A stretch of 64,000 nucleotides of DNA from Halorubrum alkaliphilum (lineage in GTDB: Archaea > Halobacteriota > Halobacteria > Halobacteriales > Haloferacaceae): assembly GCF_017873815.1 (NCBI RefSeq), contig NZ_JAGGKQ010000002.1:62001-126000 (forward strand), read 5' to 3'. Below, piece by piece: positions 1-64,000 of this stretch (positions within the stretch are counted from its first letter, which is position 1; each line of letters begins with the position of its first letter). The position numbers and the translations under genes were made by a program. The notes beneath the pieces were generated by a model. The model made no database searches. It saw only the letters and a program-made list of their open reading frames with translations, and was not told where the DNA came from.

Positions 1-659
1 TCACGGCGGAAGACCTCGCTCGGCCCGTCATTCAGGTTCGGAACTTCGAGACTGGCACGCCCGAGTTCGAGATATACACGTTCAACCGGCAGGTCGTCAC
101 CGTCCCCCTGAACGACGAGGAGGGAGAAGAAAGCGAGACCGGAGTCGGCCGTATCGCCAAACAGGAGATCGAACGCGAGATCCGGTCGGTCGCGCACGGC
201 CACGTCGACGTCGAACTGAAGGGGAACGACGAGGCGATCGTCTACGTCGGCGAGGGCGACATCGGTACGGTGATCGGCAAGGGTGGCGGTCGGATCGCCG
301 ACATCGAGAACCGGCTCGGCATCGAGATCGACGTTCGCACCCACGACGAGAAGCCGGGCGGACGCGGTGCGGGCAGTGCGGGCGAAAACGGTGCCGGCGG
401 CGCGGGCGAGGCCGGCGGACAGGTCGGCGAGGAGCGCGGCTCCGTCGTCCAGCCGGAGATCACCTCCCGACACGTCGTTCTCGACGTCGAGGGTGGCGTC
501 GGCGAGACGGTCGAGGTCCGGGCGAACGGCGAATACCTCTTCACCGCCACGGTCGGTCGCGGGGGTGAGGTCCAGGTGTCGCGCGGCTCCGCGATCGCCG
601 AGGAGTTGGAGGACGCGATCGACCGGAAGCGGACGATCACCGTCGTTTCCGCACGCTGA
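1..659 (+). CDS. PINc/VapC-family ATPase with KH domain (3' end only)
   Basis: The open frame runs in from the left edge (first full codon at base 3) and stops at 657-659, leaving the last 218 residues. The fragment contains a KH-type RNA-binding segment with the GxxG loop in the string VIGKGGGRIADIE, followed by a Gly/Ala-rich acidic linker and a final beta-rich domain that ends in RTITVVSAR. This matches the C-terminus of the archaeal PIN-domain/PilT-type ATPase proteins, which carry an N-terminal PIN nuclease domain, a RecA-like ATPase and a KH domain. The first two domains lie outside the window, so the family call rests on the KH part and on my memory of haloarchaeal homologs. A role in RNA binding or processing is inferred only. 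Confidence 0.7.
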   Translation, partial: TAEDLARPVIQVRNFETGTPEFEIYTFNRQVVTVPLNDEEGEESETGVGRIAKQEIEREIRSVAHGHVDVELKGNDEAIVYVGEGDIGTVIGKGGGRIADIENRLGIEIDVRTHDEKPGGRGAGSAGENGAGGAGEAGGQVGEERGSVVQPEITSRHVVLDVEGGVGETVEVRANGEYLFTATVGRGGEVQVSRGSAIAEELEDAIDRKRTITVVSAR

Positions 660-783
660 GCGGGGAGATCGGCCAGCGCCGCTCACCGCGTTCCGTCGTT
701 TCACACGAACGGGTTCGACGATCGTCGATAAAATTCCCTCCTGAAAGATAACGCTTTTTTGATGGTGGTCGGAAGTACGTGGC

Positions 784-1926
784 ATGTCAGACGAGCTGAA
801 ACGCGGGTTGGAAGGCGTCCTCGTCACGGAGTCGGAGCTCAGTCACGTCGACGGGGAGGCTGGGAGGCTCGTGTACCGCGGGTACGACATCGAGGAGCTA
901 GCACGCGGCGCGAGCTACGAGGAAGTGCTGTACCTCCTCTGGCACGGTTCGTTGCCGACACGTGACGAACTCGACTCCTTCTCGGCGTCGCTCGCCGCCG
1001 AGCGCGACGTGGACTCGGAGGTGCTCGAAACGGTTCGGACGTTGGCCGACGCCGACGAGCGGCCGATGGCCGCGCTTCGAACCGCGACGTCGATGCTCTC
1101 GGCGTACGACGACGACGAGGCGGTCGAGAGCCGCGGAGAGACCATCGAACAGGGAACGCGGATCACGGCGAAGGTCCCGACCGTGCTGGCCGCTTTCGAG
1201 CGCGCTCGACAGGGCGAAGCGCCCGTCGACCCGGATCCCGACCTCTCACACGCCGGGAACTTCCTCTATATGCTCACCGGGGTCGAGCCCGACACCGTGA
1301 GCGAGGAGACGTTCGACATGGCGCTGACGCTCCACGCCGACCACGGGCTCAACGCCTCCACGTTCACGGCGATGGTGATCGGCTCGACGATGGCCGACGT
1401 CTATTCCGGCGTCACCGGCGGGATCGGGGCGCTCTCCGGATCGCTTCACGGCGGCGCGAACCAGGACGTGATGGAGCTACTTTATGAGATCGACGAGTCC
1501 TCGAAGGACCCGGTCCAGTGGGTGAAGGACGCTCGCGATGCGGGCCGTCGCATTCCCGGGTTCGGCCACCGGGTCTACGAAGTGAAGGACCCCCGTGCGC
1601 GTATCCTCGAGGACAAGCTCCGTGATCTCTCCGATTCCTCGGGCGATCGCACGTGGCTCGACTACACCACCGCCATCGAGGCGCACCTCACCGAGGAGGG
1701 GCTTCTGGAGAAGGGGATCGCCCCGAACGTCGACTTCTACTCCGGATCCGTCTACGACAGCATGGGTATCCCGATGGATCTGTTCACTCCCATCTTCGCG
1801 ATGAGCCGCGTCGGCGGCTGGGTCGCACACGTCGCCGAGTATCAAGAGGACAACCGCCTTATCCGTCCGCGCGCCCGGTACACTGGCCCCGAGTCCGCGG
1901 AGTTCGTTCCGATCGACGAGCGATAG
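784..1926 (+). CDS. citZ: citrate synthase
   Basis: This 380-residue protein condenses oxaloacetate with acetyl-CoA, the first step of the TCA cycle, in the cytoplasm. The catalytic triad typical of the family is visible: His222 in SGSLHGGANQ, His262 in PGFGHRVYEVKDPRARI and Asp317 in APNVDFYSG. The length is that of the short archaeal/Gram-positive dimeric type, not the longer Gram-negative type. The ATG at 784 is the obvious start because the N-terminus MSDELKRGLEGV aligns with archaeal homologs as I remember them. A run of six T at 755-760 lies between this gene and the preceding one. A 2-methylcitrate synthase activity cannot be excluded from sequence alone, since the two share all these motifs. 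Confidence 0.93.
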   Translation: MSDELKRGLEGVLVTESELSHVDGEAGRLVYRGYDIEELARGASYEEVLYLLWHGSLPTRDELDSFSASLAAERDVDSEVLETVRTLADADERPMAALRTATSMLSAYDDDEAVESRGETIEQGTRITAKVPTVLAAFERARQGEAPVDPDPDLSHAGNFLYMLTGVEPDTVSEETFDMALTLHADHGLNASTFTAMVIGSTMADVYSGVTGGIGALSGSLHGGANQDVMELLYEIDESSKDPVQWVKDARDAGRRIPGFGHRVYEVKDPRARILEDKLRDLSDSSGDRTWLDYTTAIEAHLTEEGLLEKGIAPNVDFYSGSVYDSMGIPMDLFTPIFAMSRVGGWVAHVAEYQEDNRLIRPRARYTGPESAEFVPIDER

Positions 1927-2002
1927 GCGAGTCTCGGGATGGGCGTGACCGGCGGGATCGGTGCTTATATATAAATCTTCGTCGGCGAAACCGCCGTTCT
2001 CG

Positions 2003-2020
2003 ACGGCCGAATTGGCCGTT
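2003..2020 (+). terminator. possible hairpin terminator after citrate synthase
   Basis: About 77 bases after the stop codon a six-base stem (ACGGCC / GGCCGT) closes a five-base loop GAATT and is followed by TTTATA. The stem is short and the T run is weak, so this is a candidate only. A TTATATATAA stretch at about 1965-1974 lies just upstream. Confidence 0.3.
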
Positions 2021-2096
2021 TATACGTCCCGTCAGTGTAGCGTTCGACGGATGAGTGACTCCGAATCGACGGTGAACGCCTTCCGTGATCCCAGTC

Positions 2097-2565
2097 GATC
2101 ACTTATAAGTCGTTGCTGGCGCGGTGACCTCCTTCAAGTCCCCAGTCGCTCGCTTATAAGTTGGTGACCGTGATCCGACGGCGAACTCCTTCAAAACCCC
2201 AGCCTGCTCCGGTCGAAGGGCTCGCTGCGCGCTGGAACGGGCTCGCGACGCTCGCCCTTTTTGAGTGCTTGCGTCGTCATCAGAACGCTCCGCGTTCTGA
2301 TCGGCTCACGAGAGCGGCGCTCTCGTGAACGCCCGTCTTCCCGGAGCAGGCTGCCCCTTTGAGTCCCACCCCGCACCCCCCGAACCTCAGGCCTCCCCAG
2401 CCTCGCCGCTCACGCCCTACGGGCGTTCGCGGCGTCCCTCGCGGGCTCCGAGCGGCCGCTTATAAGCGGCCGCTCGGAGGGGCGGGGCGAGAGCTTCGCT
2501 CTCGCTAGCAACTGGCGGCTCCGCCGCCGGTGACGCCGCCGCATGATCTGTTATATATCGCGTCC
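2097..2565 (+). repeat. structured intergenic repeat element, copy A (diverged, longest)
   Basis: This copy fills most of the 656-base gap between citrate synthase and the acyl-CoA dehydrogenase; no gene is visible in the gap. Landmarks shared with the other two copies are CCCCAGC followed by the left arm of a long stem (CAGCCTGCTCCGG at about 2200), the right arm CCGGAGCAGGCTG at about 2340, then CTGCCCCTTTGAGTCCC, CCTCCCCAGCCTCGC and a distal TATATAT box near 2550. The 5' module, with a CTTATAAGT box and a CCCCAG motif, is repeated: CTTATAAGT occurs at about 2102 and 2154, each spaced roughly 55 bases from the next CCCCAG module. The large loop between the stem arms carries further small hairpins, for example AGAACGC/GCGTTCT near 2282-2299. 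No coding capacity is convincing. Confidence 0.75.
2446..2479. repeat. 34-base perfect palindrome inside repeat copy A
   Basis: The half-site CTCCGAGCGGCCGCTTA is followed directly by its exact reverse complement, centred on TTATAA. Copy B has an unrelated-sequence palindrome at the equivalent place with the same TTATAA centre. Confidence 0.9.
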
Positions 2566-2582
2566 TCTCGGGCCGCTGGAGG

Positions 2583-3746
2583 CTATTCGAACGCCGCGAT
2601 CCCGGTCAGGTCCTCGCCGAGGATCAGGCTGTGGATATCGTGGGTACCCTCGTAGGTGTACACCGTCTCCATGTTCGCCATATGGCGCATCGGCGAGTAG
2701 TCGGTCGTGATCCCGTTGCCGCCGAGCATCTCGCGGGCGACTCGCGACTGGTCCCTTGCGGTCCGGACGTTGTTCCGTTTCGCCATCGAGACGTGTTGCG
2801 GCCGGAGGTCGCCGCGCTCTTTCAGCTCTGCGAGCCGATACGCGAGCAGCTGTGCGGTCGTTATCTCCGTCGCCATCTCCGCGAGCTTCTCCTGTTGGAG
2901 CTGGAACCGGGCGATCGGACCGCCGAACTGGTCGCGGTCGAGCGCGTACTCACGGGCCTGCTCGAAACAGTCGCGAGCCGCGCCGACCGCCCCCCACGCG
3001 ATCCCGAATCGAGCCTGCGTGAGACACGACAGCGGTCCTTTCATCCCCTCGACGCCCGGCAGCCGGTTCTCGGCGGGAATACGGACGTTTTGAAGACTGA
3101 TCTCGCCCGTGATCGACGCCCGAAGCGAGAGCTTGTCGTGAATCGCCGCCGTCGTCACGCCGTCACGGTCGGTCTCGACGAGGAACCCTCGGACCGGAGT
3201 TCCCTCAGCGGAGCTCTCGCGAGCCCACACGACCGCGACGTCCGCGATCGGCGAGTTCGTGATCCACGTCTTCGAGCCGTTGAGGACGTACTCGTCACCG
3301 TCGGCCTCGGCGGTGGTCTCCATCGCTGAGGGGTTCGAGCCGTGTTCCGGCTCCGTCAGCCCGAAACAGCCGACCGCTTCGCCCTCCCCCAGCGCGGGGA
3401 GCCAACGCTCCTTCTGCTCGTCGCTGCCGAACGCGTGGATCGGGTACATCACCAGAGCCCCCTGAACGCTCGCCATCGACCGGAGCCCGGAGTCACACGC
3501 CTCCAGCTCCTGCATCAACAGCCCGTACGCTGTCTCCGAGACGTTCGGGAGACCGTATCCGTCGAGGTTGGGCGCGTAAAACCCCATCTCACCCATCTCC
3601 TCGATCAGCTCCGTCGGAAACGTCCCCTCTTGGAAGTGGTCGCCGATGTCGGGGCGGACACGCTCCTCGACGAACCGACGAGCCGTGTCGCGGATCAGCC
3701 GTTCCTCCTCGCCGAGATCGGACTCCAGTCCCACGTAATCGAGCAT
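2583..3746 (-). CDS. acyl-CoA dehydrogenase, glutaryl-CoA dehydrogenase type
   Basis: A 387-residue FAD enzyme of the acyl-CoA dehydrogenase superfamily. The signature GCFGLTEPEHGSNPSAM (about 127-142) binds substrate and flavin, and the catalytic glutamate is E366 in TYEGTHDIHSLILG. The position of this Glu and the phrase GGNGITTDYSPMRHMANMETVYTYEGTHD are typical of the glutaryl-CoA dehydrogenase branch (oxidation with or without decarboxylation to crotonyl-CoA). An in-frame ATG exists nine codons upstream, but I start at 3746 because MLDYVGLESDLGEEERLIRD begins the family's first helix. The gene stands alone on the minus strand, followed 77 bases upstream by the next minus-strand stop. Other short- or branched-chain acyl-CoA substrates remain possible. 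Confidence 0.85.
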   Translation of the reverse strand: MLDYVGLESDLGEEERLIRDTARRFVEERVRPDIGDHFQEGTFPTELIEEMGEMGFYAPNLDGYGLPNVSETAYGLLMQELEACDSGLRSMASVQGALVMYPIHAFGSDEQKERWLPALGEGEAVGCFGLTEPEHGSNPSAMETTAEADGDEYVLNGSKTWITNSPIADVAVVWARESSAEGTPVRGFLVETDRDGVTTAAIHDKLSLRASITGEISLQNVRIPAENRLPGVEGMKGPLSCLTQARFGIAWGAVGAARDCFEQAREYALDRDQFGGPIARFQLQQEKLAEMATEITTAQLLAYRLAELKERGDLRPQHVSMAKRNNVRTARDQSRVAREMLGGNGITTDYSPMRHMANMETVYTYEGTHDIHSLILGEDLTGIAAFE

Positions 3747-3822
3747 GAACAACCATGGGAGAGGGCCGGGCAAAAACGGATCGGGGTCGGGCGTGACGAT
3801 CGGTCCGGCCGCGAACGGGACG

Positions 3823-5055
3823 CTATTCGATGCGTTCGCGCGCGTACTTCGCCAACAGCGGAAGGTCGTCGAGGTGGATCAGCTTCGACATCGCACGCTT
3901 CTCGCCCTGGTTCGCCTTCGCGAGCGTGTCATCGTCAGTCCGCCGGAGGTCCCGCATCAGCCGGTCGTAGCGTTCGTTGGGTGCGAGATACAACAGTTCG
4001 GTGAGCATCAGCCGCGCGTTCATCCGCGGGGCGACGTCGCGGTGCCAGAGCGTCTCGTAGATCGAGAGGCTCTCGGCGTCCGTCGGTTGGTTGGCGTCCG
4101 TGAGACACCGGTCGATGGCGGCTGCGGCCGCACGCGCGGACTTCATCCCTTTGTGGATCCCCTCGCCCCACAGCGGGTCGATGGTCGGAACCGTGTCCCC
4201 GATGGCGAGGAACGAGTCCGTATGCATCCGACCGGGCCGCTGGATGTGTGCGGAGCCGCGGTGGACCTTCCCCTCGATCTTCTCGGCCCCGTCGAACCGT
4301 GGATCCCGGTCGATCCATCCCTCGAGGTAGCCGTCGACGGTCTGGCCCTCCTCGGCGAACTCGCGGTGACGGTCGTTCTGGATGTAACAGATACCGACTT
4401 TCGCCGACTCCTCGCCCGTGGCGAAGATCCACGAGTAGCCGCCGGGCGCGATCTCGTGATCCAGTCGGAGCATCATCGCGCGACGGAGGTCCGCGAACTC
4501 GGGGTGATCGAGGTCGACGCCGTCCATCTCGTACTCGATCCCGATCGCCTGGTTCTCGCGTTCGAGGTCGACGACGTCGAGCGCGCTCGCGATGGGTGCG
4601 GCGGGACCGGTGGCGTCGACGACGACGTCGGCGTACACCTCCTCGCTACCCGCGTATTTCACGCCCTCGATGACGCCGTCATCGTCGAGGATCGGTCGCG
4701 ACACGCGGGCGTCGAACCGGTACTCCGCGCCCGACTCGCGGCCGTCCTCGACGAGGAACTGCTTGAACTCGGCGAACTCGAGGACGGCACCCGGCTGATA
4801 GGACTCGTAGTGGTCGTTCGGTGACTCCAATACGACGTTGTCGGTGTACGACATCACGACGTCGTCGGGGATCCCGAACGAGGCCATCATGGAGGGGAAC
4901 GTCCCGGCCGTGGACTTGTTGCTCTGTCGCGGGAACTCGTCTTCCGGTTCGGTTTCGAGAACGACGACGTCGTAGTTTCGGGCCGCCAGATCGCGGGCAC
5001 ACTGCGCGCCCGCCGGGCCGGCACCAGCGATGACGACGTCGTAGCGGTCTGGCAT
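3823..5055 (-). CDS. geranylgeranyl reductase family FAD-dependent oxidoreductase
   Basis: This 410-residue protein starts MPDRYDVVIAGAGPAGAQCA, with the FAD-binding GxGxxG at residues 11-16. The mid region contains DVVVDATGPAAP and the later FLAIGDTVPTIDPLWGEGIHKGM, the second FAD motif (GD) of the geranylgeranyl reductase/p-hydroxybenzoate hydroxylase fold. Family members reduce geranylgeranyl chains, including those of archaeal ether lipids, or other isoprenoids. An upstream extension to 5115 is in frame, but the start at 5055 puts the FAD motif at the usual distance. The substrate is not determined by sequence, because haloarchaea carry several paralogs, so I give no symbol. Confidence 0.8.
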   Translation of the reverse strand: MPDRYDVVIAGAGPAGAQCARDLAARNYDVVVLETEPEDEFPRQSNKSTAGTFPSMMASFGIPDDVVMSYTDNVVLESPNDHYESYQPGAVLEFAEFKQFLVEDGRESGAEYRFDARVSRPILDDDGVIEGVKYAGSEEVYADVVVDATGPAAPIASALDVVDLERENQAIGIEYEMDGVDLDHPEFADLRRAMMLRLDHEIAPGGYSWIFATGEESAKVGICYIQNDRHREFAEEGQTVDGYLEGWIDRDPRFDGAEKIEGKVHRGSAHIQRPGRMHTDSFLAIGDTVPTIDPLWGEGIHKGMKSARAAAAAIDRCLTDANQPTDAESLSIYETLWHRDVAPRMNARLMLTELLYLAPNERYDRLMRDLRRTDDDTLAKANQGEKRAMSKLIHLDDLPLLAKYARERIE

Positions 5056-5261
5056 ATACCATACATACGAACGCGCGTAATTAGGTTTGCCGGAACGGCA
5101 CGGATATCGGCACAAGACGCCCGTCGTCGACCGATTTTGGCGAGGAATGGAGGACGGATTCGAGCCGCTGCTGTGACTGACAGGATGATCGGTAGAAACC
5201 CCAACGCGGACGAACCGAAACGGGTTCGACGGGGTCGAGCGGGAAGCGGCTCCGACGCGTT

Positions 5262-6125
5262 TCAGTAAAACTCTCGAACGAGGTCGGTCGCACCCTCGGG
5301 CGCGCCGTCGGGGAGCACGGACATGTCCTCGTCGACGCCGTGTTGCTCGTGGTACGGCACGGAGTTCTCGTCCTGATAGAAGATACCTTGGTACTCCTTA
5401 TCGGAGTCGAGGATCGCCTCCTTGGCGGCGTCACGGTCGGACGGATCGTGGTCCGCCTCTTTGAGGTCGACTAGCGAGTCACGGAAGTAGTCGTACGTGT
5501 CCACGTCGTTGAACGTGACACACGGCGAATAGACGTTGACGAAGCCGAACCCGTCGTGTTCGACCGCTTTCTGGATGATCTCCTGATGCCGCAGCGCGTC
5601 GGAAGAGAACGACTGTGCGATGAACGTCGCGCCCGACGCGAGCGCCAGCGCGTGGGGGTTGACGGGCGGCTGCTTGGGCCCGTCGGGGCTCGTCGATGTC
5701 TCGAAGTCCTCACGCGAGGTCGGCGACGCCTGCCCCTTCGTCAGCCCGTAGATGCGGTTGTCCATCACGACGTAGGTCATGTCGACGTTGCGTCGGACCG
5801 CATGGACGAAGTGACCCGCACCGATGGAGTAGCCGTCGCCGTCGCCGCCGGCGACCATCACTTCGATGTCGGGTCGCGCCATCTTCACACCCGTCCCGAC
5901 CGGTAGGGCGCGGCCGTGGACGCCGTGAAGCGCGTAGCTGTGCATGTACGTGCCGATCTTTCCGGAACAGCCGATGCCGGCGACGACGAAAGTGTTGTCG
6001 GGGTCGTTGCCCGTCTCCGCGAGGGCCTTCATCATCCCGTTCATCGTGCCGAAGTCGCCACATCCTGGACACCAGGTCGGCTGCTTGTCGGATTTGAAAT
6101 CCGTGAATCGAATGTCTGAGCTCAT
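5262..6125 (-). CDS. korB: 2-oxoacid:ferredoxin oxidoreductase, beta subunit (KorB type)
   Basis: A 287-residue thiamine-diphosphate subunit. Residues 18-26 (WCPGCGDFG) form the conserved Cys-containing N-terminal motif, and GGDGDGYSIGAGH (93-105) plus the N at 123 form the TPP/Mg site. With the alpha subunit three bases upstream it forms the haloarchaeal two-subunit enzyme that decarboxylates a 2-oxoacid to acyl-CoA and reduces ferredoxin, replacing the NAD-linked dehydrogenase of the TCA cycle. Subunit lengths (585 and 287) fit the 2-oxoglutarate enzyme of Halobacterium better than the longer pyruvate enzyme, but this assignment rests on size and memory, not a direct comparison. It is surely cotranscribed with its partner. 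Confidence 0.88.
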   Translation of the reverse strand: MSSDIRFTDFKSDKQPTWCPGCGDFGTMNGMMKALAETGNDPDNTFVVAGIGCSGKIGTYMHSYALHGVHGRALPVGTGVKMARPDIEVMVAGGDGDGYSIGAGHFVHAVRRNVDMTYVVMDNRIYGLTKGQASPTSREDFETSTSPDGPKQPPVNPHALALASGATFIAQSFSSDALRHQEIIQKAVEHDGFGFVNVYSPCVTFNDVDTYDYFRDSLVDLKEADHDPSDRDAAKEAILDSDKEYQGIFYQDENSVPYHEQHGVDEDMSVLPDGAPEGATDLVREFY

Positions 6126-6128
6126 TGG

Positions 6129-7886
6129 TTACGCCTCCACCCCCGTCGTGAGGGTTGCTTTGATCTCCGCTGCGAGTTCGTCGGCCTTGAATCGCACGCC
6201 GGTGTACTTGTTCACGCGGTCGACGCGTTCGAGCACGTCGTGTTCGACGATGTCCGCGAACTGTCCGGTCTCGTTACACTCGACGACGACGACGTTCTCG
6301 GCCGCCTCGACGGCGTCAGTGAGGTCCGGCCGCGGGAAGACATACGGAACCGAGAGCACCCGTACGTCGACCCCGTCGTCCGCGAGGAGATCGAGCGCCT
6401 CGACGAGCGCCCCCTCGTTCGAGCCCCACGTGATGACGAGGTTCTCCGCGTCAGCGTCGCCGAACTCGCGCGGGCTCCAGTCCTCGCGCGCCTCGGCGGT
6501 CTCGACCTTCCGGTTGCGCTTGTCGACCTGTTCGACGCGCATCTCGGTGTCCTCGGTCCGTCGACCCTGCTCGTCGTGTTCGAGTCCGGTCGACATGTGT
6601 GCCCCGTCGGCGGTGCCGGGGAACGCCCGCGGCGAGATCCCGTCGTCGGTGATCTCGTGGGGCTGGAAGCCGCCCGACTCGCTCAGGTGGCCGTCGATGT
6701 TCGACTCGTCGACGACGAAGCCGCGGTCGATCTCGACTTCGTCCATATCGAACGCCTCCGGCGAGAACGTCTGCTCGGTGACCGCCATCGAGAGGTCGGC
6801 GGTAAGGTAGACGGGGAGCTGGTACTTCTCGGCGAGGTTGAACGCCTCGACGGTCTTCCAGAAACACTCGTCTATCGTCGTCGGCGCGACCACGAACCGG
6901 GGGATCTCGCCGTGGCCGCCGTACAGCATGTGGTTCAGGTCACCTTGTTCCTGCTTCGTCGGCATCCCCGTCGAGGGGCCCGAGCGCATCACGTTACAGA
7001 TGACGAGCGGGGTCTCCGAGGTGGCGATCAGTCCGAACGTCTCCGTCATCAGGTCGATTCCGGGACCCGAAGTGGCCGTCATCGCGCGCGCGCCACCGCG
7101 GGCGGCCCCGAGCGCCATGTTGATCGCGGACAGCTCGTCTTCCGCCTGAACGACGTGGCCGCCGTACTGCTCGATACGGCCGGTCAAGTACGTCATCACG
7201 TCGGTCGCGGGCGTGATCGGGTAGCCGGCGTAAAAGCGGCAGCCCGCGGCGATGGCGCCCATCCCGATCGCCTCGTCGCCGTTGAGGAGGACGTAATCCT
7301 CGTCGGTCGTCTCCAAGTCGTAGTCGAACTCGTGGTCGTACTCCTTGGCGACGTACGACTGGCCCGCGCGGGCCGCCTCCTTGTTGTTGTCGACGAGTTT
7401 CTGCCCTTTGTCGCCGAACCGCTTTTCGAGCGCGGAGTCGAGGTTCTCGATGGGGAACTCGGCGACCTCACAGGCCGCGCCGAGCGCGACGACGTTCCGC
7501 ATGATCGCTCCCCCGGCCTCTTCGGCGAGCCGCTTGAGCGGAACGTCGAGACCGATCATCTCGTCGGGGATCTCGACGTTCTGCATCGTCGTTCGCTCGC
7601 CATCGTAGATGATCACGGATCCTCCGTGGAGCTCGTCGAGGTTCTCCTCGATCGTCCGGGGGGTCAACGCGATGAGCACGTCGAGTCGGTCAACGACGCT
7701 CTGTACCTTGTCGACGGATGTCCGCACCTTATACGCGGTGTAGCCGCCCCGGATCCGCGAGGCGAAGTCCTTCGACGTGAACACGTGTCGACCCGCTCGG
7801 GAGAGCGCTTGCGCGAAGATCTTCCCGGTCGAGTCGATGCCGTCGCCGGCCTCCCCGCCGACGGCCCAGTTGAAGTCCGCAGCCAT
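6129..7886 (-). CDS. korA: 2-oxoacid:ferredoxin oxidoreductase, alpha subunit (KorA type)
   Basis: This 585-residue protein has the gamma domain fused in front of the alpha domain. The N-terminus MAADFNWAVGGEAGDGIDSTG is the gamma-domain motif, and the alpha part begins near residue 195 with LLNGDEAIGMGAIAAGCRFYAGYPITPATD, where YPITP is the substrate/TPP motif. The open frame continues 38 codons upstream, but that stretch overlaps the AT-rich promoter region and does not resemble the family, so 7886 is the start. The beta subunit follows after a three-base gap. Two-subunit enzymes of this kind oxidise 2-oxoglutarate or pyruvate with CoA and ferredoxin; the subunit sizes favour 2-oxoglutarate. 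Confidence 0.88.
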   Translation of the reverse strand: MAADFNWAVGGEAGDGIDSTGKIFAQALSRAGRHVFTSKDFASRIRGGYTAYKVRTSVDKVQSVVDRLDVLIALTPRTIEENLDELHGGSVIIYDGERTTMQNVEIPDEMIGLDVPLKRLAEEAGGAIMRNVVALGAACEVAEFPIENLDSALEKRFGDKGQKLVDNNKEAARAGQSYVAKEYDHEFDYDLETTDEDYVLLNGDEAIGMGAIAAGCRFYAGYPITPATDVMTYLTGRIEQYGGHVVQAEDELSAINMALGAARGGARAMTATSGPGIDLMTETFGLIATSETPLVICNVMRSGPSTGMPTKQEQGDLNHMLYGGHGEIPRFVVAPTTIDECFWKTVEAFNLAEKYQLPVYLTADLSMAVTEQTFSPEAFDMDEVEIDRGFVVDESNIDGHLSESGGFQPHEITDDGISPRAFPGTADGAHMSTGLEHDEQGRRTEDTEMRVEQVDKRNRKVETAEAREDWSPREFGDADAENLVITWGSNEGALVEALDLLADDGVDVRVLSVPYVFPRPDLTDAVEAAENVVVVECNETGQFADIVEHDVLERVDRVNKYTGVRFKADELAAEIKATLTTGVEA

Positions 7887-7958
7887 TGCTATGTCGCAGG
7901 TTTCGCCGGACTCATCAAAAGGCTTCTGGAAGGAGCTATCGACTGAGTTTAAAACGAA

Positions 7959-8027
7959 CGTCCAATTATATATAGTATTCAAGGTAAATATAGCGTACAT
8001 AGCCTGTTAACGAATTATAATTGGACG
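7959..8027. promoter_or_regulatory. divergent promoter region with two identical outward-facing 12-base boxes
   Basis: The sequence TATAATTGGACG occurs on the plus strand at 8016-8027 and on the minus strand at 7970-7959, forming a perfect 12-base inverted repeat around a 45-base AT-rich spacer. Each box points toward one of the two flanking genes (korA on the left, the flavin reductase on the right). The AT content stands out sharply from the GC-rich surroundings. I read it as two TATA-type promoters sharing one element; a regulator binding both arms is an alternative. Confidence 0.6.
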
Positions 8028-8157
8028 AATGTTTTCCATAACCCTCACGATCGACCCTCGTCGTCCCATTTGATTTCGACATCCGTCGAAAAGGGATTGC
8101 GATCGGTTCGTCGGGACGGACGGGAACACGTTTGTGTCCGAGGACCCCATCGAGGAT

Positions 8158-8802
8158 ATGGATGCGACAGTCACGGTAGCTACGGTCGAAACGGTCGGCC
8201 CGGACACGTACGCGATCCGGTTCGATACCCCCGACGGGTTCACCGCGGAGCCCGGACAGTTCGTGAAGCTCGGAACCGAGATCGACGGCGAGCACGTCGC
8301 CCGGTTCTACACGCTCTCCTCGCCGACGGTCGACGAGACTTTCGAGGTCACGGTCGGGATCGACCCCGAGGAGGGCGGCGAGTTCTCCGCGTTCCTCGCC
8401 GATGTCGAGGCGGGCACCGAGATGACGCTCTCGGGCCCGTTCGGCGATCAGCACTACGACGGCGAGACACGCGCGGTGGTCGTCGCCGGAGGTCCGGGCG
8501 TCGGTCCGGCCGTCGCCATCGCGGAGCGCGCGCTCGACGAGGACGCCGAGACCGCGATCGTCTACCGCGACGACGATGTCTCACACGCGGACCGACTCGA
8601 CGACCTACGGGCCCGTGGCGCGGCGGTTCGTCTCCTCGACGCTGACGAGCCGCTCGACGACGCGGTCGACGAAGTCCTGACGGGTGCCGACGGCGAGACG
8701 TTCTTCGTCTACGGTTTCGCTGATCTGGTTGCCGACGCCGAAGCAGCGATCGAGGCCGCCGGCGGCGACGCCGACGCCGCGAAGGTCGAGAACTTCGGAT
8801 AG
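8158..8802 (+). CDS. FAD-binding oxidoreductase of the ferredoxin-NADP reductase family
   Basis: A 214-residue protein with the two-domain layout of this family. Residues about 45-57 (HVARFYTLSSPTV) hold the RxYTxSS FAD-binding motif, GPFGD follows near 95, and AVVVAGGPGVGPAVAIAERAL (about 105-125) begins the NAD(P)-binding domain. No iron-sulfur domain is attached. I use the ATG at 8158, where GAGG precedes the start; a GTG at 8134 in the same frame would add eight residues and is also possible. It is divergent from korA and shares a promoter motif with it, which suggests, but does not show, a link to ferredoxin-dependent electron flow. Confidence 0.75.
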   Translation: MDATVTVATVETVGPDTYAIRFDTPDGFTAEPGQFVKLGTEIDGEHVARFYTLSSPTVDETFEVTVGIDPEEGGEFSAFLADVEAGTEMTLSGPFGDQHYDGETRAVVVAGGPGVGPAVAIAERALDEDAETAIVYRDDDVSHADRLDDLRARGAAVRLLDADEPLDDAVDEVLTGADGETFFVYGFADLVADAEAAIEAAGGDADAAKVENFG

Positions 8803-8868
8803 GCCATCGGTCCGGCCGCGATCGATCCGCTTACCCCCGGGAACCCGCTGCGGTCGAGCGGGCAGACC

Positions 8869-10491
8869 GTGGCCGACGATCGGACAGTAGAGCCTGACGA
8901 CGCGACTGAGAGCGACGCGTCCGGCGGGAACAGTTCGTCGCCTACCGGCGGTGCCGACGCCCAAGAAACCGTTGCGAGCGACGAACGCGAGGCGCTGGCG
9001 ACGATCGCTCGCGGAGCCGTCGTCACCGGTGGTGCGGTCTCGGCACAACGGGCGTTGACGACCGCGACCGAGTTCGTGTTGACCCGCGGACTCGGCCCGG
9101 CCACGTACGGGGTCTACGCGTACGCGTGGCGGATCACGCAGGTGCTGGTCCAGCTCGTTACCGTCGGGAGCGTGCCCGCACTCCAACGGTTTCTCCCGGC
9201 GGCGGGAGACGACCCCGGCCGCCGGTCACGGATCACGGGGTTAGCGTACGCGACCACGGTCGTGGCGGGACTCCTGATGGCCGCCGGGATCTGGTATGTG
9301 GCCCCGTGGATTAACGAGCGTACGGTTGCGGACCCCACGTTCACACCGACACTGCGACTGTTCGGGCCGCTTATCGGCCTTCTCGGTCTCGTGAGCATCG
9401 TCGCGGCCGTCTTTCGGGCGATCGGATCGGCGCGCGGGGAGGTTCTGTTCAACAAACTTCTTCGGCCGGGCGTCCGGCTCGTCGGTGCCGTGATCGCCCT
9501 TGCGCTCAGCTATTCGGTCGTTGGCGTCGTGGGGGCGATCGTTCTCGCGACGCTACTGCTCGTCGTCCTCGGCGTTCCGATGTCCATCCGCGCAACCGGG
9601 ATCAGACCGCGGCTCCGAGGCGCACGCCGGAACGTAGCCGAGTTCTACAACCACGCCGGACCCGTCGCGATGAGCAGTTTCGGTAAGGTGTTCCAGAACC
9701 GCGTCGACGTCCTGCTCGTCGGGGCGCTTCTCACCTCCGTTGCTGCTGGGGTGTACAACGTCGTCCTCGTGTTGATCTCGTTCGCGTGGATCCCGTTGCT
9801 CTCGTTTAATCAACTCCTTCCGCCCGTCGCGTCCGACCTCTACGCTGCCGACCGAATCGAAACGCTCAACGCGGTGTACGCCTCCGTGACACGTCTGATA
9901 GTCACAACGGTCCTGCCAGTAATCGCGGTCCTCGGCGTCTACGGAGCGGAGCTGCTCGCCGTGTTCGGATCCGCGTACACCCGTGGATACCTCCCGCTCG
10001 TGGTGTATCTGGGCGGCGTGTTCGTCGGGAGCGCCGTCGGGGCGACCGGGTGGCTCCTCATGATGACCGACCACCAGTACGCCAGAATGATACTCGACTG
10101 GCTGCTCGCCGTTCTCAACGTCGCCCTCACCTACGTCTTCGTTCTCCAGTACGACCTCGTCGGGGCAGCCCTCGGAACGTCGGTGGCCATCGCCGTCCAA
10201 AACGGAGTACAGGTCCTGCTCCTTCGTCGGTTCGAAGGGTTATGGCCGTTCGACCGGACCTTCCTGACGCCGCTGGCGGCTGGGGGCGTCATGGTCGCCT
10301 GTATGCTCGCGGTCCGGGAGGCGCTTCCGGGTCTCGTCGCCGTTGCTGTCGGAACGCTCGTCGGTATTGCCGCCTACCTCGCGACGCACCGACTGCTCGG
10401 GGTCGATCCCCGAGACCGACTCGTCGTCGCCACGCTGGCTGCGGAGTACCGCGAAACCCTCGCCGAGTGGTCCCCAATCGGAGGTCGCTAG
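8869..10491 (+). CDS. oligosaccharide flippase family membrane protein
   Basis: A 540-residue polytopic protein of the polysaccharide-transporter/MATE superfamily. An acidic hydrophilic N-terminus of about 45 residues is followed by roughly fourteen hydrophobic segments, with the early loop GLGPATYGVYAYAWRITQVLVQ typical of Wzx-like flippases. Such proteins turn lipid-linked sugars across the membrane for surface polysaccharide or protein glycosylation. The start is a GTG at 8869 (reading MADDRTVEP); no ATG lies upstream in frame. The gene stands 66 bases after the reductase and its stop overlaps by four bases the stop of the convergent aminotransferase. No other glycosylation gene is adjacent, so the substrate is unknown. 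Confidence 0.8.
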   Translation: MADDRTVEPDDATESDASGGNSSSPTGGADAQETVASDEREALATIARGAVVTGGAVSAQRALTTATEFVLTRGLGPATYGVYAYAWRITQVLVQLVTVGSVPALQRFLPAAGDDPGRRSRITGLAYATTVVAGLLMAAGIWYVAPWINERTVADPTFTPTLRLFGPLIGLLGLVSIVAAVFRAIGSARGEVLFNKLLRPGVRLVGAVIALALSYSVVGVVGAIVLATLLLVVLGVPMSIRATGIRPRLRGARRNVAEFYNHAGPVAMSSFGKVFQNRVDVLLVGALLTSVAAGVYNVVLVLISFAWIPLLSFNQLLPPVASDLYAADRIETLNAVYASVTRLIVTTVLPVIAVLGVYGAELLAVFGSAYTRGYLPLVVYLGGVFVGSAVGATGWLLMMTDHQYARMILDWLLAVLNVALTYVFVLQYDLVGAALGTSVAIAVQNGVQVLLLRRFEGLWPFDRTFLTPLAAGGVMVACMLAVREALPGLVAVAVGTLVGIAAYLATHRLLGVDPRDRLVVATLAAEYRETLAEWSPIGGR

Positions 10492-11618
10492 GACTCCTCG
10501 CGGCACGCTTTCCGATCCGACGCAAAGTACTCGACGAGCCGCTCGGCCGCCTCGACCGCACGCGGCGTCACCAGTGCGAACCGGATCCACTCGTCGCGGG
10601 CGGTGCCGAACGTCTCGCCGGGCATCCCGGCGACGCCCGCCTCGTCGATCAGTCGTTTGACGTTTGCCATTGTTCCAGGGAACCCGTCGAACCGCGCGAG
10701 GACGTAAAAGGCTCCCTCAGGGCGGGTGTACGCCGCGCCCGCCTCGTCGAGGGCGGCGGTGAACGCGTCGATCCGGTCCGCGAGGCGGTCGCGCGCCTCG
10801 GCGTAGTAGTCCGCGTCGGTGGCGGAAAGCGCCTCCGCGACCGCGTACTGGGCGGGCCGCGACCCGGCGACGTTCACGAGCATATGTCTGGCCTTCGCGG
10901 GAAACGCGTGCTCGTCCGGGAGCACGGCGTACCCTACCCGGAACCCCGTGATCGCCATCGACTTCGAGAAGCCGCTCGTGACGATCACGCGCTCCGAGTC
11001 GAGCGTTAGCGCGGACTCGAAGCGCCCGGAGAAGTCGAAGTGGTCGTACACCTCGTCGACGACGACGAGCGCGTCGACCGCCTCGGCGACCTCGACGACC
11101 TCCCGGACGTTCTCGACGTCGTACACCGCTCCGGTCGGGTTGTTCGGGGTGTTCAACACGATCAGCGCGGTCCCGTCGCTCGCGGCCGCACGGACCGCCT
11201 CGATGTCGAGGCTCCCGTCCCGCTCGGTCGGGACGAGCGTTGGCTCTCCGCCGAGTAGCTCGGTCTTGCCGGGGTAGTACGGATAAACCGGATCCATCAA
11301 CAGCGCCTCGTCGCCCGCGTCGCGCTCGAACGCCCGGGCCATGGCGAGGTAGTTCGCCTCGCCCGTTCCGTTGGTGACAACGATCCGGTCGGGGTCGACG
11401 TTTCGACGGGCCGCGATCGACTCCCGGAGCCCCCTGATCCCTTCGCTCGGCGGATACTGGAACGCCTCGGACGGTCCGTTCGCGTACTCCGAGAGGGCGT
11501 CCCGGAGCGCGGCCGGCGGCTCCCAGTCGGGGTTGCCGCTCACCATGTCGACCACGTCGCCGTCGGCGGCCGCGGCGTACTCCATCACGTGGAAGAACTT
11601 CGGCTCCTCGTACTCCAT
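10488..11618 (-). CDS. pyridoxal-phosphate aminotransferase, class I/II
   Basis: This 376-residue enzyme shows the full fold-type I signature: VSGNPDWEPP (27-35), NTPNNPTGAVYD (156-167), the Asp of VVVDEVYDHFDF at 188 and the PLP-binding lysine K219 in VTSGFSKSMAITGFRVGYAV. This is the aspartate/aromatic aminotransferase branch. The amino-acid substrate cannot be read from the sequence. The start at 11618 gives a compact MEYEEPKFFHVMEY N-terminus. It is transcribed toward the flippase gene and their stop codons overlap. Confidence 0.85.
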   Translation of the reverse strand: MEYEEPKFFHVMEYAAAADGDVVDMVSGNPDWEPPAALRDALSEYANGPSEAFQYPPSEGIRGLRESIAARRNVDPDRIVVTNGTGEANYLAMARAFERDAGDEALLMDPVYPYYPGKTELLGGEPTLVPTERDGSLDIEAVRAAASDGTALIVLNTPNNPTGAVYDVENVREVVEVAEAVDALVVVDEVYDHFDFSGRFESALTLDSERVIVTSGFSKSMAITGFRVGYAVLPDEHAFPAKARHMLVNVAGSRPAQYAVAEALSATDADYYAEARDRLADRIDAFTAALDEAGAAYTRPEGAFYVLARFDGFPGTMANVKRLIDEAGVAGMPGETFGTARDEWIRFALVTPRAVEAAERLVEYFASDRKACREES

Positions 11619-11713
11619 GCCGACGCCTGGGCGGCCGCCGCCGTGGCTCTTTCGGGACGCAGTCCGCGCACGCGATCCGTGCCTTTTGAGTCACGCCCCC
11701 GAAAGGGGGTATC

Positions 11714-12205
11714 ATGAACAAACGCGGTCACGTGTTGAACGCGCTGTTGCTCGCCGTCGGGATCGGGTTCGTGTTGGAGCCCGGTGCCGACCTCGACACC
11801 GCGACGAAGATCGGCCAGATCACCGTCCCGATCGTCCTCGGCGCGCTGTTCCCGGATGTCGACACCGCGTTCGGAAAACACCGGAAGACGCTCCACAGCC
11901 TCCCGGTGCTCGCGATCTTTCTCGCGTACCCGATCTTCTTCGACAACCTCCATTTCGTCTGGGTCGGGGTACTCACGCACTACATCCTCGATCTGGTCGG
12001 GAGCCGCCGGGGAATCGCGCTGTTCCACCCGCTCTCGGACAACGAGTTCTCGCTTCCCTTCGGCGTGACGACGAGCAGCAAGTACGCCGACCTCGTGACC
12101 GTGATCATCACCGCGCTCGAGGTCGCCGCGTTCTGGGCGGTCCACACGTACGTCGTCGAACTCGACGTCGACCTCACGGCGGCAACCGCCGGACTCGGGA
12201 TCTAA
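11714..12205 (+). CDS. YdjM/DUF457-like membrane-bound metal-dependent hydrolase
   Basis: A 163-residue protein with three or four hydrophobic segments. MNKRGHVLNALLLAVGIGF, IVLGALFPDVDTAFGKHRKTLHSLP and VLTHYILDLVGSRRGIALFHPL carry the His/Asp residues (GH near the N-terminus, PDVD, HRKTLHS and THYxLD) that define this family of small integral membrane proteins. The family is annotated as metal-dependent hydrolases, but the reaction is not established for archaeal members. The start ATG at 11714 follows a G-rich stretch. It is a single gene between the aminotransferase and the PHP protein, both on the other strand. Confidence 0.75.
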   Translation: MNKRGHVLNALLLAVGIGFVLEPGADLDTATKIGQITVPIVLGALFPDVDTAFGKHRKTLHSLPVLAIFLAYPIFFDNLHFVWVGVLTHYILDLVGSRRGIALFHPLSDNEFSLPFGVTTSSKYADLVTVIITALEVAAFWAVHTYVVELDVDLTAATAGLGI

Positions 12206-12231
12206 GCGGGCGAGGAACGTGGGCGAGAAGC

Positions 12232-12996
12232 CTAGCGATACACGCTCACGTCGTCGAACCGCCCCTCATAAGCGACGTTCGACGGGAGCGTTGGCTCGTC
12301 GCCGGAGAGGAACAGCCGGTCGGCTTTGACCCACGTGTTCTCGTAGGCGATGTGCGCGAACTCGACGAGTCCCCGGATCCGATGGCCGATCCCGCTGCGA
12401 TGGACGACGGTTCGCGGGCGACCCTCACGGAACGCGTCGACGACGGCGTCGGCGTCGGGGAGGTCCTCCTCGAAGGCGGTCCACGCCTCGCCGACCGTCG
12501 AGGGGAGATGCGCGTACGACGAGCCGAATCCGGGGAGATCGAGCTCGTCGGCGATCCGCTGGGCGCGGGCGTTCTGGTGGGGGAGTAGTTTGGCGTCGTA
12601 CGTCTCGATCGCGTCGATCCGGGCGGCATGTGCCGTGATCTCGGGTCGAGTCAGCGAGACCGTCGCGAACTCGGGGTGGGGCACGAGCACGGCGGCGTCC
12701 TGCCGGTCGAACTCCGCCATCGCGCCCTCGAAGGTGATGTAGTCGGGAACGGGCTCCGAGAGTCCGAGCGCGAGCAGGTGTCTCCGGTTCCCCCAGTCGC
12801 CGGTGAACACCTCTCGACCGGGAACGATCGTCAGGTCGTCGTCGCTGTAGCGGGTGGCACGGTCGCGGATCGTCGGTAGCCGCGTGAAGTGGGGGGCGTA
12901 CACGAGCGCGTCGATCCCGCGGTCCTTCGCGCGGGCGACGACGCGCTCGTCGAGCACCTTCACGTGGGTGTCGACGCGCGTTCGGGGTCGGCTCAC
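12232..12996 (-). CDS. PHP domain protein
   Basis: A 254-residue protein with the metal-binding strings of the PHP superfamily (polymerase and histidinol phosphatase): VDTHVKVLDERVV near the N-terminus, VYAPHFTRLPTI (about 32-43), VPGREVFT (about 57-64), VLVPHPEFATV (about 103-113) and GFGSSYAHLPSTVG (about 158-171). Family members are phosphoesterases, nucleases or histidinol phosphatases. The first metal-binding pair is H-x-V here rather than the common HxH, so activity should not be assumed. It is a lone minus-strand gene. Confidence 0.75.
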   Translation of the reverse strand: MSRPRTRVDTHVKVLDERVVARAKDRGIDALVYAPHFTRLPTIRDRATRYSDDDLTIVPGREVFTGDWGNRRHLLALGLSEPVPDYITFEGAMAEFDRQDAAVLVPHPEFATVSLTRPEITAHAARIDAIETYDAKLLPHQNARAQRIADELDLPGFGSSYAHLPSTVGEAWTAFEEDLPDADAVVDAFREGRPRTVVHRSGIGHRIRGLVEFAHIAYENTWVKADRLFLSGDEPTLPSNVAYEGRFDDVSVYR

Positions 12997-13104
12997 GGTT
13001 CGGAGTACCGGACAGCAGTCAAAAGGCGTATCGTTCGACGTCCGTACCGGTGACAGGTCCGGGTCGGGGGAAACCGTTAACGCCCCCGGCGGGCACTATG
13101 GAGT

Positions 13105-13401
13105 ATGGCTCCCTGGGCGTGTGGGATCGAGGACTGTGACGCCGTCTTCGACGGCGTGGAGTCGCTCATCCTCCATCAGACGCGCGACCACCAGCGTCAC
13201 GAGTGTAAGGTGTGTGGGACGATCGTCCCGGACGGCTACTTCGCGATCCGACACACGTTCGACGAGCACACCCGCGCCGAGTACGTGCGAGCGTACGAGG
13301 CGGACTCGGGGGCGGTTCGCCGCCGCGAGAACGTGAAACGCGAGATCGAGACGGAGGCCGACCTCCAAGCCGTCGTCGACCGGCTCGACGGATCGGTGTA
13401 G
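13105..13401 (+). CDS. small protein with two C2H2 zinc fingers
   Basis: A 98-residue protein with two regularly spaced fingers: C6-x4-C11-x12-H24-x4-H29 and C34-x2-C37-x12-H50-x4-H55. The linker between the fingers is only four residues. The C-terminal 40 residues are charged and helical (ADSGAVRRRENVKREIETE). Such two-finger proteins are conserved in haloarchaea without a firm function; nucleic-acid or protein binding is plausible. The ATG at 13105 places the first Cys pair at the very N-terminus. It stands in front of the ArsA/Get3 gene with 106 bases between them. Confidence 0.8.
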   Translation: MAPWACGIEDCDAVFDGVESLILHQTRDHQRHECKVCGTIVPDGYFAIRHTFDEHTRAEYVRAYEADSGAVRRRENVKREIETEADLQAVVDRLDGSV

Positions 13402-13507
13402 CGGGGGCGCTCGCGCCCGCCTCCTGTACGACTTTCCAGGCTCTCCGGTCGATGTCTCGCCGCTCCGTACCGACGGGTACACAAACGCGCCGCCACCAGT
13501 ACCGTCC

Positions 13508-14710
13508 ATGGACGATATCGACGTCGAGCCGGTCGACCGTGTCGAGGAGACGGACTCCGCCGACGAGTCGGGGGCCGCCGACGGAACGGAGACCGGCCAC
13601 GAGCCGGACGCCGCCGACCCCGACGACGCGCTCGTCGGCGACGACGGGACGCGGCTCCCGCAGGGGGTCGACGCCCCCGACTACGTGCTGTACGGCGGGA
13701 AGGGCGGCGTCGGAAAGACGACGATGGCGGCCGCAACGGGGCTCTCCTCGGCAGCCGGCGGCGTCCGGACGCTGGTTGTCTCCACGGACCCGGCACACTC
13801 GCTGTCGGACACGTTCGGCATCGACGTGCCGGCCACGCCGGCGCGGATCCGCGATGACATGCCGCTTTTTGCGGCGGAGATCGACCCCGACGACGCCATG
13901 GACGAGGGAATGTTCGGTGCCGACGGCGACCCCCTCGGCGGGATGGGGGACATGGGCGACGCGATGGGCGGAATGATGGGTGGGATGGCCGGCGGCGGCA
14001 TGGAGGGCATGGCCGAGGACGCCGCGGAGGGGATGGACGATGCTCCCGGCTCGCTTCTCGGCGGGACGATGCCCGGCGCGGACGAGGCTGCGGCGATGCG
14101 GCAGCTGTTGGAGTATCTCGACGACACGCGGTTCGACCGGGTGATTGTCGACACCGCACCCACCGGTCACACCCTGCGGCTGCTCCAGCTACCCGAGATC
14201 ATGGACTCGATGATCGGGCGCGTGATGAAGATGCGCCAGCGCTTCTCGGGGATGATGGACGGATTAACGGGGATGTTCGGCGGCGACGACGGCGCGGACC
14301 CCTCCGCGGACCTCGAGGAGCTTCAAGCACGCATCGAGCGGCTGCGGGGTGTGTTACAGGACCCCGAGCGGACGGACTTCCGCGTGGTGATGATCCCCGA
14401 GGAGATGAGCGTCGTCGAGTCCGAGCGGCTGATCGCCCGGCTCGACGAGTTCGGCATTCCCGTGAACACGCTCGTCGTCAACCGCGTGATGGAGCGGGTA
14501 AGCGGCGTTGCCGACGTCGACCCCGACTGGATCGTCGAGCCCGACCCGGAGCACTGCGAGTTCTGTGCCCGACGGTGGGACGTCCAACAGAACGCCCTGC
14601 GAGGGGCGACTGACATGTTCCGCGGCCGCGACGTGAAGCGCGTGCCGCTGTTGGCGAACGAGGTGCGCGGCGAGGCCGCGCTGCGTGTGGTCGCGGCGTG
14701 TCTGGACTGA
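13508..14710 (+). CDS. ArsA/Get3-family ATPase with methionine-rich insertion
   Basis: A 400-residue P-loop ATPase. After a 55-residue acidic N-terminus come the deviant Walker A motif GGKGGVGKTT (63-72), switch I DPAHSLSD (94-101) and switch II DTAPTGHTLRLLQLPE (215-230). A zinc-binding CxxC (C350, C353) near the C-terminus matches the dimer-bridging motif of eukaryotic Get3. Residues about 131-200 form a Gly/Met-rich stretch with some twelve Met, placed where Get3 has part of its client-binding region. I favour a tail-anchored-protein targeting role over arsenite export because of the CxxC and the hydrophobic insertion, and because no ars genes are nearby. The start ATG at 13508 is the first in frame. 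Confidence 0.85.
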   Translation: MDDIDVEPVDRVEETDSADESGAADGTETGHEPDAADPDDALVGDDGTRLPQGVDAPDYVLYGGKGGVGKTTMAAATGLSSAAGGVRTLVVSTDPAHSLSDTFGIDVPATPARIRDDMPLFAAEIDPDDAMDEGMFGADGDPLGGMGDMGDAMGGMMGGMAGGGMEGMAEDAAEGMDDAPGSLLGGTMPGADEAAAMRQLLEYLDDTRFDRVIVDTAPTGHTLRLLQLPEIMDSMIGRVMKMRQRFSGMMDGLTGMFGGDDGADPSADLEELQARIERLRGVLQDPERTDFRVVMIPEEMSVVESERLIARLDEFGIPVNTLVVNRVMERVSGVADVDPDWIVEPDPEHCEFCARRWDVQQNALRGATDMFRGRDVKRVPLLANEVRGEAALRVVAACLD

Positions 14711-14850
14711 GAGGAGGCGCGAACATTTATAAAGCATATCGGATCTATTGAAATCCCATCATTCAGAGATATTCTCACCTGAAACAGCTGGTCGGCGAGA
14801 ATTGCGTAGTGACCGATTCCGGGAGCACGTCGCGCAATACGGTGGAGTGG
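14711..14850. other. AT-rich spacer between ArsA/Get3 gene and repeat copy B
   Basis: These 140 bases contain a TATA-like ATTTATAAAG at about 14725-14734, only about 15 bases after the arsA stop, but no convincing reading frame. It could be the promoter of a transcript that covers the repeat element. Confidence 0.4.
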
Positions 14851-15244
14851 TTGTTTATAAGTGATCGAGTGGTGTTGCTGGCGGCGGTTCATAAGTGATT
14901 GAGTATGAATCGGCGGTGAACGGGTCCAAAGCCCCAGCGCTTAAAAGGGCGTACGCTCGCTGTGCGCCTCAGTCGCTCGTTTCACTCGCTCTTTGCGGTG
15001 CTTGGGTCGCCTACGCCCTTTTAATCGCTGCCCCTTCGAGTCCCGCCCCGCACAGCAGCACAACCTCACACCTCCCCATCCTCGCCGGAACGGCGCTTAT
15101 AAGCGCCGTTCCGGGCTCCAGCGAGAATCGAAGATTCTCTGACAGCCGGCGCGGAGCGCCGTCGACCTCGCACCGTCGGTGAGCGCCGTACTGCGGCGCT
15201 CACCGGGGCGCGCCACCGCAGCATTCTTTATAAATAATCGTCGC
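14851..15244 (+). repeat. structured intergenic repeat element, copy B
   Basis: This 394-base copy begins TTGTTTATAAGTGATCGAGT and ends TTTATAAATAATCGTCGC. It contains, in order: GTGTTGCTG, TCCAAAGCCCCAGC, a long stem whose arms AGCG-C-TTAAAAGGGCGTA (about 14936-14953) and TACGCCCTTTTAA-T-CGCT (about 15012-15029) pair over 17 of 18 positions, then CTGCCCCTTCGAGTCCCGCC, a CCTCCCCATCCTCGC box, a perfect palindrome, and CTCACCGGGGCGCGCCACCG just before the end. Copy C has the same order and almost the same length (395). No protein homology is visible and the only frames are low-complexity. The space from here to 15540 holds no gene, only the promoter of the next gene (CCCTTTTAGG about 30 bases before its ATG). 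Confidence 0.85.
15085..15114. repeat. 30-base perfect palindrome inside repeat copy B
   Basis: The half-site CCGGAACGGCGCTTA is followed by its exact reverse complement, again centred on TTATAA as in copy A although the arms have a different sequence. Confidence 0.9.
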
Positions 15245-15539
15245 ACCTGTTCGTGGTCGGTTTATATACGATATTGTCGCTCCCACTCTGAGAGACTCAC
15301 TCCCGCCATCACTCACGACTGCGTCTGTACTGACCGATTCGCGCCCTGTATCCAGTACACAGGTCGTGTCAGTTCTGGATGATTTCAACCCCTGATCTCG
15401 ACGGGATTTCGACGGAACCGACGACTCGTGAGCGACTACGACCGGACGACCGTGCGATCACACGACGAACGATCACGCTCTGGACTCGACGGACGCCCGG
15501 AACGGACGCCCTTTTAGGCGCTACGCCCCTCCCACCGGT

Positions 15540-16319
15540 ATGAACTGCCGGCAGTGTGGAACGCCCCTCGACAAGCCCGGGGACTACTGTCTCACCTGCC
15601 ACACTGCCAACAGCAACGCGGTCGTCGTCGAGTTCGACCCGGATCGCGCCGAGTTGACGATGCTCGACGAGGACGACGTGGTCGGCCACACGGCGATCAC
15701 GACTCGCCCGGAGCGCGACGAGGACCTGACCCACATTCAACTGCGCAACTTCGCCGGCCGCGTCGCCGACGAGATCCGCCGGAAACGACCGGAGACCGTC
15801 TACGCCGCCGGCGCACGCGACCCGCTGCGGGAGACCCGCGCGCAGATCCACCACGAGTTCTACCGCGTGCCGGACGCCGACCCCACTGATGAGTCGGGCG
15901 AGAGCGGTCGGGACGGCCACCCCGCCGAAAGCGACGTGGTCGCGTGGGTGCTCGACCGCCGCGGCGACCGCGCGCTGGAGGTGGTCGAGACCCCGCCCCG
16001 CGAGAAGATCGGCGGCTCGCACTCGACGCTCATCGGCGATCGCAAGGGTCGGAAGGCGGTCCAGACGGTCGCCTCGCATCCGCACGTCAAGAAAATCGTT
16101 CCCGGCCCGATCGACGCCGGTGGGACCGGCTCGCGGACCGGGCTCCGCGCGAAGGCGACCCGCGCGGGCACGAACGGGAACGTACGTCTGCTCCTCCGTG
16201 ACGGCTCCAGCGTCCAAGAGAACCGGATCGTCACGACCGCGATGGATCGGGAGACTGGCGAGCGGGTCCGCGAGGACCTCAACGAGGCGCTGCGTGACGC
16301 GGAGCTACAGGACGTCTAA
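15540..16319 (+). CDS. DUF2103-type metal-binding protein with N-terminal zinc ribbon
   Basis: A 259-residue archaeal protein of unknown function. An N-terminal CxxC-x10-CxxC zinc ribbon (C3, C6, C17, C20) leads into a domain with ERDEDLTHIQLRNFAGRVAD. The C-terminal half holds EKIGGSHSTLIGDRKGRKAV, VASHPHVKKIVPGPI and then a basic stretch, the hallmarks of DUF2103 as I recall the family (GSHST motif followed by a VKKI motif). The basic, RNA-friendly C-terminus suggests nucleic-acid binding, but this is inference. The promoter CCCTTTTAGG sits about 30 bases before the ATG, which suggests a leaderless transcript. Confidence 0.75.
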   Translation: MNCRQCGTPLDKPGDYCLTCHTANSNAVVVEFDPDRAELTMLDEDDVVGHTAITTRPERDEDLTHIQLRNFAGRVADEIRRKRPETVYAAGARDPLRETRAQIHHEFYRVPDADPTDESGESGRDGHPAESDVVAWVLDRRGDRALEVVETPPREKIGGSHSTLIGDRKGRKAVQTVASHPHVKKIVPGPIDAGGTGSRTGLRAKATRAGTNGNVRLLLRDGSSVQENRIVTTAMDRETGERVREDLNEALRDAELQDV

Positions 16320-16338
16320 GCGGGATCGACGACGCCGT

Positions 16339-16356
16339 GCGGGCACTCCTGCCCGC
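16339..16356. terminator. GC hairpin between convergent genes
   Basis: A perfect seven-base stem (GCGGGCA / TGCCCGC) with a CTCC loop lies in the 40-base gap between two convergent stop codons. There is no T run on either side, so a terminator role is uncertain. Confidence 0.3.
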
Positions 16357-16359
16357 CGC

Positions 16360-17670
16360 TCAGTCGTCCGCCTCACTCTCCGGGATCGGCTCGGCCGCAC
16401 ACCGGTTCGGGCCGAGTTCGAGCTCGATGGCGGCGGTCTCGTCGGGCGGCGACTCGATCCCGCGGTTCGCCGCGATCACCGACTCGTAGTTCGGCGGCTT
16501 CTCCGGTAGCGTCGCCGTGATCCGGTCGACGAACGACTCCCGATCGCGGTCGAGGAGATCGATCCCCGTCCGCGCCTCGCCGACCGTCGTCGCAACCGGC
16601 TCGCCCGGCGTCACGTCGCCCGTCGTCCCGTCGTTCGCGACCGAGAAGTGCCCCGGCAGGACGACCACGTCGTCCGGCTCCGCGAGCAGGGTCCCGTGTA
16701 GCGAGTCGTAGAGTCGCTCCGCACCGGTGCGCGCGCCAATGGGTTCCTGACTCTCGTCCCCGCCGGCCGCGAACTGGAGCTCCGTCCGGCCGACGCTGTC
16801 GGTGAACAGCGTGTCGCCGGTGAGCACGGCTGATGCTCCGACGAGGTAGCTCGCCATGTCGTCGGTGTGGCCGGGCGTCGCGAGCGCCTTCAGGTCGATT
16901 CCGCCGACATCGAGGACCTCGTTGCGCCCGATCGGCTCGAACGCGTGGGCCACGTCGCGTTCGGCGGCCGCGGCCGGGAGGTAGTAGGGAACGTCGAGTT
17001 CGTCGGCGAGCGCGCGCCCCCCGGAGAGGTGGTCGGCGTGGACGTGGGTGTCGAGGACGGCCGCGATCTCGGCGTCGTACTTCTCGGCGGCCGCCCGCCA
17101 TTCCTCGCCGTGACGGGAGACGTCGATGGCGATGGCGACGCGGTCGGAGCCATCGGAACCAGCGACGGCGACGCGGTCGGAGCCATCGGAACCAGCGACG
17201 GCGACGCGGTCGGAACCGTCGGAGCGCGGCTCGGTGCCGCCCACGACGAGGTACCCCAGACATCCCTTGGCGCGGCGCTGGATCTGGACGATGTCGAGCG
17301 GGGCCTCCCCGTCGTCGGGGAGAGGGATCTCGGCGTGGTCGTACACGGCCGACCAGCCGCGCATTCCGTCGTCGATCACGGATACGTCCTCGTAGCCGGC
17401 GGCGGTGAGCTCCTCGCCGAGGTCGAGAGAGGCCTTCCCCTTCGCGCAGGTGACCACGACGGTGTCTTCGGGACCGACCCCCGTCTCGGCCTCGAACTCG
17501 TCGCGATCGAACTCGTGAAACGGCTTGTAGAAGTAGTTGATCGAGTCGGCGATCCGCCACCCCGTGAAGCTGTCCTCGGGTCGCGTGTCGACGACGGTGA
17601 GGGAGCGTTCTTGCCGGCGCGCCGCGTCGACCATGTCCCGGAACTCCGATGCGGTGACGACGGTAACCAT
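16360..17670 (-). CDS. rhodanese-metallo-beta-lactamase fusion hydrolase
   Basis: A 436-residue two-domain protein. Residues 1-115 form a rhodanese domain with the active cysteine C75 in VVVTCAKGKASLDLG. Residues about 125-436 form a metallo-beta-lactamase domain with the metal motif THVHADH (208-214), H268 in ATPGHTDD and TGDTLF (284-289). This matches the persulfide dioxygenase/glyoxalase II-like branch, where rhodanese and dioxygenase domains are often fused for sulfur oxidation, although here the rhodanese is N-terminal. A threefold 11-residue repeat is inserted at the start of the second domain. The start at 17670 (MVTVVTASEF) is chosen because the upstream extension is unrelated low-complexity sequence. 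Confidence 0.82.
   Translation of the reverse strand: MVTVVTASEFRDMVDAARRQERSLTVVDTRPEDSFTGWRIADSINYFYKPFHEFDRDEFEAETGVGPEDTVVVTCAKGKASLDLGEELTAAGYEDVSVIDDGMRGWSAVYDHAEIPLPDDGEAPLDIVQIQRRAKGCLGYLVVGGTEPRSDGSDRVAVAGSDGSDRVAVAGSDGSDRVAIAIDVSRHGEEWRAAAEKYDAEIAAVLDTHVHADHLSGGRALADELDVPYYLPAAAAERDVAHAFEPIGRNEVLDVGGIDLKALATPGHTDDMASYLVGASAVLTGDTLFTDSVGRTELQFAAGGDESQEPIGARTGAERLYDSLHGTLLAEPDDVVVLPGHFSVANDGTTGDVTPGEPVATTVGEARTGIDLLDRDRESFVDRITATLPEKPPNYESVIAANRGIESPPDETAAIELELGPNRCAAEPIPESEADD
17134..17225. repeat. 33-base tandem repeat inside the rhodanese-MBL gene
   Basis: Two identical 33-base units (17134-17166, 17167-17199) and most of a third encode three copies of the 11-residue unit GSDGSDRVAVA around residues 151-181. 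The repeat keeps the frame and duplicates a beta-strand (RVAVA) plus its acidic turn. Confidence 0.9.
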
Positions 17671-17782
17671 ACTTCCATATCGACGCGGGCGGGCAAAACT
17701 CTGTCCCGACGCGGAAGCGCGTCGCGACCCGCGGACCGCCCGCGATGGATAGGTTTTAGCCGAGCGACACGGACGATGGGGC

Positions 17783-18550
17783 ATGGTCGAGGCGTTCGCG
17801 GTCGCCAGCGGAAAGGGCGGCACCGGCAAGACGACGAGTACGCTCGCGCTCGGCATGGCGTTGGCCGACGAGTACGACGTCACCGTCGTCGACGCGGACA
17901 CCGGAATGGCGAACCTACTCTTTCATACCGGGCTCGACGACGCGACGGTGACCCTCCACGATCTGCTCGTCGAGGGGACCGCGACGAACGTCTCCGAGGC
18001 CACCTACGACCGCTTCGGGATGTCCGTCGTCCCCTGTGGCACGTCGCTCGCAGGGTTCGAGGCCGCGGACCCCGCTCGCCTCCGCGAGGTGGTCGCCGAA
18101 CTCGCCGGAGACACGGACGTGCTGTTGCTCGACTCGCCAGCCGCGCTCTCCTCGAAGTCCGCGGTGTTGCCCGTCGTGCTCGCCGACCGCGTCGTCGTCG
18201 TCGTCGAGCCGACGATCCCGGCGCTCTCTGACGGTCTGAAGGTTCAGGAGTACGCCCGCTCGTACGGCACCGAGACCGCAGGCGTGCTCCTCAACAAGGT
18301 CCGTGACGAGTCCGCCGACGTGGCCGAGCAGGCAGGACGGCACTTCGGCGGGCCGGTGCTCGCGAGCGTCCCGGAAAGCGACGTCGTGCGCGCGGCCCGC
18401 CGCTCCGGGATGCCGCTTCTCGCACACGCACCCGACAGCGAGCCGGCGGTCCGGTACCGCGACGCGGCCGCGCGACTCGACGTGCGCGACGGCGACGGCG
18501 AAGCGGTCGCGGCCCGGTTCAAGAGCGCGGTGGTGCCCGACACGCCATGA
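17783..18550 (+). CDS. MinD/ParA-family ATPase
   Basis: A 255-residue P-loop ATPase with the deviant Walker A motif SGKGGTGKTTST (9-20), VVDADTGMANL (about 36-46, Walker A' Asp) and VLLLDSPAALSSKSA (about 113-127). Family members dimerise on ATP and position or regulate partners at the membrane or nucleoid; haloarchaea have several MinD paralogs. The C-terminus lacks an obvious amphipathic membrane-targeting helix. The stop overlaps the next start by four bases (ATGA), so this is the first gene of a translationally coupled trio with two uncharacterised partners. Confidence 0.82.
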   Translation: MVEAFAVASGKGGTGKTTSTLALGMALADEYDVTVVDADTGMANLLFHTGLDDATVTLHDLLVEGTATNVSEATYDRFGMSVVPCGTSLAGFEAADPARLREVVAELAGDTDVLLLDSPAALSSKSAVLPVVLADRVVVVVEPTIPALSDGLKVQEYARSYGTETAGVLLNKVRDESADVAEQAGRHFGGPVLASVPESDVVRAARRSGMPLLAHAPDSEPAVRYRDAAARLDVRDGDGEAVAARFKSAVVPDTP

Positions 18551-19125
18551 CGCGGGCAACGGATGGGCCGGAGCTCCGGATCCCGCGGGGAGACCTCCTT
18601 CGCTCCCGCGTCGTCTCCGACGTCGGAACGACGCTGTCGACCGTGCTCGACCGGGAGCTGACCGGATACGTCACGCTCGTTCCACAGGAGACGCTGTTGT
18701 TGGAGGGGGACGCTCGCGGTGTCGTTACCTTCGCAGACGGCGTCCCGGTGCTCGCGTACAACACCGTCAGCGACAGGGGCGGCCCCGACGCGCTCGCCGA
18801 ACTCGCCGTCCCCGGCCCGTATCGGGTCGAACTGTACGCAGTCGCCGCCGACGCGCTTGCCGCCGCCCACGAGGAGGAGGCGCTCCGGGTCCCGCCGGGT
18901 GCGGTCGCGACCGAACTCGCCGACGCACCGGATCTCGCGGACCGGACGCGGGAGGCGGCCCCGGCACACCGACTGGAGACGGACGACGGCGACGACGCGG
19001 ACGCGGTCGCGGCGTTCCTCGAGGACGACGAGCGGATCGAGGCGATCCGCGAGCAGGCACGCGAGGAGGCGGCCGAGCGCGCGAGCGAGTGGGGGCTCGA
19101 CGACGCGCTCGACGGGAGTGACTGA
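18547..19125 (+). CDS. uncharacterised MinD-linked protein, possibly PATAN/DUF4388-like
   Basis: A 192-residue acidic protein I do not recognise firmly. Residues 10-90 (ELTGYVTLVPQETLLLEGD, GVVTFADGVPVLAYNT, GPYRVELYAV) have the rhythm of the DUF4388/PATAN domain, which is often found in bacterial signalling proteins next to small GTPases and MinD-like ATPases; this is a weak resemblance. The C-terminal 60 residues are highly charged and helical and end in RASEWGLDDALDGSD. Its start overlaps the MinD-like stop by four bases and its stop overlaps the following GTG, so the three genes are probably made together. Confidence 0.7.
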   Translation: MTRATDGPELRIPRGDLLRSRVVSDVGTTLSTVLDRELTGYVTLVPQETLLLEGDARGVVTFADGVPVLAYNTVSDRGGPDALAELAVPGPYRVELYAVAADALAAAHEEEALRVPPGAVATELADAPDLADRTREAAPAHRLETDDGDDADAVAAFLEDDERIEAIREQAREEAAERASEWGLDDALDGSD

Positions 19126-19909
19126 GATCGGTTGGCCCCCGAGCGGTCGGTGCCGTTTTGTCCTCGCCGCCCGTTCGTTCGGTATCACCGTCCTCCGCCT
19201 CCTCCGACTGACGACGCCGGACGCGTTCGCGGACTGGTATGCCGCGAGCCGTGCGTACACCCGCCACGTCGCCGACGGAATGGACTTTACAGGAGCCGAC
19301 GCGCTCGACGGCGACCGAATAGCGACCGCGCTCGGGGACGCGCCCGAGGAGCTCTCCCCGGCCGCGGCACGGTCCGTCGCGACGACGCTGCTCGCGGACG
19401 CCGCGTTCTCGGAACCGTACTGCGAGTGGATGCCGGTATGGTACGAGATCGGCCTGCTCGCACCGGTTCGATACGCCGACTGGCGGCTTCGTCGGGTCGC
19501 CGGCGCGGTCGCGGACGCGTCCGACGCGACCGTCACTGCGCCGCGGTTCTCGCGTCCACGCGACGTCCGTATCGACGGGGATCCGGCGCTTGCGGGCGTC
19601 TCTGGATTCTGCGAGCGATTCCTCCTCGCGGACGCGCTCTTACATCTGGAGTGGTTCGTCCACGTCGCGACCGCGGACGGGATCGCCGTCCCCGACGACC
19701 TCGTGGCGCGGACCCGGCGGGAGTCGCTCGCGTACTACGCCGGAACCCGCGATCGGCTCTCACCCGACGTGAGGCGGTTTCAGGCGCTGCTCTTCTCGGA
19801 CGACGCGTGGGTTCGTCGGGTCGACACGGCGTACGACCTCGACAGCCGCCTGTTCGGTCTCTGGGAGCGACTGCTCGCTACCGAGCGCCGCAGACTCGAG
19901 TCGACGTGA
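19118..19909 (+). CDS. uncharacterised protein, third gene of the MinD-linked trio
   Basis: A 263-residue protein with no recognised domain. It is rich in Ala, Arg and aromatic residues (DAFADWYAASRAYTRHVADGM, EPYCEWMPVWYEIGLL, DSRLFGLWERLLATERRRL) and looks all-helical and soluble. I choose the GTG at 19118, which overlaps the preceding stop in the same coupled way as the first two genes; the next ATG in frame is about 56 codons inside (GMDFTGADAL). Enzymatic motifs are not evident. Confidence 0.65.
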   Translation: MTEIGWPPSGRCRFVLAARSFGITVLRLLRLTTPDAFADWYAASRAYTRHVADGMDFTGADALDGDRIATALGDAPEELSPAAARSVATTLLADAAFSEPYCEWMPVWYEIGLLAPVRYADWRLRRVAGAVADASDATVTAPRFSRPRDVRIDGDPALAGVSGFCERFLLADALLHLEWFVHVATADGIAVPDDLVARTRRESLAYYAGTRDRLSPDVRRFQALLFSDDAWVRRVDTAYDLDSRLFGLWERLLATERRRLEST

Positions 19910-19919
19910 GGGGCAAACG

Positions 19920-20161
19920 GTGTTACAGTATCCGTAACACGGTACCGGGGCGATCGGCTGAGCGGTACGTAAGTATAGTAATCCGTGGTTCGTATGACGT
20001 GTTACGGACCGACTGTCGGTTCGTTGCGTCCCGACGATTTCGGCCCTCTTTCGCTCACCGATCGAGTCAACCGGCGCGGTGCGATCCGCAGTGGCTGGGT
20101 CTGCTGACACGAACCACGGTGATTGGCCTCCAGGACAACTCGATCGTGAGTAACATTTATT
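19920..20161 (+). promoter_or_regulatory. upstream region of PEP synthase with repeated GTGTTAC motif
   Basis: The 309-base gap before ppsA contains no gene. A perfect inverted repeat GTGTTAC-n7-GTAACAC lies at 19920-19940 and the half-site GTGTTAC recurs at 19999-20005. A TATA-like ACATTTATTC at about 20152-20161 precedes the start by about 60 bases. PEP synthase is the entry to gluconeogenesis, so control by a sugar-responsive regulator is expected; I did not see the TrmB consensus known from Halobacterium. Confidence 0.5.
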
Positions 20162-20218
20162 CTACGTTGTACCCTCCGGAAGATTCATGCGTCGGCTTGT
20201 GGAAACCTCGCGTAACGA

Positions 20219-22564
20219 ATGGCAGTACTCTGGCTGGAGGACGTCGACGCCGACGACGTGGGAGTCGTCGGCGGCAAGGGAGCGTCGCTAGGTGAACTCA
20301 TCGGTGCGGGCCTTCCGGTCCCGCCGGGGTTCGTCGTCACCGCGGGAACCTATCGGGAGTTCATCGAGGGGGCGGGGATCGACGAGACCCTGTTCGATGC
20401 CGTCGACGTCGACCCCGAGGACTCGACCGCGCTCCGGGAAGCCGAGGCGACCGCCCGCGAGCTGATCACGGAGACCCCGTTCCCGGACCCGGTTCGCGAG
20501 GAGATTCTGGAGAGCTATCGTTCGATGGGGACCGAGGACGACGAGGCGTTCGTCGCGGTCCGCTCCTCGGCGACCGCGGAGGACCTCCCCGACTCCTCGT
20601 TCGCCGGCCAACAGGAGACGTTCCTCAACGTCCGCGAGGCCGACTTGCTCCGACGGGTGAAGGAGTGTTGGGCCTCGCTTTTCACCCAGCGCGCCATCTA
20701 CTACCGCCAGCAGCGCGGCTTCCCGCACGAGGACGTCGACATCGCGGTCGTCGTCCAGCGGATGGTCGACGCGGAAAAATCCGGCGTGATGTTCACCAGC
20801 CATCCGTCAACCGGCGACCCGCAGATGACGATCGAGGCCGCGTGGGGGCTCGGAGAGGCCGTCGTCTCGGGGACCGTCTCGCCGGACAACTACGTGTACG
20901 ACCGCAGTCGAGCGACCGTCGAGGACGTCACGGTCGCCGACAAGAAGGTTGAGATGGTGAGAGACCCCGAATCGGGCGAGACCGTCCAGCTCGACCTCGA
21001 CGAGGAGCGCCGAACCGAACGCGTCCTCTCCGACGCCGAGATCGACGACCTCGTAACCCTCGGCGAGCGCGTCGAGGAACACTACGGAACGCCACAGGAC
21101 GTCGAGTGGGCCGTCTTCGAGGGTGAGATATACATGCTCCAGTCCCGTCCGATCACGACGATCCGCGAGGACGCGGACGGGGCGTCCGGGGAGTCCGAGA
21201 CGACGGATGGCGACGCCGGATCCGGTCACGAGGCCGCAGCCGCCATCGGTGACGGAGACGGCGAAGCGGGCGAGGACGGAGGCGATGACGTCCTCGTGAG
21301 CGGGCTCGGCGCGAGCCCGGGAGCCGTCTCGGGTGCGGTGCGGATCGTCGACAAGCTCGATCACCTCGATCAGGTCGAGGAGGGAGACGTGCTCGTCACG
21401 GAGATGACGATGCCGGACATGGTGCCCGCGATGAAACGCGCCGCGGGGATCGTCACCGATGAGGGAGGGATGACGAGCCACGCCGCGATCATCTCGCGGG
21501 AGCTCGGCGTCCCCGCCGTCGTCGGGACCGGTAACGGGACGCGCGTACTGAAGGACGGCGGGTCGGTCACGATCGACGGCGACAAGGGGACGGTTCGGGC
21601 CGGCGCGGACGAGGGCGCGGAGCCCGCCGAGGAGTTCGAACCGGTGGAGGCGGCGCGACCGGAGACGCCGGTGAAACCGATGACGGCGACGGAAGTGAAG
21701 GTGAACGTCTCGATCCCGGAGGCGGCCGAGCGCGCGGCCGCCACCGGTGCCGACGGCGTCGGACTGCTCCGGATCGAGCACATGGTACTCTCGCTCGGGA
21801 AGACGCCCGAGCGGTACATCGCCGATCACGGCGCGCGTGCGTATCAGGACGAGCTGATAGACGGGATCCGGGCGGTCGCCGAGGAGTTCTATCCTCGGCC
21901 GGTTCGGGTGCGGACCATCGACGCGCCGACCGACGAGTTCCGTGAACTGGAGGGCGGCGAGGGCGAACCCGTGGAGCCGAATCCGATGCTCGGTTGGCGC
22001 GGGACCCGCCGGAGTCTCGACAAGCCGGAGCCGTTCCGGCAGGAGCTCGCGGCGTTCGGCCGGCTCATCGAGATGGGATACGACAACATCGAAGTGATGT
22101 TTCCGCTCGTCAACGACGCGACCGACATCGAGGGCGTGAAACGCCATCTCCAAGAAGCTGGCATTGACCCCGAGGACCACACGTGGGGCGTGATGATCGA
22201 GACGCCCGCGAGCGCCCTGTTGATCGACGAGCTCGCGGACGCCGGCATCGACTTCGCTTCCTTCGGGACCAACGACCTCACTCAGTACACACTGGCAGTC
22301 GATCGGAACAACGGTCACGTCGCCGACCGATTCGACGAGCTTCACCCCGCCGTGTTACGCCTGATCGGCGACACGATCGATCGGTGTCGCGAGCGCGGCG
22401 TCGATACGAGCATCTGCGGGCAGGCCGGCTCGAAACCGGAGATGGTCGAGTTCCTCGTCGAGAAGGGAGTCTCGTCCATCTCCGCGAACATCGACGCCGT
22501 CCGCGACGTTCAACACGAAGTAAAACGGGTCGAACAGCGGCTCCTTCTCGACTCGGTGCGCTAG
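20219..22564 (+). CDS. ppsA: phosphoenolpyruvate synthase
   Basis: A 781-residue three-domain enzyme that makes PEP from pyruvate and ATP for gluconeogenesis. The N-terminal ATP-grasp domain begins VGGKGASLGELIGAGLPVPPGF and contains VRSSATAEDLPDSSFAGQQET. The phosphohistidine is H421 in DEGGMTSHAAIISRELGVPA. The C-terminal TIM barrel ends with the NDLTQYTLAVDRN and SICGQAGSKPEMVEFLVEKG motifs. An acidic linker of about 45 residues rich in Gly, Asp and Glu joins the first two domains and makes the protein slightly longer than usual. The ATG at 20219 opens MAVLWLEDVDADDVG. The gene is monocistronic. Confidence 0.95.
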   Translation: MAVLWLEDVDADDVGVVGGKGASLGELIGAGLPVPPGFVVTAGTYREFIEGAGIDETLFDAVDVDPEDSTALREAEATARELITETPFPDPVREEILESYRSMGTEDDEAFVAVRSSATAEDLPDSSFAGQQETFLNVREADLLRRVKECWASLFTQRAIYYRQQRGFPHEDVDIAVVVQRMVDAEKSGVMFTSHPSTGDPQMTIEAAWGLGEAVVSGTVSPDNYVYDRSRATVEDVTVADKKVEMVRDPESGETVQLDLDEERRTERVLSDAEIDDLVTLGERVEEHYGTPQDVEWAVFEGEIYMLQSRPITTIREDADGASGESETTDGDAGSGHEAAAAIGDGDGEAGEDGGDDVLVSGLGASPGAVSGAVRIVDKLDHLDQVEEGDVLVTEMTMPDMVPAMKRAAGIVTDEGGMTSHAAIISRELGVPAVVGTGNGTRVLKDGGSVTIDGDKGTVRAGADEGAEPAEEFEPVEAARPETPVKPMTATEVKVNVSIPEAAERAAATGADGVGLLRIEHMVLSLGKTPERYIADHGARAYQDELIDGIRAVAEEFYPRPVRVRTIDAPTDEFRELEGGEGEPVEPNPMLGWRGTRRSLDKPEPFRQELAAFGRLIEMGYDNIEVMFPLVNDATDIEGVKRHLQEAGIDPEDHTWGVMIETPASALLIDELADAGIDFASFGTNDLTQYTLAVDRNNGHVADRFDELHPAVLRLIGDTIDRCRERGVDTSICGQAGSKPEMVEFLVEKGVSSISANIDAVRDVQHEVKRVEQRLLLDSVR

Positions 22565-22583
22565 GACCGGTCGAACAGATTCC

Positions 22584-22817
22584 TTAGGTCTCTCCTTCCG
22601 GCACGGCGAAGCCAACGCCGCCAGCAATGATGGCGGCCGACGCGAGGATCGTCGCGCCGAGGACGACGTAGCTGTCGTCCGGGTTTAGGCGACCAATCCC
22701 CGCGGCGACATCAACGACGACGACGGTAACGAACAGGCTCAAAATGGCGAACGCGAGCATAACCACGCCTGCGAGCAGTGCACTGGCTAACGATCCGAAC
22801 GCATCGAGTACTCCCAT
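22584..22817 (-). CDS. small two-helix membrane protein
   Basis: A 77-residue protein with two clear membrane segments (about residues 12-35 and 51-70) separated by the polar loop GIGRLNPDDS. It ends in the acidic GFAVPEGET. The start at 22817 (MGVLDAFGSLASALL) is preferred to one four codons upstream. No function is known to me. It lies convergent to PEP synthase. Confidence 0.7.
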   Translation of the reverse strand: MGVLDAFGSLASALLAGVVMLAFAILSLFVTVVVVDVAAGIGRLNPDDSYVVLGATILASAAIIAGGVGFAVPEGET

Positions 22818-22915
22818 GCGTGACCGCAACCCGATGCCCCACCTAAATAGCTTTTTTCACCACGCCAGTTCTGTTCAACGGCTACGCCAGAGAGCGGAAC
22901 GGGTAAAACGTCGGC

Positions 22916-24001
22916 ATGATGAATGAGATGCGAATGCAGACCCCCGAGCCGCAGTCGTTCGACCGGGTGCTCTCCTCGATGTGTACGGAGCCGCACCCGG
23001 CGGCCCGCGACGCCGCCGAGCGCTTCCTCGCGACGAATCCCGGCGATCCGGGGACGTACGAAGCGGTCGCGGACCTCGAAGAGCGCGCCGTCGGACTGCT
23101 CGCGACGGTGGCAGAACACCCGTCGCCGACCGAGGCATCCGGATACGTCGCCGGCGGCGGGACCGAAGCAAATCTACAGGCGGTGCGGTCGGCGCGGAAC
23201 CGGCATCCGGACGCTGACGTGAACGTTGTCGCGCCGGAGAGCGTCCACTTCTCCGTTTATAAAGCCGCCGAGGTGCTCGATGTCGACCTCCGGACCGTTC
23301 CCACTGACGACGACCACCGCGCCGACTTGGCCGCCGTCGAGGCCGCGGTCGACGAGGCGACCGCGCTCGTGGTCGGCGTCGCGGGGACGACGGAGTACGG
23401 CCGCGTGGATCCGATCCCCGAGCTGGGGCGGATCGCCCACGATGCGGGCGCGCTCCTCCACGTCGATGCGGCGTGGGGTGGGTTTCTCCTCCCGTTCACC
23501 GACCACGACTGGTCGTTTGCGGACGCGCCGGTTGACACGCTAACGATCGACCCCCACAAGTGCGGGCGCGGGGTCGTTCCGGGAGGTGGCCTACTCGCTC
23601 GCGACCCGGCAGCGATGGACGCGCTCGCGGTCGAAACCCCGTATCTGGAAAGCCGATCACAGGCGACGCTGAACGGTACCCGGAGCGGTGCGGGGGTCGC
23701 TGGCGCGGTCGCCGCAATCGAGGCGCTGTGGCCGGACGGCTATCGTGAGGCCGCCGAGCGCGCGGCGGCGGACGCCGACTGGCTCGCGGGCGAACTCACC
23801 GACCGCGGCTACGACGTTGTCGAACCAGATCTGCCGATCGTCGCATTCGACATCTCGGATTCGACTTTTGAGGCCCTCAGAGCGGACGGCTGGCGGCTCT
23901 CCCGAACCGGCGCGGGCGAGGCGCGCGTGGTCCACATGCCGCACGTGACTCGCGAGAGTCTCCGGGCCTTTTTGACCGATCTGGACCGGATCCGAACGTG
24001 A
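22916..24001 (+). CDS. mfnA: L-tyrosine/L-aspartate decarboxylase, MfnA family
   Basis: A 361-residue group II PLP-dependent decarboxylase. [17 protein letters not shown] (78-94), [11 protein letters not shown] (180-190, with the PLP-pyridine Asp at 184) and the PLP lysine K215 in [15 protein letters not shown] are clear. Archaeal MfnA makes tyramine for methanofuran in methanogens; in non-methanogenic archaea the protein acts as aspartate decarboxylase giving beta-alanine for coenzyme A, which is the likelier role here. The frame starts with ATGATG at 22916; the ATG at 22934 is an equally good start and would match the family N-terminus better. Repeat copy C follows it. Confidence 0.85.
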
Positions 24002-24035
24002 TGTCGGGAGTGGGTGTATCAGTACGGTTGATCTG

Positions 24036-24430
24036 TTGTTTATAAAAGGTCGAGTAGTGTTGCTGTCGGTCATTTATAAACGATCGACGACTCCGCGATG
24101 AAGGCCTCCAAAGCCCCAGCCGCTGCGGGCGGCGCACGCTCGCTGCGCTCCTCAGTCGCTCGTTTCACTCGCTCCCTGCGGTGCTTACATCGCCTGCACC
24201 GCCCGCAGCGACTGCCCCTTTGAGTCCCGCCCCGCCCCGCACAGCAACCGCACCTCACGCCTCCCCAGCCTCGCGGCTCGCGCTTGTCAGCGCTCGCCGC
24301 GTCCCTCGCACCGTCGTCGCCGGCGCGTAGCGCCGGCTGCCAGAGGGACCCTCGGTCCCTCGCGGCTCGCGGCCCTGCGGGCCGCTCACCGGGGCGCGCC
24401 ACCGCACCAGGTTTTATAAATAATCATCGC
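24036..24430 (+). repeat. structured intergenic repeat element, copy C
   Basis: This 395-base copy begins TTGTTTATAAAAGGTCGAGT and ends TTTATAAATAATCATCGC, with the same block order as copy B: GTGTTGCTG, TCCAAAGCCCCAGC, a long stem, CTGCCCCTTTGAGTCCCGCC, CCTCCCCAGCCTCGC, a second stem, and CTCACCGGGGCGCGCCACCG. The long stem here is CGCTGCGGGCGG-C-GCA (about 24121) with TGC-A-CCGCCCGCAGCG (about 24196-24211), unrelated in sequence to the stem of copy B. The loop carries the block CAGTCGCTCGTTTCACTCGCT, shared with copy B. The second stem is CGCGGC/GCCGCG around 24273-24302 with a TTGTCA loop in place of the perfect palindrome. The whole 24002-24585 interval holds no gene apart from this element and the next gene's promoter (CATATTC about 30 bases before its ATG). 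Confidence 0.85.
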
Positions 24431-24585
24431 CGTCGCTCACGCCTATTTAAGTACTTGATCACAGTCATGGATCTGCAACACCCACTCCCGATATCGCTCA
24501 CGACGCACTCTATATCGATCGACGCACGGCAATCCACAGGAACCGAACCAACATATTCACTATCGGGCATCACGAACCGGCGGCT

Positions 24586-25242
24586 ATGAGCACGGACGAC
24601 GTCTCTCGGCGTAGGTTCATGCGGACCGCCGGCGGCGCGGCGGCGACCGCCAGCGCGGCCGCGGCCGCGTCGGGGACGGCCGCGGGACAGGAGGACGAAG
24701 ACGAGGACAACGGCGGCGGCGACGTCGAACCCGACTGGCCCGGGGGAGCCGAAGGGAACCTCGGCACGTACGAGGACGCTCGCGGGCAGGACGAGGTCAC
24801 GGTGATGGTCGGTGCCGGCGATCAGGGGCTCGCGTTCGATCCGACGCTGTTGTGGGTCGATCCGGGTACGACGATCACGTGGGAGTGGACCGGCGAGGGC
24901 GGCGGCCACAACGTCGAAACCGTCGAGGGACCGGCCGATCTGGACAGCGGAACGCCCGTCGACGAGGCGGGATACACCTACGAGCACGAGGCGACCGAGG
25001 AGGACGAGGGGATCACCCACTACGTCTGTGCCCCCCACGACGGTACCGGGATGCACGCGGGGCTCGCGGTCGGGGACGACATCGAGACCGTCGACGTCGG
25101 TGGCGACGCGGCGGGGGCCGTGTTCGTCCCACAGGGGGCTCGTGCCCTCGGCATCGCGACGTTCATCGCGATGTGTAGCACGCTCGGACTGGCCTTCGTC
25201 TTCATGAAGTACGGCGGGACGATCACGCAGGACGAGCCGTAA
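24586..25242 (+). CDS. halocyanin-type blue copper protein, Tat-exported and membrane-anchored
   Basis: A 218-residue protein. A twin-arginine signal (SRRRFMRTAGG, RR at 8-10) and Ala-rich core end near AAGQ at residue 35. After an acidic linker, the cupredoxin domain spans about 65-172 with copper ligands H108 (GGHNVETV), C148, H151 and M156 (YVCAPHDGTGM). A C-terminal membrane helix (about 188-207) anchors it with the copper site outside. It should carry electrons between respiratory complexes, comparable to plastocyanin. No cytochrome gene is adjacent. The start is the ATG at 24586. Confidence 0.88.
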   Translation: MSTDDVSRRRFMRTAGGAAATASAAAAASGTAAGQEDEDEDNGGGDVEPDWPGGAEGNLGTYEDARGQDEVTVMVGAGDQGLAFDPTLLWVDPGTTITWEWTGEGGGHNVETVEGPADLDSGTPVDEAGYTYEHEATEEDEGITHYVCAPHDGTGMHAGLAVGDDIETVDVGGDAAGAVFVPQGARALGIATFIAMCSTLGLAFVFMKYGGTITQDEP

Positions 25243-25272
25243 CGAACCGGTTGCGGGTCCCTTTTTGTCGTC

Positions 25273-26319
25273 TCACTTCCCCGCGAGTTCGGTATACAGG
25301 TCCACGTATCGGTCGAGCACCGCGTCGTGGTCGTACGAGTCGAACTCCGGCTCAGTGGTCCGGCGGTCGAGCTCGCCGACCGCGACGAGTTCGTCGGCGA
25401 GCTCCGCGGGGCTCGTGACGAGTCGCCCCCGCGTGCGCCCCTCGACGAGTTCGTGAGCGCTCGAATCCGCTTGGTACTCGACGAGTCCGACACAGCCGCA
25501 CGCGAGCGCGAGGAGGAGTTCGGACGCGAACGTCTCCCACGTCGCCGTCTGCGCGAAGGCGTGGGTTCCCTTAAATATCGGGACGCGCTCGTCGAGCGGC
25601 AGGTTCCCGAGGAACTCGACGCGGTCAGCGATCCGGAGGTCGCGCGCGGTCGACTCGATCCGCTCGCGCTCCGGGCCGTCGCCGATCACGGCCGCGGTCC
25701 AGTCGCGTCCGCGGATCTCCGCGAGCGCGAGCAGGAACGTCTCGACGTTCGCGTGTCGGTCTAGCCGCCGGGAGTAGACGGCGTCAAACCGGTCGTCGAT
25801 CGCCGCGTCCGCGATGAGTTCCGTGTCGATGCTCTCGGGGACGACTCGGACCGCATCGCCCGTCGCGCCGTGCTCACGGACTCGCGTCTTCGTCGTCCGC
25901 GATGGGGTTGTGATCGCGTCGGCGTCGCGCGCGAGCAGGCGGTACCCGCGCCGGGAGTCCGCCGGGTGGTCCCGCCACCAGTCGACGAGCACCGGCGGGC
26001 CGCGGAGCCGCCGGGCGACCGTGGCCGCCAGCGTCGGCGTCGGCGGGCTGTTGACCGCGTGGACGACGGCGGGATCGGCCCGCCGGAGTGCCGTCGGGAG
26101 CCGCGCGACGAAGGCGGTCGGTGACGGGTCGGGGACGACCGCGCGGTAGGTGAATCCGTCCGACTCGAACCGCTCGACGTCGCCGCCCCACCAGCGGGCA
26201 CACAACCAGATCACGTCGTGGCCGCGTTCGGCCAGCCCACGGGCGACTCGCCGCGTTCGCGCTCTGGCCGGCGTGGTGCCGTGTTCGGGCGTGAAAAGCG
26301 AGACGAACGCGACGCGCAT
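25273..26319 (-). CDS. glycosyltransferase family 4 (GT-B fold)
   Basis: A 348-residue protein starting MRVAFVSLFTPEHGTTPARARTR, the N-terminal half of a GT-B glycosyltransferase, with YSRRLDRHANVETFLLAL and AAVIGDGPERERIE (about 200-240) marking the nucleotide-sugar domain. EFLGNLPLDERVPIFKGTHAFAQT and ETFASELLLALACGCVGLVEY form the conserved C-terminal region. The donor and acceptor are unknown. I start at 26319 because the longer frame to 26478 crosses into the promoter space of the divergent S9 peptidase. It is convergent with the halocyanin gene; a GGGTCCCTTTTTG tract lies between them. Confidence 0.85.
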   Translation of the reverse strand: MRVAFVSLFTPEHGTTPARARTRRVARGLAERGHDVIWLCARWWGGDVERFESDGFTYRAVVPDPSPTAFVARLPTALRRADPAVVHAVNSPPTPTLAATVARRLRGPPVLVDWWRDHPADSRRGYRLLARDADAITTPSRTTKTRVREHGATGDAVRVVPESIDTELIADAAIDDRFDAVYSRRLDRHANVETFLLALAEIRGRDWTAAVIGDGPERERIESTARDLRIADRVEFLGNLPLDERVPIFKGTHAFAQTATWETFASELLLALACGCVGLVEYQADSSAHELVEGRTRGRLVTSPAELADELVAVGELDRRTTEPEFDSYDHDAVLDRYVDLYTELAGK

Positions 26320-26461
26320 ACGCCGACGGGACGCCCGGACCGAATAAAAAGACACGGCATCGACGGCGGAACGAGTAGCCGGTCGCCGGGGCCCGCCAAG
26401 TTCGCCGAAACCCGGTTCGCTCACCCGAAACGGTTTCACACCGGCGACGGAACCGGTCGGT

Positions 26462-28348
26462 ATGCACCGATACGACATCGAACGCTACCTCAACGTCCGA
26501 AGCGCCGGGGGCGCGGACCTCGGCCCCGGCGGCCGACTCTCGTTTCTGCTCGACACGACCGGCACCTCGCAGGTCTGGTCGGTCGACGGACCGCTGGAGT
26601 GGCCCGAACAACACACCTTCTTCGAGGAACGCGTCACCTTCGTCGACTCCTCGCCGGAGTACTCCGAGGCCGTCTTCGGCATGGACGAGGGCGGTAACGA
26701 ACGCGCCCAGTTGTACCGGCTCGACTTCGAGTCCGGGCGGATCACGGACCTTACCGACCGACCGGAGGCGAAACACCGGTGGGGCGGTTGGGACGGGGAG
26801 GGTGACCGGTTCGCGTTCGCCTCCAACCGCCGCGACGAGTCGGTGTTCGACGTGTACGTACAGGGACGCGACGAGACGGGTGACGACGCCGAACTCGTCC
26901 ACGAGGGCGACGGCTGGCTCTCCGTCGCCGGCTGGTCGCCGAGCGACGACCGACTGATCGTCCACGAGGCACACTCCTCGTTCGACCACGACGTGTACAC
27001 GCTCGACGTGGAATCGAGCGATCTAACCCACCACACGCCCCACGATGGCGACGTTCGATACAGCAGCCCGGAGTGGGGCCCGGATGGCGAGTCGCTCTAT
27101 CTCGTCACCGACCGCGAGAGCGACACGCTCCGGCTGGAACGGCTCGACCTCTCGACGGACGAGTTCACCGTCGTCGCCGGGGGCGGAGAGCACACCGAGG
27201 ACGGGGGGAGTGACTCCGACGGTGCGGAGGCGTCGGGCGGTGCCGCGAGCGCGAAGGCGGGCACGGACGGGTGGAACGTCGACGGCGTCGCGATCCACGA
27301 GGAGTCCCGGCGGATCGTCTACTCGCGGAACGTCGACGGCTACACGGAACTCACGGTCGGCGAGCTGGTCTCGCCACACCGGATCGACGAGTTCCCCGAA
27401 CCCGACCTCCCCGACGGCGTCGCCGGCGGCGTGAGCTTCGGCCCCGACGGCGACCGGTTCGCGATCACCGCGACGGGAAGCACCACGAACGCGAACGTGT
27501 ACGTCGTCGACGCGACTACGGGCGAGACGGAACGCTGGACCAACGCCTCGACCGCGGGGATCCCGCGGGAGACGTTCATCGAGCCGGAGCTGGTTCATTA
27601 TCCGACCTTCGACGGGCGTGAGATCCCCGCGTTCTTCTCCGTCCCCGAGACCGAGACGCCCGAGGACGGCTACCCGGTCATCGTCGACATCCACGGCGGA
27701 CCCGAGTCACAGAGACGCCCCTCCTTCGGATCCGTGAAACAGTACCTGTTAAACGGCGGATACGCGGTCTTCGAGCCGAACGTCCGTGGCTCCTCGGGAT
27801 ACGGAAAGGCGTACTCCGGGCTCGACGACATCGAGAACCGGATGGACTCGGTCGCCGACGTCCGCGCGGGCGTCGAGTGGCTCCACGACCACCCGGAGGT
27901 GGACCCCGACCGGATCGTCGCGATGGGCGGGTCGTACGGCGGGTTCATGGTGCTCGCCGCGCTGACGGAGTACCCCGAACTGTGGGCCGCCGGCGTCGAC
28001 ATCGTCGGCATCGCGAACTTCGTCACGTTCCTAGAGAACACCGGCGACTGGCGGCGCGAGCTACGCGAGGCCGAGTACGGCTCGCTCGCGGACGACCGCG
28101 AGTTCCTGGAGTCCGTCTCGCCGATCAACAACATCGAAACGATCGAGTCGCCGCTGTTCGTCCTCCACGGCGAGAACGACCCCCGGGTGCCCGTCGGCGA
28201 GGCCGAACAGATAGTCGAGAAGGCTCGCGAGCAGGGCGTCCCCGTCCGGAAGCTGATCTTCGACGACGAGGGGCACGGCTTCTCGAAGCTGGAGAACCGC
28301 ATCGAGGCGTACCGCGAGATCGTCGACTTCCTCGCCGAACACGTCTGA
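26462..28348 (+). CDS. S9 family prolyl oligopeptidase-type serine peptidase
   Basis: A 628-residue peptidase. Residues about 10-370 form a WD/beta-propeller domain and the C-terminal alpha/beta-hydrolase domain carries the catalytic triad: S491 in MGGSYGGFM, D573 in HGENDPRVP and H605 in DEGHGFSK. This is the acylaminoacyl-peptidase/dipeptidyl-peptidase branch, which trims peptides in the cytoplasm. No signal peptide is present. An acidic Gly/Ser-rich loop (about 243-270) interrupts the propeller. The start ATG at 26462 follows GGTCGGT. Confidence 0.9.
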   Translation: MHRYDIERYLNVRSAGGADLGPGGRLSFLLDTTGTSQVWSVDGPLEWPEQHTFFEERVTFVDSSPEYSEAVFGMDEGGNERAQLYRLDFESGRITDLTDRPEAKHRWGGWDGEGDRFAFASNRRDESVFDVYVQGRDETGDDAELVHEGDGWLSVAGWSPSDDRLIVHEAHSSFDHDVYTLDVESSDLTHHTPHDGDVRYSSPEWGPDGESLYLVTDRESDTLRLERLDLSTDEFTVVAGGGEHTEDGGSDSDGAEASGGAASAKAGTDGWNVDGVAIHEESRRIVYSRNVDGYTELTVGELVSPHRIDEFPEPDLPDGVAGGVSFGPDGDRFAITATGSTTNANVYVVDATTGETERWTNASTAGIPRETFIEPELVHYPTFDGREIPAFFSVPETETPEDGYPVIVDIHGGPESQRRPSFGSVKQYLLNGGYAVFEPNVRGSSGYGKAYSGLDDIENRMDSVADVRAGVEWLHDHPEVDPDRIVAMGGSYGGFMVLAALTEYPELWAAGVDIVGIANFVTFLENTGDWRRELREAEYGSLADDREFLESVSPINNIETIESPLFVLHGENDPRVPVGEAEQIVEKAREQGVPVRKLIFDDEGHGFSKLENRIEAYREIVDFLAEHV

Positions 28349-28498
28349 TCGGACTCCGGCGTTCGGTTGGTACCGACCGGCCGGTCGGACTCTCCGCGCG
28401 ACCCGGCCTCGTTTTGTTCGTATCAATTGGCTCCGTCCCTCCGGTGTCGATCCCGTCGGAGCGCCCGCGAACCGCGGTCGCCGGACCGGTAGCGTGCG

Positions 28499-29332
28499 CT
28501 ACTCCCAGTCCGGCCCGAAGTCCGGGTTCAGCTGTCGGTCGGTGCGGCCGAGCGTGTCGATCGCGTTCACGTTCTCGTCGTCCAGTTCGAGTTCGAGGCT
28601 CGCGAGGTTGTCGCGAATGTGGTCCTCGCCGGTCGCTTTCGGGATCGCGGTGACGCCCTTCTCGCGGAGCCACGCGAGACTCACCTGCGCCGCGCTGACG
28701 TCGTGTTTCTCCGCGACCTCGCCGACGGTCGGGTCGTCGAGAACCGTCCCACGGGCCAACGGCGAGTAGGCGACGAGCTCGATGTCGTTGTCGTCGGCGT
28801 ATTCGCGCAGCTCCTCCTGTCGGAGCAGCGGATGCATCTCCACTTGGTTCGCGAAGGGCGTCTCGCCGAGGGCGTCGGTCGCGGCGTCGAGATGCTCCGG
28901 CTCGAAGTTCGAGACGCCGATCCGGTCGATCAACCCCCGATCGCGTAACTCGGCGAACGCGGGCAGCGTCTCCGCGGGATCGTACGCCCCGGACGGCCAG
29001 TGGACGTACATGAGATCGACGCTCTCAACGCCGAGTTTATTGAGGCTTTCGCGGGTCGAGTCGATCACGTCCTCGTGAGCGAGTTGGTCGATCCATACCT
29101 TCGAGGCGAGGAACACGTCCTCGCGGTCGACGTCCGCGGCCGCGATCCCCTCGCCGACCGCGGCCTCGTTCCGATAGATCTGTGCGGTGTCGACGTGGCG
29201 GTAGCCCGCGTCGAGCGCGGTCGTCACCGATTCGGTACACTGTGCCGGATCGTCGTTCTCCCACGTGCCGAGTCCCAGCGCCGGCATTCCGTCGTGGAGC
29301 GGTGCCTCGGGGCTGCGGGTTCCCTGTGACAT
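28499..29332 (-). CDS. aldo/keto reductase
   Basis: A 277-residue NAD(P)H-dependent oxidoreductase with the full catalytic tetrad: D48 and Y53 in GYRHVDTAQIYRNEAAVG, K78 in VFLASKVWID and H111 in DLMYVHWPSG. The cofactor end shows VTAIPKATGEDHIRDNL near residue 235. The substrate range is not predictable. The start at 29332 (MSQGTRSPEAPLHDG) gives the family's usual N-terminal strand; a longer frame to 29401 exists. The gene follows the S9 peptidase in the convergent orientation. Confidence 0.9.
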   Translation of the reverse strand: MSQGTRSPEAPLHDGMPALGLGTWENDDPAQCTESVTTALDAGYRHVDTAQIYRNEAAVGEGIAAADVDREDVFLASKVWIDQLAHEDVIDSTRESLNKLGVESVDLMYVHWPSGAYDPAETLPAFAELRDRGLIDRIGVSNFEPEHLDAATDALGETPFANQVEMHPLLRQEELREYADDNDIELVAYSPLARGTVLDDPTVGEVAEKHDVSAAQVSLAWLREKGVTAIPKATGEDHIRDNLASLELELDDENVNAIDTLGRTDRQLNPDFGPDWE

Positions 29333-29465
29333 ACGAGACCGTACGGCAGCGAGCCGAAAACCGCTTGCGGTCGGCCGGTGGTATATAAATCGTCGAAGCA
29401 CGGGGTTCAGGATGGATCGCGGACGATTTGATGCGATCGTGGGTTTCTCGTCGCCCGCGGCGGCC

Positions 29466-31994
29466 TCACTCTTGGGGGAGCAGCGCTCGCGAGGAGTTCG
29501 TCACGACGAGCAGACTGGAGATCCCCATCGCGACCGCGGCAAAGAGCGGGTTGAGCAGTCCGGTCACGGCGAGCGGGATGGCGATTGCGTTGTAACAGAA
29601 CGCCCATGCGATGTTCCCTTTTACCCGCCGGCCGGCCGCCCGCGAGAGGTCGAAGACGGTCCGGACCGAGTCGAGGTCGTCGTCGACGATGGCCACGTCC
29701 GCGGCGTCGGCCGCCATCGCGGTTCCCCCGCCGAGCGCGACGCCCAGATCCGCGGCCGCGAGCGCCGGGGCGTCGTTGGTGCCGTCGCCGACCATCACGG
29801 TCCGCCCGCGCCCTTTTAATCGTTCGACGGTCTCCGCCTTCCCCTCCGGCGGTACGCCCGCGAACACTCGGGACACCGCGGGATGGTCGGCGAAGACGGT
29901 CGAGGCGCGCTCGTCGTCGCCGGTCAGGACGACCACCTCGACGCCGGAGTCCGCGAGCGACGAGAGCGTTCCCTCCCATCCGTCGCGCAACTCGTCGCCG
30001 ACCACGACGAGTCCCTCGGCCGCCCCGTCCCGTCCAAGCGCGACCGGAACGCGTCCCACGTCGCGTGCGGCGGCGACGGACTCCCGGAGACGATCCGGCA
30101 CCGTCCACCCGCGCTCGTCGAACAGGCCGGGATGGCCGACGATCACCTCGACGCCGTCGACGACGCCAGCGACGCCGCGGGCGTGGCTCTCGAAGGAGTC
30201 GACCGTGGGGGCCGGTTGCGCGTCGGTCCCGGTTCGGTCGGTTGTCGCGGTGTCGCCGTCGCCCGCCGTGACGGTTCCGCCGTCCGCCGCGACGGGGCGG
30301 GAGCCGTCGTTTTCGGCGGCCGCCGTCGCGATGGCCCGTCCCACGGGGTGGGCGGACTTGGATTCGAGCGCGGACGCGAGCCCCAGCAGGTCGTCGTCGA
30401 CGTCGCGGTCGAGGAGGCGCATCTCGCCGGTCGTCAACGTTCCGGTCTTGTCGAAGACGACGGTATCGGCGTCGCGAATCCGCTCGAAGACGGTGTCGTC
30501 GAAGACGACGATCGCGCGTTCGAGCGCGTCCCGGATCCCGGCGGCGACCGCGAGCGGGGTCGCGAGCCCCAGCGCGCACGGACACGAGACGATGAGCACC
30601 GTGAGCGCGACCAGCATCGCGGTCGCGACCCCGTTCCCGAGCGCGAGGTTGCCCGCCGCGACGACGACCGCGACCGTCAACACGAGCGGGACGAACACCG
30701 TCGCGAGCCGGTCCGCGAGCTTCTGGACGCCGTGGTTCCCGCTCTGGAGGTCCCAGACCATCTCGGCGACGCGATCGAGGCTGGAGGTCGCGTCCGGGCC
30801 GACCGATATCGTCAGCGAGCCGTCGGCCACGACGGAACCGCCGACGACGGCGTCGCCCGGCTCCTTGCGGACCGGGAGCGACTCCCCGGTGACGACGGAC
30901 TCGTCGACCGCGGCGTCGCCGTCGACCGCCTCGCCGTCGACCGGGACGCGCTCTCCCGCGCGCACGAGCAGTCGGTCACCCGAGTCGAGCGCGTCGATGT
31001 CGACGCTCTCGGTCCCATCGCCGGTCATCCGGCGGGCAGTATCGACTTGGACGGCCGTGAGATCGGAGAGGAGCTCCGTCGCCCGGCGTTTGATGGCGGT
31101 CTCGTAGTGGGTGCCGACGGTGACGATCACGATGATGGCGATCGTCACGTCGTAGTAGATCGAGGGATCATCGAGCAGCGCGACCGCCAGCGTGCTGTAG
31201 AGGTACGCGCTGACGGCGGCGATGGCGACGAGCAGGTCCATGTTCGGCGACCGCGTCCGCGCGCTCACGTACGCGCCCCTGAGGATCGGCTTGCCGGTGA
31301 CCGCCAGCACGATCGTCGTCAAAACCCCGATGACGATGAAAAAGTACGTTCCGGACGTCGACGCCATCGCCTCGTTGATGAACTCCAGCGTTCGCTCGTC
31401 ATAAAAGGGGAACGCGAAGTAGGTCGGATAGATGAGCACGATGTACTGTAACATGACGGCCATCCCGACGAGCACGCCGACCGCGAGCCGTGCGGTCGCC
31501 ATGTTGTCCGCCTGCCGCCGCGAGAAGGCGTCGTCGCGGGAGTATGCGCTGTAGCCGAGCCCGCTCACCGCTTCCGCGAGGTCGTCCGTCGAGACGGCAC
31601 CGGGGTCGTGGTCGATCCGGACCGTGTCGGTGACGTAGCTGGCGCTCGCGGCGCTGACTCCCTCCGTTCGCGTCGCGACCGTCTCGATGAACGCCTCGCA
31701 GGTCGCACAGTGCATGCCGTCGACTTCGAGAAACGTCGCCTCGTGGTCGGCGGGGATCTCGGGGGCGTCGTCGGTCCCATCGGCGTCGGTGGAGTCGGCG
31801 CTGCCGTCGCCCGCGTTCGACCCGTCCCGCCGCTCGGCAACCGTCTCGGCGTCCACGTCGACGTCGCCGAGCGCATCGTAGACGCCACGACAGCCGGTAC
31901 AGCAGAACTGGTTTCCCTCGTCGTCGACGACGTCGACGCCCTCCGTCGGGAGGTCACACAGCGTACAGTCGGGAAACGGTCGATCGTCGGTCAT
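29466..31994 (-). CDS. copper-translocating P-type ATPase (CPC type) with N-terminal cysteine cluster
   Basis: An 842-residue P1B ATPase. The first 40 residues hold a C-rich zinc/copper-binding cluster (C10, C13, C31, C32, C35), then an HMA domain with DGMHCATCEAF near residue 94, eight membrane segments, the metal-translocation motif CPCALGLATP, the phosphorylation motif DKTGTLT, and the GDGTNDAPAL hinge. The combination of an N-terminal Cys cluster with HMA and CPC, next to a SafE/TauE-like gene, is the arrangement of CcoI/FixI, which supplies copper to terminal oxidases. Simple copper export (CopA) is the alternative. It is the last gene of a minus-strand operon, two bases after the SafE-like stop. 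Confidence 0.9.
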   Translation of the reverse strand: MTDDRPFPDCTLCDLPTEGVDVVDDEGNQFCCTGCRGVYDALGDVDVDAETVAERRDGSNAGDGSADSTDADGTDDAPEIPADHEATFLEVDGMHCATCEAFIETVATRTEGVSAASASYVTDTVRIDHDPGAVSTDDLAEAVSGLGYSAYSRDDAFSRRQADNMATARLAVGVLVGMAVMLQYIVLIYPTYFAFPFYDERTLEFINEAMASTSGTYFFIVIGVLTTIVLAVTGKPILRGAYVSARTRSPNMDLLVAIAAVSAYLYSTLAVALLDDPSIYYDVTIAIIVIVTVGTHYETAIKRRATELLSDLTAVQVDTARRMTGDGTESVDIDALDSGDRLLVRAGERVPVDGEAVDGDAAVDESVVTGESLPVRKEPGDAVVGGSVVADGSLTISVGPDATSSLDRVAEMVWDLQSGNHGVQKLADRLATVFVPLVLTVAVVVAAGNLALGNGVATAMLVALTVLIVSCPCALGLATPLAVAAGIRDALERAIVVFDDTVFERIRDADTVVFDKTGTLTTGEMRLLDRDVDDDLLGLASALESKSAHPVGRAIATAAAENDGSRPVAADGGTVTAGDGDTATTDRTGTDAQPAPTVDSFESHARGVAGVVDGVEVIVGHPGLFDERGWTVPDRLRESVAAARDVGRVPVALGRDGAAEGLVVVGDELRDGWEGTLSSLADSGVEVVVLTGDDERASTVFADHPAVSRVFAGVPPEGKAETVERLKGRGRTVMVGDGTNDAPALAAADLGVALGGGTAMAADAADVAIVDDDLDSVRTVFDLSRAAGRRVKGNIAWAFCYNAIAIPLAVTGLLNPLFAAVAMGISSLLVVTNSSRALLPQE

Positions 31995-31996
31995 GG

Positions 31997-32932
31997 TTAG
32001 TGGCCTCCGTGGTCGCCGTGGCTTCCGTGATCGCCGTGGCCGCCCGCGACCTCGTGTCCCACGAGTTCGCCCGCGTCAAGCGGGTTCCAGAACGGTAGCT
32101 CGGGGTGGGGAAGATGAATGCCGACCGCCATCAGCCCGTGCGCGAACAGGACGTAGCCGAGGACGACGAACGCGACGCCGAGCAGCCGGTGGACCCGCCG
32201 GCGATGGACGGCATCGACGCGCTCGATCAGGGTACCATAGAGGAACACGGCGGGCATCGTTCCGACGCCGAGCGCCGCGAGCGCGATCCCGCCGCTGACG
32301 GCGGAGCCGCTCGCGAACGCGTACAGGTACGCCGGGTAGAGGATCGGACATGGGAGCAGTCCGTGGACGGCCCCGAGCCCGACGATCCCCGGACCGTTCG
32401 CGAGCCGGTCGACGTGACCGGTCAGCCAGCCGGTGATCCGCTGAAGTCCGGGGAGGTGGACGCCGCCCGTCGCGCCGCCGAGGACGTACCGGATCCCGAC
32501 GAGGATCACCGCCGCGCCGACGCCGAGTCCGACGACTCCGCGGACCGTCCCTGCCGCGCCCGTGAGCGTTGCTGCCCCGACGAGGACGACCCCGCCGATC
32601 GCGCCGAGCAGCGCACCGATGAGCGTGTAGCTCGCGGTCCGTCCGAGATTGAAGAGGGCGTGTTGGCGAACCTCGTAGGTGGTGAGGTGGCCACTCCGTC
32701 GACGGTCGGTCGAGTCGGTTCCGGCTGCCGCGCCCGTCCCCCCGTCGGTTCGACTCCCGGCCGTCGACCCGCTCCCGCCCGTATCTGTTACGCCGCCGTT
32801 CATCCGCGCGGAGTACGCGGTCACGAGCGGGCCGCACATCCCGATACAGTGGGCACCGCCGAGCAGCCCGATGGCGAGAAACAGGAGGACGTCCGTTCCG
32901 AGCAGGAGTGAGGGGTCCATCGCGTGGTTCAC
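31997..32932 (-). CDS. SafE/TauE-like (CcoH/UreH-type) membrane protein
   Basis: A 311-residue polytopic protein starting MNHAMDPSLLLGTDVLLFLA. GLLGGAHCIGMCGPLVTAYSARM (about 18-41) is the GxxHCxGMCG motif of the sulfite-exporter/CcoH-like family, whose Cys and Met residues are thought to handle copper. A Gly/Ser/Thr/Asp-rich cytoplasmic loop follows, then further helices with PCPILYPAYLYAFASG. The C-terminal 25 residues are His-rich (HGDHGSHGDHGGH), consistent with metal binding. It precedes the copper ATPase by two bases and probably acts with it in delivering copper to respiratory oxidases. Confidence 0.85.
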   Translation of the reverse strand: MNHAMDPSLLLGTDVLLFLAIGLLGGAHCIGMCGPLVTAYSARMNGGVTDTGGSGSTAGSRTDGGTGAAAGTDSTDRRRSGHLTTYEVRQHALFNLGRTASYTLIGALLGAIGGVVLVGAATLTGAAGTVRGVVGLGVGAAVILVGIRYVLGGATGGVHLPGLQRITGWLTGHVDRLANGPGIVGLGAVHGLLPCPILYPAYLYAFASGSAVSGGIALAALGVGTMPAVFLYGTLIERVDAVHRRRVHRLLGVAFVVLGYVLFAHGLMAVGIHLPHPELPFWNPLDAGELVGHEVAGGHGDHGSHGDHGGH

Positions 32933-33014
32933 CTCGGTTTGGGGGCGAGCGCGCTAATGGGTTTCGTCGTCGGTCGTTCGGATACGGACGGGACGCGGGC
33001 GGGACGCCGACGTC

Positions 33015-33488
33015 TCATCGGTCACGCAGTTCCCTGACGGTCAGCACGGAGAGCACGGCGAGAAGCGCGGCCTCCACGACCTTCGAGGCGAACGCGAGCG
33101 AGTCGTCCTGGAGGTGAACGACGACCAAGCGTATCGGTCCCAACTCCGAGTGACCGCCGTGTGCGGGGCGACCGGGCCAGAACGCGCCGTGATCGAGGAC
33201 GGTGTGCCACGCCGCGTAGCCGACGAGGAAAACGAGCATCAACAGGATCCCGCCGACGTAAACGGGAAGCGGGTCGAACCCCTGTACGACGAGCAGCACG
33301 CCCATGAGCATCGCCATCGTCGCGAGAAGAAACGCCGCTGGCCGAGGGTCGTGGAGGATCCCGAACCGGAGCTGATCGACGGCGACCGGCAGCGCCCAGT
33401 AGAGGTGGATCCCGGCGACGGCCGCCGCAAGAACGCCGGCGAGACGGCGGAGCATGCGGTCGGACGACGGCGAGGTCTCGACGCCCAT
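33015..33488 (-). CDS. four-helix membrane protein of the copper cluster
   Basis: A 157-residue protein with four hydrophobic segments (about residues 12-32, 48-65, 73-93 and 133-150). A His-rich stretch (HTVLDHGAFWPGRPAHGGH) sits between helices 3 and 4. I recognise no named family beyond uncharacterised haloarchaeal membrane proteins. It begins one base after the halocyanin stop, so the two are one transcript, and lies 82 bases before the SafE-like gene. The His-rich loop and the neighbours suggest a role in copper or respiratory chain assembly, by context only. Confidence 0.75.
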   Translation of the reverse strand: MGVETSPSSDRMLRRLAGVLAAAVAGIHLYWALPVAVDQLRFGILHDPRPAAFLLATMAMLMGVLLVVQGFDPLPVYVGGILLMLVFLVGYAAWHTVLDHGAFWPGRPAHGGHSELGPIRLVVVHLQDDSLAFASKVVEAALLAVLSVLTVRELRDR

Positions 33489-33489
33489 C

Positions 33490-33978
33490 TCACGGCTCCT
33501 CCACGATCACGGTCGCGTACATCCCGCCGAACTCGTGGGGAATACAGACGTAGTCGTACCGTCCCGGAACATCGAAAGTGTGGCTGAACTGCTCTCCGTT
33601 CCGGAGGTCTCCGCCGAAATCGTCGTGCCACTCGTCGCGTGCGGTCTCCTCGTCGTCGAACCCGCCGGAAGCGAAGTACTCGGCGTCCTCCGGGATGCCG
33701 CCTTCGTAGGCCGTGACGGTGTGGATCCGCGTACTGGTGTTCTCCCAGACGACGGTGTCCCCGACCGTCACGGTGAGATCGTCCGGGACGTAGCCGTCAG
33801 CAGTCATTCCGACGTCGTAGCCGTCGTCCTCCCCGTCTCCGTCTGTCGCGTTCGCGTCGCCGCCTCCACCGCCGGTGATCGCGCCGTCCCACTCGTCGAC
33901 ACATCCGGACAGTGCGATGGCGCTCCCGATCCCCACGCCGGCGAGTCCGGCGCGCTCGAGGAAGCGTCTCCGATACAT
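33490..33978 (-). CDS. halocyanin lipoprotein
   Basis: A 162-residue blue copper protein. A short Tat signal (MYRRRFLERAG) and hydrophobic core end in the lipobox ALSGC, so it should be exported folded and lipid-anchored. After a Gly/Asp linker, the cupredoxin domain has the copper ligands H (STRIHTVTAY, about residue 85), C, H and M in YVCIPHEFGGM near the C-terminus. It carries electrons at the outer membrane face. It is the first gene of the block with the four-helix protein, the SafE-like protein and the copper ATPase. Its start codon lies in a near-perfect palindrome. Confidence 0.9.
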   Translation of the reverse strand: MYRRRFLERAGLAGVGIGSAIALSGCVDEWDGAITGGGGGDANATDGDGEDDGYDVGMTADGYVPDDLTVTVGDTVVWENTSTRIHTVTAYEGGIPEDAEYFASGGFDDEETARDEWHDDFGGDLRNGEQFSHTFDVPGRYDYVCIPHEFGGMYATVIVEEP

Positions 33979-33985
33979 ATCGGAG
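33968..33985 (-). promoter_or_regulatory. 18-base near-palindrome covering the halocyanin start codon
   Basis: CTCCGATA and TATCGGAG flank two bases, with the ATG (33978-33976) at the apex. In RNA this would be an eight-base hairpin that hides the start; on DNA it could be an operator. If the transcript is leaderless only half of the stem would be made, which would argue for the DNA reading. Confidence 0.45.
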
Positions 33986-34044
33986 GTGAGGGACGTGGTC
34001 GCTTGAACCCCGCGATCACTCCCGTCCGTCGGGAAGAGCCGAGA

Positions 34045-34800
34045 TCAGCCGTCGTGACCGATCGCATCGGTGCCACCGTCGACAACGACGCCGATCATCC
34101 GTCGTTGGGCCGCCGCGAGGTGTTCGGCGAACGTCGACCGGGCGATCCCCACGGCCTCCGCCACCTCCTCGGCGCTCGCCTCGCGCGGATACGAGAAGTA
34201 GCCGAGCCGCCACGCCGCACACAACACCTCGCGCTGTCGGTCAGTTAACCGTCTCCGGTCGACCACGACGGGGTCCGCCCGCTCGTGGTCGCCGGAGTGA
34301 GTGAGGCGGTCGAGCGTGACGGTCGCACCCGTCGACTCAACGGCGTCGACGATGCCCCCGAGCGGCTCGACGGTGGGCAAATGAACGGTGACACGGAGTC
34401 GATCCGGATTCGTCCGAACCGTCGCGTCGGCCACCGGGTAGCCGAGCGACTCGATCGTGCGATACGGACACGCGTCCCGCGGCTCGACTTGGCGTCGATA
34501 CACGCGAGCGCCGTCGACCTCAAAAACCGGAGCGGCCGGGGCGGAACCGTCGGACGGGATCGGACCCTCGACTCGGAACTGCTCGATCGTGACGTCATCG
34601 AGCGTGATCGCTCGAACGTCCGTCGCGACCGTCCCGTCCGGCAGGGCGTCGACCACCGGACACTCCGGAGGGTCATGGGCGACGAGGCGCGCGCGAACGC
34701 CATCGCCGGAGGTGCCGTACCCCGGGTCCCGTACGTTCGAGGCGGGAGCGCCGCTGGAGCGACTGGGAACCGAGCGAACCGGATCGGGTGACTCTGGCAT
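34045..34800 (-). CDS. HTH-10 (Bat-type) transcriptional regulator
   Basis: A 251-residue protein. The C-terminal 55 residues (LTDRQREVLCAAWRLGYFSYPREASAEEVAEAVGIARSTFAEHL, given in part: LTDRQREVLCAAWRLGYF and IARSTFAEHL) are the HTH-10 DNA-binding domain found at the end of Bat and its many haloarchaeal relatives; the N-terminal half is the variable sensor-like region without PAS or GAF motifs. Bat activates bacterio-opsin genes in Halobacterium, and this gene is divergent from the carotenoid/halorhodopsin pair, so regulating them is plausible. I start at 34800 because a TATA-like box at 34871-34878 overlaps the only other start (34872). Confidence 0.75.
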   Translation of the reverse strand: MPESPDPVRSVPSRSSGAPASNVRDPGYGTSGDGVRARLVAHDPPECPVVDALPDGTVATDVRAITLDDVTIEQFRVEGPIPSDGSAPAAPVFEVDGARVYRRQVEPRDACPYRTIESLGYPVADATVRTNPDRLRVTVHLPTVEPLGGIVDAVESTGATVTLDRLTHSGDHERADPVVVDRRRLTDRQREVLCAAWRLGYFSYPREASAEEVAEAVGIARSTFAEHLAAAQRRMIGVVVDGGTDAIGHDG

Positions 34801-34869
34801 GTGTTCTCCCCCGTATCCCACGAGTAAATCGGCGGGGCCTGACAGGTACGCCCCAAGCCGCTTCGACGA

Positions 34870-34880
34870 CATATAAAAGC
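34870..34880. promoter_or_regulatory. TATA-like box in the regulator/crtI divergent gap
   Basis: ATATAAAAG at 34871-34879 lies 53 bases before the CrtI-like ATG and about 70 bases before the regulator ATG, and reads TTTTATAT on the other strand. It could serve either or both genes. Confidence 0.5.
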
Positions 34881-34931
34881 CCGTCGCATGACGGCGATGA
34901 TTCTCGGCGATGGACGATCACGTGTCACACG

Positions 34932-36458
34932 ATGAGCGATCGCTCTCTCGACGGGACCTCAGTCGGGATCGTCGGCGGCGGGATCGGCGGGCTCGCCGCG
35001 GCGGCGTATCTTGCCGACGACGGCGCGGCAGTGACGCTGTACGAGCGTTCGGACCGGGTCGGCGGCGTCGCCGGCCGGATCGAACGGGACGGATTTCGGT
35101 TCGACACCGGTCCCTCGTGGTACCTCATGCCGGAGGTGTTCGAGCGGTTCTTCGGTCACTTCGGTCACGAGCCCGCGGAGTTCTACGAGCTGGAGCGGCT
35201 CGACCCGCATTACCGCGTGTTCTGGGACGACGGCGACCGTGTGGACGTACCAGCCGATCCTGAGGCCGCCGCACGGCTGTTCGAGTCGTACGAGGACGGC
35301 GGTGCGGAGGCGTTCCGTCGATACCTCGCGGACGCCGAAGCCGCATACGAAGCCGGAATGGAGCAGGTCGTCCTCCCAGGGCGGTCGCGCCTTCGTGACT
35401 ACCTCTCGACCGACGTTCTCCGTGCCGGCCGTGAACTGGCCCTGCTCGACAGTCTCGACGAGCGGGTGAGCGAGTACGTCGACCACCCGAAGCTCCGGCA
35501 GCTGCTCCAGTACACCCTCGTGTTCCTCGGCGGGTCCCCGCACGACACGCCGGCGATGTACCAGTTGATGAGCCACGTCGACTACGGCCTCGGCGTGTAC
35601 TACCCGATCGGCGGGATGTACGAAGTCGTTGAGGCGGTCGAGGCGGTGGCACGCGAGCGCGGCGCGGACGTCCACACGAACGTCGAAGTTACCGGCCTCG
35701 ACCCCGTCTCGGGCGGCGTCGCGGTCGACCTCGGCGGCGACCGATACGTCCACGACCGGGTCGTCTGTAACGTCCCCCCGGAGTACGTGGAACGAGAACT
35801 GCTGCCCGCGGGGAGCGTCCCGCGACTCGGCAACTACTGGGACCGTCGTACGTACGGGCCCTCGGCGTACCTGTTATACCTCGGCGTCGAGGGACGGGTA
35901 GACGAGTTGGCACACCACACGCTCGCGTTACCGACCGACTGGGATCCCCACTTCGAGGCCATCTTCGAGGACCCCCGGTGGCCGGAGGAGCCGACGGTGT
36001 ACGTCAACGTTCCCTCGCGAACCGATCCGTCTGTCGCGCCGTCGAGCCACGAGAGCGTCGTGATCCTCGTTCCGTTGGCTCCGGGGCTCGACGACGCTCC
36101 GGAGCGACGAGAACGGTTCCGCGAGACGGTACTGGAGACGGTGGCGTCGTACACGGGCGTCGACCTCGCGGACCGGATCGTCGTCGAGGAGTCGGCGTGT
36201 GTCTCCGAGTTTGCGCGCCGGTTCAACCGTCCCGGCGGAAGCGCGCTCGGACTCGCACACACGCTCACACAGACGGGCCCCCTCCGTCCGGGTCCCCGAG
36301 TTCGAGGGGTCGACCGGCTCTACCACGTCGGCGGCGGGACGAACCCGGGGATCGGCGTGCCGATGTGTCTGCTGAGCGGCGAACACTGTGCGGACGCGGT
36401 CGCCGAGGACGTCTCGATCGGGGGGTTCGATCGACTCTCCTTCCTCGCTCGCGAGTGA
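34932..36458 (+). CDS. CrtI-like carotenoid desaturase family FAD oxidoreductase
   Basis: A 508-residue flavoprotein. SVGIVGGGIGGLAAAAYLADDGAAVTLYE opens the FAD-binding Rossmann fold, followed by GGVAGRIERDGFRFDTGPSWYLMPEVF, the typical phytoene desaturase N-terminus. The C-terminal HVGGGTNPGIGVPMCLLSGEHCAD is the family's second FAD motif. Enzymes of this family desaturate phytoene or later carotenoids on the way to lycopene, bacterioruberin or retinal. Haloarchaea carry several CrtI/CrtD paralogs, so the exact step is open. It precedes the halorhodopsin gene, which needs retinal, by 151 bases. The ATG at 34932 gives the usual short N-terminus. Confidence 0.85.
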   Translation: MSDRSLDGTSVGIVGGGIGGLAAAAYLADDGAAVTLYERSDRVGGVAGRIERDGFRFDTGPSWYLMPEVFERFFGHFGHEPAEFYELERLDPHYRVFWDDGDRVDVPADPEAAARLFESYEDGGAEAFRRYLADAEAAYEAGMEQVVLPGRSRLRDYLSTDVLRAGRELALLDSLDERVSEYVDHPKLRQLLQYTLVFLGGSPHDTPAMYQLMSHVDYGLGVYYPIGGMYEVVEAVEAVARERGADVHTNVEVTGLDPVSGGVAVDLGGDRYVHDRVVCNVPPEYVERELLPAGSVPRLGNYWDRRTYGPSAYLLYLGVEGRVDELAHHTLALPTDWDPHFEAIFEDPRWPEEPTVYVNVPSRTDPSVAPSSHESVVILVPLAPGLDDAPERRERFRETVLETVASYTGVDLADRIVVEESACVSEFARRFNRPGGSALGLAHTLTQTGPLRPGPRVRGVDRLYHVGGGTNPGIGVPMCLLSGEHCADAVAEDVSIGGFDRLSFLARE

Positions 36459-36467
36459 AGCAGAAGT

Positions 36468-36584
36468 GTGGTATACCACCACAAGACATTTTACGTCGTG
36501 GTACCGGAGATGGACACGTACCACCCCTCCTGTAGGGCCGGTTCCACCGCGATCCATACTCGTTAGGTTGATAGATTTAATCAA
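36468..36584 (+). promoter_or_regulatory. halorhodopsin upstream region with palindromes and TATA element
   Basis: Three elements are visible. GTGGTATACCAC at 36468-36479 is a perfect 12-base palindrome, and variants of its half-site recur (CGTGGTACC at about 36497, CGTACCACC at about 36517). TTGAT-n7-ATCAA at 36568-36584 encloses ATTTAATC, a probable TATA box about 30 bases before the ATG. CTCGTTAGGT just upstream resembles, from memory, the sequence near the bop start in Halobacterium. These fit light/oxygen-controlled expression by an HTH-10 regulator. Confidence 0.55.
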
Positions 36585-36609
36585 AGTAGAACCAACCCGT
36601 AGGTGTCGC

Positions 36610-37500
36610 ATGATAGAAACAGCAGCAGCCGACCTAGCGGTAGCAGCACAGGGAGTCCCCCTGGAGGTAACCCAGACCGATATCTGGAACTACCTCCAAA
36701 GCGATGAGGGGATGTTACTGAACCTCTCGTTGTGGGTCAACATCGCCTTGGCAGGGCTCTCGATCCTCCTCTTCGTGTTCATGGGGCGGAACGTGGAGGA
36801 CCCGCGCGCACAGCTGATCTTCGTCGCGACGCTCATGGTCCCGCTGGTATCCATCTCCAGCTACACCGGACTCGCGTCCGGACTCACGATGAGCGTCCTC
36901 GAGATGCCAGCAGGACACGCGGCAGCCGGCTCGACGACGCCGATTGCCGGCGGCACGGACGGCGTCCTCACGATGTGGGGCCGTTACCTCACGTGGGCGC
37001 TCTCGACGCCGATGATTCTGCTCGCGCTCGGTCTGCTCGCGGGCTCGAACATCACGAAGATCTTCACGGCTATCGTGGCTGACATCGGGATGTGTGTCAC
37101 CGGTCTCGCGGCCGCGCTGACCACGTCCTCTCACGCGCTCCGCTGGTTCTGGTACTTCATCAGCTGCGCGTTCTTCCTCGTCGTGCTGTACGTGCTCCTC
37201 GTCGAGTGGGCAGCCGACGCCGAAGTCGCTGGAACCTCGGAGATCTTCAACACGCTGAAGATCCTCACCGTCGTGATGTGGCTCGGCTACCCGATCTTCT
37301 GGGCGCTCGGTGCTGAGGGGATCGCGGTGCTCGATGTCGCGATCACGTCCTGGGCCTACAGTGGCCTCGACATCGTCGCGAAGTACATCTTCGCGTTCCT
37401 CCTGCTCCGCTGGGTCGTCGACAACGAGTCCACGATCGCGGGCATGGCGTCCGGGCTCGGCTCCGCCAGCGGCGGCGGCGCGGCTCCGGCCGACGACTGA
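36610..37500 (+). CDS. hop: halorhodopsin, light-driven chloride pump
   Basis: A 296-residue seven-helix rhodopsin. Retinal binds K258 in LDIVAKYIF, with D254 as part of the counterion. R125 and T128 (RYLTWALSTP) mark the chloride site: Thr replaces the proton acceptor Asp85 of bacteriorhodopsin and Ala139 replaces the donor Asp96, so this is an inward chloride pump and not a proton pump. MWGRYLTWALSTPMILLALG and the CVTGLAAALTTSSH stretch match halorhodopsin of Halobacterium as I remember it. The N-terminal residues before helix A are short. The start at 36610 follows the TATA box by about 30 bases. It sits behind a CrtI-like gene, with a terminator hairpin after it. Confidence 0.96.
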   Translation: MIETAAADLAVAAQGVPLEVTQTDIWNYLQSDEGMLLNLSLWVNIALAGLSILLFVFMGRNVEDPRAQLIFVATLMVPLVSISSYTGLASGLTMSVLEMPAGHAAAGSTTPIAGGTDGVLTMWGRYLTWALSTPMILLALGLLAGSNITKIFTAIVADIGMCVTGLAAALTTSSHALRWFWYFISCAFFLVVLYVLLVEWAADAEVAGTSEIFNTLKILTVVMWLGYPIFWALGAEGIAVLDVAITSWAYSGLDIVAKYIFAFLLLRWVVDNESTIAGMASGLGSASGGGAAPADD

Positions 37501-37550
37501 CGACGTAGCGTCGCGGTATCACCGTTCGGGCGGTTTCACGGTGTCGTTCT

Positions 37551-37586
37551 CCCGCGGACCGACGTGGGGTGTCCGCGGGCCTTTTT
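37551..37586 (+). terminator. hairpin terminator after halorhodopsin
   Basis: A perfect eight-base stem (CCCGCGGA / TCCGCGGG) with a 13-base loop is followed by CCTTTTTG, about 50 bases after the hop stop codon. Confidence 0.6.
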
Positions 37587-38046
37587 GCGGTTCAGTTCAC
37601 CGTTCGCTAGCGGCAGCACCCGGAGTTGACTCACGACCACGAAGACGGGCCGTGAACGTCGATATCCGCTGGACAGACCCGTGCCGGCCAAACGGGTGCC
37701 GGTCGACCGGACGCCCGGAGGGTCCCGGACGTTCGAGTTGCCGGTTGGATATTGTTCGTTGCCGATCGAACCTGTGAGCTGCCGGATGACCTGCTGTGAC
37801 TCCGCTACCCGGCGAGGATCGGTCGACTCTCGTGGCACGCATTGAGGGGCCGGCCGGCGGCAAAGAGCGCTGCGTCCATCGGGACCGGCGATCGCCGTTT
37901 CGGCGGAGGGTGGCAGTCGACTCCCTCTCGGACCCGTGATACGGGTCAGCGGACGTACCGTTCACCCGGGAGAAGCCGGAGCCCGTGACTGCGTTTCGCG
38001 ACCGTGTCAGTTCGGTCGTCGCCGAGGCAGGGCGGTCCGACCGGTC
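37587..38046. other. intergenic stretch without recognisable gene
   Basis: Between the terminator and the stop codon of the PAP2 gene I find no reading frame with credible composition, no tRNA and no clear promoter. Confidence 0.5.
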
Positions 38047-38925
38047 TCAGTCGTCGCCGGTCGCACCGTGTCGCTCGGCGTGGCGCGTCGGCTCGGTGCC
38101 GTCGTCGTTCGTGACGACCGACCGTGCGCCGAGTACGCTGCCCGCCGCGAGCAGGATACCGGCGGCGACGTCGACCATCCAGTGGATCCCGAGTGCCATC
38201 GTCGCCAGCACAATGCTCGTCGCGAGCACGAACGCGACCGGAGTCCAACGGGGGAACTCCGCGTGTGTCATGCCCGCAACCACGAGTACCGTCACCGATA
38301 GCGACGTGTGGAGGGAGGGGAACACGTTCGTCTGTGAGTTCACGAGCGAGGTGAGATAGACGATCTCGGGAAACAGCTCGATAAGACCGTGGCTCACTGT
38401 CGTTGCCGACTCGGAGCGCTGGTGATACGTCCGTGGTCCGTACGCTCGAACGACCGCGTAACACACGATCGCCACGGCGTAGTTGATCCCGTAGGCGGCG
38501 ACGAGCGTCTCAAGCGGGCGCGTCGATGACGCGAAGAGGTACGCGAGCAGCGGAAAGGTCAACAGCACCGCGTAGCCGAACACGTACACTCCGGCGAAAT
38601 ACACCGTCCCCCACTCCGGAAACAGCGCCTGGATCGCGGCGACGGCGTTGCCTTCGATCGAATGGAATAGCGCCGTCGGATCGATCCCGTACTGATACGA
38701 GAAGGCGACGATGTACGTCTGTAACCCCTTGTTCACGACGAGGATCGCTGCGAGTAACGCGACGTACGGCGCGATCGCACGCAGTCGACTGCGGAGGTGA
38801 TGGCGGTCCGTCAGCACTCGCCGGCGTTGCTCACCGTCGACACAGAGAACGAGTAACGCGGCAAGCGAGGTCGCGGTGACAGCGAGCACGACCGCCACGA
38901 GTCCGGCGGTAAGCAGCAGGCTCAT
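38047..38925 (-). CDS. PAP2-superfamily membrane phosphatase (AUR1-like)
   Basis: A 292-residue integral membrane protein with about seven hydrophobic segments. The PAP2 motifs are present as VFPSLHTSLSVTVLV (motif 2, PSxHTS) and ALGIHWMVDVAAG (motif 3, HxxxD); motif 1 is weaker (RAYGPRTYHQ). Members hydrolyse or transfer lipid-linked phosphates, in the AUR1 branch inositol-phosphoceramide or related head groups. A soluble acidic tail (NDDGTEPTRHAERH) ends the protein. The start at 38925 gives an uncleaved first helix. It has its own transcription unit behind infB on the same strand. Confidence 0.8.
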   Translation of the reverse strand: MSLLLTAGLVAVVLAVTATSLAALLVLCVDGEQRRRVLTDRHHLRSRLRAIAPYVALLAAILVVNKGLQTYIVAFSYQYGIDPTALFHSIEGNAVAAIQALFPEWGTVYFAGVYVFGYAVLLTFPLLAYLFASSTRPLETLVAAYGINYAVAIVCYAVVRAYGPRTYHQRSESATTVSHGLIELFPEIVYLTSLVNSQTNVFPSLHTSLSVTVLVVAGMTHAEFPRWTPVAFVLATSIVLATMALGIHWMVDVAAGILLAAGSVLGARSVVTNDDGTEPTRHAERHGATGDD

Positions 38926-39030
38926 CCGGCCGTCACCTCGCCGCAGGACTGCTGGTCGGCGAGTCGGGTCGTCGCGGGTGACGTTGACGGCTCTCCCACG
39001 CTCAGCCGTGTTCCTCCGGGTGCCACGGCC

Positions 39031-40824
39031 TCACTTCCCCCAGAACGGGTCGCGCTTTCGGCGCGTGTCGAGGTAGCCGGCGAGCGCCTCGCGCTCGTCG
39101 GCGGTGATCTCCTCTTTGAGTTCCTGTTCGAGGATCTTCGCGTGCTTCTCGGGGACCTCAGTCCACAGGGTGTCTCCCTCCTCGATGTCGCGGCCCACCG
39201 TTGGACCGTCGATGGCGATGCTGACGCGCTCGCCCGAGCGCGCCTCGTCGACGTCGTCGCCCTGCTTCTGGATCCCGGAGAGACTCCCGACGCGATGGAA
39301 CTCGTTGCCCTCGAAGTAGCCGACAGAGCGGTTGTTCTGGAGCGTCCCGGCGATGATCTCGACGCCGACGACCGCGGGGTCGTTCTGGCGGAACGTGTGA
39401 TCGGGGAGCAGTCGGAACCGCGAGGGCCGGACCACCTTGTCGAGCACCGTCTCCTGTTGTGCGCGCTGGCGCTCCTCGACGTACGTCTCGTAGTCCTCGA
39501 TCAGCTGGTAGATCACGTCGTTCGTGAACAGCTTCACGTCCGCGCTCTCCAGTTCCGTCTCGGCGTTCGGGAGGATGTCGACGTTGAACGCCAACAGCGC
39601 CTTGTGTTCCTCTTGGTTCGCCGTCTCCGTGATGGCGATGTCGCGCGGGGCGACGTCGCCGACCTCCGCCCGCATGATCGGCACTTCGGCCTCCCTGAGC
39701 GCGTTCGCCATCGCTTCCAGCGATCCGAGCGTGTCCGCCTTGACGACGACGCCGTCCTCGGCGGTGTCGACTTCGATCTCGGCGAGTTCGGCTTTCACCT
39801 CGGCGATGGCGTCGTCCAGCGGTTTGTCGCGGACGACCCGGACCGGTGCGCCCGCCATCGCGTCGTCGAGGTCGGGCGCGGCGATCTTCACTCCGGCGGC
39901 GGCCCCGACCGAGGCCACCTTTTCGAACTGCTTCTCGGTGCGGATCTCCGCGAGTGGGCGGGGCTGGAGCAGCGCGCGCACCTCTGTGACGATCGGTTCC
40001 TCCTGACCGCCCACGACGATCTCGTCGCCGTTCTCTATTACGCCGTCGTAGACGACGGTGTCGACGGTCGCACCAAACCCTCGCTCGTCTTTCACTTCGA
40101 GCACCGTCCCCTCGCCGGGTCCGTTGACGTCTATCGCCATCTCCTCTTTCATGAACCGTTGGGAGAGTCCCATGAGCACCGCCAACAGGTCCGGGACCCC
40201 CTCAGCGGTGATCGCCGAGACGGGGACGACGCCGATGTTCTTTTGGAAGTCTTGGACGCGCCAGTAGAGGTCCGCGGAGAAGCCAGCGTCGGACAGCTGG
40301 CCGATGATCTCGTAGAGGTTCTCGTTGAGCATCGACATCGCGCGCTCGGACTGTGCCTCCATGCTCCGCTGTATCGGCTCTCCCTCCTGCGGGTTCCATC
40401 CGGGGGTCGTGTCGATCTTGTTGGCGGCGACGACGAAGGGGGTCCCCGTCCGTCGGAGGATGTCGATCGCCTCCTCGGTCTGTGGCTGGAACCCGTCGTT
40501 GACGTCGACAACGAGCACGGCGATGTCAGCGAGCGCGCCGCCACGGGCGCGCAACGTCGAGAAGGAGTGGTGTCCCGGCGTGTCGATGAACAGGAGTCCG
40601 GGCAGGTCGAAGTCGTCCGGGATCACGAGCTCGCCGGCCATCCGCGAGATGGTGTCGAGCGGGATGTCGGTCGCGCCGATGTGCTGGGTGATCGCGCCCG
40701 CCTCGGCCTCGCTGACCGCGGAGCCGCGTATCTCGTCGAGGAGGCTCGTCTTTCCGTGGTCGACGTGGCCCAGGACGGCAACTATCGGCGTCCGAAGGGT
40801 GTCCGTGTGAGTGTCTTCAGTCAT
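39031..40824 (-). CDS. infB: translation initiation factor IF-2 (aIF5B)
   Basis: A 597-residue GTPase that promotes subunit joining at translation initiation. All G motifs are present: GHVDHGKTS (19-27), IDTPGHHSF, and NKID. Domains II-IV follow, with [24 protein letters not shown] in domain IV. The short N-terminus and length are those of archaeal aIF5B (about 600 residues) and not of bacterial IF2 or the longer eukaryotic protein. The start at 40824 ([20 protein letters not shown]) is the first ATG upstream of the G domain. The divergent PRC-barrel gene begins about 175 bases away. Confidence 0.95.
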
Positions 40825-40969
40825 GAGAATCGCCCCGAGAAGGTTGTTACGTTTCGTTCCGCCCGGCCGTCAGTTAAGTGTTTCAGGACGCGGCCGTGCG
40901 CGGTGCGGCCCCGGCGGTCCGTGACACCCGGCGTGTTGCCGTCCGTCATCCGTCCGACGGCCCGTGGCG

Positions 40970-40977
40970 TTTAATAT
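40970..40977 (+). promoter_or_regulatory. TATA box of the PRC-barrel/NOB1 operon
   Basis: TTTAATAT ends 22 bases before the ATG at 41000, the spacing expected for a leaderless or nearly leaderless haloarchaeal transcript. This also supports the ATG at 41000 over an upstream start. Confidence 0.65.
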
Positions 40978-40999
40978 CGTGCCCCGAACAAACACCCCT

Positions 41000-41245
41000 A
41001 TGGCAGACATCTTGGCGGAGAACCTCTCCGGGAAGGCAGTAATGGGGGCGGACGGGACCGAGCTCGGCGATCTGTACAACATCACGATGGATCTGAAATC
41101 CGGCGAGCTCCGACACCTGCTCGTCAGCCCGCACGAACAACTCAGGCTCGAGCGTGTCACGTTCGACGTTGACGACACCGGTCGGCTACAGGTTCCCGTC
41201 GGGAACGTCCAGGCGGTGAAGGACTACATCGTCGTCAGCCGCTGA
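41000..41245 (+). CDS. PRC-barrel domain protein
   Basis: An 81-residue single-domain protein (MADILAENLSGKAVMGADGTELGDLYNITMDLKSGELRHLL, here abbreviated: AVMGADGTELGDLYNI and VPVGNVQAVKDYIVVSR). The G-x-x-x-G-x-x-D/E-G-x-x-x-V pattern and small beta-barrel size define the PRC fold, found in RimM and photosynthetic reaction-centre H subunits. In archaea a stand-alone PRC-barrel protein is implicated in RNA or cell-division processes; the coupling here to a NOB1-like nuclease points to rRNA maturation. Its stop codon overlaps the next start by one base (TGATG). Confidence 0.85.
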   Translation: MADILAENLSGKAVMGADGTELGDLYNITMDLKSGELRHLLVSPHEQLRLERVTFDVDDTGRLQVPVGNVQAVKDYIVVSR

Positions 41246-41703
41246 TGAGAGTTCTCGACACGTCGGCGTTCATCCACGAGTACACCACCGACGACTCGGT
41301 GGTCTCGGTGCCGGAAGTCCACGACGAGCTCGACGGCGAGACCGCGCTCCGGTTCGACGCGATGGAGGGGTCGGGGATGACCATCCACGTCCCTGCGCCC
41401 GAGGCAGTGGGGAACGTCGAGCGCGCCGCGCGCGGCTCCGGCGACCTCGCCGAGCTCTCGGATACCGACGTCAGGCTGATCGCGACCGCCGTCGAGCTTC
41501 ACGCTACGCTCGTCACCGACGACTACGCGATGCAGAACGTCGCCGAGCGACTGGATCTGGACGTCGAGCCCATCGCTCGCGACGGCATCACGGAAGAACG
41601 AGAGTGGCGATTCCAGTGTGTCGGCTGTAGCCGAACCTTCGACGAAAACCGCGAGCGGTGTCCGATCTGCGGCAGCGACCTGACGCGAAAGAATCCGGCA
41701 TGA
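41245..41703 (+). CDS. NOB1-like endoribonuclease (PIN domain plus zinc ribbon)
   Basis: A 152-residue protein. The N-terminal PIN domain starts MRVLDTSAFIHEYTTDDS with the catalytic Asp at position 5, and further acidic residues appear in SVPEVHDELDGETAL and LVTDDYAMQNVAERL. The C-terminus holds a zinc ribbon CVGCSRTF-x7-CPICGSDL. This domain pair is the archaeal NOB1 type, which cleaves the 3' end of 16S rRNA during small-subunit maturation. It is translationally coupled to the PRC-barrel gene by a one-base overlap. Confidence 0.88.
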   Translation: MRVLDTSAFIHEYTTDDSVVSVPEVHDELDGETALRFDAMEGSGMTIHVPAPEAVGNVERAARGSGDLAELSDTDVRLIATAVELHATLVTDDYAMQNVAERLDLDVEPIARDGITEEREWRFQCVGCSRTFDENRERCPICGSDLTRKNPA

Positions 41704-41751
41704 GCGGTCGATCGTTTCGCCGGTAGTGCGTCGGCGATCGATCCGATCCGG

Positions 41752-42699
41752 TCAGCGCTCTGTCGACTCGCTCGAAGCGTCGATATCGGGGTCGTTCGAG
41801 ACCACCTCGTCGAGTGCGGTGTGGTCGATCCCGGGGAGTCGGTGACGGAGCCGAGTCGCGACGCGACGCGCCTCCGCGAGTTCGACCTCGGCGACCGCCC
41901 GGACGAGTGCCGCGGCACGTTCGGTTCGGGCGCGCCGCCACGTCTCCTCGCGGGCCCCGTACGTCCGGATGGCGCGCATAAAATCGACTTCCGAGAACGC
42001 CGGCCAGTAGGGGGCACAGAAGTAGACGGCCGCCTCGTTGCCGTTGGCGTGCCACGGGAGGAAATTCGAGGTTCGCTCGTCGCCGCCGGTCCTGATGATG
42101 AGATCCACGTCACGGACCGGCCGATCGTAGAGCCGAGACTCGACGGCCTCGACGTCGACGGCGGCGGGATCGAGGTCGCCGTCGGCAACCTCGCGGACGA
42201 CCTCGCGAGCCGCGTCGAGCAGCTCGGTGCGGCCGCCATACGCGAGCGCAACGTTGAGCGTGAAACGGTCGTTGTCGGCGGTACGTCGCTCGGCGTACGT
42301 GACCGCGTCCCGCACGCGGTTCGGGAGTCGCCCGATGTCTCCGATAGCGCGGACGCGGACGCCCTGATCGTGGACGCGGTCAGCGTCGGCGAACTCCCGG
42401 AGCTTCGCTTCCAGTAGGTCGAAGAGCGGTTCCAGTTCCGTGTCCGGCCGCTCGAAGTTCTCGGTGGAGAACGCGTACAAGGTTAGTTCCTCGACGCCGA
42501 CGTCCGCACACCAGTCGAGCAGCCGCTCCGTGGTGTTCGCCCCGGCGCGGTGCCCGTCGGGCGGGGCGTCCCCCTGCTCCCGGGCGTAGCGCCGGTTCCC
42601 GTCCTGGATGACGGCGACGTGTGTCGGCACCCGCTCCACCCGCCGGTGGAGGTGTCGCAGGTATGCGCGTTCGACCGCGCCACGGAGCCGGTTCAGCAC
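41752..42699 (-). CDS. uppS: cis-prenyltransferase (undecaprenyl diphosphate synthase family)
   Basis: A 315-residue enzyme that lengthens isoprenoid diphosphates in cis configuration for the dolichol-type carrier used in glycosylation. VAVIQDGNRRYAREQGD (29-45, catalytic D33), HRAGANTTERLLDWC, LTLYAFSTENFERP and VDLIIRTGGDERTSNFLPWHANGNEAAVYF are the five conserved family regions. A C-terminal extension of about 50 charged residues goes beyond the bacterial enzyme. I start at a GTG at 42699: a TATA-like GTTACATATCC on the minus strand ends about 22 bases before it, which fits a leaderless transcript, and the upstream frame to 42825 is not family-like. Confidence 0.9.
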   Translation of the reverse strand: MLNRLRGAVERAYLRHLHRRVERVPTHVAVIQDGNRRYAREQGDAPPDGHRAGANTTERLLDWCADVGVEELTLYAFSTENFERPDTELEPLFDLLEAKLREFADADRVHDQGVRVRAIGDIGRLPNRVRDAVTYAERRTADNDRFTLNVALAYGGRTELLDAAREVVREVADGDLDPAAVDVEAVESRLYDRPVRDVDLIIRTGGDERTSNFLPWHANGNEAAVYFCAPYWPAFSEVDFMRAIRTYGAREETWRRARTERAAALVRAVAEVELAEARRVATRLRHRLPGIDHTALDEVVSNDPDIDASSESTER

Positions 42700-42708
42700 G
42701 GTCCGTGC

Positions 42709-42784
42709 GACGACACGAACGGATATGTAACTTGTCGTTTCCGTGAGACGACACGAACGGGAACGTAACCCGTCGTTGCCGGCC
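42709..42784. repeat. 38-base tandem repeat in the uppS promoter
   Basis: Two imperfect copies of 38 bases (42709-42746 and 42747-42784), both starting GACGACACGAACGG and matching at 29 positions by my count. The proximal copy contains the TATA-like element of uppS; in the second copy the same place reads GAACGTAAC. Confidence 0.75.
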
Positions 42785-42880
42785 GATCGGAATATAACGG
42801 GCACTGTGGCCGATGAACGGTACACCTGCTCTTTTACAGGCGGCTCAAGACGAGTGCCTCGGGGTTTGGCCCCGAGCGGT

Positions 42881-43156
42881 TCACGGGTGGAACTCGTCTT
42901 CGTACTCCTCCTCGTCCTCGTCGTCGCCGTCCGGTGGCACGAACTGCCCGGTAAGAACGTAGCTCGTAATAAACAGCGCGATGAAACCGACGCCGACCGC
43001 CGCGGTCGTCCGCACCACGAACGGGAACTCGATCCACCAGAAGTAGCGGTCCGAAATGATGATGGCGATGACGGCGACGACGATCGCCTTCTGCTCGTCG
43101 GTCGGATCGCGAACGAGACCGACCACGTCCGATCTGAGATCGTCGACTAATCCCAT
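42881..43156 (-). CDS. small two-helix membrane protein
   Basis: A 91-residue protein. A charged N-terminus (MGLVDDLRSDVVGLVRDPTDEQK) is followed by two membrane segments (about residues 24-42 and 47-69) and a very acidic tail (DGDDEDEEEYEDEFHP). It overlaps the preceding aminotransferase by one base and is therefore its downstream partner in transcription. Function unknown. Confidence 0.75.
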   Translation of the reverse strand: MGLVDDLRSDVVGLVRDPTDEQKAIVVAVIAIIISDRYFWWIEFPFVVRTTAAVGVGFIALFITSYVLTGQFVPPDGDDEDEEEYEDEFHP

Positions 43157-44283
43157 CAGGCGTCACCTCCGCCTGCGGCCGCACCAGGGTGGTCGATCAC
43201 GCGGCTCACGCGTTCGAGACCCTCCTCCAACTCGTCGGTCGGGAGCCCGAACCCGATCCGGAAGCGATCGGGAAAGCCGAACAGATCGCCGGGCGCGAGC
43301 ACGACCCCCTCGCGCTCGACGACCGCGCGACAGAACTCGCGGCCGTCCTCGAACCCCTCAGGCACCGTCGGGAAGGCGTTGACGCCGACGGGATCATACC
43401 AGTCGAGGTCGTGACGATCGACCCACTCGGCGACGCGCTCGCGGTGCTCGCGGGCCAACTCGCGGTTCTCCTCCAAGATCCGATCCTCGCGCCGGCCAAG
43501 CGCCTGTTTCGCGACGTGCTGGCCGAACAGCGACGGGGAGATGGTGGTGTAGTCCTTCCAGCGCCACGCCTGCTCGACGACCGCCTCCGGCCCGGCGATC
43601 CAGCCGAACCGGAGCCCGGCCAGCCCGTACGCCTTCGTGAGGCTCGTCGTGGAGATGCCGTGGGCCCCGAAGCTCGCGACCGGCGGCTGCGGCTTCTCGG
43701 CGAGCAGCCGGTACACCTCGTCACACAGGAGGTATGCGTCGTGATCGACGGCAATGTCGTAGGCCGCCCGCATCGCCGCTTCGTCGTGGTACCGGCCGGT
43801 CGGGTTGTTCGGGTTGTTCACGACGACGACGGCGGTGTCTTCGCGGACCGCGTCGGCGACTGCGTCGGAATCGAGCTCCCACGTCGGCGGCTCCAACTCG
43901 ACTCGTGTCACCTCGCCAAACGCCTCAGGAACTGCGTGAAGCGCCTGATACGTCGGGGTGACGACGACGGCGTGGTCGCCCGAACCGACGCCATCATCAC
44001 CCGGCGGGTCATCAGTTGCGACGAGCGAGAGGAACGCGAGGAAGTTCGCCTCCTGTGTGCCGCAGGTGAAGAGGACCTCGTCGGCGCTCCGCCCGTACCG
44101 CTCGCCCACGCGGGTCCGGAACTCGGGGTCACCGTTCGTCGGGATCACGTAGCCAAGCTCGCCGGGGTCGAGATCGAATCGACCCGCGTCGAGCGACCGG
44201 ATCCCGCTCTCGGCCAGCATGATGTCGGCCTCGTGTTCGTACTCGGCGAACCAGCGTTCAAGGCCGAACGGTTCGATGCGCAT
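43156..44283 (-). CDS. pyridoxal-phosphate aminotransferase, class I/II
   Basis: A 375-residue fold-type I enzyme with VVVNNPNNPTGRYHDEAA (153-170), CDEVYRLL (187-194) and the PLP lysine K217 in TTSLTKAYGLAGLRFGW. The N-terminal MRIEPFGLERWFAEYEHEADIML is characteristic of a haloarchaeal/actinobacterial group of uncertain substrate (annotated as aspartate or capreomycidine-synthase-like aminotransferases). It is only distantly similar in arrangement to the other aminotransferase in this window. The small membrane protein follows with a one-base overlap. Confidence 0.85.
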   Translation of the reverse strand: MRIEPFGLERWFAEYEHEADIMLAESGIRSLDAGRFDLDPGELGYVIPTNGDPEFRTRVGERYGRSADEVLFTCGTQEANFLAFLSLVATDDPPGDDGVGSGDHAVVVTPTYQALHAVPEAFGEVTRVELEPPTWELDSDAVADAVREDTAVVVVNNPNNPTGRYHDEAAMRAAYDIAVDHDAYLLCDEVYRLLAEKPQPPVASFGAHGISTTSLTKAYGLAGLRFGWIAGPEAVVEQAWRWKDYTTISPSLFGQHVAKQALGRREDRILEENRELAREHRERVAEWVDRHDLDWYDPVGVNAFPTVPEGFEDGREFCRAVVEREGVVLAPGDLFGFPDRFRIGFGLPTDELEEGLERVSRVIDHPGAAAGGGDA

Positions 44284-44396
44284 ACCCGATCTGCGGTCGG
44301 CGCGAGGTTAGATGCTACGGTCGCGGTCGGCGCGATTGCGGCTCCGTTCCGCCGCCGACACCGCTTTCACCGACTAGCCGCTTCGATCGATATCGA

Positions 44397-46067
44397 ATGA
44401 TTCCTCCGACTTCGGCGTCTCCCTCGGCGTCAGAGACCTCACGTCCGACCGCACTCGCGTCCGCGACCTCACTTTCACCCGATCGGCTCGTCGAACTCGC
44501 GGACCGCGTGGACGGGAAGTCGGGCGAGAGCCTCGACGTGTTTGCGCCCGCGACGACCGAGCGGATCGGGTCGGTGCCGGCGTGTGACGAAACCGATGTT
44601 GCGACCGCTGTCGACCGGGCCCGGGAGGCTGGGGCGGCGTGGGCAGACCGTCCGATCGACGAGCGCGCGGCGGTGATCGACCGGGCCGCGGACCTGCTGC
44701 TTGCGGAGCGGTCCGCGCTCCTCGATCTGCTTCAGGCCGAAACCGGCAAGTCCCGTCGGACCGCTGTCGAAGAGCTGTTCGAGGTGCCGCTCGCCTGCGA
44801 GTACGCGGCTCGGAAGGGTCCGGACGCGATTGCTGAGGACCGACGGAACGCCGCGGTCCCGGGGCTCTCGACAGCGACGGTCACTTACGAGCCGGTTGGC
44901 GTTGTGGGCGTGATCTCGCCGTGGAACTACCCCCTCACGCTGTCGGTTGCGGACGTGGTCCCCGCGTTGCTCGCGGGCAACGCGGTCGTGCTTAAACCGG
45001 ACGAGAAGACGCCGTACACCGCGCTCGCGCTCGCAGAGATACTCGAAACAGCCGGACTTCCCGAGGACGTGCTGACCGTGGTGACCGGCGAGGGACCGAC
45101 CGTGGGGCCCGCCCTGATCGACCGTGTCGACCACGTCGCGTTCACCGGGAGCACGGAGACGGGTCGGATCGTCGCGGAGCGTGCCGGGCGCAACCTGATC
45201 GACTGCTCGCTGGAGCTCGGCGGCAACAACCCACTCGTCGTACTCGACGATGCCGACATCGAAGCGGCGGCTCGGGGCGCGGTCCAAGTCTGTTTTGCGA
45301 ACGCGGGACAGCTCTGTCTGGCGGCCGAGCGGATCTACGTCGTCGAGTCCGCCTACGACGCATTCCTCGACGCCTTCGTTCGCGAGACGGAGCGACTGAC
45401 GCTCGGAACCGGCTACGACTACGACGACGACCTCGGCTCGCTGATCGACGCCGACCAACTCGACCGGGTGCGATCACACGTCGATGACGCCAGAGAGCGC
45501 GGCGCAACTGTCGAGACCGGGGGTCGCCATCGTCCGGATATCGGCCCCTACTGTTTCGAGCCAACCGTGCTGACCGGGGTCGACCCGGACGCGACTGTCG
45601 CCTGCGAGGAGACGTTCGGGCCCGTCGTCTCCGTGACGCCCGTTCCTGATGTCGACGCCGCGGTCGCGGCCGCAAACGACTCGCCGTACGGTCTCAACGC
45701 GAGCGTCTGGACCGCCGACCGAAAGCGCGGCGCGGCGGTCGCTCGCCGGATCGACTGCGGGACCGTCTCCGTGAACGACGGATTCCTGACCGGCTGGGGC
45801 GCGCGCGACGCGCCGATGGGAGGATTCGGCGACTCGGGGATCGGCCGGCGGAACGGCCCGGAGGGAGTCCGGCGGTTTACGGAGTCGCGGACGGTCGGCG
45901 TCTCTCGAATCGGCCCGTTCACCTTCCCCGACCGGATCCCGACCGGGTGGTTCGTCCGTGGGGCGTTCGCTGCGACGACTGCGGGACGCCGGCTCTCGAA
46001 GGCGGGTCGCCGCCTGAAAAACGGAACGGTCGGACGGCTCAAACGGGGGGTGTTCGGGCGGGAGTGA
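44397..46067 (+). CDS. aldehyde dehydrogenase (succinate-semialdehyde dehydrogenase-like)
   Basis: A 556-residue NAD(P)-dependent enzyme. GVISPWNYPLTLSV, AGNAVVLKPDEKTPYTAL and VAFTGSTETGRIVAERAG form the cofactor region. The catalytic residues are E273 in SLELGGNNPLVVLDDADIE and C307 in NAGQLCLAAERIYV. A 30-residue Ser/Thr-rich N-terminal extension and a basic C-terminal tail of about 45 residues (AGRRLSKAGRRLKNG) lengthen the usual 480-residue core; the tail could associate with the membrane. The aldehyde substrate is not fixed by these motifs, although the overall pattern is of the succinate-semialdehyde/gamma-aminobutyraldehyde group. Confidence 0.87.
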   Translation: MIPPTSASPSASETSRPTALASATSLSPDRLVELADRVDGKSGESLDVFAPATTERIGSVPACDETDVATAVDRAREAGAAWADRPIDERAAVIDRAADLLLAERSALLDLLQAETGKSRRTAVEELFEVPLACEYAARKGPDAIAEDRRNAAVPGLSTATVTYEPVGVVGVISPWNYPLTLSVADVVPALLAGNAVVLKPDEKTPYTALALAEILETAGLPEDVLTVVTGEGPTVGPALIDRVDHVAFTGSTETGRIVAERAGRNLIDCSLELGGNNPLVVLDDADIEAAARGAVQVCFANAGQLCLAAERIYVVESAYDAFLDAFVRETERLTLGTGYDYDDDLGSLIDADQLDRVRSHVDDARERGATVETGGRHRPDIGPYCFEPTVLTGVDPDATVACEETFGPVVSVTPVPDVDAAVAAANDSPYGLNASVWTADRKRGAAVARRIDCGTVSVNDGFLTGWGARDAPMGGFGDSGIGRRNGPEGVRRFTESRTVGVSRIGPFTFPDRIPTGWFVRGAFAATTAGRRLSKAGRRLKNGTVGRLKRGVFGRE

Positions 46068-46184
46068 ACCGTCGGCAAGTCCGAGGGGAAGACGGCGATG
46101 TTTAAGTCGCGTAGCCCGTTGGACCGATAGACCGATCGCTCCGACGACCGGGTCGCCGGGGCGACGTCGTCACGCCACGACACA

Positions 46185-47213
46185 ATGCAACAGTACCTCG
46201 ACCTCGTCGACGACACGCTCTCGACGGGCACGTACAAGCCGAACCGCACCGGCGTGGACACCATCGCGACGTTCAGCGGCCAGTACACCGTCGACCTCGC
46301 GGAGGGGTTCCCCCTGCTGACGACGAAGCGGATGGACGGCTACCGCTGGAACTCGCTCATCCACGAGGTGCTGTGGTACCTCTCCGGCGAGGAACACGTC
46401 CGCAACCTGCGGGAGGAGACGAAAATATGGGACGCCTGGGCCGACGAGGAGGGACTGCTCGATACCGCCTACGGTCGGTTCTGGCGGCGGTTCCCGGTAC
46501 CGGACGAGGCCGACGGACTGCCGGGCGAGACGTGGCCCGACGACGCCCATCGCTGGGTGACCGTCGAGGAGGGGCCGGACGGGACCGAACGCCGGACCTT
46601 CGATCAGATCGAGTACGTGCTCGACACGCTCCGTGAGAACCCCCACTCCCGACGGATGGTCGTGAACGCGTGGCACCCGGCGAACGCGACCGTCTCGACG
46701 CTCCCGCCGTGTCACTACACGTTCGTCGTGAACGTTCAAAACGGCAAGCTCAACCTCCATCTCACGCAGCGCTCCGGCGACATCGCGCTCGGCGTCCCGT
46801 TCAACATCGCCGCGTACGCGCTGCTCGCGAACGCGCTGGCCCAACGAACCGGCTTCGAGGTCGGCGAGTTCGGCCACACGGTGGTGGACGCACACGTCTA
46901 CTGCGGACGGGGCGACCGCGGCGAGTGGTACGCCGAGAACCTCCCTCGAGTTCAGGAGCGGCTGGCGAACGTCGAGGACGACGCCGACTACCTGCGCGTA
47001 AAGGAGTGGGTGGCGGACGCCGCGCCCGCCGAGGCCGACGGTGAGGGGGGGTACGACCACGTTCCCGGGCTGCTCGAACAGCTCTCGCGCGAGCCGCGCG
47101 ACCGGCCGCGGATCGAGATAGCCGACGTCCCGCTCGACGAACTGACGTACGACGACGTCGAGGTCGTCGACTACGACTCCGCGGAGGGGCTCTCCTTCGC
47201 GGTCGCGGAGTGA
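46185..47213 (+). CDS. thyA: thymidylate synthase (ThyA type)
   Basis: A 342-residue enzyme making dTMP from dUMP with methylene-tetrahydrofolate. The nucleophile is C176 in STLPPCHYTFVVNV; RRMVVNAWHP, THLTQRSGDIALGVPFN-like QRSGDIALGVPFNIAAYALL and GEFGHTVVDAHVY follow. It is longer than bacterial ThyA because of an insertion near residues 270-300 rich in Ala, Glu and Asp. A TATA-like GTTTAAGTC lies about 80 bases upstream. Its stop codon overlaps the start of the dihydrofolate reductase gene (TGATG), the standard thyA-folA pairing. Confidence 0.93.
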   Translation: MQQYLDLVDDTLSTGTYKPNRTGVDTIATFSGQYTVDLAEGFPLLTTKRMDGYRWNSLIHEVLWYLSGEEHVRNLREETKIWDAWADEEGLLDTAYGRFWRRFPVPDEADGLPGETWPDDAHRWVTVEEGPDGTERRTFDQIEYVLDTLRENPHSRRMVVNAWHPANATVSTLPPCHYTFVVNVQNGKLNLHLTQRSGDIALGVPFNIAAYALLANALAQRTGFEVGEFGHTVVDAHVYCGRGDRGEWYAENLPRVQERLANVEDDADYLRVKEWVADAAPAEADGEGGYDHVPGLLEQLSREPRDRPRIEIADVPLDELTYDDVEVVDYDSAEGLSFAVAE

Positions 47214-47821
47214 TGGCGGAGGACGACGGCGGGGCGGCCGGGCGTGGCGACCGCGGCGACTCGGATTTCCCCGACGATGTCGACCTCGTCCTCGTCGCGG
47301 CGGTCGCTGAGAACGGCGTCATCGGCGTTGACGCGGGGATGCCGTGGCACTACCCCGCCGACCTCGCACATTTCAAACGTCTGACGACCGGCCATCCCGT
47401 GATCGTCGGGCGAACGACCTACGAGAGCATCGTCGAGCGGATCGGCGGCCCGCTCCCGGAGCGGACGAGCGTCGTTCTCTCCACCCGCGATCTCGACCTC
47501 CCCGACGGTGCGGTCCTCGCCGGTGACCTCGACGAGGCAATCAATCGGGCCACGGACGCGGCAGCCAGCAGGGGTGTCGATACCGTCTACGTGATCGGCG
47601 GCGCGACCGTTTATAAGGAGCTTCTGCCGCTCGCGGACCGAATGGTCCTGACGGAGATTCCCGAACGACCCGAGGGAGACACGTACTTTCCGGAGTGGGA
47701 CCCGGACGTGTGGGCGGAGAACGCCCGCGAAACGCCGGACAAGGCGGGCAGCGACGGCAACGACAGCGACGACCTCGCCTTCGTAACCTACGAGCGGACC
47801 ACGGATCGACCGGATCGGTGA
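47213..47821 (+). CDS. folA: dihydrofolate reductase, thyA-linked (HdrB-like)
   Basis: A 202-residue enzyme that regenerates tetrahydrofolate after thymidylate synthesis. After an acidic N-terminal extension of about 22 residues, VAAVAENGVIGVDAGMPWHYPADLAHFKRLT carries the active-site region, followed by PVIVGRTTYESI, VVLSTRDLDLP and VYVIGGATVYKELLPLADRMVLTEI. The one-base overlap with thyA matches the hdrB arrangement of Haloferax volcanii. A second, shorter DHFR lies at 61535-62041. The start at 47213 keeps the overlap with the thyA stop; a GTG one codon earlier is also in frame. Confidence 0.9.
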   Translation: MAEDDGGAAGRGDRGDSDFPDDVDLVLVAAVAENGVIGVDAGMPWHYPADLAHFKRLTTGHPVIVGRTTYESIVERIGGPLPERTSVVLSTRDLDLPDGAVLAGDLDEAINRATDAAASRGVDTVYVIGGATVYKELLPLADRMVLTEIPERPEGDTYFPEWDPDVWAENARETPDKAGSDGNDSDDLAFVTYERTTDRPDR

Positions 47822-47849
47822 CCGGCCTGCGGCTCTCCCGCTCGGCGAC

Positions 47850-48779
47850 TCACCTTTTTAATGGTGCGACGGCAGTGGAGAGCATTCGCGACGTGTTCGC
47901 CCAGAGTCCGCTGACGAGGAGGAAGCCGACGAAGATGACGGCGAACCCGGCCATCGACAACACGGAGAGCGTCTCGCCGAGCAGCGCCCACCCCCCGACC
48001 GCGGAGACGACCGGGACGAAGTAGAACAGCAGGTTCGCCCGCGTCGGGTCGGTCTCGTCGATCAGCGCGAAGTACGCGAGATACGCGATCGCGCCGGAGA
48101 ACACGCCGACGTACAGCAGTGCGGCGACCGCGGCGGGTGCCATCGTCACTCCCGCCATCGACTCGCCGGCCGCGAAGCTCATCGCGTGTGAGAGCACCGC
48201 CGCGATCGGAACCCCCCAGACGGTGCGAGCCGTGCTCGAAATGGTCGCGTCCGCGCGGCGGATCAACACGACGCCGAGCGCGCCGACGACGGCGGCGGCG
48301 AACAGCAACGGCACCCCGGGTCCGTTTCCGAGCAGCGCCGAGGGTTCGGGGTTCGCGACCAGCACGACGCCGAGGAGTCCGAGCCCCATTCCGGCGATCC
48401 CCCGGTGTGAGAGTCGCTCCGTGCTGAGCAGGAGTCCGGCGAACACCGGCGTCAGGATCGGATTGAGGCTGAAGACGACGGCCGCCACGCCGCTCGTCAC
48501 GTACTGCTGACCGAGGAACAACAGCGCGTTGGTGAGGCCGATGACGAGCGCGCCCGTCGCGAGGATTCCGGCCACGTCGCCGAGCGTCCGGGGTCGCAGG
48601 TCCGCCCAGGAGAGGCGAGTCGCGGCGAACGCCGCCAACACGACCGCGCCGATGTCGAACCGAAGGGCGACGAACAGCAGCGGCGGGAGGTGGTCGAGCC
48701 CGACCTTCGCCGCGACGAAGGTCCCGCCGAAGAGAACGGCCGAGACCACGAACAGGAGGCCAGTTCGTCGGTTCAACAC
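47850..48779 (-). CDS. EamA/DMT-family transporter
   Basis: A 309-residue protein with ten hydrophobic segments in two homologous halves. FVVSAVLFGGTFVAAKVGLDHLPP opens the first EamA domain and VVFSLNPILTPVFAGLLLSTERLSHRGIAGMGLGLLGVVL is its typical end (abbreviated: NPILTPVFAGLLLSTERLS). The second half closes with FYFVPVVSAVGGWALLGETL. Substrates of such exporters include amino acids and metabolites and cannot be predicted. The gene is convergent with folA, its stop 29 bases away. Confidence 0.85.
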   Translation of the reverse strand: MLNRRTGLLFVVSAVLFGGTFVAAKVGLDHLPPLLFVALRFDIGAVVLAAFAATRLSWADLRPRTLGDVAGILATGALVIGLTNALLFLGQQYVTSGVAAVVFSLNPILTPVFAGLLLSTERLSHRGIAGMGLGLLGVVLVANPEPSALLGNGPGVPLLFAAAVVGALGVVLIRRADATISSTARTVWGVPIAAVLSHAMSFAAGESMAGVTMAPAAVAALLYVGVFSGAIAYLAYFALIDETDPTRANLLFYFVPVVSAVGGWALLGETLSVLSMAGFAVIFVGFLLVSGLWANTSRMLSTAVAPLKR

Positions 48780-49019
48780 GCTACTGTCTCACCTCGGGAT
48801 CCGGGTTGGGTGAACCGAGGGCCGGGGGAACCCGGCGTCGATCGTGGGGAGGTCGTCATGTACCACACTCGGGGTTCAGGACGGATAACGGACTCCAGAA
48901 AACGTTCCACGGCGGGAAATCGGCCGGCTCGGTGACAGAGTTTCATCCCCTGAAACGGGCACCTCAGTCGACGGCGCAAAGAGCGAAGCCGGTTTATTTC
49001 GCTGGACGCTGGGAAACGT

Positions 49020-49814
49020 ATGAAGCGTCCGCTCGACGAGATCGAGTTTCTCGCCCGCTCGACGAATCGCGTCGAGGTGTTACAGCTGTTAGCGGCGGAG
49101 CCGCACACTCGGGGAGAACTCGCAACCGCCACGGGTGCCTCACAGGCGACGCTCGGGCGGATCCTCGAGGACTTCGTCGAGCGGTCGTGGGTGACGAGGT
49201 CGGATCACACGTACAGCGCGACGGCCACCGGGAGGCTCGTCGCCGAAGGGGTCGACGAACTCGTGTCGGTGCTCGAAACCGAGGGCAAGCTACGTGACGT
49301 AATAACGTATCTCCCGACAGCAGAGCTGGGATTCGACCTGCGTCAACTCGCCGACGCGACGGTGACCACCCCGAGCAGAACACGTCCGAGCGCGCCACTC
49401 CAACGTGTGCTCGAAGGAATGAGAGGTGCCCGAACGCTGCGTGCGTTCTCGCACACGCTCAACGAACAGAGTCTCACGATCGCTCACGAGCGCGTCACCG
49501 CCGGCGCGCAGGAGTTCGAGGCGGTTCTCTCCACCGGCGCGATCGACGCGCTCGCGTCGGACGACCGCCTCTGGACGCGGCTGCGAGCACTGGTCGATCA
49601 CGACGGCGCGGAGATCAGGGTCTCCCACGAGGAGATACCGATCTCCGTCACCGTCGCCGACGACACGGTGTACGTCCTCGTTCGCGACGACGGCGGGATC
49701 CTCAGGGCCGCCATCCACACCGACGATCCGGAGGTGCGCGAGTGGGCATCGGAAGCGTTCTCGACGCACTGGGAGCGGTCACGTCCGTTCGATCCGGCGG
49801 CATACGACCGGTGA
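49020..49814 (+). CDS. winged-helix transcriptional regulator, FilR1-like
   Basis: A 264-residue protein. The N-terminal winged helix-turn-helix is IEFLARSTNRVEVLQLLAAEPHTRGELATATGASQATLGRILEDFVERSWV (helices within 8-58; the recognition helix lies near SQATLGRILEDF). The C-terminal 150 residues form a ligand-type domain (EAVLSTGAIDALASDDRLW, EEIPISVTVADDTVYVLVRDDGG) that resembles the FilR1/DUF1724 effector domain. Such regulators are numerous in haloarchaea. A GGTTTATTTCGC TATA-like box lies about 30 bases before the ATG. Targets are unknown; the neighbouring convergent ABC operon is one candidate. Confidence 0.8.
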   Translation: MKRPLDEIEFLARSTNRVEVLQLLAAEPHTRGELATATGASQATLGRILEDFVERSWVTRSDHTYSATATGRLVAEGVDELVSVLETEGKLRDVITYLPTAELGFDLRQLADATVTTPSRTRPSAPLQRVLEGMRGARTLRAFSHTLNEQSLTIAHERVTAGAQEFEAVLSTGAIDALASDDRLWTRLRALVDHDGAEIRVSHEEIPISVTVADDTVYVLVRDDGGILRAAIHTDDPEVREWASEAFSTHWERSRPFDPAAYDR

Positions 49815-49837
49815 GCGTCCCGTCCGACGCACGGGTC

Positions 49838-49902
49838 TCGAACGGGCGAGTCGAACGGGCGAGTCAAACGGGCGAGTCGAACGGGCGAGTCGAACGGTCC
49901 GG
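49838..49902. repeat. 13-base tandem repeat, five units
   Basis: TCGAACGGGCGAG occurs four times in a row (the third unit has one change) and is followed by a diverged fifth unit. It lies in the 100-base gap between the convergent ends of the HTH regulator and the ABC permease. The period of 13 is not a codon multiple, so it is not a duplicated coding segment. Confidence 0.9.
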
Positions 49903-49915
49903 TGGGCCGAACTAC

Positions 49916-51052
49916 TTAGCTCCGCAGCGCCTCGACGGGCCGTTCGTTTGCGGCCTTCCACGCCGGGTACGCGCCGCTCACGAGCCCGACGCCGACGCCG
50001 AACCCGAGCGCCAACAGGAGGTAGTAGCCGTTCGTCGGGTCCAGAACGATCGCGGCGTCGACCGCGGGGGTCGCGGCGACGAGCGCGGCGACGATGAGGA
50101 CGGTCAGCGCCGTCCCGATGGCCGCACCGATCGCGCCGATGAGGCCGGCCTCCGCGAGCAACACGCGAAGGACGTCACGCCGGGTCACGCCGACCGCCCG
50201 CATCACGCCGATCTCCTGTCGGCGCTCGACGGTGCTCATGAGCATCACGTTGAGGATCGAGACGCCCGCGACGACGAGCGAGATGCCGCCCAACCCGAGC
50301 AGGAACGTTCCGAGGAGGTCGAAGAACTCGTCGATCTCGTCGACGATCGCGGCCAGTTCGAACACGTCGACGCGCTCCTCGCGGTCGTTCACGGACTCGC
50401 GGACGGCGTCCGCGGCCGCCCGCGCCTCCCCGCCCGTCTCGGAGACGACGAGCACCTGATCGTAGCCGTCGGCGGCGAACGCCGACTCCGGCAGGAAAAC
50501 GGCGTCGTCGGGCGCGACCGGGCTGAACGTCTGTGACTCCGCCAGCACGGCGACCACGCGGGTCTGTCCGCCCGCGACCTCGACGCGGTCGCCGACGCCC
50601 ACGTCGAGGTCGGCCGCGAGCCCGGCCCCGAGGATCGCGCCCTGTCTGTGTCGCTCCGGGACGCGCCCCTCGGCCGCCTCGAACGCGATCCCGGGCTGTT
50701 CGACGCCGTAGACGGTCGCGAACCCCTGTTCCGTCGGGCCGGAGACGACCGCGCCGTCGGAGTACAGCGGGACGACCGCGGGCTCGCCGACCGCCCGACG
50801 GATCGCGGCGATGTCGGCCTCCGAGAGCGACTCCACGCCCGCGTCGGCGTTCGGCGAGAGCACGACCTGCGTGCCGATGTCGCCGATGGCGTCGTCCGCA
50901 CCGAGCGCGAGCACGTTCCCGAAGATCCCGAGCACGGCGACCGCGAGCACGCCGATACAGACGCCCAGAACGGCGAGTACGGTCCGTACCCGGTTGCGCC
51001 GGAGGTTCCGCGAGGCCATCGCGATCGCCGGTCGCCACGCGCCCGGATTCAT
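49916..51052 (-). CDS. ABC transporter permease, MacB/FtsX type
   Basis: A 378-residue protein with one N-terminal membrane helix (about 20-40), a large extracytoplasmic domain (about 45-235) and three C-terminal helices. NLRRNRVRTVLAVLGVCIGVLAV at the start and ILNVMLMSTVERRQEIGVMRAVGVTRRDVLRVLLAEA are the MacB/FtsX hallmarks. Proteins of this type do not form classical channels but act as mechanotransmission or lipoprotein-handling devices. Its start overlaps the ATPase stop by four bases. Confidence 0.88.
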   Translation of the reverse strand: MNPGAWRPAIAMASRNLRRNRVRTVLAVLGVCIGVLAVAVLGIFGNVLALGADDAIGDIGTQVVLSPNADAGVESLSEADIAAIRRAVGEPAVVPLYSDGAVVSGPTEQGFATVYGVEQPGIAFEAAEGRVPERHRQGAILGAGLAADLDVGVGDRVEVAGGQTRVVAVLAESQTFSPVAPDDAVFLPESAFAADGYDQVLVVSETGGEARAAADAVRESVNDREERVDVFELAAIVDEIDEFFDLLGTFLLGLGGISLVVAGVSILNVMLMSTVERRQEIGVMRAVGVTRRDVLRVLLAEAGLIGAIGAAIGTALTVLIVAALVAATPAVDAAIVLDPTNGYYLLLALGFGVGVGLVSGAYPAWKAANERPVEALRS

Positions 51053-51819
51053 CGCTCCTCACTCGGTGCGGGTGACGGGTCGCCGAAGAGGTCGGGCCCC
51101 TCGTCGTCGCTCTCGTTCCCGTCGCTCTCGTTCCCGTCGTCCCCTTCACGCGGCTTCCCGCCGACGAGTACGCCGTCCGTGAGTTCGACGACCCGATCGG
51201 CGTACTCCTCGACGAGCGCGTCGTGGGTCACGGCGATCACGGCGACGCCCTCGGACCGGACCCGCTCGAACTCAGCGAGGATCGACTCGCCCGTGTCGGT
51301 GTCGAGATTCCCGGTCGGCTCGTCCGCCAGCAACACGTCGGGGTCGTTTATGAGCGATCGCGCGATCGCGACCCGCTGTTTCTGGCCACCGGACAGCTCG
51401 GTCGGCTCGTGGTCCAGCCGGTCTCCGAGTCCGAACCGCTCCAAGAGCGACGCGGCCCGGTCGGTCGCGTCACCGGGGTCGAACGCGGTCGGTAACGCGA
51501 CGTTCTCGACCGCGGTCAGCGTCGGCAGCAGATGGAAGTCCTGGAAAACGAACCCGATCGACTCCTTCCGGGCCGTCGTTCGCTCCCCGACAGAGAGGCT
51601 CGTCACGTCGGTCCCGGAGAGCAGTCGTCGCCCGTCAGTCGGGTCATCGAGCAGGCCGAGAACGTTAAGCAGCGTCGACTTTCCGGAGCCGCTCGGACCG
51701 ACGACCGCGACGAACTCCCCCGGATCGACCGCGAGATCGACGGCATCGAGCGCGACCACGGGTTCCGTACCCCCTCCGGGGTACCGCTTCGTCACGTCCT
51801 CCAGCGCGACGCTATACAT
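51049..51819 (-). CDS. ABC transporter ATP-binding protein, MacB/LolD type
   Basis: A 256-residue ATPase. Walker A GPSGSGKST (41-49), signature LSGGQKQRVAIARSL, Walker B VLLADEPTGNLD and the H-loop VTHDA are all present, and the sequence is of the LolD/MacB branch that pairs with FtsX-like permeases. The C-terminal 35 residues are acidic with the repeat GNESDGNESD. The start at 51819 (MYSVALEDVTKRYPGG) overlaps by eight bases the stop of the exported protein upstream; longer frames overlap that gene fully and are excluded. Confidence 0.9.
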   Translation of the reverse strand: MYSVALEDVTKRYPGGGTEPVVALDAVDLAVDPGEFVAVVGPSGSGKSTLLNVLGLLDDPTDGRRLLSGTDVTSLSVGERTTARKESIGFVFQDFHLLPTLTAVENVALPTAFDPGDATDRAASLLERFGLGDRLDHEPTELSGGQKQRVAIARSLINDPDVLLADEPTGNLDTDTGESILAEFERVRSEGVAVIAVTHDALVEEYADRVVELTDGVLVGGKPREGDDGNESDGNESDDEGPDLFGDPSPAPSEER

Positions 51820-53275
51820 CTCGACGCCGGATGACGACCGTGGCGACCGCGATCCCGACGGCTCCGACGGTCCCGACGACTCCGACGGTCCCGACGCCGA
51901 GTCCGATGGGGCCGATCCCGGCACCGGAGACCCCGGCGAACCGGCCGTCGCTCCCGTCGTCCGGCGGGGGCGGAAGGTCGAGGGCAACCGTTTCGACGTA
52001 CCGAACGCCCCGATCCGTGTACTCGATCCGGAGCGGGACGGTGTCGGCAACGGAGGCGTTCGCCGCGGCGTGGATCTCGAAGGGAACGAAGTCGCTCTCG
52101 CCGACGACGCCGACGAAGTACGACTCCCCGTCGGCGGTGCCGGCGACGCCGTCGGCGGCGGTCACGTCGACGACGACACCCTCGATCTCGGCGTCGCCCG
52201 TGTTCGCCAGATTGGCGTCGACGACGACACGGTCGGTGCCCTCGTGCGTCACGCTCGCACCCGTGATCGTCGGACGGCCATCCCGTGGCGGGTACGACAG
52301 GTCGCTCTCGGCGGTTCCCGACGCGCCCTCGCCGTCGGGCGAGCCGGCGGACGAGCGGAACGCCGCGGTGACCGTGACGTTCGATCGCCGGTCCAGCGGA
52401 CCGAGGTCGAGGACGACTCGGCGCTCCTCGCCGGGCGCGACGTCCTCGACCACGAACGGACCTGCGTCCACGACGGGAGCTTCTGTGCCGTTCGCGGCCT
52501 CGCCGGCATCCGCATCGCCGACGTCACTCGGCTCATCAGCGTCGCTATCCTCCAAGCCGAGCCCCGACGCCGTCACGCTCACCCGGTCGGTGACGACGGT
52601 CCCGGTGTTGACGACGGTCACGGCGACGGGCGATGCCATCGGGTCCACCGTCTCCTCGTCCGATCCGGTCTCCAGCCCGCCACCGCCGCCGCCGAGCAGT
52701 CCGTCGATACCGCCGACACCGCCGACGTCGACCCCCTCGGCGTCACCGTCGTCCTCTCGGAGGTCTGCCGGCGAGAGGGGGCGAACGCGGAGATCGACCG
52801 CCGTCTCCGCCGGTTCGACATCGACGACGACGTCACGCTGTACTCGGACGACTGGCGGGTCCGAATCCTCGTCCGCGTCGTCGACCGGCTCCGTCGCGGT
52901 CACCTCGACGGTAAGTCGGTGTTCACCCGGGTCGTCGAACGTCGTCCACAGCGTCGCGTCGAGGTCGTCACCCGGCGATAGCGCGCCCGGCGCGGCCGCC
53001 ACATCGTGTATCTCACCGTCGTCGTCGCGGAGCCGGAGTTCGCTCACGTTCGCCGGTTCGGCGCTTCCCGCCGAGCTCGCGACCGTGACGTTCACTGCGG
53101 TTCGCTCACCGACGACCGGCTCTGACGGGTCGACCGCGACCGTATCGACGGTGATCCGCGCGTCGGGGACCCCCACCACACCGCCGGCCACCGCGGTCGC
53201 GGCGAGACAGGCGAGCAAGAGGGCCGTCGTTCGAGTGGATGGCAAAGTCAACAGTTGTAGGGGTTCACGCGACAT
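51812..53275 (-). CDS. exported membrane-anchored protein with CARDB/NEW3-type domains
   Basis: A 487-residue protein. A Sec-type signal peptide (residues about 15-37, TTALLLACLAATAVAGGVVG) precedes two or three immunoglobulin-like beta domains with phrases such as DPSEPVVGERTAVNVTVASS and GTVVTDRVSVTASGLGL that recall CARDB/NEW3 repeats. A C-terminal membrane helix (about 462-481) ends in RRRDV, so the bulk is outside. It overlaps the ABC ATPase by eight bases and is the first gene of the three-gene operon; it may be the extracellular partner of the MacB-type machine. The start at 53275 is next to a TATA-like ACATATATTC. Confidence 0.8.
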   Translation of the reverse strand: MSREPLQLLTLPSTRTTALLLACLAATAVAGGVVGVPDARITVDTVAVDPSEPVVGERTAVNVTVASSAGSAEPANVSELRLRDDDGEIHDVAAAPGALSPGDDLDATLWTTFDDPGEHRLTVEVTATEPVDDADEDSDPPVVRVQRDVVVDVEPAETAVDLRVRPLSPADLREDDGDAEGVDVGGVGGIDGLLGGGGGGLETGSDEETVDPMASPVAVTVVNTGTVVTDRVSVTASGLGLEDSDADEPSDVGDADAGEAANGTEAPVVDAGPFVVEDVAPGEERRVVLDLGPLDRRSNVTVTAAFRSSAGSPDGEGASGTAESDLSYPPRDGRPTITGASVTHEGTDRVVVDANLANTGDAEIEGVVVDVTAADGVAGTADGESYFVGVVGESDFVPFEIHAAANASVADTVPLRIEYTDRGVRYVETVALDLPPPPDDGSDGRFAGVSGAGIGPIGLGVGTVGVVGTVGAVGIAVATVVIRRRDV

Positions 53276-53370
53276 ATATTCGTCGCAGGCGGCGGTCTCG
53301 ACGGTGCGGCGGCGGCCGGGACCGCCGCCCCGGAGACGTACCGGTTACGGATGCTTTTTCAACCGTCCGG

Positions 53371-53378
53371 GGTTATAT
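53371..53378 (+). promoter_or_regulatory. TATA box of the proteasome alpha gene
   Basis: GGTTATAT lies about 45-53 bases before the ATG at 53424, giving a short leader. A second AT-rich TGATAATGAA follows directly. Confidence 0.5.
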
Positions 53379-53423
53379 GCTGATAATGAAAGGACTCGTC
53401 ACCGCGCGAGCGGGTGGGATCTG

Positions 53424-54218
53424 ATGATGGGCGGTAACGACCAGCAGGCGTACGACCGCGGGACCTCGCTGTTCTCGCCCGACGGCCGGATCTATCAGGT
53501 GGAGTACGCCCGCGAGGCGGTCTCGCGCGGCGCGCCGAGCGTCGGGGTCCGGACGGCCGACGGGGTCGTCTTCGTCGCGATGTCACGCGCGAGTTCCACG
53601 CTGATGGAGGCCGAGAGCATCGAGAAGCTCCACAAGCTCGATGACCACCTCGGCACCGCGAGTGCCGGTCACGTCGCCGATGCCCGCCAGCTGATCGACC
53701 TCGCGCGCCGCCAGTCGCAGGGCAACCGCCTCCGCTACGGCGAGCCCGTCGGCGTCGAGACGCTGACGAAGTTCATCACGGACCACATCCAAGAGAACAC
53801 CCAGCGCGGCGGCACCCGGCCGTACGGCGCGGCGCTGCTCATCGGCGGCATCGAGGACGGCGAGCCCTGTCTCTTCGCGGCCGACCCGTCGGGGACGCCC
53901 AACGAGTGGAAGGCGACCGTCATCGGCGGCGGCCGCAAGGAGATACAGAGCCACCTCGAAGAGGAGTGGACCGAGGACCTCTCGCTTTCGGCAGGTATCG
54001 AGCTCGGCGTGGCCGCGTTGGCCGCCCACGACGACGAGTTCGTCCCCGGCGATCTCGCGGTCGCGACGATCACCGAGGCGGACGGCTACCGAACCGTTCC
54101 CGGAGACGATGTCGCCGACGCGTTCGAGGCTGCCGGGCTGACGACGGAGGACGCTGACGCCTCGGACGCCGAGGACGCTGACGACGACGACGCTGACACC
54201 GCTGACGACGAGGAGTAA
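53424..54218 (+). CDS. psmA: proteasome subunit alpha
   Basis: A 264-residue alpha subunit of the 20S proteasome. The N-terminal helix and YDRGTSLFSPDGRIYQVEYAREAV (proteasome alpha signature) are diagnostic; RGAPSVGVRTADGVVF and RPYGAALLIGGIEDGEPCLF follow. The acidic C-terminal tail (DADASDAEDADDDDADTADDEE, here partly quoted) of about 25 residues is a haloarchaeal trait. The N-terminal Met-Gly-Gly start is not processed like the beta subunit. The start is one of two adjacent ATG codons (53424/53427). The beta subunit is not in the window. Confidence 0.95.
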   Translation: MMGGNDQQAYDRGTSLFSPDGRIYQVEYAREAVSRGAPSVGVRTADGVVFVAMSRASSTLMEAESIEKLHKLDDHLGTASAGHVADARQLIDLARRQSQGNRLRYGEPVGVETLTKFITDHIQENTQRGGTRPYGAALLIGGIEDGEPCLFAADPSGTPNEWKATVIGGGRKEIQSHLEEEWTEDLSLSAGIELGVAALAAHDDEFVPGDLAVATITEADGYRTVPGDDVADAFEAAGLTTEDADASDAEDADDDDADTADDEE

Positions 54219-54254
54219 CCCCGTTGCCGTTCGGTGAACCTGACTCCTCGTGGT

Positions 54255-56870
54255 TCACCGTTCTTCCAAGATCGCCTCAATCTCCGCGAGCACCGACGGG
54301 TCATCCGTGATCGCACTCCGAAGGACCGCTCCCACGTCTTGTCGCTCGGCGGACCACGTCGCCGTCGACGGTTCGAGCACCGCGTTCTCGGCGACGTACT
54401 CGATCGCGGGACGGTGTTCGGCGTAGGGGGCGTCGGCGACCGCATCGACCGAGAACGGGTCACCGTTCAGCGTCGGAACCAGTCCCTGGTCGACGAGCAG
54501 CGACGCGACCACCGGTGACCGGAACGCCTCGGCGACCGAGAGCGCCTCGCCGAGCAGCTCGGTGTTGGGATTGACGACGACGTACGAGGCGTACACGCCC
54601 GTGTACGATCCCGCGGGACCGGCCGGGGCCGGCATCATCCCGATGTCCTCGCGCTCCGCCTCGGAAAAGAACGACTCGTAGGTCGAGAGGGGGACCCGAG
54701 CGGCGATCGCGTTCTCGTCTGCGAACGTATATACGGGATCGATCACGTCGAACTCGAGCACGCTTTCGGCGCTGGCTCGTTCGACCCCGGAGCCGGAACG
54801 GTCCCCGCCGAGGACGAGGTCGTGGAGGACGTTTGCCGCCTCGACGCCGTCGGCGTCGGCGACGGTGACCGGGTCGCCGTCGGCGGGACGACTCCCGTCG
54901 GTCTCGTAGTATGACCCGCCGAACGCGGCGAGGACTTCCGAGAACGGCCGTGGGACCGACTGTCGACCGCCCGCCCACACGAACCCCTGATCCCGTCGGA
55001 ACGCGGCGACGATCGACGACCACTCGCTCCACGTCGGCGGGTCGGTCATCCACGCCTCGAAGGTGGATTCGTCGTCGATCTCGCGGAATGCGGATTTCCG
55101 ATAGGCCACCGTTTCCGGTATGAACCCGTACGGCAGCGCGTGGACCGCACCGTCCTCGGGGTTTCGGCTCATCCGTTCGAGGGCGGGGAACGACTCGCCG
55201 AGGACATCGCCGATCGGGTGATCGTCCGCGTACCGTGAGAGCGGCTCCGTCGCCCCCGCTCGAACGACCCGTGTGAGCTCGTCGGTGTTCACGAGGAGGA
55301 GGTCAGGCACGTCGTCGCCGCCCTCCACGCCCGCCAGATACCGATCGATCCGATCCGGGTCGTTGAACCGGTCGTCGAGCGCGACGTCTATCTCGGCAGG
55401 GATATCGACGTCCTCGATCGCTTCGGGAAGCGTCTCGAGATCGGTGCCGAACCGAGCGCCTATCGTAACGGTGCCGCCGGTGACTTCGAGCGAGGGTTCC
55501 CCGTCGTCGTCCGAGTCGGTCGCCGATGCTCCCGATGACGGATCGGCGACCGCCCCCGAGCCGTCACCGGTCAGGTCGTCGCCGAACACCTGGATGGCCC
55601 CGTAGGCGACCCCCCCGATCCCGACGGTGCCGACCCCGTATTTGAGAAACGATCGGCGCGACCCGGCGGAGCCCGACGCCGGGTCCGTTGTGCCGTCGAC
55701 GGGGGTGGTGGATCCCGTGCCGACACTTCCGTCATCGGCCGCGGTCGGCTCTCCGCCGTCGGCCGGGTTCGAACCCTTGCCGTCGGCCGGGTTCGAACCC
55801 TTGTCGTCGGCCGGGTTCGACCCGTCCGTGCCCGCCATGGCGTCGTCGGCTTCGCCGTCCGAAGGATCACGGTCTTCCCCGTCGGTAGAGTCGCCGTCAC
55901 TCCCGCTCTTCTCCTCGGTGGCGGTCTCCTCGGAGGACCCCGGCGCACTCGGCGCGACCGTGGCCGCGAGCGCGTCGGCCTCGCGATCGCCCACGCCGAC
56001 GGAGGGAACCGCATCGAGAAGGTCCCGACCGAGCGGGTACGTCGTCGATTGGCGTGTCTCGGGGTCCGTGTCCGCCGCTCGCCGTATCGGCCGCACCGCG
56101 TCATCGGGGAGCTCGTCCGCGAGCGTGTCGACGTCGAATCCCTCGCGTATCGCGGCCGCAAGCGCGGTCGTGTCGCGGTCGGTCACGCTCTCGGCGGGGG
56201 CCCCCTCGTCGTTCGCGGGGTCGGGACTCATTTCCTCGAACGGTCGCGAGCCGGACAGAACGGCGGCGGCGAGGACGCCGATCCGGTACACGTCGGTTCG
56301 ACGACTCGCGTGGTCGCCGTCGAGCTGCTCGGGGGCGGTGAACGGCGTGACGGGCGGCTCCTCGACGAGCCGGCTCAGTCCCCAGTCGCCGACCACCGCG
56401 ACGGGACCGTCGTCGTCGACCCGGAAGGAGAGACAGTCCGGGTGGATCCCGAGGTGCGCGGGCGTCGAACCGTACCGACCGTAGGTGCGAAGCACCTCAC
56501 AGATGTCCGAGAGCAACTCCCCGCGGGTCCGGAGGTCGCAGGCGGTCGCGATCGCGAGGGTGTCACCGGTCGCCCACGCCGCCAACTCCTCGGGGACGTA
56601 CTCGACGGCGACCCACGGTTCGGGGTCGGTCCCCCAGTCGCGAAGCGTCCGCACCGTCCGACGCTCGTCGACGGACGACCATTGGCGAGCGAGCGAGTCG
56701 AACCGGTCGTACTGGTCGCTCGAGATCTCGCCCGTCGGCGTCCGGATCGCGACCGGGGATCCCGCCTCGTCGGTCCCGCGGTACGTCGTCCATCGGGAGG
56801 TCGTTCCGACGAGTTCACCGACGGACCACGAACCGTGGCGCCCCTCCAGCGGCCCCTTGAGCGCAGTCAT
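54255..56870 (-). CDS. degenerate protein kinase - Tat-like anchor - solute-binding protein fusion
   Basis: An 871-residue protein with an unusual order of domains. Residues about 10-285 look like a eukaryotic-type protein kinase: GELVGTTSRWTTYRG (Gly-rich loop region), PVAIRTPTG (the ATP-binding Lys replaced by R43), HLGIHPDCLSF (HRD replaced by HLG at 139-141 and the Asn by Cys), VGDWGLSRL (DFG as DWG, 162-164), APEQL (179-183), TDVYRIGVLAAAVLSG (192-207) and R273. The missing catalytic Asp makes it a probable pseudokinase. Residues 290-403 are an acidic linker with GSNPAD repeats. SRRSFLK (404-410) plus a hydrophobic run to about 430 is a Tat-like motif in an internal position. Residues 460-871 are an ABC-type extracellular solute-binding domain. 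The expected topology is kinase inside, binder outside. The start at 56870 (MTALKGPLEGR) is the first near the kinase fold. Confidence 0.8.
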   Translation of the reverse strand: MTALKGPLEGRHGSWSVGELVGTTSRWTTYRGTDEAGSPVAIRTPTGEISSDQYDRFDSLARQWSSVDERRTVRTLRDWGTDPEPWVAVEYVPEELAAWATGDTLAIATACDLRTRGELLSDICEVLRTYGRYGSTPAHLGIHPDCLSFRVDDDGPVAVVGDWGLSRLVEEPPVTPFTAPEQLDGDHASRRTDVYRIGVLAAAVLSGSRPFEEMSPDPANDEGAPAESVTDRDTTALAAAIREGFDVDTLADELPDDAVRPIRRAADTDPETRQSTTYPLGRDLLDAVPSVGVGDREADALAATVAPSAPGSSEETATEEKSGSDGDSTDGEDRDPSDGEADDAMAGTDGSNPADDKGSNPADGKGSNPADGGEPTAADDGSVGTGSTTPVDGTTDPASGSAGSRRSFLKYGVGTVGIGGVAYGAIQVFGDDLTGDGSGAVADPSSGASATDSDDDGEPSLEVTGGTVTIGARFGTDLETLPEAIEDVDIPAEIDVALDDRFNDPDRIDRYLAGVEGGDDVPDLLLVNTDELTRVVRAGATEPLSRYADDHPIGDVLGESFPALERMSRNPEDGAVHALPYGFIPETVAYRKSAFREIDDESTFEAWMTDPPTWSEWSSIVAAFRRDQGFVWAGGRQSVPRPFSEVLAAFGGSYYETDGSRPADGDPVTVADADGVEAANVLHDLVLGGDRSGSGVERASAESVLEFDVIDPVYTFADENAIAARVPLSTYESFFSEAEREDIGMMPAPAGPAGSYTGVYASYVVVNPNTELLGEALSVAEAFRSPVVASLLVDQGLVPTLNGDPFSVDAVADAPYAEHRPAIEYVAENAVLEPSTATWSAERQDVGAVLRSAITDDPSVLAEIEAILEER
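55756..55827. repeat. 24-base repeat in the kinase-binder linker
   Basis: Three consecutive in-frame units of 24 bases encode GSNPADDK/GSNPADGK/GSNPADGG. The first two units (55756-55779 and 55780-55803) are identical and the third (55804-55827) has diverged. Confidence 0.9.
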
Positions 56871-57140
56871 ACTGCCACGTTCCTCGTGGTTCGTAATAAC
56901 GGTCCGGCATCGGTTCCGCGTCCGCTCCCCCTCCCGTGCCGACCTAGCCACGCGCCCGTCGGACCGTACTGATACGACAATATATAAACGGGTGGGATAG
57001 GGGTGGATCTCCGGTACGTCACTGTATGTGAATAGTCAACACTATTCGCGTATTGGAACCGTTCAGTCGTGCGTTTTCGTCGATATAACTGGCTTCGGCG
57101 TCGGTGGGTCCTAGCTCCGCCCCGGGAGCGGGTAGCGACA

Positions 57141-57150
57141 TATTTATATA
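57141..57150 (+). promoter_or_regulatory. TATA box of the thermosome gene
   Basis: TATTTATATA ends 24 bases before the ATG at 57175, as expected for a strong, short-leader archaeal promoter; the match to a heat-shock type haloarchaeal cct promoter is from memory. Confidence 0.75.
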
Positions 57151-57174
57151 GAATCACAATCAATCAAGCGTTGT

Positions 57175-58833
57175 ATGAGTCAGCGAATGCAGCAGGGTCA
57201 GCCGATGGTCATCATGGGGGACGACGCCCAGCGCGTGAAGGACAAGGACGCGCAGGAGTACAACATCTCCGCGGCACGCGGCGTCGCCGAGGCGGTACGT
57301 TCGACGCTCGGGCCGAAAGGGATGGACAAGATGCTCGTCGACTCGATGGGCGACGTCACCATCACGAACGACGGCGTCACCATCCTCCAGACGATGGACA
57401 TCGACAACCCGACGGCCGAGATGATAGTCGAGGTCGCCGAGACCCAGGAGGACGAGGCCGGCGACGGCACGACCAGCGCGGTCGCCATCGCGGGTGAGCT
57501 GCTGAAGAACGCCGAGGACCTCCTCGAACAGGACATCCACCCGACGGCGGTCATCAAGGGCTTCAACCTCGCGAGCGAGTACGCCCGCGAACAGGTCGAC
57601 GAGCTCGCAACCGAGATCGACGCCGAGGACACGGCAACGCTCAAAAGCGTCGCCGAAACGTCCATGACCGGCAAGGGCGCGGAGCTCGAAAAGGAAGTCC
57701 TCGCCGACCTGATCGTCCGCGCGATCCAGGGCGTCACCGTCGAGGCCGACGACGGCTCCCACGTCGTCGATCTCGCGAACCTCAACATCGAGACCCGTAC
57801 CGGTCGCTCGGCGAGCGAGTCGCGGCTCGTCTCCGGGGCGGTGATCGACAAGGATCCGGTTCACGACGACATGCCGACCGACTTCGAGGACGCGAACGTC
57901 CTCCTCCTCAACGACGCCATCGAGGTCGAGGAGGCCGACGTCGACACCGCAGTCAACGTCGAGTCGCCCGACCAGCTCCAGCGCTTCCTCGATCAGGAGG
58001 AGGAACAGCTGCGCGAGAAGGTCGACCAGATCGTCGAGAGCGGCGCGGACGTCGTCTTCTGCCAGAAGGGGATCGACGACCTCGCCCAGCACTACCTCGC
58101 GAAAGAGGGGATCCTCGCGGTCCGCCGGACGAAGAAGTCCGACATGACGTTCCTCAAGAACGTCCTCGATTCGGTCATCGTCACCGACATCGACTCGCTG
58201 TCGAGCGAGGACGTCGCGCCCGGAACGGTTCAGCGTGACACCGCGGAGGAGCTGTTCCACGTCGAGGGGCCCGACGCCCACGGCGCGACGCTACTGCTGT
58301 ACGGTTCCACCGAACACGTCGTTGACGAACTCGAACGCGGCGTCAACGACGCGATCGATGTCGTCGCGACCACCGTCTCCGACGGCCGGACGCTCCCGGG
58401 CGGCGGTGCCATCGAGGTCGAACTCGCTCGTCGACTCCGGGACTACGCCGACTCCGTCTCCGGTCGCGAGCAACTCGCCGTCGAGGCGTTTGCCGACTCA
58501 CTGGAGCTTATTCCGCGTGTGCTCGCCGAGAACGCAGGGCTCGACTCCATCGACCTGCTCGTCGACCTCCGTGCGGCCCACGACGCGGGCGACGAGAACG
58601 CCGGCCTCAACGTGTTCAGCGGTGAGGTCGAGGACACGTTCGACGCGGGCGTCGTCGAGACGGCCCACGCCAAGGAGCAGGCGATCGCCTCTGCTGCCGA
58701 GGCCGCGAACCTCGTCCTGAAAATCGACGACATCATCTCGGCGGGCGACCTGTCCACCTCGGGCGGCGACGACGAGGGTGGTGCGCCCGGCGGCGGCATG
58801 GGCGGTATGGGCGGCATGGGCGGCGCGATGTGA
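57175..58833 (+). CDS. thsA: thermosome subunit (group II chaperonin)
   Basis: A 552-residue chaperonin subunit that folds proteins with ATP in a double-ring cage. VRSTLGPKGMDKMLVDSMGDVTITNDGVTIL (41-71, partly quoted: STLGPKGMDKMLVD) and AGDGTTSA (95-102) form the nucleotide site. The C-terminal GGAPGGGMGGMGGMGGAM tail is the flexible Gly/Met tail of the family. One subunit gene of probably several in the genome; which paralog (alpha, beta or gamma) it is cannot be told. The ATG at 57175 gives the usual acidic N-terminus. Confidence 0.95.
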   Translation: MSQRMQQGQPMVIMGDDAQRVKDKDAQEYNISAARGVAEAVRSTLGPKGMDKMLVDSMGDVTITNDGVTILQTMDIDNPTAEMIVEVAETQEDEAGDGTTSAVAIAGELLKNAEDLLEQDIHPTAVIKGFNLASEYAREQVDELATEIDAEDTATLKSVAETSMTGKGAELEKEVLADLIVRAIQGVTVEADDGSHVVDLANLNIETRTGRSASESRLVSGAVIDKDPVHDDMPTDFEDANVLLLNDAIEVEEADVDTAVNVESPDQLQRFLDQEEEQLREKVDQIVESGADVVFCQKGIDDLAQHYLAKEGILAVRRTKKSDMTFLKNVLDSVIVTDIDSLSSEDVAPGTVQRDTAEELFHVEGPDAHGATLLLYGSTEHVVDELERGVNDAIDVVATTVSDGRTLPGGGAIEVELARRLRDYADSVSGREQLAVEAFADSLELIPRVLAENAGLDSIDLLVDLRAAHDAGDENAGLNVFSGEVEDTFDAGVVETAHAKEQAIASAAEAANLVLKIDDIISAGDLSTSGGDDEGGAPGGGMGGMGGMGGAM

Positions 58834-58959
58834 CGTCCGGGAACGAGGATCTCACCCGACCGCCGACGGCCGTTCGCATCCGACCGACGCGCCGAGAGAA
58901 TTATTCCCTGCGATAATCGGAAGCAAACCGTCTTGTTTCCGTGCTCTTTTTTCCTCGTA

Positions 58960-60399
58960 ATGACCGGCAAAGGGGCCGTTTCCGTTCTCTACATCAACGA
59001 CGATCCCGAGCTTCTGGAGTTGGTTTCGAGCCGACTCGAACGCGAGGACGAACGGATCAACGTTCGGGCCGTGGAGTCGGTAGAACGGGCGAAGGCCGTT
59101 CGTTCGCGTCACGGCGCAGACTGTATCCTGAGCGATCAACATATGCCGGGGCAGACCGGGCTTCAGTATCTCCGTTCGATCCGTGAGGACGGGGACGAGA
59201 TTCCCTTCATCCTCTTCACGAAGACGGGCGACGAGAGAGTCGCGAGCGAGAGCATCAGCGCGGGCATCACCGACTACGTGATCCAGCGAGCCATCGGCGA
59301 CCCGTCCGCGCTTCTGGCTCGGAAGATCCTCTCGGCCGTCGAACACGACCGCGCCCGTCGCCGGGCGGAGCAAACGGACCGGAAACTCCGGTCAGTTGCC
59401 GAAGCGACCGATGACGCGCTGTTCATCTTCTCGCCGGACTGGCAGGAGCTCCACTTCATCAACTCCGCGTACGAGACCGTCTTCGGTCAGTCGACCGAGG
59501 AGATCCGCCCCGACCCGCAGGCGTTTCTCGAGCAGGTACGCTCCGAGGACGTCGATCACGTCACAGAGGCGATGGGTCGAGTCTCGGACGGTGAGGCCGT
59601 CCGGATCGAGTATCGCGTGGAACGCTCCGCGGAGATCGAAGCGTGGGTCGAATCGCGGTGTATTCCGGTCACGGACGACTCGGAGGAGATAGAGTTCATC
59701 AGTGGGTTCAGCCGGGACATCACCGATCGGAAGTACTACGAACAGAGCCTCGTCGAGAAGAACGAGCGGCTGGAACGATTCGCCTCGACCGTCGCACATG
59801 ACCTCCGAAACCCACTGAACGTCGCCGACGGGAACCTCGATCTCGCGAGGACTGAGCACGACAGTCCGTACCTCGAAACCTGTGCGGGGGCTCTGGCCCG
59901 GATGGACGACCTCATCGACGATCTGTTGTCGCTCGCGAAGGAGGGCTCGACGATCGACGAGCTGACGCCCATCGCGTTCGAGTCGCTGGTTCGATCGAGT
60001 CGAGAGAACGTGCGGTCGTCGGAGGCTAGCATCGATGTCGAGGAGTCGGAGGTGGTCCGATGTGACCCCGGCCGAACGATCGAGGCGCTCGAGAACCTGT
60101 TCCGTAACGCCGTCGAGCACGGCGGTGGAGACGTCACGATAACTGCGGGCGTCCTCGATGACGGGGACGAGGACGGGTTCTACGTCGAGGACGACGGGCG
60201 GGGTATCCCGCCGTCCGAGCGGGAGGCCGTCTTCGAGCGGGGACACACCACGTCGGATCACGGGACCGGATTTGGGCTCGCGATCGTCGACCAGATCGTC
60301 GCCGCACACGGGTGGGAGATCGAGGTAGCGGAAGGGTCGGACGTGGGCGCGCGGTTCGAGGTCACCGGCGTCGAGTTCGCGGACGACGGCTGGGCGTAG
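58960..60399 (+). CDS. soluble receiver-PAS-histidine kinase
   Basis: A 479-residue signalling protein without membrane segments. Residues 7-125 are a receiver domain with phospho-acceptor D59 (CILSDQHMPG) and K88 (ILFTKTGD). A PAS domain follows (about 140-260, ITDRK end). The HisKA helix carries H280 in FASTVAHDLRNPLNVADG, and the ATPase part shows the N box NLFRNAVEHGGG, VEDDGRGIPPSERE (G1) and DHGTGFGLAIVDQIVAAHGW (G2). Receiver-first hybrid kinases of this layout are common in haloarchaea; the receiver's own partner is not encoded nearby. I start at 58960 (MTGKGAVSVLYINDD); a longer frame begins at 58933. Confidence 0.9.
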   Translation: MTGKGAVSVLYINDDPELLELVSSRLEREDERINVRAVESVERAKAVRSRHGADCILSDQHMPGQTGLQYLRSIREDGDEIPFILFTKTGDERVASESISAGITDYVIQRAIGDPSALLARKILSAVEHDRARRRAEQTDRKLRSVAEATDDALFIFSPDWQELHFINSAYETVFGQSTEEIRPDPQAFLEQVRSEDVDHVTEAMGRVSDGEAVRIEYRVERSAEIEAWVESRCIPVTDDSEEIEFISGFSRDITDRKYYEQSLVEKNERLERFASTVAHDLRNPLNVADGNLDLARTEHDSPYLETCAGALARMDDLIDDLLSLAKEGSTIDELTPIAFESLVRSSRENVRSSEASIDVEESEVVRCDPGRTIEALENLFRNAVEHGGGDVTITAGVLDDGDEDGFYVEDDGRGIPPSEREAVFERGHTTSDHGTGFGLAIVDQIVAAHGWEIEVAEGSDVGARFEVTGVEFADDGWA

Positions 60400-60468
60400 C
60401 GGTTCAGTTCGCGCGCTGGAAGCGGAGCGCTTCAGCACTCATAAGTACCCGACGGCAAATTCTGCGAC

Positions 60469-61470
60469 ATGCAGACGCTGCTTCTCAACAGCCAGGATGT
60501 CGACGAGAACGCGCGGACCGGTCGCGTGATCGACGCGGTCGAGGGCGCGTTCGTTGCCTACGAACGCGGCGATGCCCAAATGCCGCCGAAATCGTACATC
60601 GACCTGCCGGAGTACAACGGCGACTTCCGCTCGATGCCCGCGTACCTGGACGCGGGCGACTGGGACGCCGCGGGGATCAAGTGGGTGAACGTCCACACCG
60701 ACAATCCCGCAGACCACGACCTGCCGACGGTGATGGGGACGATGATCTACTCGGACCCAGAGACCGCGTTCCCGCTCGCGATCATGGACGGGACCGAGTT
60801 GACGATGAAGCGAACGGGGGCCGCCGCCGCCGTCGCCACGGATTACCTTGCGGTTCCGGACGCTGACTCGCTGGGCATCGTCGGTGCCGGCGTTCAGTCG
60901 TACACCCAGTTGGAGGCGATCACCGAAGTGCGCGACATCGAGGAGGTCGTCGTCAGCGACCTCGACGAGGAGCGCGTCGCCGACTTCATCGACGCCTTCG
61001 AAGACGAGTTCGACGTTCGCGCGGGGTCGGTCGCCGAGGCCGGCCACTGTGACGTGCTCTCGACGGTGACGCCTGTTCGGGATCCGATCGTCGGTCCCGA
61101 GGACGTGGGCGAGCACACCCATATCAACGCAATGGGCGCGGACGCGGCGGGTAAACACGAACTCGCGGACGATCTGCTCACGAACGCGACGATCGTCATC
61201 GACGACCACGAGCAGTGTACTCACTCCGGGGAGATCAACGTGCCCTACGCTGCGGGAACGCTCACCGACGAGGACATTTACGGCGAGATCGGCGAGATCG
61301 TCGTCGGGAACAAGCCCGGGCGGGCAGGTGAGGACGGATTCGAGGGCGTCAGCGTCTTCGATTCGACCGGTCTCGCGATCCAAGACGTTGCGGCCGCTCG
61401 TGTTGTCTACGAGTACGCCGACGACAACGACAACGGATACCCGTTCGATCTGCTCGGACTCGCCGAGTAG
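60469..61470 (+). CDS. alanine dehydrogenase/ornithine cyclodeaminase family enzyme
   Basis: A 333-residue NAD-dependent enzyme. PKSYIDLPEYNGDFRSMPAYL and AGIKWVNVHTDNPADHDLPTVMG carry the substrate-binding Lys of the family, and SLGIVGAGVQSYTQLEAI (about 136-153) is the Rossmann Gly motif. The closest known type is the archaeal alanine dehydrogenase of the ornithine cyclodeaminase/mu-crystallin superfamily (Archaeoglobus); ornithine cyclodeaminase is the alternative. A TATA-like ACTCATAAGTACC lies about 30 bases before the ATG at 60469. Confidence 0.85.
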   Translation: MQTLLLNSQDVDENARTGRVIDAVEGAFVAYERGDAQMPPKSYIDLPEYNGDFRSMPAYLDAGDWDAAGIKWVNVHTDNPADHDLPTVMGTMIYSDPETAFPLAIMDGTELTMKRTGAAAAVATDYLAVPDADSLGIVGAGVQSYTQLEAITEVRDIEEVVVSDLDEERVADFIDAFEDEFDVRAGSVAEAGHCDVLSTVTPVRDPIVGPEDVGEHTHINAMGADAAGKHELADDLLTNATIVIDDHEQCTHSGEINVPYAAGTLTDEDIYGEIGEIVVGNKPGRAGEDGFEGVSVFDSTGLAIQDVAAARVVYEYADDNDNGYPFDLLGLAE

Positions 61471-61534
61471 TCGAGGTATCCGTCCGGTTTCGCCGAACGG
61501 CTCTCTTCCACCCCCTTTTGTATTCAGCGTTCAA

Positions 61535-62041
61535 ATGCGATATATGCGACTCGTCAGCGTCGCCGCCGTGGCTGAGAACGGCGTGATCGGGAACGACGGC
61601 GAAGTGCCGTGGCCGGACCTCCCCGAGGACGTCGAACAGTACCGCGAGCGCGTCGCCGGCTCGCCGGTTATCCTCGGCCGACGGACGTTCGAGGCGATGC
61701 GCGGGGATCTCCCCGGAACGGCACAGATCGTCGTGAGCCGGAGCATCGAGAGGGTTCCGGAGTCGACCGCGGTCGTCGCCGGCGGCGTCGACGAGGCGCT
61801 CGAACTCGCCCGCGAGCGGCTAGGAGACGGCGCGGACGACGCCGTCTACGTCCTCGGCGGCGGCGCGATCTACGACCTGTTCCACCCTCACGTCGACGGG
61901 ATGGCACTGAGTCACGTCGACGGGGCGTACGAGGGTGACACCCGGTTCCCCGCGTTTGATGAGGCAGACTGGACGGTCATCGAGGAGACGGAGTACGAGG
62001 CGTTTACCCTCCGAGAGTGGCGGCGAGTCGCTAGCCACTGA
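61535..62041 (+). CDS. folA: second dihydrofolate reductase, stand-alone (HdrA-like)
   Basis: A 168-residue DHFR without the N-terminal extension of the thyA-linked copy. VAAVAENGVIGNDGEVPWPDLPEDVEQYRERVAGSPVILGRRTFEAM (partly quoted: VAAVAENGVIGNDGEVPWPD) covers the active site, and VYVLGGGAIYDLFHPHVDGMALSHV the cofactor end. Haloferax volcanii likewise has two DHFR genes, hdrA (stand-alone) and hdrB (thyA-linked); this one fits hdrA by its context. Two ATG codons compete (61535 and 61544, with MRYMRLVSV); I list the first. Confidence 0.88.
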   Translation: MRYMRLVSVAAVAENGVIGNDGEVPWPDLPEDVEQYRERVAGSPVILGRRTFEAMRGDLPGTAQIVVSRSIERVPESTAVVAGGVDEALELARERLGDGADDAVYVLGGGAIYDLFHPHVDGMALSHVDGAYEGDTRFPAFDEADWTVIEETEYEAFTLREWRRVASH

Positions 62042-62209
62042 CGAACGATATCCGTCCTCGATCGTGTGTAGATACCATACGCCGGAGTATCGTTTAACTG
62101 CGATAACCGCGTTAGCCGACCGTGTCGATCCCGCTCACGCCGTCGTTCCGGCCGGCGAAATCGGAAGCTATCCGAACCCACTTACGTGTCTGTGACCCAC
62201 CAGCGTACA

Positions 62210-63253
62210 ATGTCTGTACGAGTCGGTATCCTCGGTGCCACCGGTGCCGTGGGCCAACGGTTCATCCAACTGCTCGATAACCACCCGACGTTCGAACTCG
62301 CCGCGGTCACCGCGAGCGCCGACAGCGTCGGGAAGACGTACCGCGAGGCCGCGAAATGGCGCGTGAACACACCGATCCCGGACGATGTCGCGGATATGGA
62401 AGTCGCCGAAACGTCGCCCGCAGGGATCGCCGACGCCGACGTCGATCTGCTCTTCTCGTCGCTCCCGTCCGGGGTCGCCGCGGAGGTCGAGCCCGCGTTC
62501 CTGGAGGAGGGATACGTCGTCTCCTCGAACTCCTCGAACGACCGGATGGCGATGGACGTGCCCCTGACGATCCCCGAGATCAACCCCGGCCACCTCGACC
62601 TCATCGAGGTCCAGCGCGACGAGCGCGGCTGGGACGGGGCCCTCGTGAAGAACCCGAACTGCTCGACGATCACATTGGTGCCCACGCTCGCCGCCATCGA
62701 CGAGTTCGGCCTCGAATCAGTCAACGTCACCACGCTTCAGGCGGTCTCGGGCGCGGGCTACTCCGGCGTCACCTCGATGGAGATCATCGACAACGCGATT
62801 CCGCACATCGGCGGCGAGGAGTCGAAGATGGAGACCGAGTCGCGGAAGCTGCTCGGCGAGTTCGACGGCGCGGAAGTCGCCCTCCACGACGCCGATGTCG
62901 CTGCCTCCTGTAACCGGATCCCCACGCTCGATGGCCACTTGGAGAACGTGTTCGCGGAGTTCGCCGACGACCCCTCGCCCGAGGAGCTCCGCGAGGCAAT
63001 GTCCTCGTTCGAGAGTGCCGACCTACCGAGTTCGCCCGACCAGTTGATCAAGGTGTACGGCGACGACGAGCCCGACCGCCCGCAGCCGCGACTCGACCGC
63101 ACGTACGCCGACGGCATGGGGATCGTCGCCGGCGGCGTCCAAGAGACGAACGCCGGCGCGAAGTACAACTGCCTCGCGCACAACACGATCCGCGGCGCGG
63201 CCGGCGCGTCACTGTTGAACGGCGAGCTGCTCGTCGAACAAGGCTACGTCTAA
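62210..63253 (+). CDS. asd: aspartate-semialdehyde dehydrogenase
   Basis: A 347-residue enzyme that reduces aspartyl phosphate to the semialdehyde in the pathway to lysine, threonine and methionine. MSVRVGILGATGAVGQRFIQL is the NADP Rossmann motif. The catalytic cysteine is C151 in VKNPNCSTITLVP, and SCNRIPTLDGHLENV holds the active-site His. This is the archaeal/fungal branch by length and by the VSNSSNDRMAMDVPL-type segment (partly VVSSNSSNDRMAMDV). The ATG at 62210 is chosen over a GTG at 62186 because the extra eight residues precede the conserved start. The methyltransferase follows nine bases after the stop. Confidence 0.93.
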   Translation: MSVRVGILGATGAVGQRFIQLLDNHPTFELAAVTASADSVGKTYREAAKWRVNTPIPDDVADMEVAETSPAGIADADVDLLFSSLPSGVAAEVEPAFLEEGYVVSSNSSNDRMAMDVPLTIPEINPGHLDLIEVQRDERGWDGALVKNPNCSTITLVPTLAAIDEFGLESVNVTTLQAVSGAGYSGVTSMEIIDNAIPHIGGEESKMETESRKLLGEFDGAEVALHDADVAASCNRIPTLDGHLENVFAEFADDPSPEELREAMSSFESADLPSSPDQLIKVYGDDEPDRPQPRLDRTYADGMGIVAGGVQETNAGAKYNCLAHNTIRGAAGASLLNGELLVEQGYV

Positions 63254-63262
63254 CGGATCGGC

Positions 63263-63892
63263 ATGGTGGAGAAGGACGCCGTCCGCCGCGGGTACGACGG
63301 GCTCGCGGAGGCGTACGCGGCGGATCGGAGCGAGGACGGACTCGGAACCGAGGTCCTCGCTCAGTTCCTCGGCGATCTCCCCGAGTCAGCACACGTCCTC
63401 GACGCCGGATGCGGACAGGGGACGCCCGTGCTCCGGGATCTGACGGCCTCGGCGACCGCGACGGGCGTCGACATTTCCCGCGCGCAGTTGGAGCTGGCCG
63501 CCGAGAGCGTCCCCGACGCGGCGCTCGCGCAGGGAGATATGGCTGCGCTCCCCTTTCGTGACGGCGTCTTCGACGCGGCGATCGCGTACCACTCCCTGAT
63601 CCACGTCCCGAAGGGGCATCATCAAGACGTCGTCGACGAGTTCGCGCGGGTACTGACCGATGACGGTCGGCTGCTGGTCTCCGAGGGTCCGACGGAGTGG
63701 AGCGGGGCGAACCCGGACTGGCTCGACACCGGCGTCGAGATGCAGTGGCACATCGCGGGCGTGGCGGCGACGCGTGACCATCTCCGGAACGCGGGGTTCG
63801 TCGTCGAACGGGAGTGGAACACGCCCGAATCGGTCGACAAGGAGGACGAACGGTGGGTGTTCCTCTCGGCGCGGGTCGCGGACGACGACTGA
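63263..63892 (+). CDS. class I SAM-dependent methyltransferase
   Basis: A 209-residue methyltransferase with motif I VLDAGCGQGTPVL (about 45-57), the acidic residue after strand 2 in GVDISRAQLELA and motif IV-like FDAAIAYHSLIHVPKGH. It belongs to the UbiE/small-molecule group by its 'DxxxAYHSLIH' style, but the substrate is unknown. It is probably cotranscribed with asd because only nine bases separate the stop and start. Confidence 0.82.
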   Translation: MVEKDAVRRGYDGLAEAYAADRSEDGLGTEVLAQFLGDLPESAHVLDAGCGQGTPVLRDLTASATATGVDISRAQLELAAESVPDAALAQGDMAALPFRDGVFDAAIAYHSLIHVPKGHHQDVVDEFARVLTDDGRLLVSEGPTEWSGANPDWLDTGVEMQWHIAGVAATRDHLRNAGFVVEREWNTPESVDKEDERWVFLSARVADDD

Positions 63893-63915
63893 TCCGTGTC
63901 GGGGGGTCGAACGGC

Positions 63916-64000
63916 TTACTTCCCCTTAAAATCGGGCTCGCCGTCGCCCATGAACGCGGTCATTCCCTCCATGAGGTCCTCTGTGTTCATCAGGTGGCCG
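63916..64000 (-). CDS. enoyl-CoA hydratase/isomerase family protein (3' end only)
   Basis: Only the last 28 codons are in the window. The translated tail reads GHLMNTEDLMEGMTAFMGDG followed by EPDFKGK and a TAA stop. The ending (EGMTAFMGDGEPDFKGK) is the typical crotonase/enoyl-CoA hydratase C-terminus (EGMxAFLEKRxPxFxGK). The identity of the rest cannot be judged. Confidence 0.65.
   Translation of the reverse strand, partial: GHLMNTEDLMEGMTAFMGDGEPDFKGK

Follow-up and report, generated by a model that had tools for sequence, protein, structure and literature searches.

How is a halorhodopsin gene controlled when it lies behind a carotenoid desaturase gene and a small HTH_10 regulator gene, and what does the desaturase contribute to the pump? 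This question is raised by the hop locus of Halorubrum alkaliphilum, which was analysed within a stretch of 64 kb (the window). The reading favoured here, at a probability of roughly 0.55, is that of a retinal-protein module, in which a Bat-family protein would switch on hop and the regulator gene (REG) through a promoter box and REG would tune its own gene and crtI. The identities of the genes, their conserved linkage and the conserved boxes are established. The features of the locus are as follows.

34045..34800, minus strand: REG, stand-alone DmsR_N + HTH_10 regulator, 251 aa (Pfam matches; ATG common to relatives)
34838..34851, minus strand: UAS-like box upstream of REG, GCGTACCTGTCAGG, 51 bases from its ATG (25/25 REG genes)
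34871..34879, plus strand: TATA-like element of crtI, ATATAAAAG (ATAAA conserved, alignment of 24 divergent regions)
34880..34904, plus strand: conserved block (CCCGTCG...) between the crtI TATA and start (alignment of 24 loci)
34932..36458, plus strand: crtI, CrtI-family carotenoid desaturase, 508 aa (TIGR02734 match, linkage, tree)
36468..36524, plus strand: palindrome GTGGTATACCAC and two more half-sites (at this position in the H. alkaliphilum genome only)
36554..36567, plus strand: UAS (bop-type) box upstream of hop, CCATACTCGTTAGG, 56 bases from its ATG (upstream alignments, motif counts)
36576..36581, plus strand: TATA-like element of hop, TTTAAT (alignment)
36610..37500, plus strand: hop, halorhodopsin, 296 aa (Bac_rhodopsin match; nearest solved structures)

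Genes of the hop locus

The original prediction had called an HTH-10 regulator divergent to a CrtI-like enzyme gene with a halorhodopsin gene downstream of it, and profile matches, gene positions and strands confirm these calls. The hop product matches Bac_rhodopsin (Pfam) with 183 bits; its nearest solved relative is the halorhodopsin 3a7k (E 1.4e-119), the next three are likewise halorhodopsins, and bacteriorhodopsins match at E 1e-26 only. By these matches it is a true halorhodopsin, with a predicted function as a light-driven chloride pump. The H. alkaliphilum genome contains two rhodopsin genes, hop and one adjoining a transducer gene, and no bop.

The REG protein scores 71 bits with DmsR_N and 66 bits with HTH_10 (Pfam). 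It thus has the C-terminal HTH_10 domain of Bat but not its PAS and GAF domains, for which the Pfam profile search gave no match, as had been foreseen. The combination of DmsR_N and HTH_10 is that of DmsR-type regulators; REG loci, however, carry crtI, hop or brp, and no dms (DMSO reductase) operon was found adjoining REG in the loci read within the genus and outside it. As part of the favoured reading, REG would be a small local regulator equivalent to a Bat-like protein reduced to its C-terminal half. Its open reading frame spans 34045-34872 on the minus strand; the conserved ATG at 34800, and not 34872, most likely marks the start. The stretch upstream of this ATG, inside the longer frame, contains REG's own promoter box.

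The predicted REG fold has a mean pLDDT of 83. Structure comparison of the N-terminal part gave Ta1207 (5m86) as the top match, with Z 8.8 over 131 residues, followed by many ferredoxin/ACT-like rows, all with Z below 7; no ligand could be read from this comparison, and a profile search of REG against solved structures gave no match below E 0.35. A redox switch involving REG cysteines was rejected, as these residues are not conserved among orthologues.

Conservation of the linkage

REG was found in 24 of 52 genomes of the genus, CrtI of the hop-linked type in 24 and hop in 44. REG and CrtI occur together in 23 genomes, always beside hop; of the two genomes with only one of them, one has a CrtI remnant (G032) and in the other the contig ends (G010). 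None of the eight hop-less genomes has either gene. At every REG locus fetched from the genus, REG is divergent to CrtI, or to its remnant, with hop downstream. Eight genomes outside the genus also have REG loci, where CrtI is nearby in 8/8, brp/blh in 7/8, hop in 4/8 and Bat in 3/8. Three of these loci (L175-L177) show the order hop or its place-crtI-REG-brp-bat, with no hop within the 10 kb fetched at L177. REG-less outside relatives of CrtI lie directly behind brp, on the same strand, in 10/10 cases. In these counts brp was identified by TIGR03753/PF15461, and a bacterial chance match (L063) was excluded from every hop count. The linkage of REG, CrtI and hop is conserved.

The likely pathway of CrtI

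Brp and Blh convert beta-carotene to retinal. Since both the REG/CrtI loci and the REG-less CrtI relatives go with brp/blh, CrtI is probably a phytoene desaturase of the retinal branch. Its score with TIGR02734 (435 bits, cut-off 238) places it in the CrtI family. In the tree, the brp-linked or REG-linked CrtI from outside the genus and the hop-linked CrtI form one clade (35 rows, 100/99), separate from the two further CrtI of the H. alkaliphilum genome, with two brp-linked and four REG-linked rows as exceptions; rows L030 (stop) and L190 (fragment) were left out. Linkage to brp is typical of the hop-linked clade and absent at the 13 loci of the other two CrtI types. This offers a functional lead for one among several CrtI copies to which annotation pipelines give the same name.

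An unlikely alternative is that CrtI serves bacterioruberin synthesis, as a duplicate or by supplying an antenna carotenoid for halorhodopsin, with the brp linkage being secondary. CrtI scores 626.8 with NF058655 (CrtID, bifunctional phytoene/3,4-desaturase), just below the cut-off of 640, which leaves room for such a role, and two brp/hop-linked relatives in its clade exceed this cut-off (660.9 and 656.5). Binding of bacterioruberin has been reported for cruxrhodopsin-3, a related haloarchaeal proton pump (PMC4182453). The same genome, however, carries another CrtI that clusters with UbiA-type and carotenoid-synthesis genes, as fits bacterioruberin, and the association with brp distinguishes the hop-linked clade from both other types.

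A bop-type box before hop and REG

The hop promoter consists of CCATACTCGTTAGG, 8 bases and TTTAAT. CCATACTCGTTAGG shows the dyad ACC..AC..GT..GG shortly upstream of the TATA, the consensus of the Halobacterium bop-type UAS. The resemblance to a bop promoter first noticed for CTCGTTAGGT (36559-36568) was well founded, as the conserved dyad occurs before hop and in bop promoters. The dyad CCNNACNNGTNNGG lies 54-59 bases before hop in 27/27 REG/CrtI loci, in 19/19 REG-less loci of the genus and in 28/49 other, more distant loci, the remaining 21 having no box at up to one mismatch; second genome copies were dropped from these counts on identical upstream sequence. Such conservation of the bop-like element goes well beyond what chance would give. 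A box of the same type precedes most bop genes (missing at up to one mismatch in 4/20), and at this stringency it is missing before most bat and most brp genes. REG has it as well: CCNNACNNGTNNGG stands at -51/-52 in 25/25 REG genes with no more than one mismatch, being exact in two. A genome scan with the pattern CCNNACNNGTNAGGT gave three matches, hop and two at genes without an evident tie to light, and a genome-wide regulon defined by this pattern was rejected; the box fixes too few bases to allow a less strict scan.

The palindrome between crtI and hop

The perfect 12-base palindrome GTGGTATACCAC and its repeated half-sites, described earlier between crtI and hop, are indeed there, the palindrome (36468-36479) occurring once in the window and once in the genome. 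As the window contains 46 perfect 12-base palindromes, one alone is not beyond chance. The clustering of half-sites is unusual, as those at 36468, 36474, 36498 and 36519 are four of the 13 copies in the window and fall inside 57 bases; when the intergenic sequence was shuffled 20000 times by mononucleotides, four were never reached.

This cluster would favour the original proposal that palindrome and half-sites are the operator of REG, which is nevertheless very improbable. Lack of conservation was part of the refuting condition named beforehand, and in the 300 bases upstream of hop GTGGTATACCAC has at least three mismatches at all 28 other hop loci bearing REG and CrtI, a figure that includes second copies from two genomes counted before. 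It was found neither at any other hop locus compared nor at the REG promoter, and the two other genomes of the genus that contain it carry it away from hop. A conserved operator was thus rejected, as was an RNA hairpin, since the palindrome folds no better than shuffles (z -1.09). On the module reading the palindrome would have no general role in control.

Which protein reads the box

The genome encodes a full Bat (response-regulator/PAS/GAF/BAT/HTH_10) adjoining brp on another contig, and a one-mismatch box lies between its own bat and brp. Two papers describe Bat as acting on bop, brp, bat and crtB1 by way of their UAS elements (PMC1885257, PMC1447603). As relatives lacking REG still have the box before hop, the protein that binds it is probably a Bat-type activator, and the full Bat would be the likeliest candidate. 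The suggestion of a different control circuit is therefore only partly upheld: the regulator does stand alone, whereas the same genome retains a full Bat and the box persists before hop in REG-less relatives.

In the module proposed, hop, REG and a CrtI most likely making lycopene for the retinal branch would act together. In front of both hop and REG stands a separate promoter, in which CCNNACNNGTNNGG precedes the TATA by a few bases and the start codon by about 50-57, an arrangement matching the bop upstream activator sequence. Binding of a Bat-family HTH_10 protein to this box would turn on both genes jointly, and REG would in turn adjust both its own expression and that of the divergent crtI, by which supply of the retinal precursor may keep step with the pump.

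A rather doubtful alternative has REG itself activating hop and its own gene, having taken over the box from Bat in these clusters. The box common to both promoters would suit this, yet all 19 REG-less loci of the genus retain it before hop, and REG and Bat have different residues at several positions of the recognition helix. A narrower form, CCNTACNNGTNAGG, is present in 25/26 REG/CrtI loci versus 8/20 REG-less ones. REG status changes about eight times on the hop tree, where a model of dependence gave the better fit (LR 7.2, p 0.027; second genome copies again removed). This correlation was set aside as evidence despite its p value, since the form was picked after inspection of the data and an independent-pair test was not significant and cannot reach significance.

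It is also conceivable, if rather doubtful, that Bat alone drives hop through the box and REG regulates only crtI, perhaps as a repressor at 34880-34904. The joint gain and loss of REG and CrtI, independent of hop, and the conserved bases between the crtI TATA and start, a possible operator, are consistent with this, but REG has the box in its own promoter and no structure or motif connects it with that block. To return to the module, the distance from the REG box to the crtI TATA is 20 bases in the window and about 27 in most relatives, a variation that leaves a direct role of the box at crtI tentative. A broader view, which we hold to be rather doubtful, is that hop-crtI-REG(-brp-bat) is an exchangeable, self-contained cassette, in which a sensor-less Bat relative would be the dedicated switch of pump and chromophore supply through an old bop-type box also read by Bat.

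Relation to known systems

The locus resembles the Bat/bop regulon of Halobacterium salinarum in the spacing of the box before the rhodopsin gene and in having an HTH_10 regulator and a retinal-pathway gene at the same place. It differs in that the rhodopsin is a chloride pump, in a genome without bop, that the local pathway gene is crtI and not crtB1 or brp, and that the local regulator is without PAS and GAF. If the module reading is true, the one well-studied archaeal light regulon would cover the chloride pump besides the proton pump, and a sensing Bat and its stand-alone relative may have separate tasks. Synthesis of the pump and of its retinal is tied by gene order and a common promoter element in several haloarchaeal families. 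A search of mostly non-subscription literature found no account of a hop-crtI-HTH_10 cluster; no priority is claimed. Linkage of hop to genes for its biogenesis was described in Natronomonas pharaonis (Sharma et al., 2007, PMC1885257), and the same is seen in H. alkaliphilum. Its authors describe no such pattern for the other haloarchaeal genomes then known, whereas the linkage is recurrent in those compared here.

Gene content and linkage within the genus

The cluster forms a retinal-protein module that is conserved and carries a switch of the bop type; its parts are known, and their arrangement is new. Its three genes are all present where the original prediction had placed them, and the description of a regulator lacking PAS and GAF domains held, as Pfam finds DmsR_N and HTH_10 and no other domain known to it in the regulator (REG):

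34045-34872, minus strand: ORF of REG, DmsR_N + HTH_10 (Pfam)
34932-36458: CrtI-family desaturase, divergent to REG
36610-37500: halorhodopsin gene hop (Pfam and nearest solved relatives)

The comparison took in 52 genomes of the genus, the window's own and 51 more. An orthologue of REG is present in 24 of them, with E values no higher than 4.6e-54 against 4.5e-38 for the next best match. This CrtI is likewise found in 24, at 67-80% identity and once split into two pieces, and a further genome retains a remnant; hop occurs in 44 (73% or more identity). REG and this CrtI are found together in 23 genomes. Of the two exceptions, G010 has its CrtI cut by the contig start, and G032 (locus L117) has an intact REG but a CrtI that survives only as pieces corresponding to residues 272-322 and 418-482, a decay in progress. 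The order REG, divergent CrtI (or remnant), hop recurs in each of the 23 REG loci fetched besides the window. Neither REG nor this CrtI was found in the eight genus genomes devoid of hop (hand-computed chance about 0.003 on the assumption of independent genomes, which does not hold). In 19 genus genomes hop occurs without the REG/CrtI pair; in most of these the left neighbour is unchanged, a copper-protein gene standing immediately upstream. REG status changes about eight times on the hop tree, and the pair has therefore been lost or gained repeatedly. A block on the REG strand (29466-33978) encodes a heavy-metal P-type ATPase, a membrane protein of the DsbD_2 type and a plastocyanin-like protein; genus members keep it next to hop whether or not they have REG.

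Linkage outside the genus and CrtI lineages

At E 1e-40 or better, REG was detected in 24 of 392 genomes of the order, 16 within the genus and 8 outside. CrtI lies nearby in all eight outside loci (cut by the locus edge in L190), Brp/Blh in seven, hop in four and the bacterio-opsin activator Bat in three; Brp/Blh was confirmed on two of the outside loci and on bop-locus copies, the remaining ones being assigned by tblastn. Loci L175 and L176 have the order hop, crtI, REG, brp, bat, and L177 the order crtI, REG, brp, bat. This CrtI, at E 1e-205, occurs in 29 genomes, 16 in the genus and 13 outside; three of the latter are L175-L177, and in the other ten CrtI lies directly behind brp on the same strand. 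Among 14 loci with other CrtI copies, brp is absent from 13 and adjoins in one (L207), whose CrtI is not placed by the tree with its supposed type.

In a tree of 55 CrtI proteins, a single clade (100/99) unites the hop-linked (24), the hop/REG/brp-linked (3) and eight of the ten brp-linked rows; the two other CrtI of the window's genome stand apart from it. The other two brp-linked rows and four REG-linked ones group with the other CrtI copies, and thus the CrtI partners of REG and brp come from more than one lineage. Phytoene is converted via lycopene to beta-carotene, from which Brp/Blh yields retinal; on the simplest reading, this CrtI is the desaturase for the retinal branch. Two brp- or hop-linked CrtI (L176 and L178) pass the NF058655 cut-off for bifunctional phytoene/3,4-desaturase (656.5 and 660.9), so automatic annotation may label retinal-branch enzymes as the bacterioruberin enzyme. 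At L199, L203 and L205, another CrtI copy of genus members has a neighbouring gene whose product resembles Bat in its C-terminal half (38-42% identity); HTH_10 genes therefore adjoin more than one crtI.

The promoter box of hop

Alignment of the crtI-hop intergenic regions revealed one shared feature: shortly upstream of hop, a dyad is followed by TTTAAT (ATCCATACTCGTTAGGTT...TTTAAT in the window). Scored as CCNNACNNGTNNGG, 54-59 bases before the hop ATG, this box occurs in 27/27 distinct hop promoters that go with REG or CrtI, each time without a mismatch (0.4 expected from shuffles at one mismatch), in 19/19 promoters of the genus that lack REG, 18 of them exact (0.5 expected), and in 28/49 other hop promoters, 23 exact (1.1 expected). 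The Halobacterium upstream activator sequence (UAS) is presumably ACCcnactagTTnGG. The likeness to the bop promoter region that had been proposed was borne out: of 20 bop loci of relatives, 16 have the box, with up to one mismatch, equally far from the gene. The identity of the box as the bop-type UAS rests on that consensus and this bop promoter test. Earlier reports describe bop, brp, bat and crtB1 as sharing a UAS and depending on Bat (PMC1885257, PMC1447603, PMC2253796, PMC3184054).

Since hop keeps the box without REG, something other than REG can bind it. Another contig of the window's genome encodes a complete Bat with response regulator, PAS, GAF, BAT and HTH_10 domains; its gene is divergent from brp, and a box with one mismatch lies in the stretch between the two. 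Bat and REG are both candidate binders of the hop box, with Bat having the edge. Against a pure Bat reading, a narrower form of the box is kept in 25/26 loci with REG or CrtI vs 8/20 without, and a model with the box dependent on REG fits better (p 0.027), although the feature was selected post hoc and significance is out of reach for the pair test. bop is absent from the window's genome, and its other rhodopsin, adjoining a methyl-accepting transducer gene (L139, 4452-6709), is probably sensory rhodopsin II.

A perfect 12-base palindrome between crtI and hop (36468-36479) had been put forward as the regulator's site. The window, like the whole genome, holds a single copy of it, which lies within an uncommon cluster of four GTGGTA/TACCAC half-sites in 57 bases (36468-36524), improbable by shuffling; perfect 12-base palindromes are common in the window (46). 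The cluster was found in no relative; it may be a lineage-specific site of a factor, and the palindrome is a local oddity.

The divergent REG-crtI region

Between REG and crtI a conserved CCGAACGAGTACG was found which, read on the REG strand, is the same box as before hop, 51 or 52 bases upstream of an ATG that the relatives share; the REG start was therefore moved to 34800. The REG box occurs in 25/25 loci with no more than one mismatch, 2 of them exact, where 1.7 would be expected at any place within 120 bases; among candidate ATGs the one giving the best box was taken, and for the window it was assigned manually. With the same box before both genes, hop and REG thus have twin promoters. In 24 aligned loci, a further conserved block (CCCGTCG...; window 34880-34904) lies downstream of the TATA element of crtI and ahead of the start of that gene.

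Follow-up and report, generated by a model that had tools for sequence, protein, structure and literature searches.

A putative haloarchaeal receptor pseudokinase joined to a solute-binding domain through an internal twin-arginine segment

The fusion gene and its kinase-fold domain

The window, the whole stretch of 64,000 nucleotides analysed here, belongs to the genome assembly of a Halorubrum-type haloarchaeon (3.10 Mb, 64 contigs). On its minus strand, a complete gene (54255..56870) forms a single uninterrupted frame, with its ATG at 56870 and its stop at 54255, and encodes a protein of 871 amino acids composed, from N- to C-terminus, of a predicted pseudokinase, an acidic linker, a putative twin-arginine anchor and a solute-binding domain (SBP). 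An earlier note on this DNA had described one polypeptide with a kinase-like and a solute-binding part, which holds for the window and for every intact ortholog, where both halves likewise form one frame. The gene is convergent with psmA, encoding the proteasome alpha subunit (53424..54218, plus strand), and divergent from a thermosome (Cpn60/TCP-1) gene (57175..58833, plus strand), beyond which a histidine kinase gene and an ornithine-cyclodeaminase-family gene are annotated. A MacB/FtsX-type ABC pair lies on the side of the fusion gene opposite to the thermosome, and adjoining this pair is a 487-aa frame (51812-53275, minus strand) that opens with a signal-like sequence, contains acidic stretches of low complexity and has a membrane segment at its C-terminus; no Pfam match was obtained for it at 1e-6. 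As the earlier note had stated, no sugar-type ABC permease (BPD_transp_1) was found among the window neighbours adjoining the fusion gene, and the ortholog loci, which were annotated non-exhaustively and are conserved on the thermosome side only, likewise showed no recognisable permease in the vicinity. No conserved output gene was found beside the fusion gene except the thermosome gene.

Residues 1-289 (56004..56870, minus strand) match kinases weakly when the single sequence is used, with a Pfam Pkinase E-value of 3.7e-4, under the curated cut-off, and a phmmer match to a kinase in the PDB at 2e-4. A family profile was therefore built from an alignment of ten relatives (A1). Searched against the PDB, this profile matched hundreds of kinases, including Mycobacterium tuberculosis PknB, the nearest solved sequence relative, with an E-value of 2.9e-18 over profile positions 37-268, which is nearly the whole domain. 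AlphaFold modelling of the domain on A1 gave a best model with a pLDDT of 81.9 and a pTM of 0.82, the other four of the five models lying at 50-60, and a Foldseek search with the kinase-domain model returned PknA, PknB and BRAF as the top PDB matches (E ~5e-10, TM ~0.6-0.7). Taken together, the profile and the predicted structure assign residues 1-289 to the Hanks-type (eukaryotic-like) protein kinase fold, as the earlier note had proposed from the letters of the sequence.

Alignment of individual residues revealed extensive degeneration of the catalytic machinery. Arg43 (56742..56744, minus strand) replaces the ATP-binding Lys of strand beta-3, and the catalytic loop reads HLGIHPDC (residues 139-146; 56433..56456, minus strand), so that the HRD position is occupied by H139-L140-G141 with Gly for Asp, the catalytic-loop Lys by H143 and the metal-binding Asn by C146. 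The alpha-C Glu is also lost, being R, A or T across the pseudokinase family and E in active haloarchaeal relatives. The DFG-equivalent Asp is kept in DWG (162-164; 56379..56387, minus strand), and the APE motif is intact as APEQ (179-182; 56325..56336, minus strand). The earlier note had read the substitutions of the ATP-binding Lys, the HRD Asp and the metal-binding Asn and the intact APE motif correctly and had left the kept DFG Asp unmentioned; it had also asked whether orthologs lack the same residues. In all readable SBP-type orthologs the beta-3 Lys is replaced by Arg, the alpha-C Glu by Arg, HRD by HL(G/A), the catalytic-loop Lys by His and the metal-binding Asn by Cys, whereas DWG and APEQ are retained, and no readable ortholog keeps the catalytic set. 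At the corresponding alignment positions, active haloarchaeal relatives carry VAVK, EAETW, HLDLKPxN and DWG, the last of which was therefore inherited and is no oddity in itself. D162 of this motif is invariant in the pseudokinase alignment together with H139, P144, W64, R56 and R132, among many other residues, and the catalytic loop is altered further in more diverged pseudokinase paralogs (HYYLSPE). Judged by its sequence, the domain has the DFG Asp and lacks the beta-3 Lys, alpha-C Glu, HRD Asp and metal-binding Asn of an active Hanks kinase, and it is classed as a pseudokinase, in which a kinase fold is combined with a loss of catalytic motifs conserved across orthologs. The kept DFG Asp may leave room for nucleotide or metal binding.

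The internal twin-arginine segment and the solute-binding domain

The kinase-fold domain is followed by an acidic, poorly conserved linker (residues 290-402; 55665..56003, minus strand), which is probably a disordered juxtamembrane segment; D and E make up 24.5% of residues 306-403, in keeping with the acidic linker of the earlier note. The internal twin-arginine motif SRRSFLK (404-410; 55641..55661, minus strand) leads into a Gly-rich core (411-430; 55581..55640, minus strand) proposed to act as an uncleaved Tat signal anchor devoid of a lipobox Cys. Both the motif and the core had been pointed out earlier; the core is only weakly hydrophobic, with a Kyte-Doolittle value of 1.26 over 19 residues. 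SRRS(F/L)LK is conserved in 8/8 readable orthologs, counting that of the window, with poorly conserved sequence on either side, and the chance expectation of [ST]RRxFLK in a protein of this composition is 6.6e-6 occurrences. All eight of these orthologs are free of Cys over the 60 residues that start at the RR motif. In 6/8 orthologs, no start codon (ATG, GTG or TTG) occurs within the 90 codons upstream of the motif, so that an N-terminal signal would not easily arise by internal initiation; the production of two separate proteins via an internal start was judged unlikely on the same count. The sequences place the Tat-like signal truly inside the polypeptide. With Tat substrates the protein shares the S/T-R-R-x-F-L-K motif, a weakly hydrophobic core and a genome in which TatC is present; it has no free N-terminal signal, its RR motif being at residue 404, and it scored 12.7 bits against the TIGR01409 Tat model, for which the cut-off is 16.7.

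The C-terminal part (residues 464-871; 54258..55481, minus strand) is a solute-binding domain of the CUT1/family-1 type, in agreement with the earlier note. It matched Pfam SBP_bac_1 at 1.6e-6 (28.8 bits against a cut-off of 26), and a profile of its family matched MalE3 (6dtq, 2.5e-9) and a trehalose/maltose-binding protein (1eu8, 2.8e-6) in the PDB, making maltose/trehalose-binding proteins its nearest relatives by profile; the AlphaFold model of this domain had a pLDDT of 49 and was not used. The fused SBP thus resembles the CUT1 sugar ABC-transporter binding proteins (MalE/TMBP) in its solute-binding fold, in being recognisable by SBP_bac_1/8 and in having haloarchaeal relatives with a Tat-like signal, and differs from them in its fusion to a pseudokinase and in lacking both a lipobox Cys and an adjacent permease. 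The stand-alone SBP relatives carry an RR..LAGC segment like that of Tat lipoproteins, reading SRRQYLAATGAVGAAGLAGC...GGTVTV, and adjoin a BPD_transp_1 permease gene in the two cases tested, in one of them together with a TrmB regulator. In the fused orthologs, SRRSFLK is followed by TGGTVTV, which reads TGGTVTI in the window, and the intervening residues include no Cys. Since the stand-alone relatives are RR..LAGC lipoproteins encoded beside a permease, the internal RR segment of the fusion looks like the SBP's own Tat signal. We infer from these sequences that a pseudokinase-linker module was joined ahead of a Tat-lipoprotein SBP, whose Tat signal was kept and whose lipobox was lost.

In three orthologs (G004, G022 and G033), a halocyanin/plastocyanin-type domain lies between the anchor and the SBP. 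In the G033 protein it scored 120 bits against TIGR03102 (cut-off 93.8), and in G004 and G022 it was assigned from the sequence and the extra length. The inserted domain contains an apparent type-1 copper motif, C-x2-H-x4-M. The three carriers of this domain are not mutual closest relatives in the kinase tree, so more than one gain, loss or exchange of the domain has taken place.

Distribution, descent and selection

The fusion was found in 9/52 genomes of the same genus, one copy being interrupted by a run of N at an assembly gap. It was absent from the other 118 genomes searched in the family, none was seen outside the genus in the order sample searched with the kinase domain, and the named matches listed from a plasmid collection were stand-alone SBPs, none of which covered most of the fusion protein. 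The fusion gene adjoins the thermosome gene in 9/9 carriers, and a functional link between the two was considered. In a thermosome tree of 31 genomes, a branch with 100/99 support separates the carriers from the rest, so that a single gain or loss followed by shared descent explains the linkage.

Related pseudokinases occur in three architectures. The window gene represents type 1, in which an N-terminal pseudokinase is followed by the RR anchor and the SBP; in type 2, an N-terminal pseudokinase precedes a membrane segment and carboxypeptidase-regulatory repeats, and type 3 consists of a Tat-like signal, a PQQ propeller, a membrane segment and a C-terminal pseudokinase. On contig C31 of the window genome (L055:1069-6702), types 2 and 3 are neighbours in tail-to-tail orientation (compare L056 and L057), and some copies of these two types in the genus are broken or partial (L058, L059, L060). 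The pseudokinases attached to SBP, carboxypeptidase-regulatory and PQQ domains form one clade (100/99), with the SBP types inside it (99/97), in a tree where long branches affect the PQQ end. As variants with different outer domains fall into one pseudokinase clade, the catalytic loss most simply predates the fusion. The kinase domain of the fusion is under purifying selection, with pairwise NG86 dN/dS values of 0.11-0.32; the SBP has values of 0.36-0.73 and the linker of 0.41-1.16, and the mean pairwise identities of the three parts, in the same order, are 86%, 66% and 43%. The kinase domain is therefore the most constrained part of the protein, which argues against decay.

Other kinase-fold genes were encountered in these searches. 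A second, separate degenerate kinase clade in the genus (L034, L036, L080, L082, L084, L085 and L087; support 100/100) comprises frames of ~450-515 aa with the pattern LHGGLHPG..DWGLR..AAPEH. In related haloarchaea, two frames of ~1150-1240 aa encode long proteins with a C-terminal active kinase: L067 (G127), an HSP70-GrpE-kinase fusion according to Pfam, and its close relative L068 (G123). Many kinase-fold genes per genome, with up to 12 matches, were noted for loci L070-L073 and L128-L135 and for genomes G216, G223, G262 and G318; these genes are often clustered, and their attached regions are varied and include repeat-like and coiled-coil-like ones. A protein from another family of the order (L129:298-2193) has multiple membrane spans and a C-terminal kinase fold without the HRD Asp (VHSNVSPSH).

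An initial idea that the pseudokinase has an active Hanks kinase as its partner in carriers was dismissed, since none of their genomes yields a Pkinase match that passes the Pfam cut-off. Such matches are present in 13 other genomes of the genus, a non-overlap that is not significant (~0.06, hypergeometric). Weak matches under the cut-off, some of them probably RIO and ABC1/UbiB-type proteins, occur in many genomes. Neither FHA nor PP2C_2 (Pfam) was matched in the window genome and, combined with the lack of over-cut-off Pkinase matches in carriers, this argues against ordinary Ser/Thr phospho-signalling.

A candidate receptor and the competing readings

Receptor-like kinase architectures are well known in bacteria and eukaryotes. 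The fusion protein resembles the bacterial receptor Ser/Thr kinases PknB, PknA and StkP in the order of its parts, i.e. an N-terminal cytoplasmic kinase fold, a juxtamembrane linker, one membrane segment and a C-terminal outer sensor, as predicted here, but it is catalytically degenerate and archaeal, with a Tat-like internal anchor and an SBP in place of PASTA repeats. A dead kinase fold with a membrane segment C-terminal to it and a proposed scaffold role are also features of the bacterial transmembrane pseudokinases, such as MviN of M. tuberculosis, EssB/YukC and ActPs1 (PMC12599244). ActPs1 often carries a PQQ_2 domain (PMC12599244), and a PQQ domain is shared by some of the haloarchaeal paralogs, in which it is N-terminal to the pseudokinase. 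However, all three catalytic motifs carry substitutions in ActPs1 (PMC12599244) whereas the fusion keeps the DFG Asp, so the latter is not a member of this family, and neither an SBP or halocyanin domain nor an archaeal family was found described among the transmembrane pseudokinases of PMC12599244. Internal Tat signals have been demonstrated experimentally in the actinobacterial Rieske protein Sco2149 and related proteins (PMC5449189). These dual Sec-Tat proteins are similar to the fusion in that the Tat motif lies deep within the sequence, hydrophobicity is low and the anchor is uncleaved, the last being proposed for the fusion, although their internal signals come after Sec-inserted helices (PMC5449189) and that of the fusion after a soluble domain of ~290 residues and a linker. 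Within haloarchaea, the active kinase L065 also combines an N-terminal kinase with a twin-arginine segment; unlike the fusion, it has a full catalytic set and no SBP, its C-terminus being of the plastocyanin/halocyanin type.

The reading that we regard as probable is that of a Tat-anchored receptor pseudokinase in which ligand binding is relayed by changed protein contacts. We infer the following scheme for Tat use, topology, ligand sensing and scaffold output. The protein would be a single-pass membrane receptor whose N-terminal Hanks-fold pseudokinase remains cytoplasmic, and beyond the disordered acidic linker an internal Tat signal, left uncleaved, would both hold the protein in the membrane and direct export of the folded sugar-type SBP at the C-terminus. 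Binding of a ligand, or docking of an ABC permease encoded elsewhere, may then alter the partner binding of the pseudokinase, which would act as an allosteric scaffold and not as a phosphotransferase. The predicted architecture fits the likeness to receptor kinases drawn in the earlier note. Two further observations add weight to the receptor reading: paralogs from the same pseudokinase clade carry other domains predicted to lie outside the cytoplasm, and the stand-alone SBP relatives adjoin an ABC permease while the fused SBP does not.

Should the SBP instead be a membrane-tethered capture device feeding a sugar ABC transporter encoded elsewhere, with the pseudokinase regulating or docking this transporter from inside, its CUT1-like family, its stand-alone relatives that are transporter subunits beside BPD_transp_1 permeases and the dN/dS range of the SBP, which allows an adapted ligand site, would all be accommodated. 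This appears unlikely, however, given that a long folded cytoplasmic domain is unnecessary for capture and that no permease adjoins the gene in the window or was recognised near it in the non-exhaustively annotated ortholog loci. It is likewise doubtful that the RR segment serves as a Sec/SRP signal anchor, which would give the same topology, or that the protein stays cytoplasmic. Tat signals normally have a free N-terminus, the TIGR01409 score is under its cut-off and the corresponding segment of the carboxypeptidase-regulatory paralogs is more hydrophobic and has no RR, all of which would suit such a role; the near-perfect RR consensus conserved in all eight readable orthologs, the weak hydrophobicity of the core, the halocyanin of three orthologs, which is the kind of folded cofactor domain that Tat carries, and the resemblance of the stand-alone SBP relatives to Tat lipoproteins speak for Tat.

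The output of the pseudokinase is also open to other readings. The invariance of D162, H139, P144, W64, R56 and R132 and the strong purifying selection on the kinase-fold domain could reflect an enzyme with non-canonical chemistry, e.g. nucleotide transfer as in the SelO-type 'pseudokinases', which uses the kept DFG Asp and other conserved residues. To this we assign a low probability, as none of the beta-3 Lys, alpha-C Glu, HRD Asp and metal-binding Asn survives, the catalytic loop has changed even more in the more diverged paralogs and the conserved residues may be needed for folding alone. Decay of the kinase-like domain into a relic, or its origin as a functionless accident of fusion, is scarcely credible: the loss of catalytic residues, the confinement of the fusion to one clade of one genus and the broken state of some carboxypeptidase-regulatory paralogs would fit such a history, but it is contradicted by the low dN/dS of the kinase domain, by its higher identity than that of the SBP and by frames that are intact in all orthologs but the one with the assembly gap.

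More tentatively than for the single protein, the receptor pseudokinase reading may extend to a haloarchaeal class of membrane-spanning receptor pseudokinases whose outer domains can be exchanged. This class would operate in cells without a canonical Hanks kinase, FHA or PP2C, and its SBP type would be inserted by Tat after a folded cytoplasmic domain. The outer domains seen to be exchanged are SBP, halocyanin plus SBP, carboxypeptidase-regulatory repeats and the PQQ propeller. In the open-licence literature searched, no description was found of an archaeal pseudokinase family or a pseudokinase-SBP fusion, nor of membrane insertion by a Tat signal behind a folded cytoplasmic domain. The fusion falls into a small set of archaeal receptor-like proteins that appears not to have been described before and whose members probably relay a signal without phosphorylation. 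If the wider class reading is true, kinase folds would signal here without transferring phosphate. A dead kinase conserved in genomes that lack any Pfam-grade Hanks kinase would provide an uncluttered natural system for studying the role of the kinase fold in the absence of catalysis and of a catalytic partner. The internal RR signal would offer a direct test of whether Tat inserts a protein with an already folded cytosolic N-terminus, and the size of the fusion protein suits testing in Haloferax volcanii.
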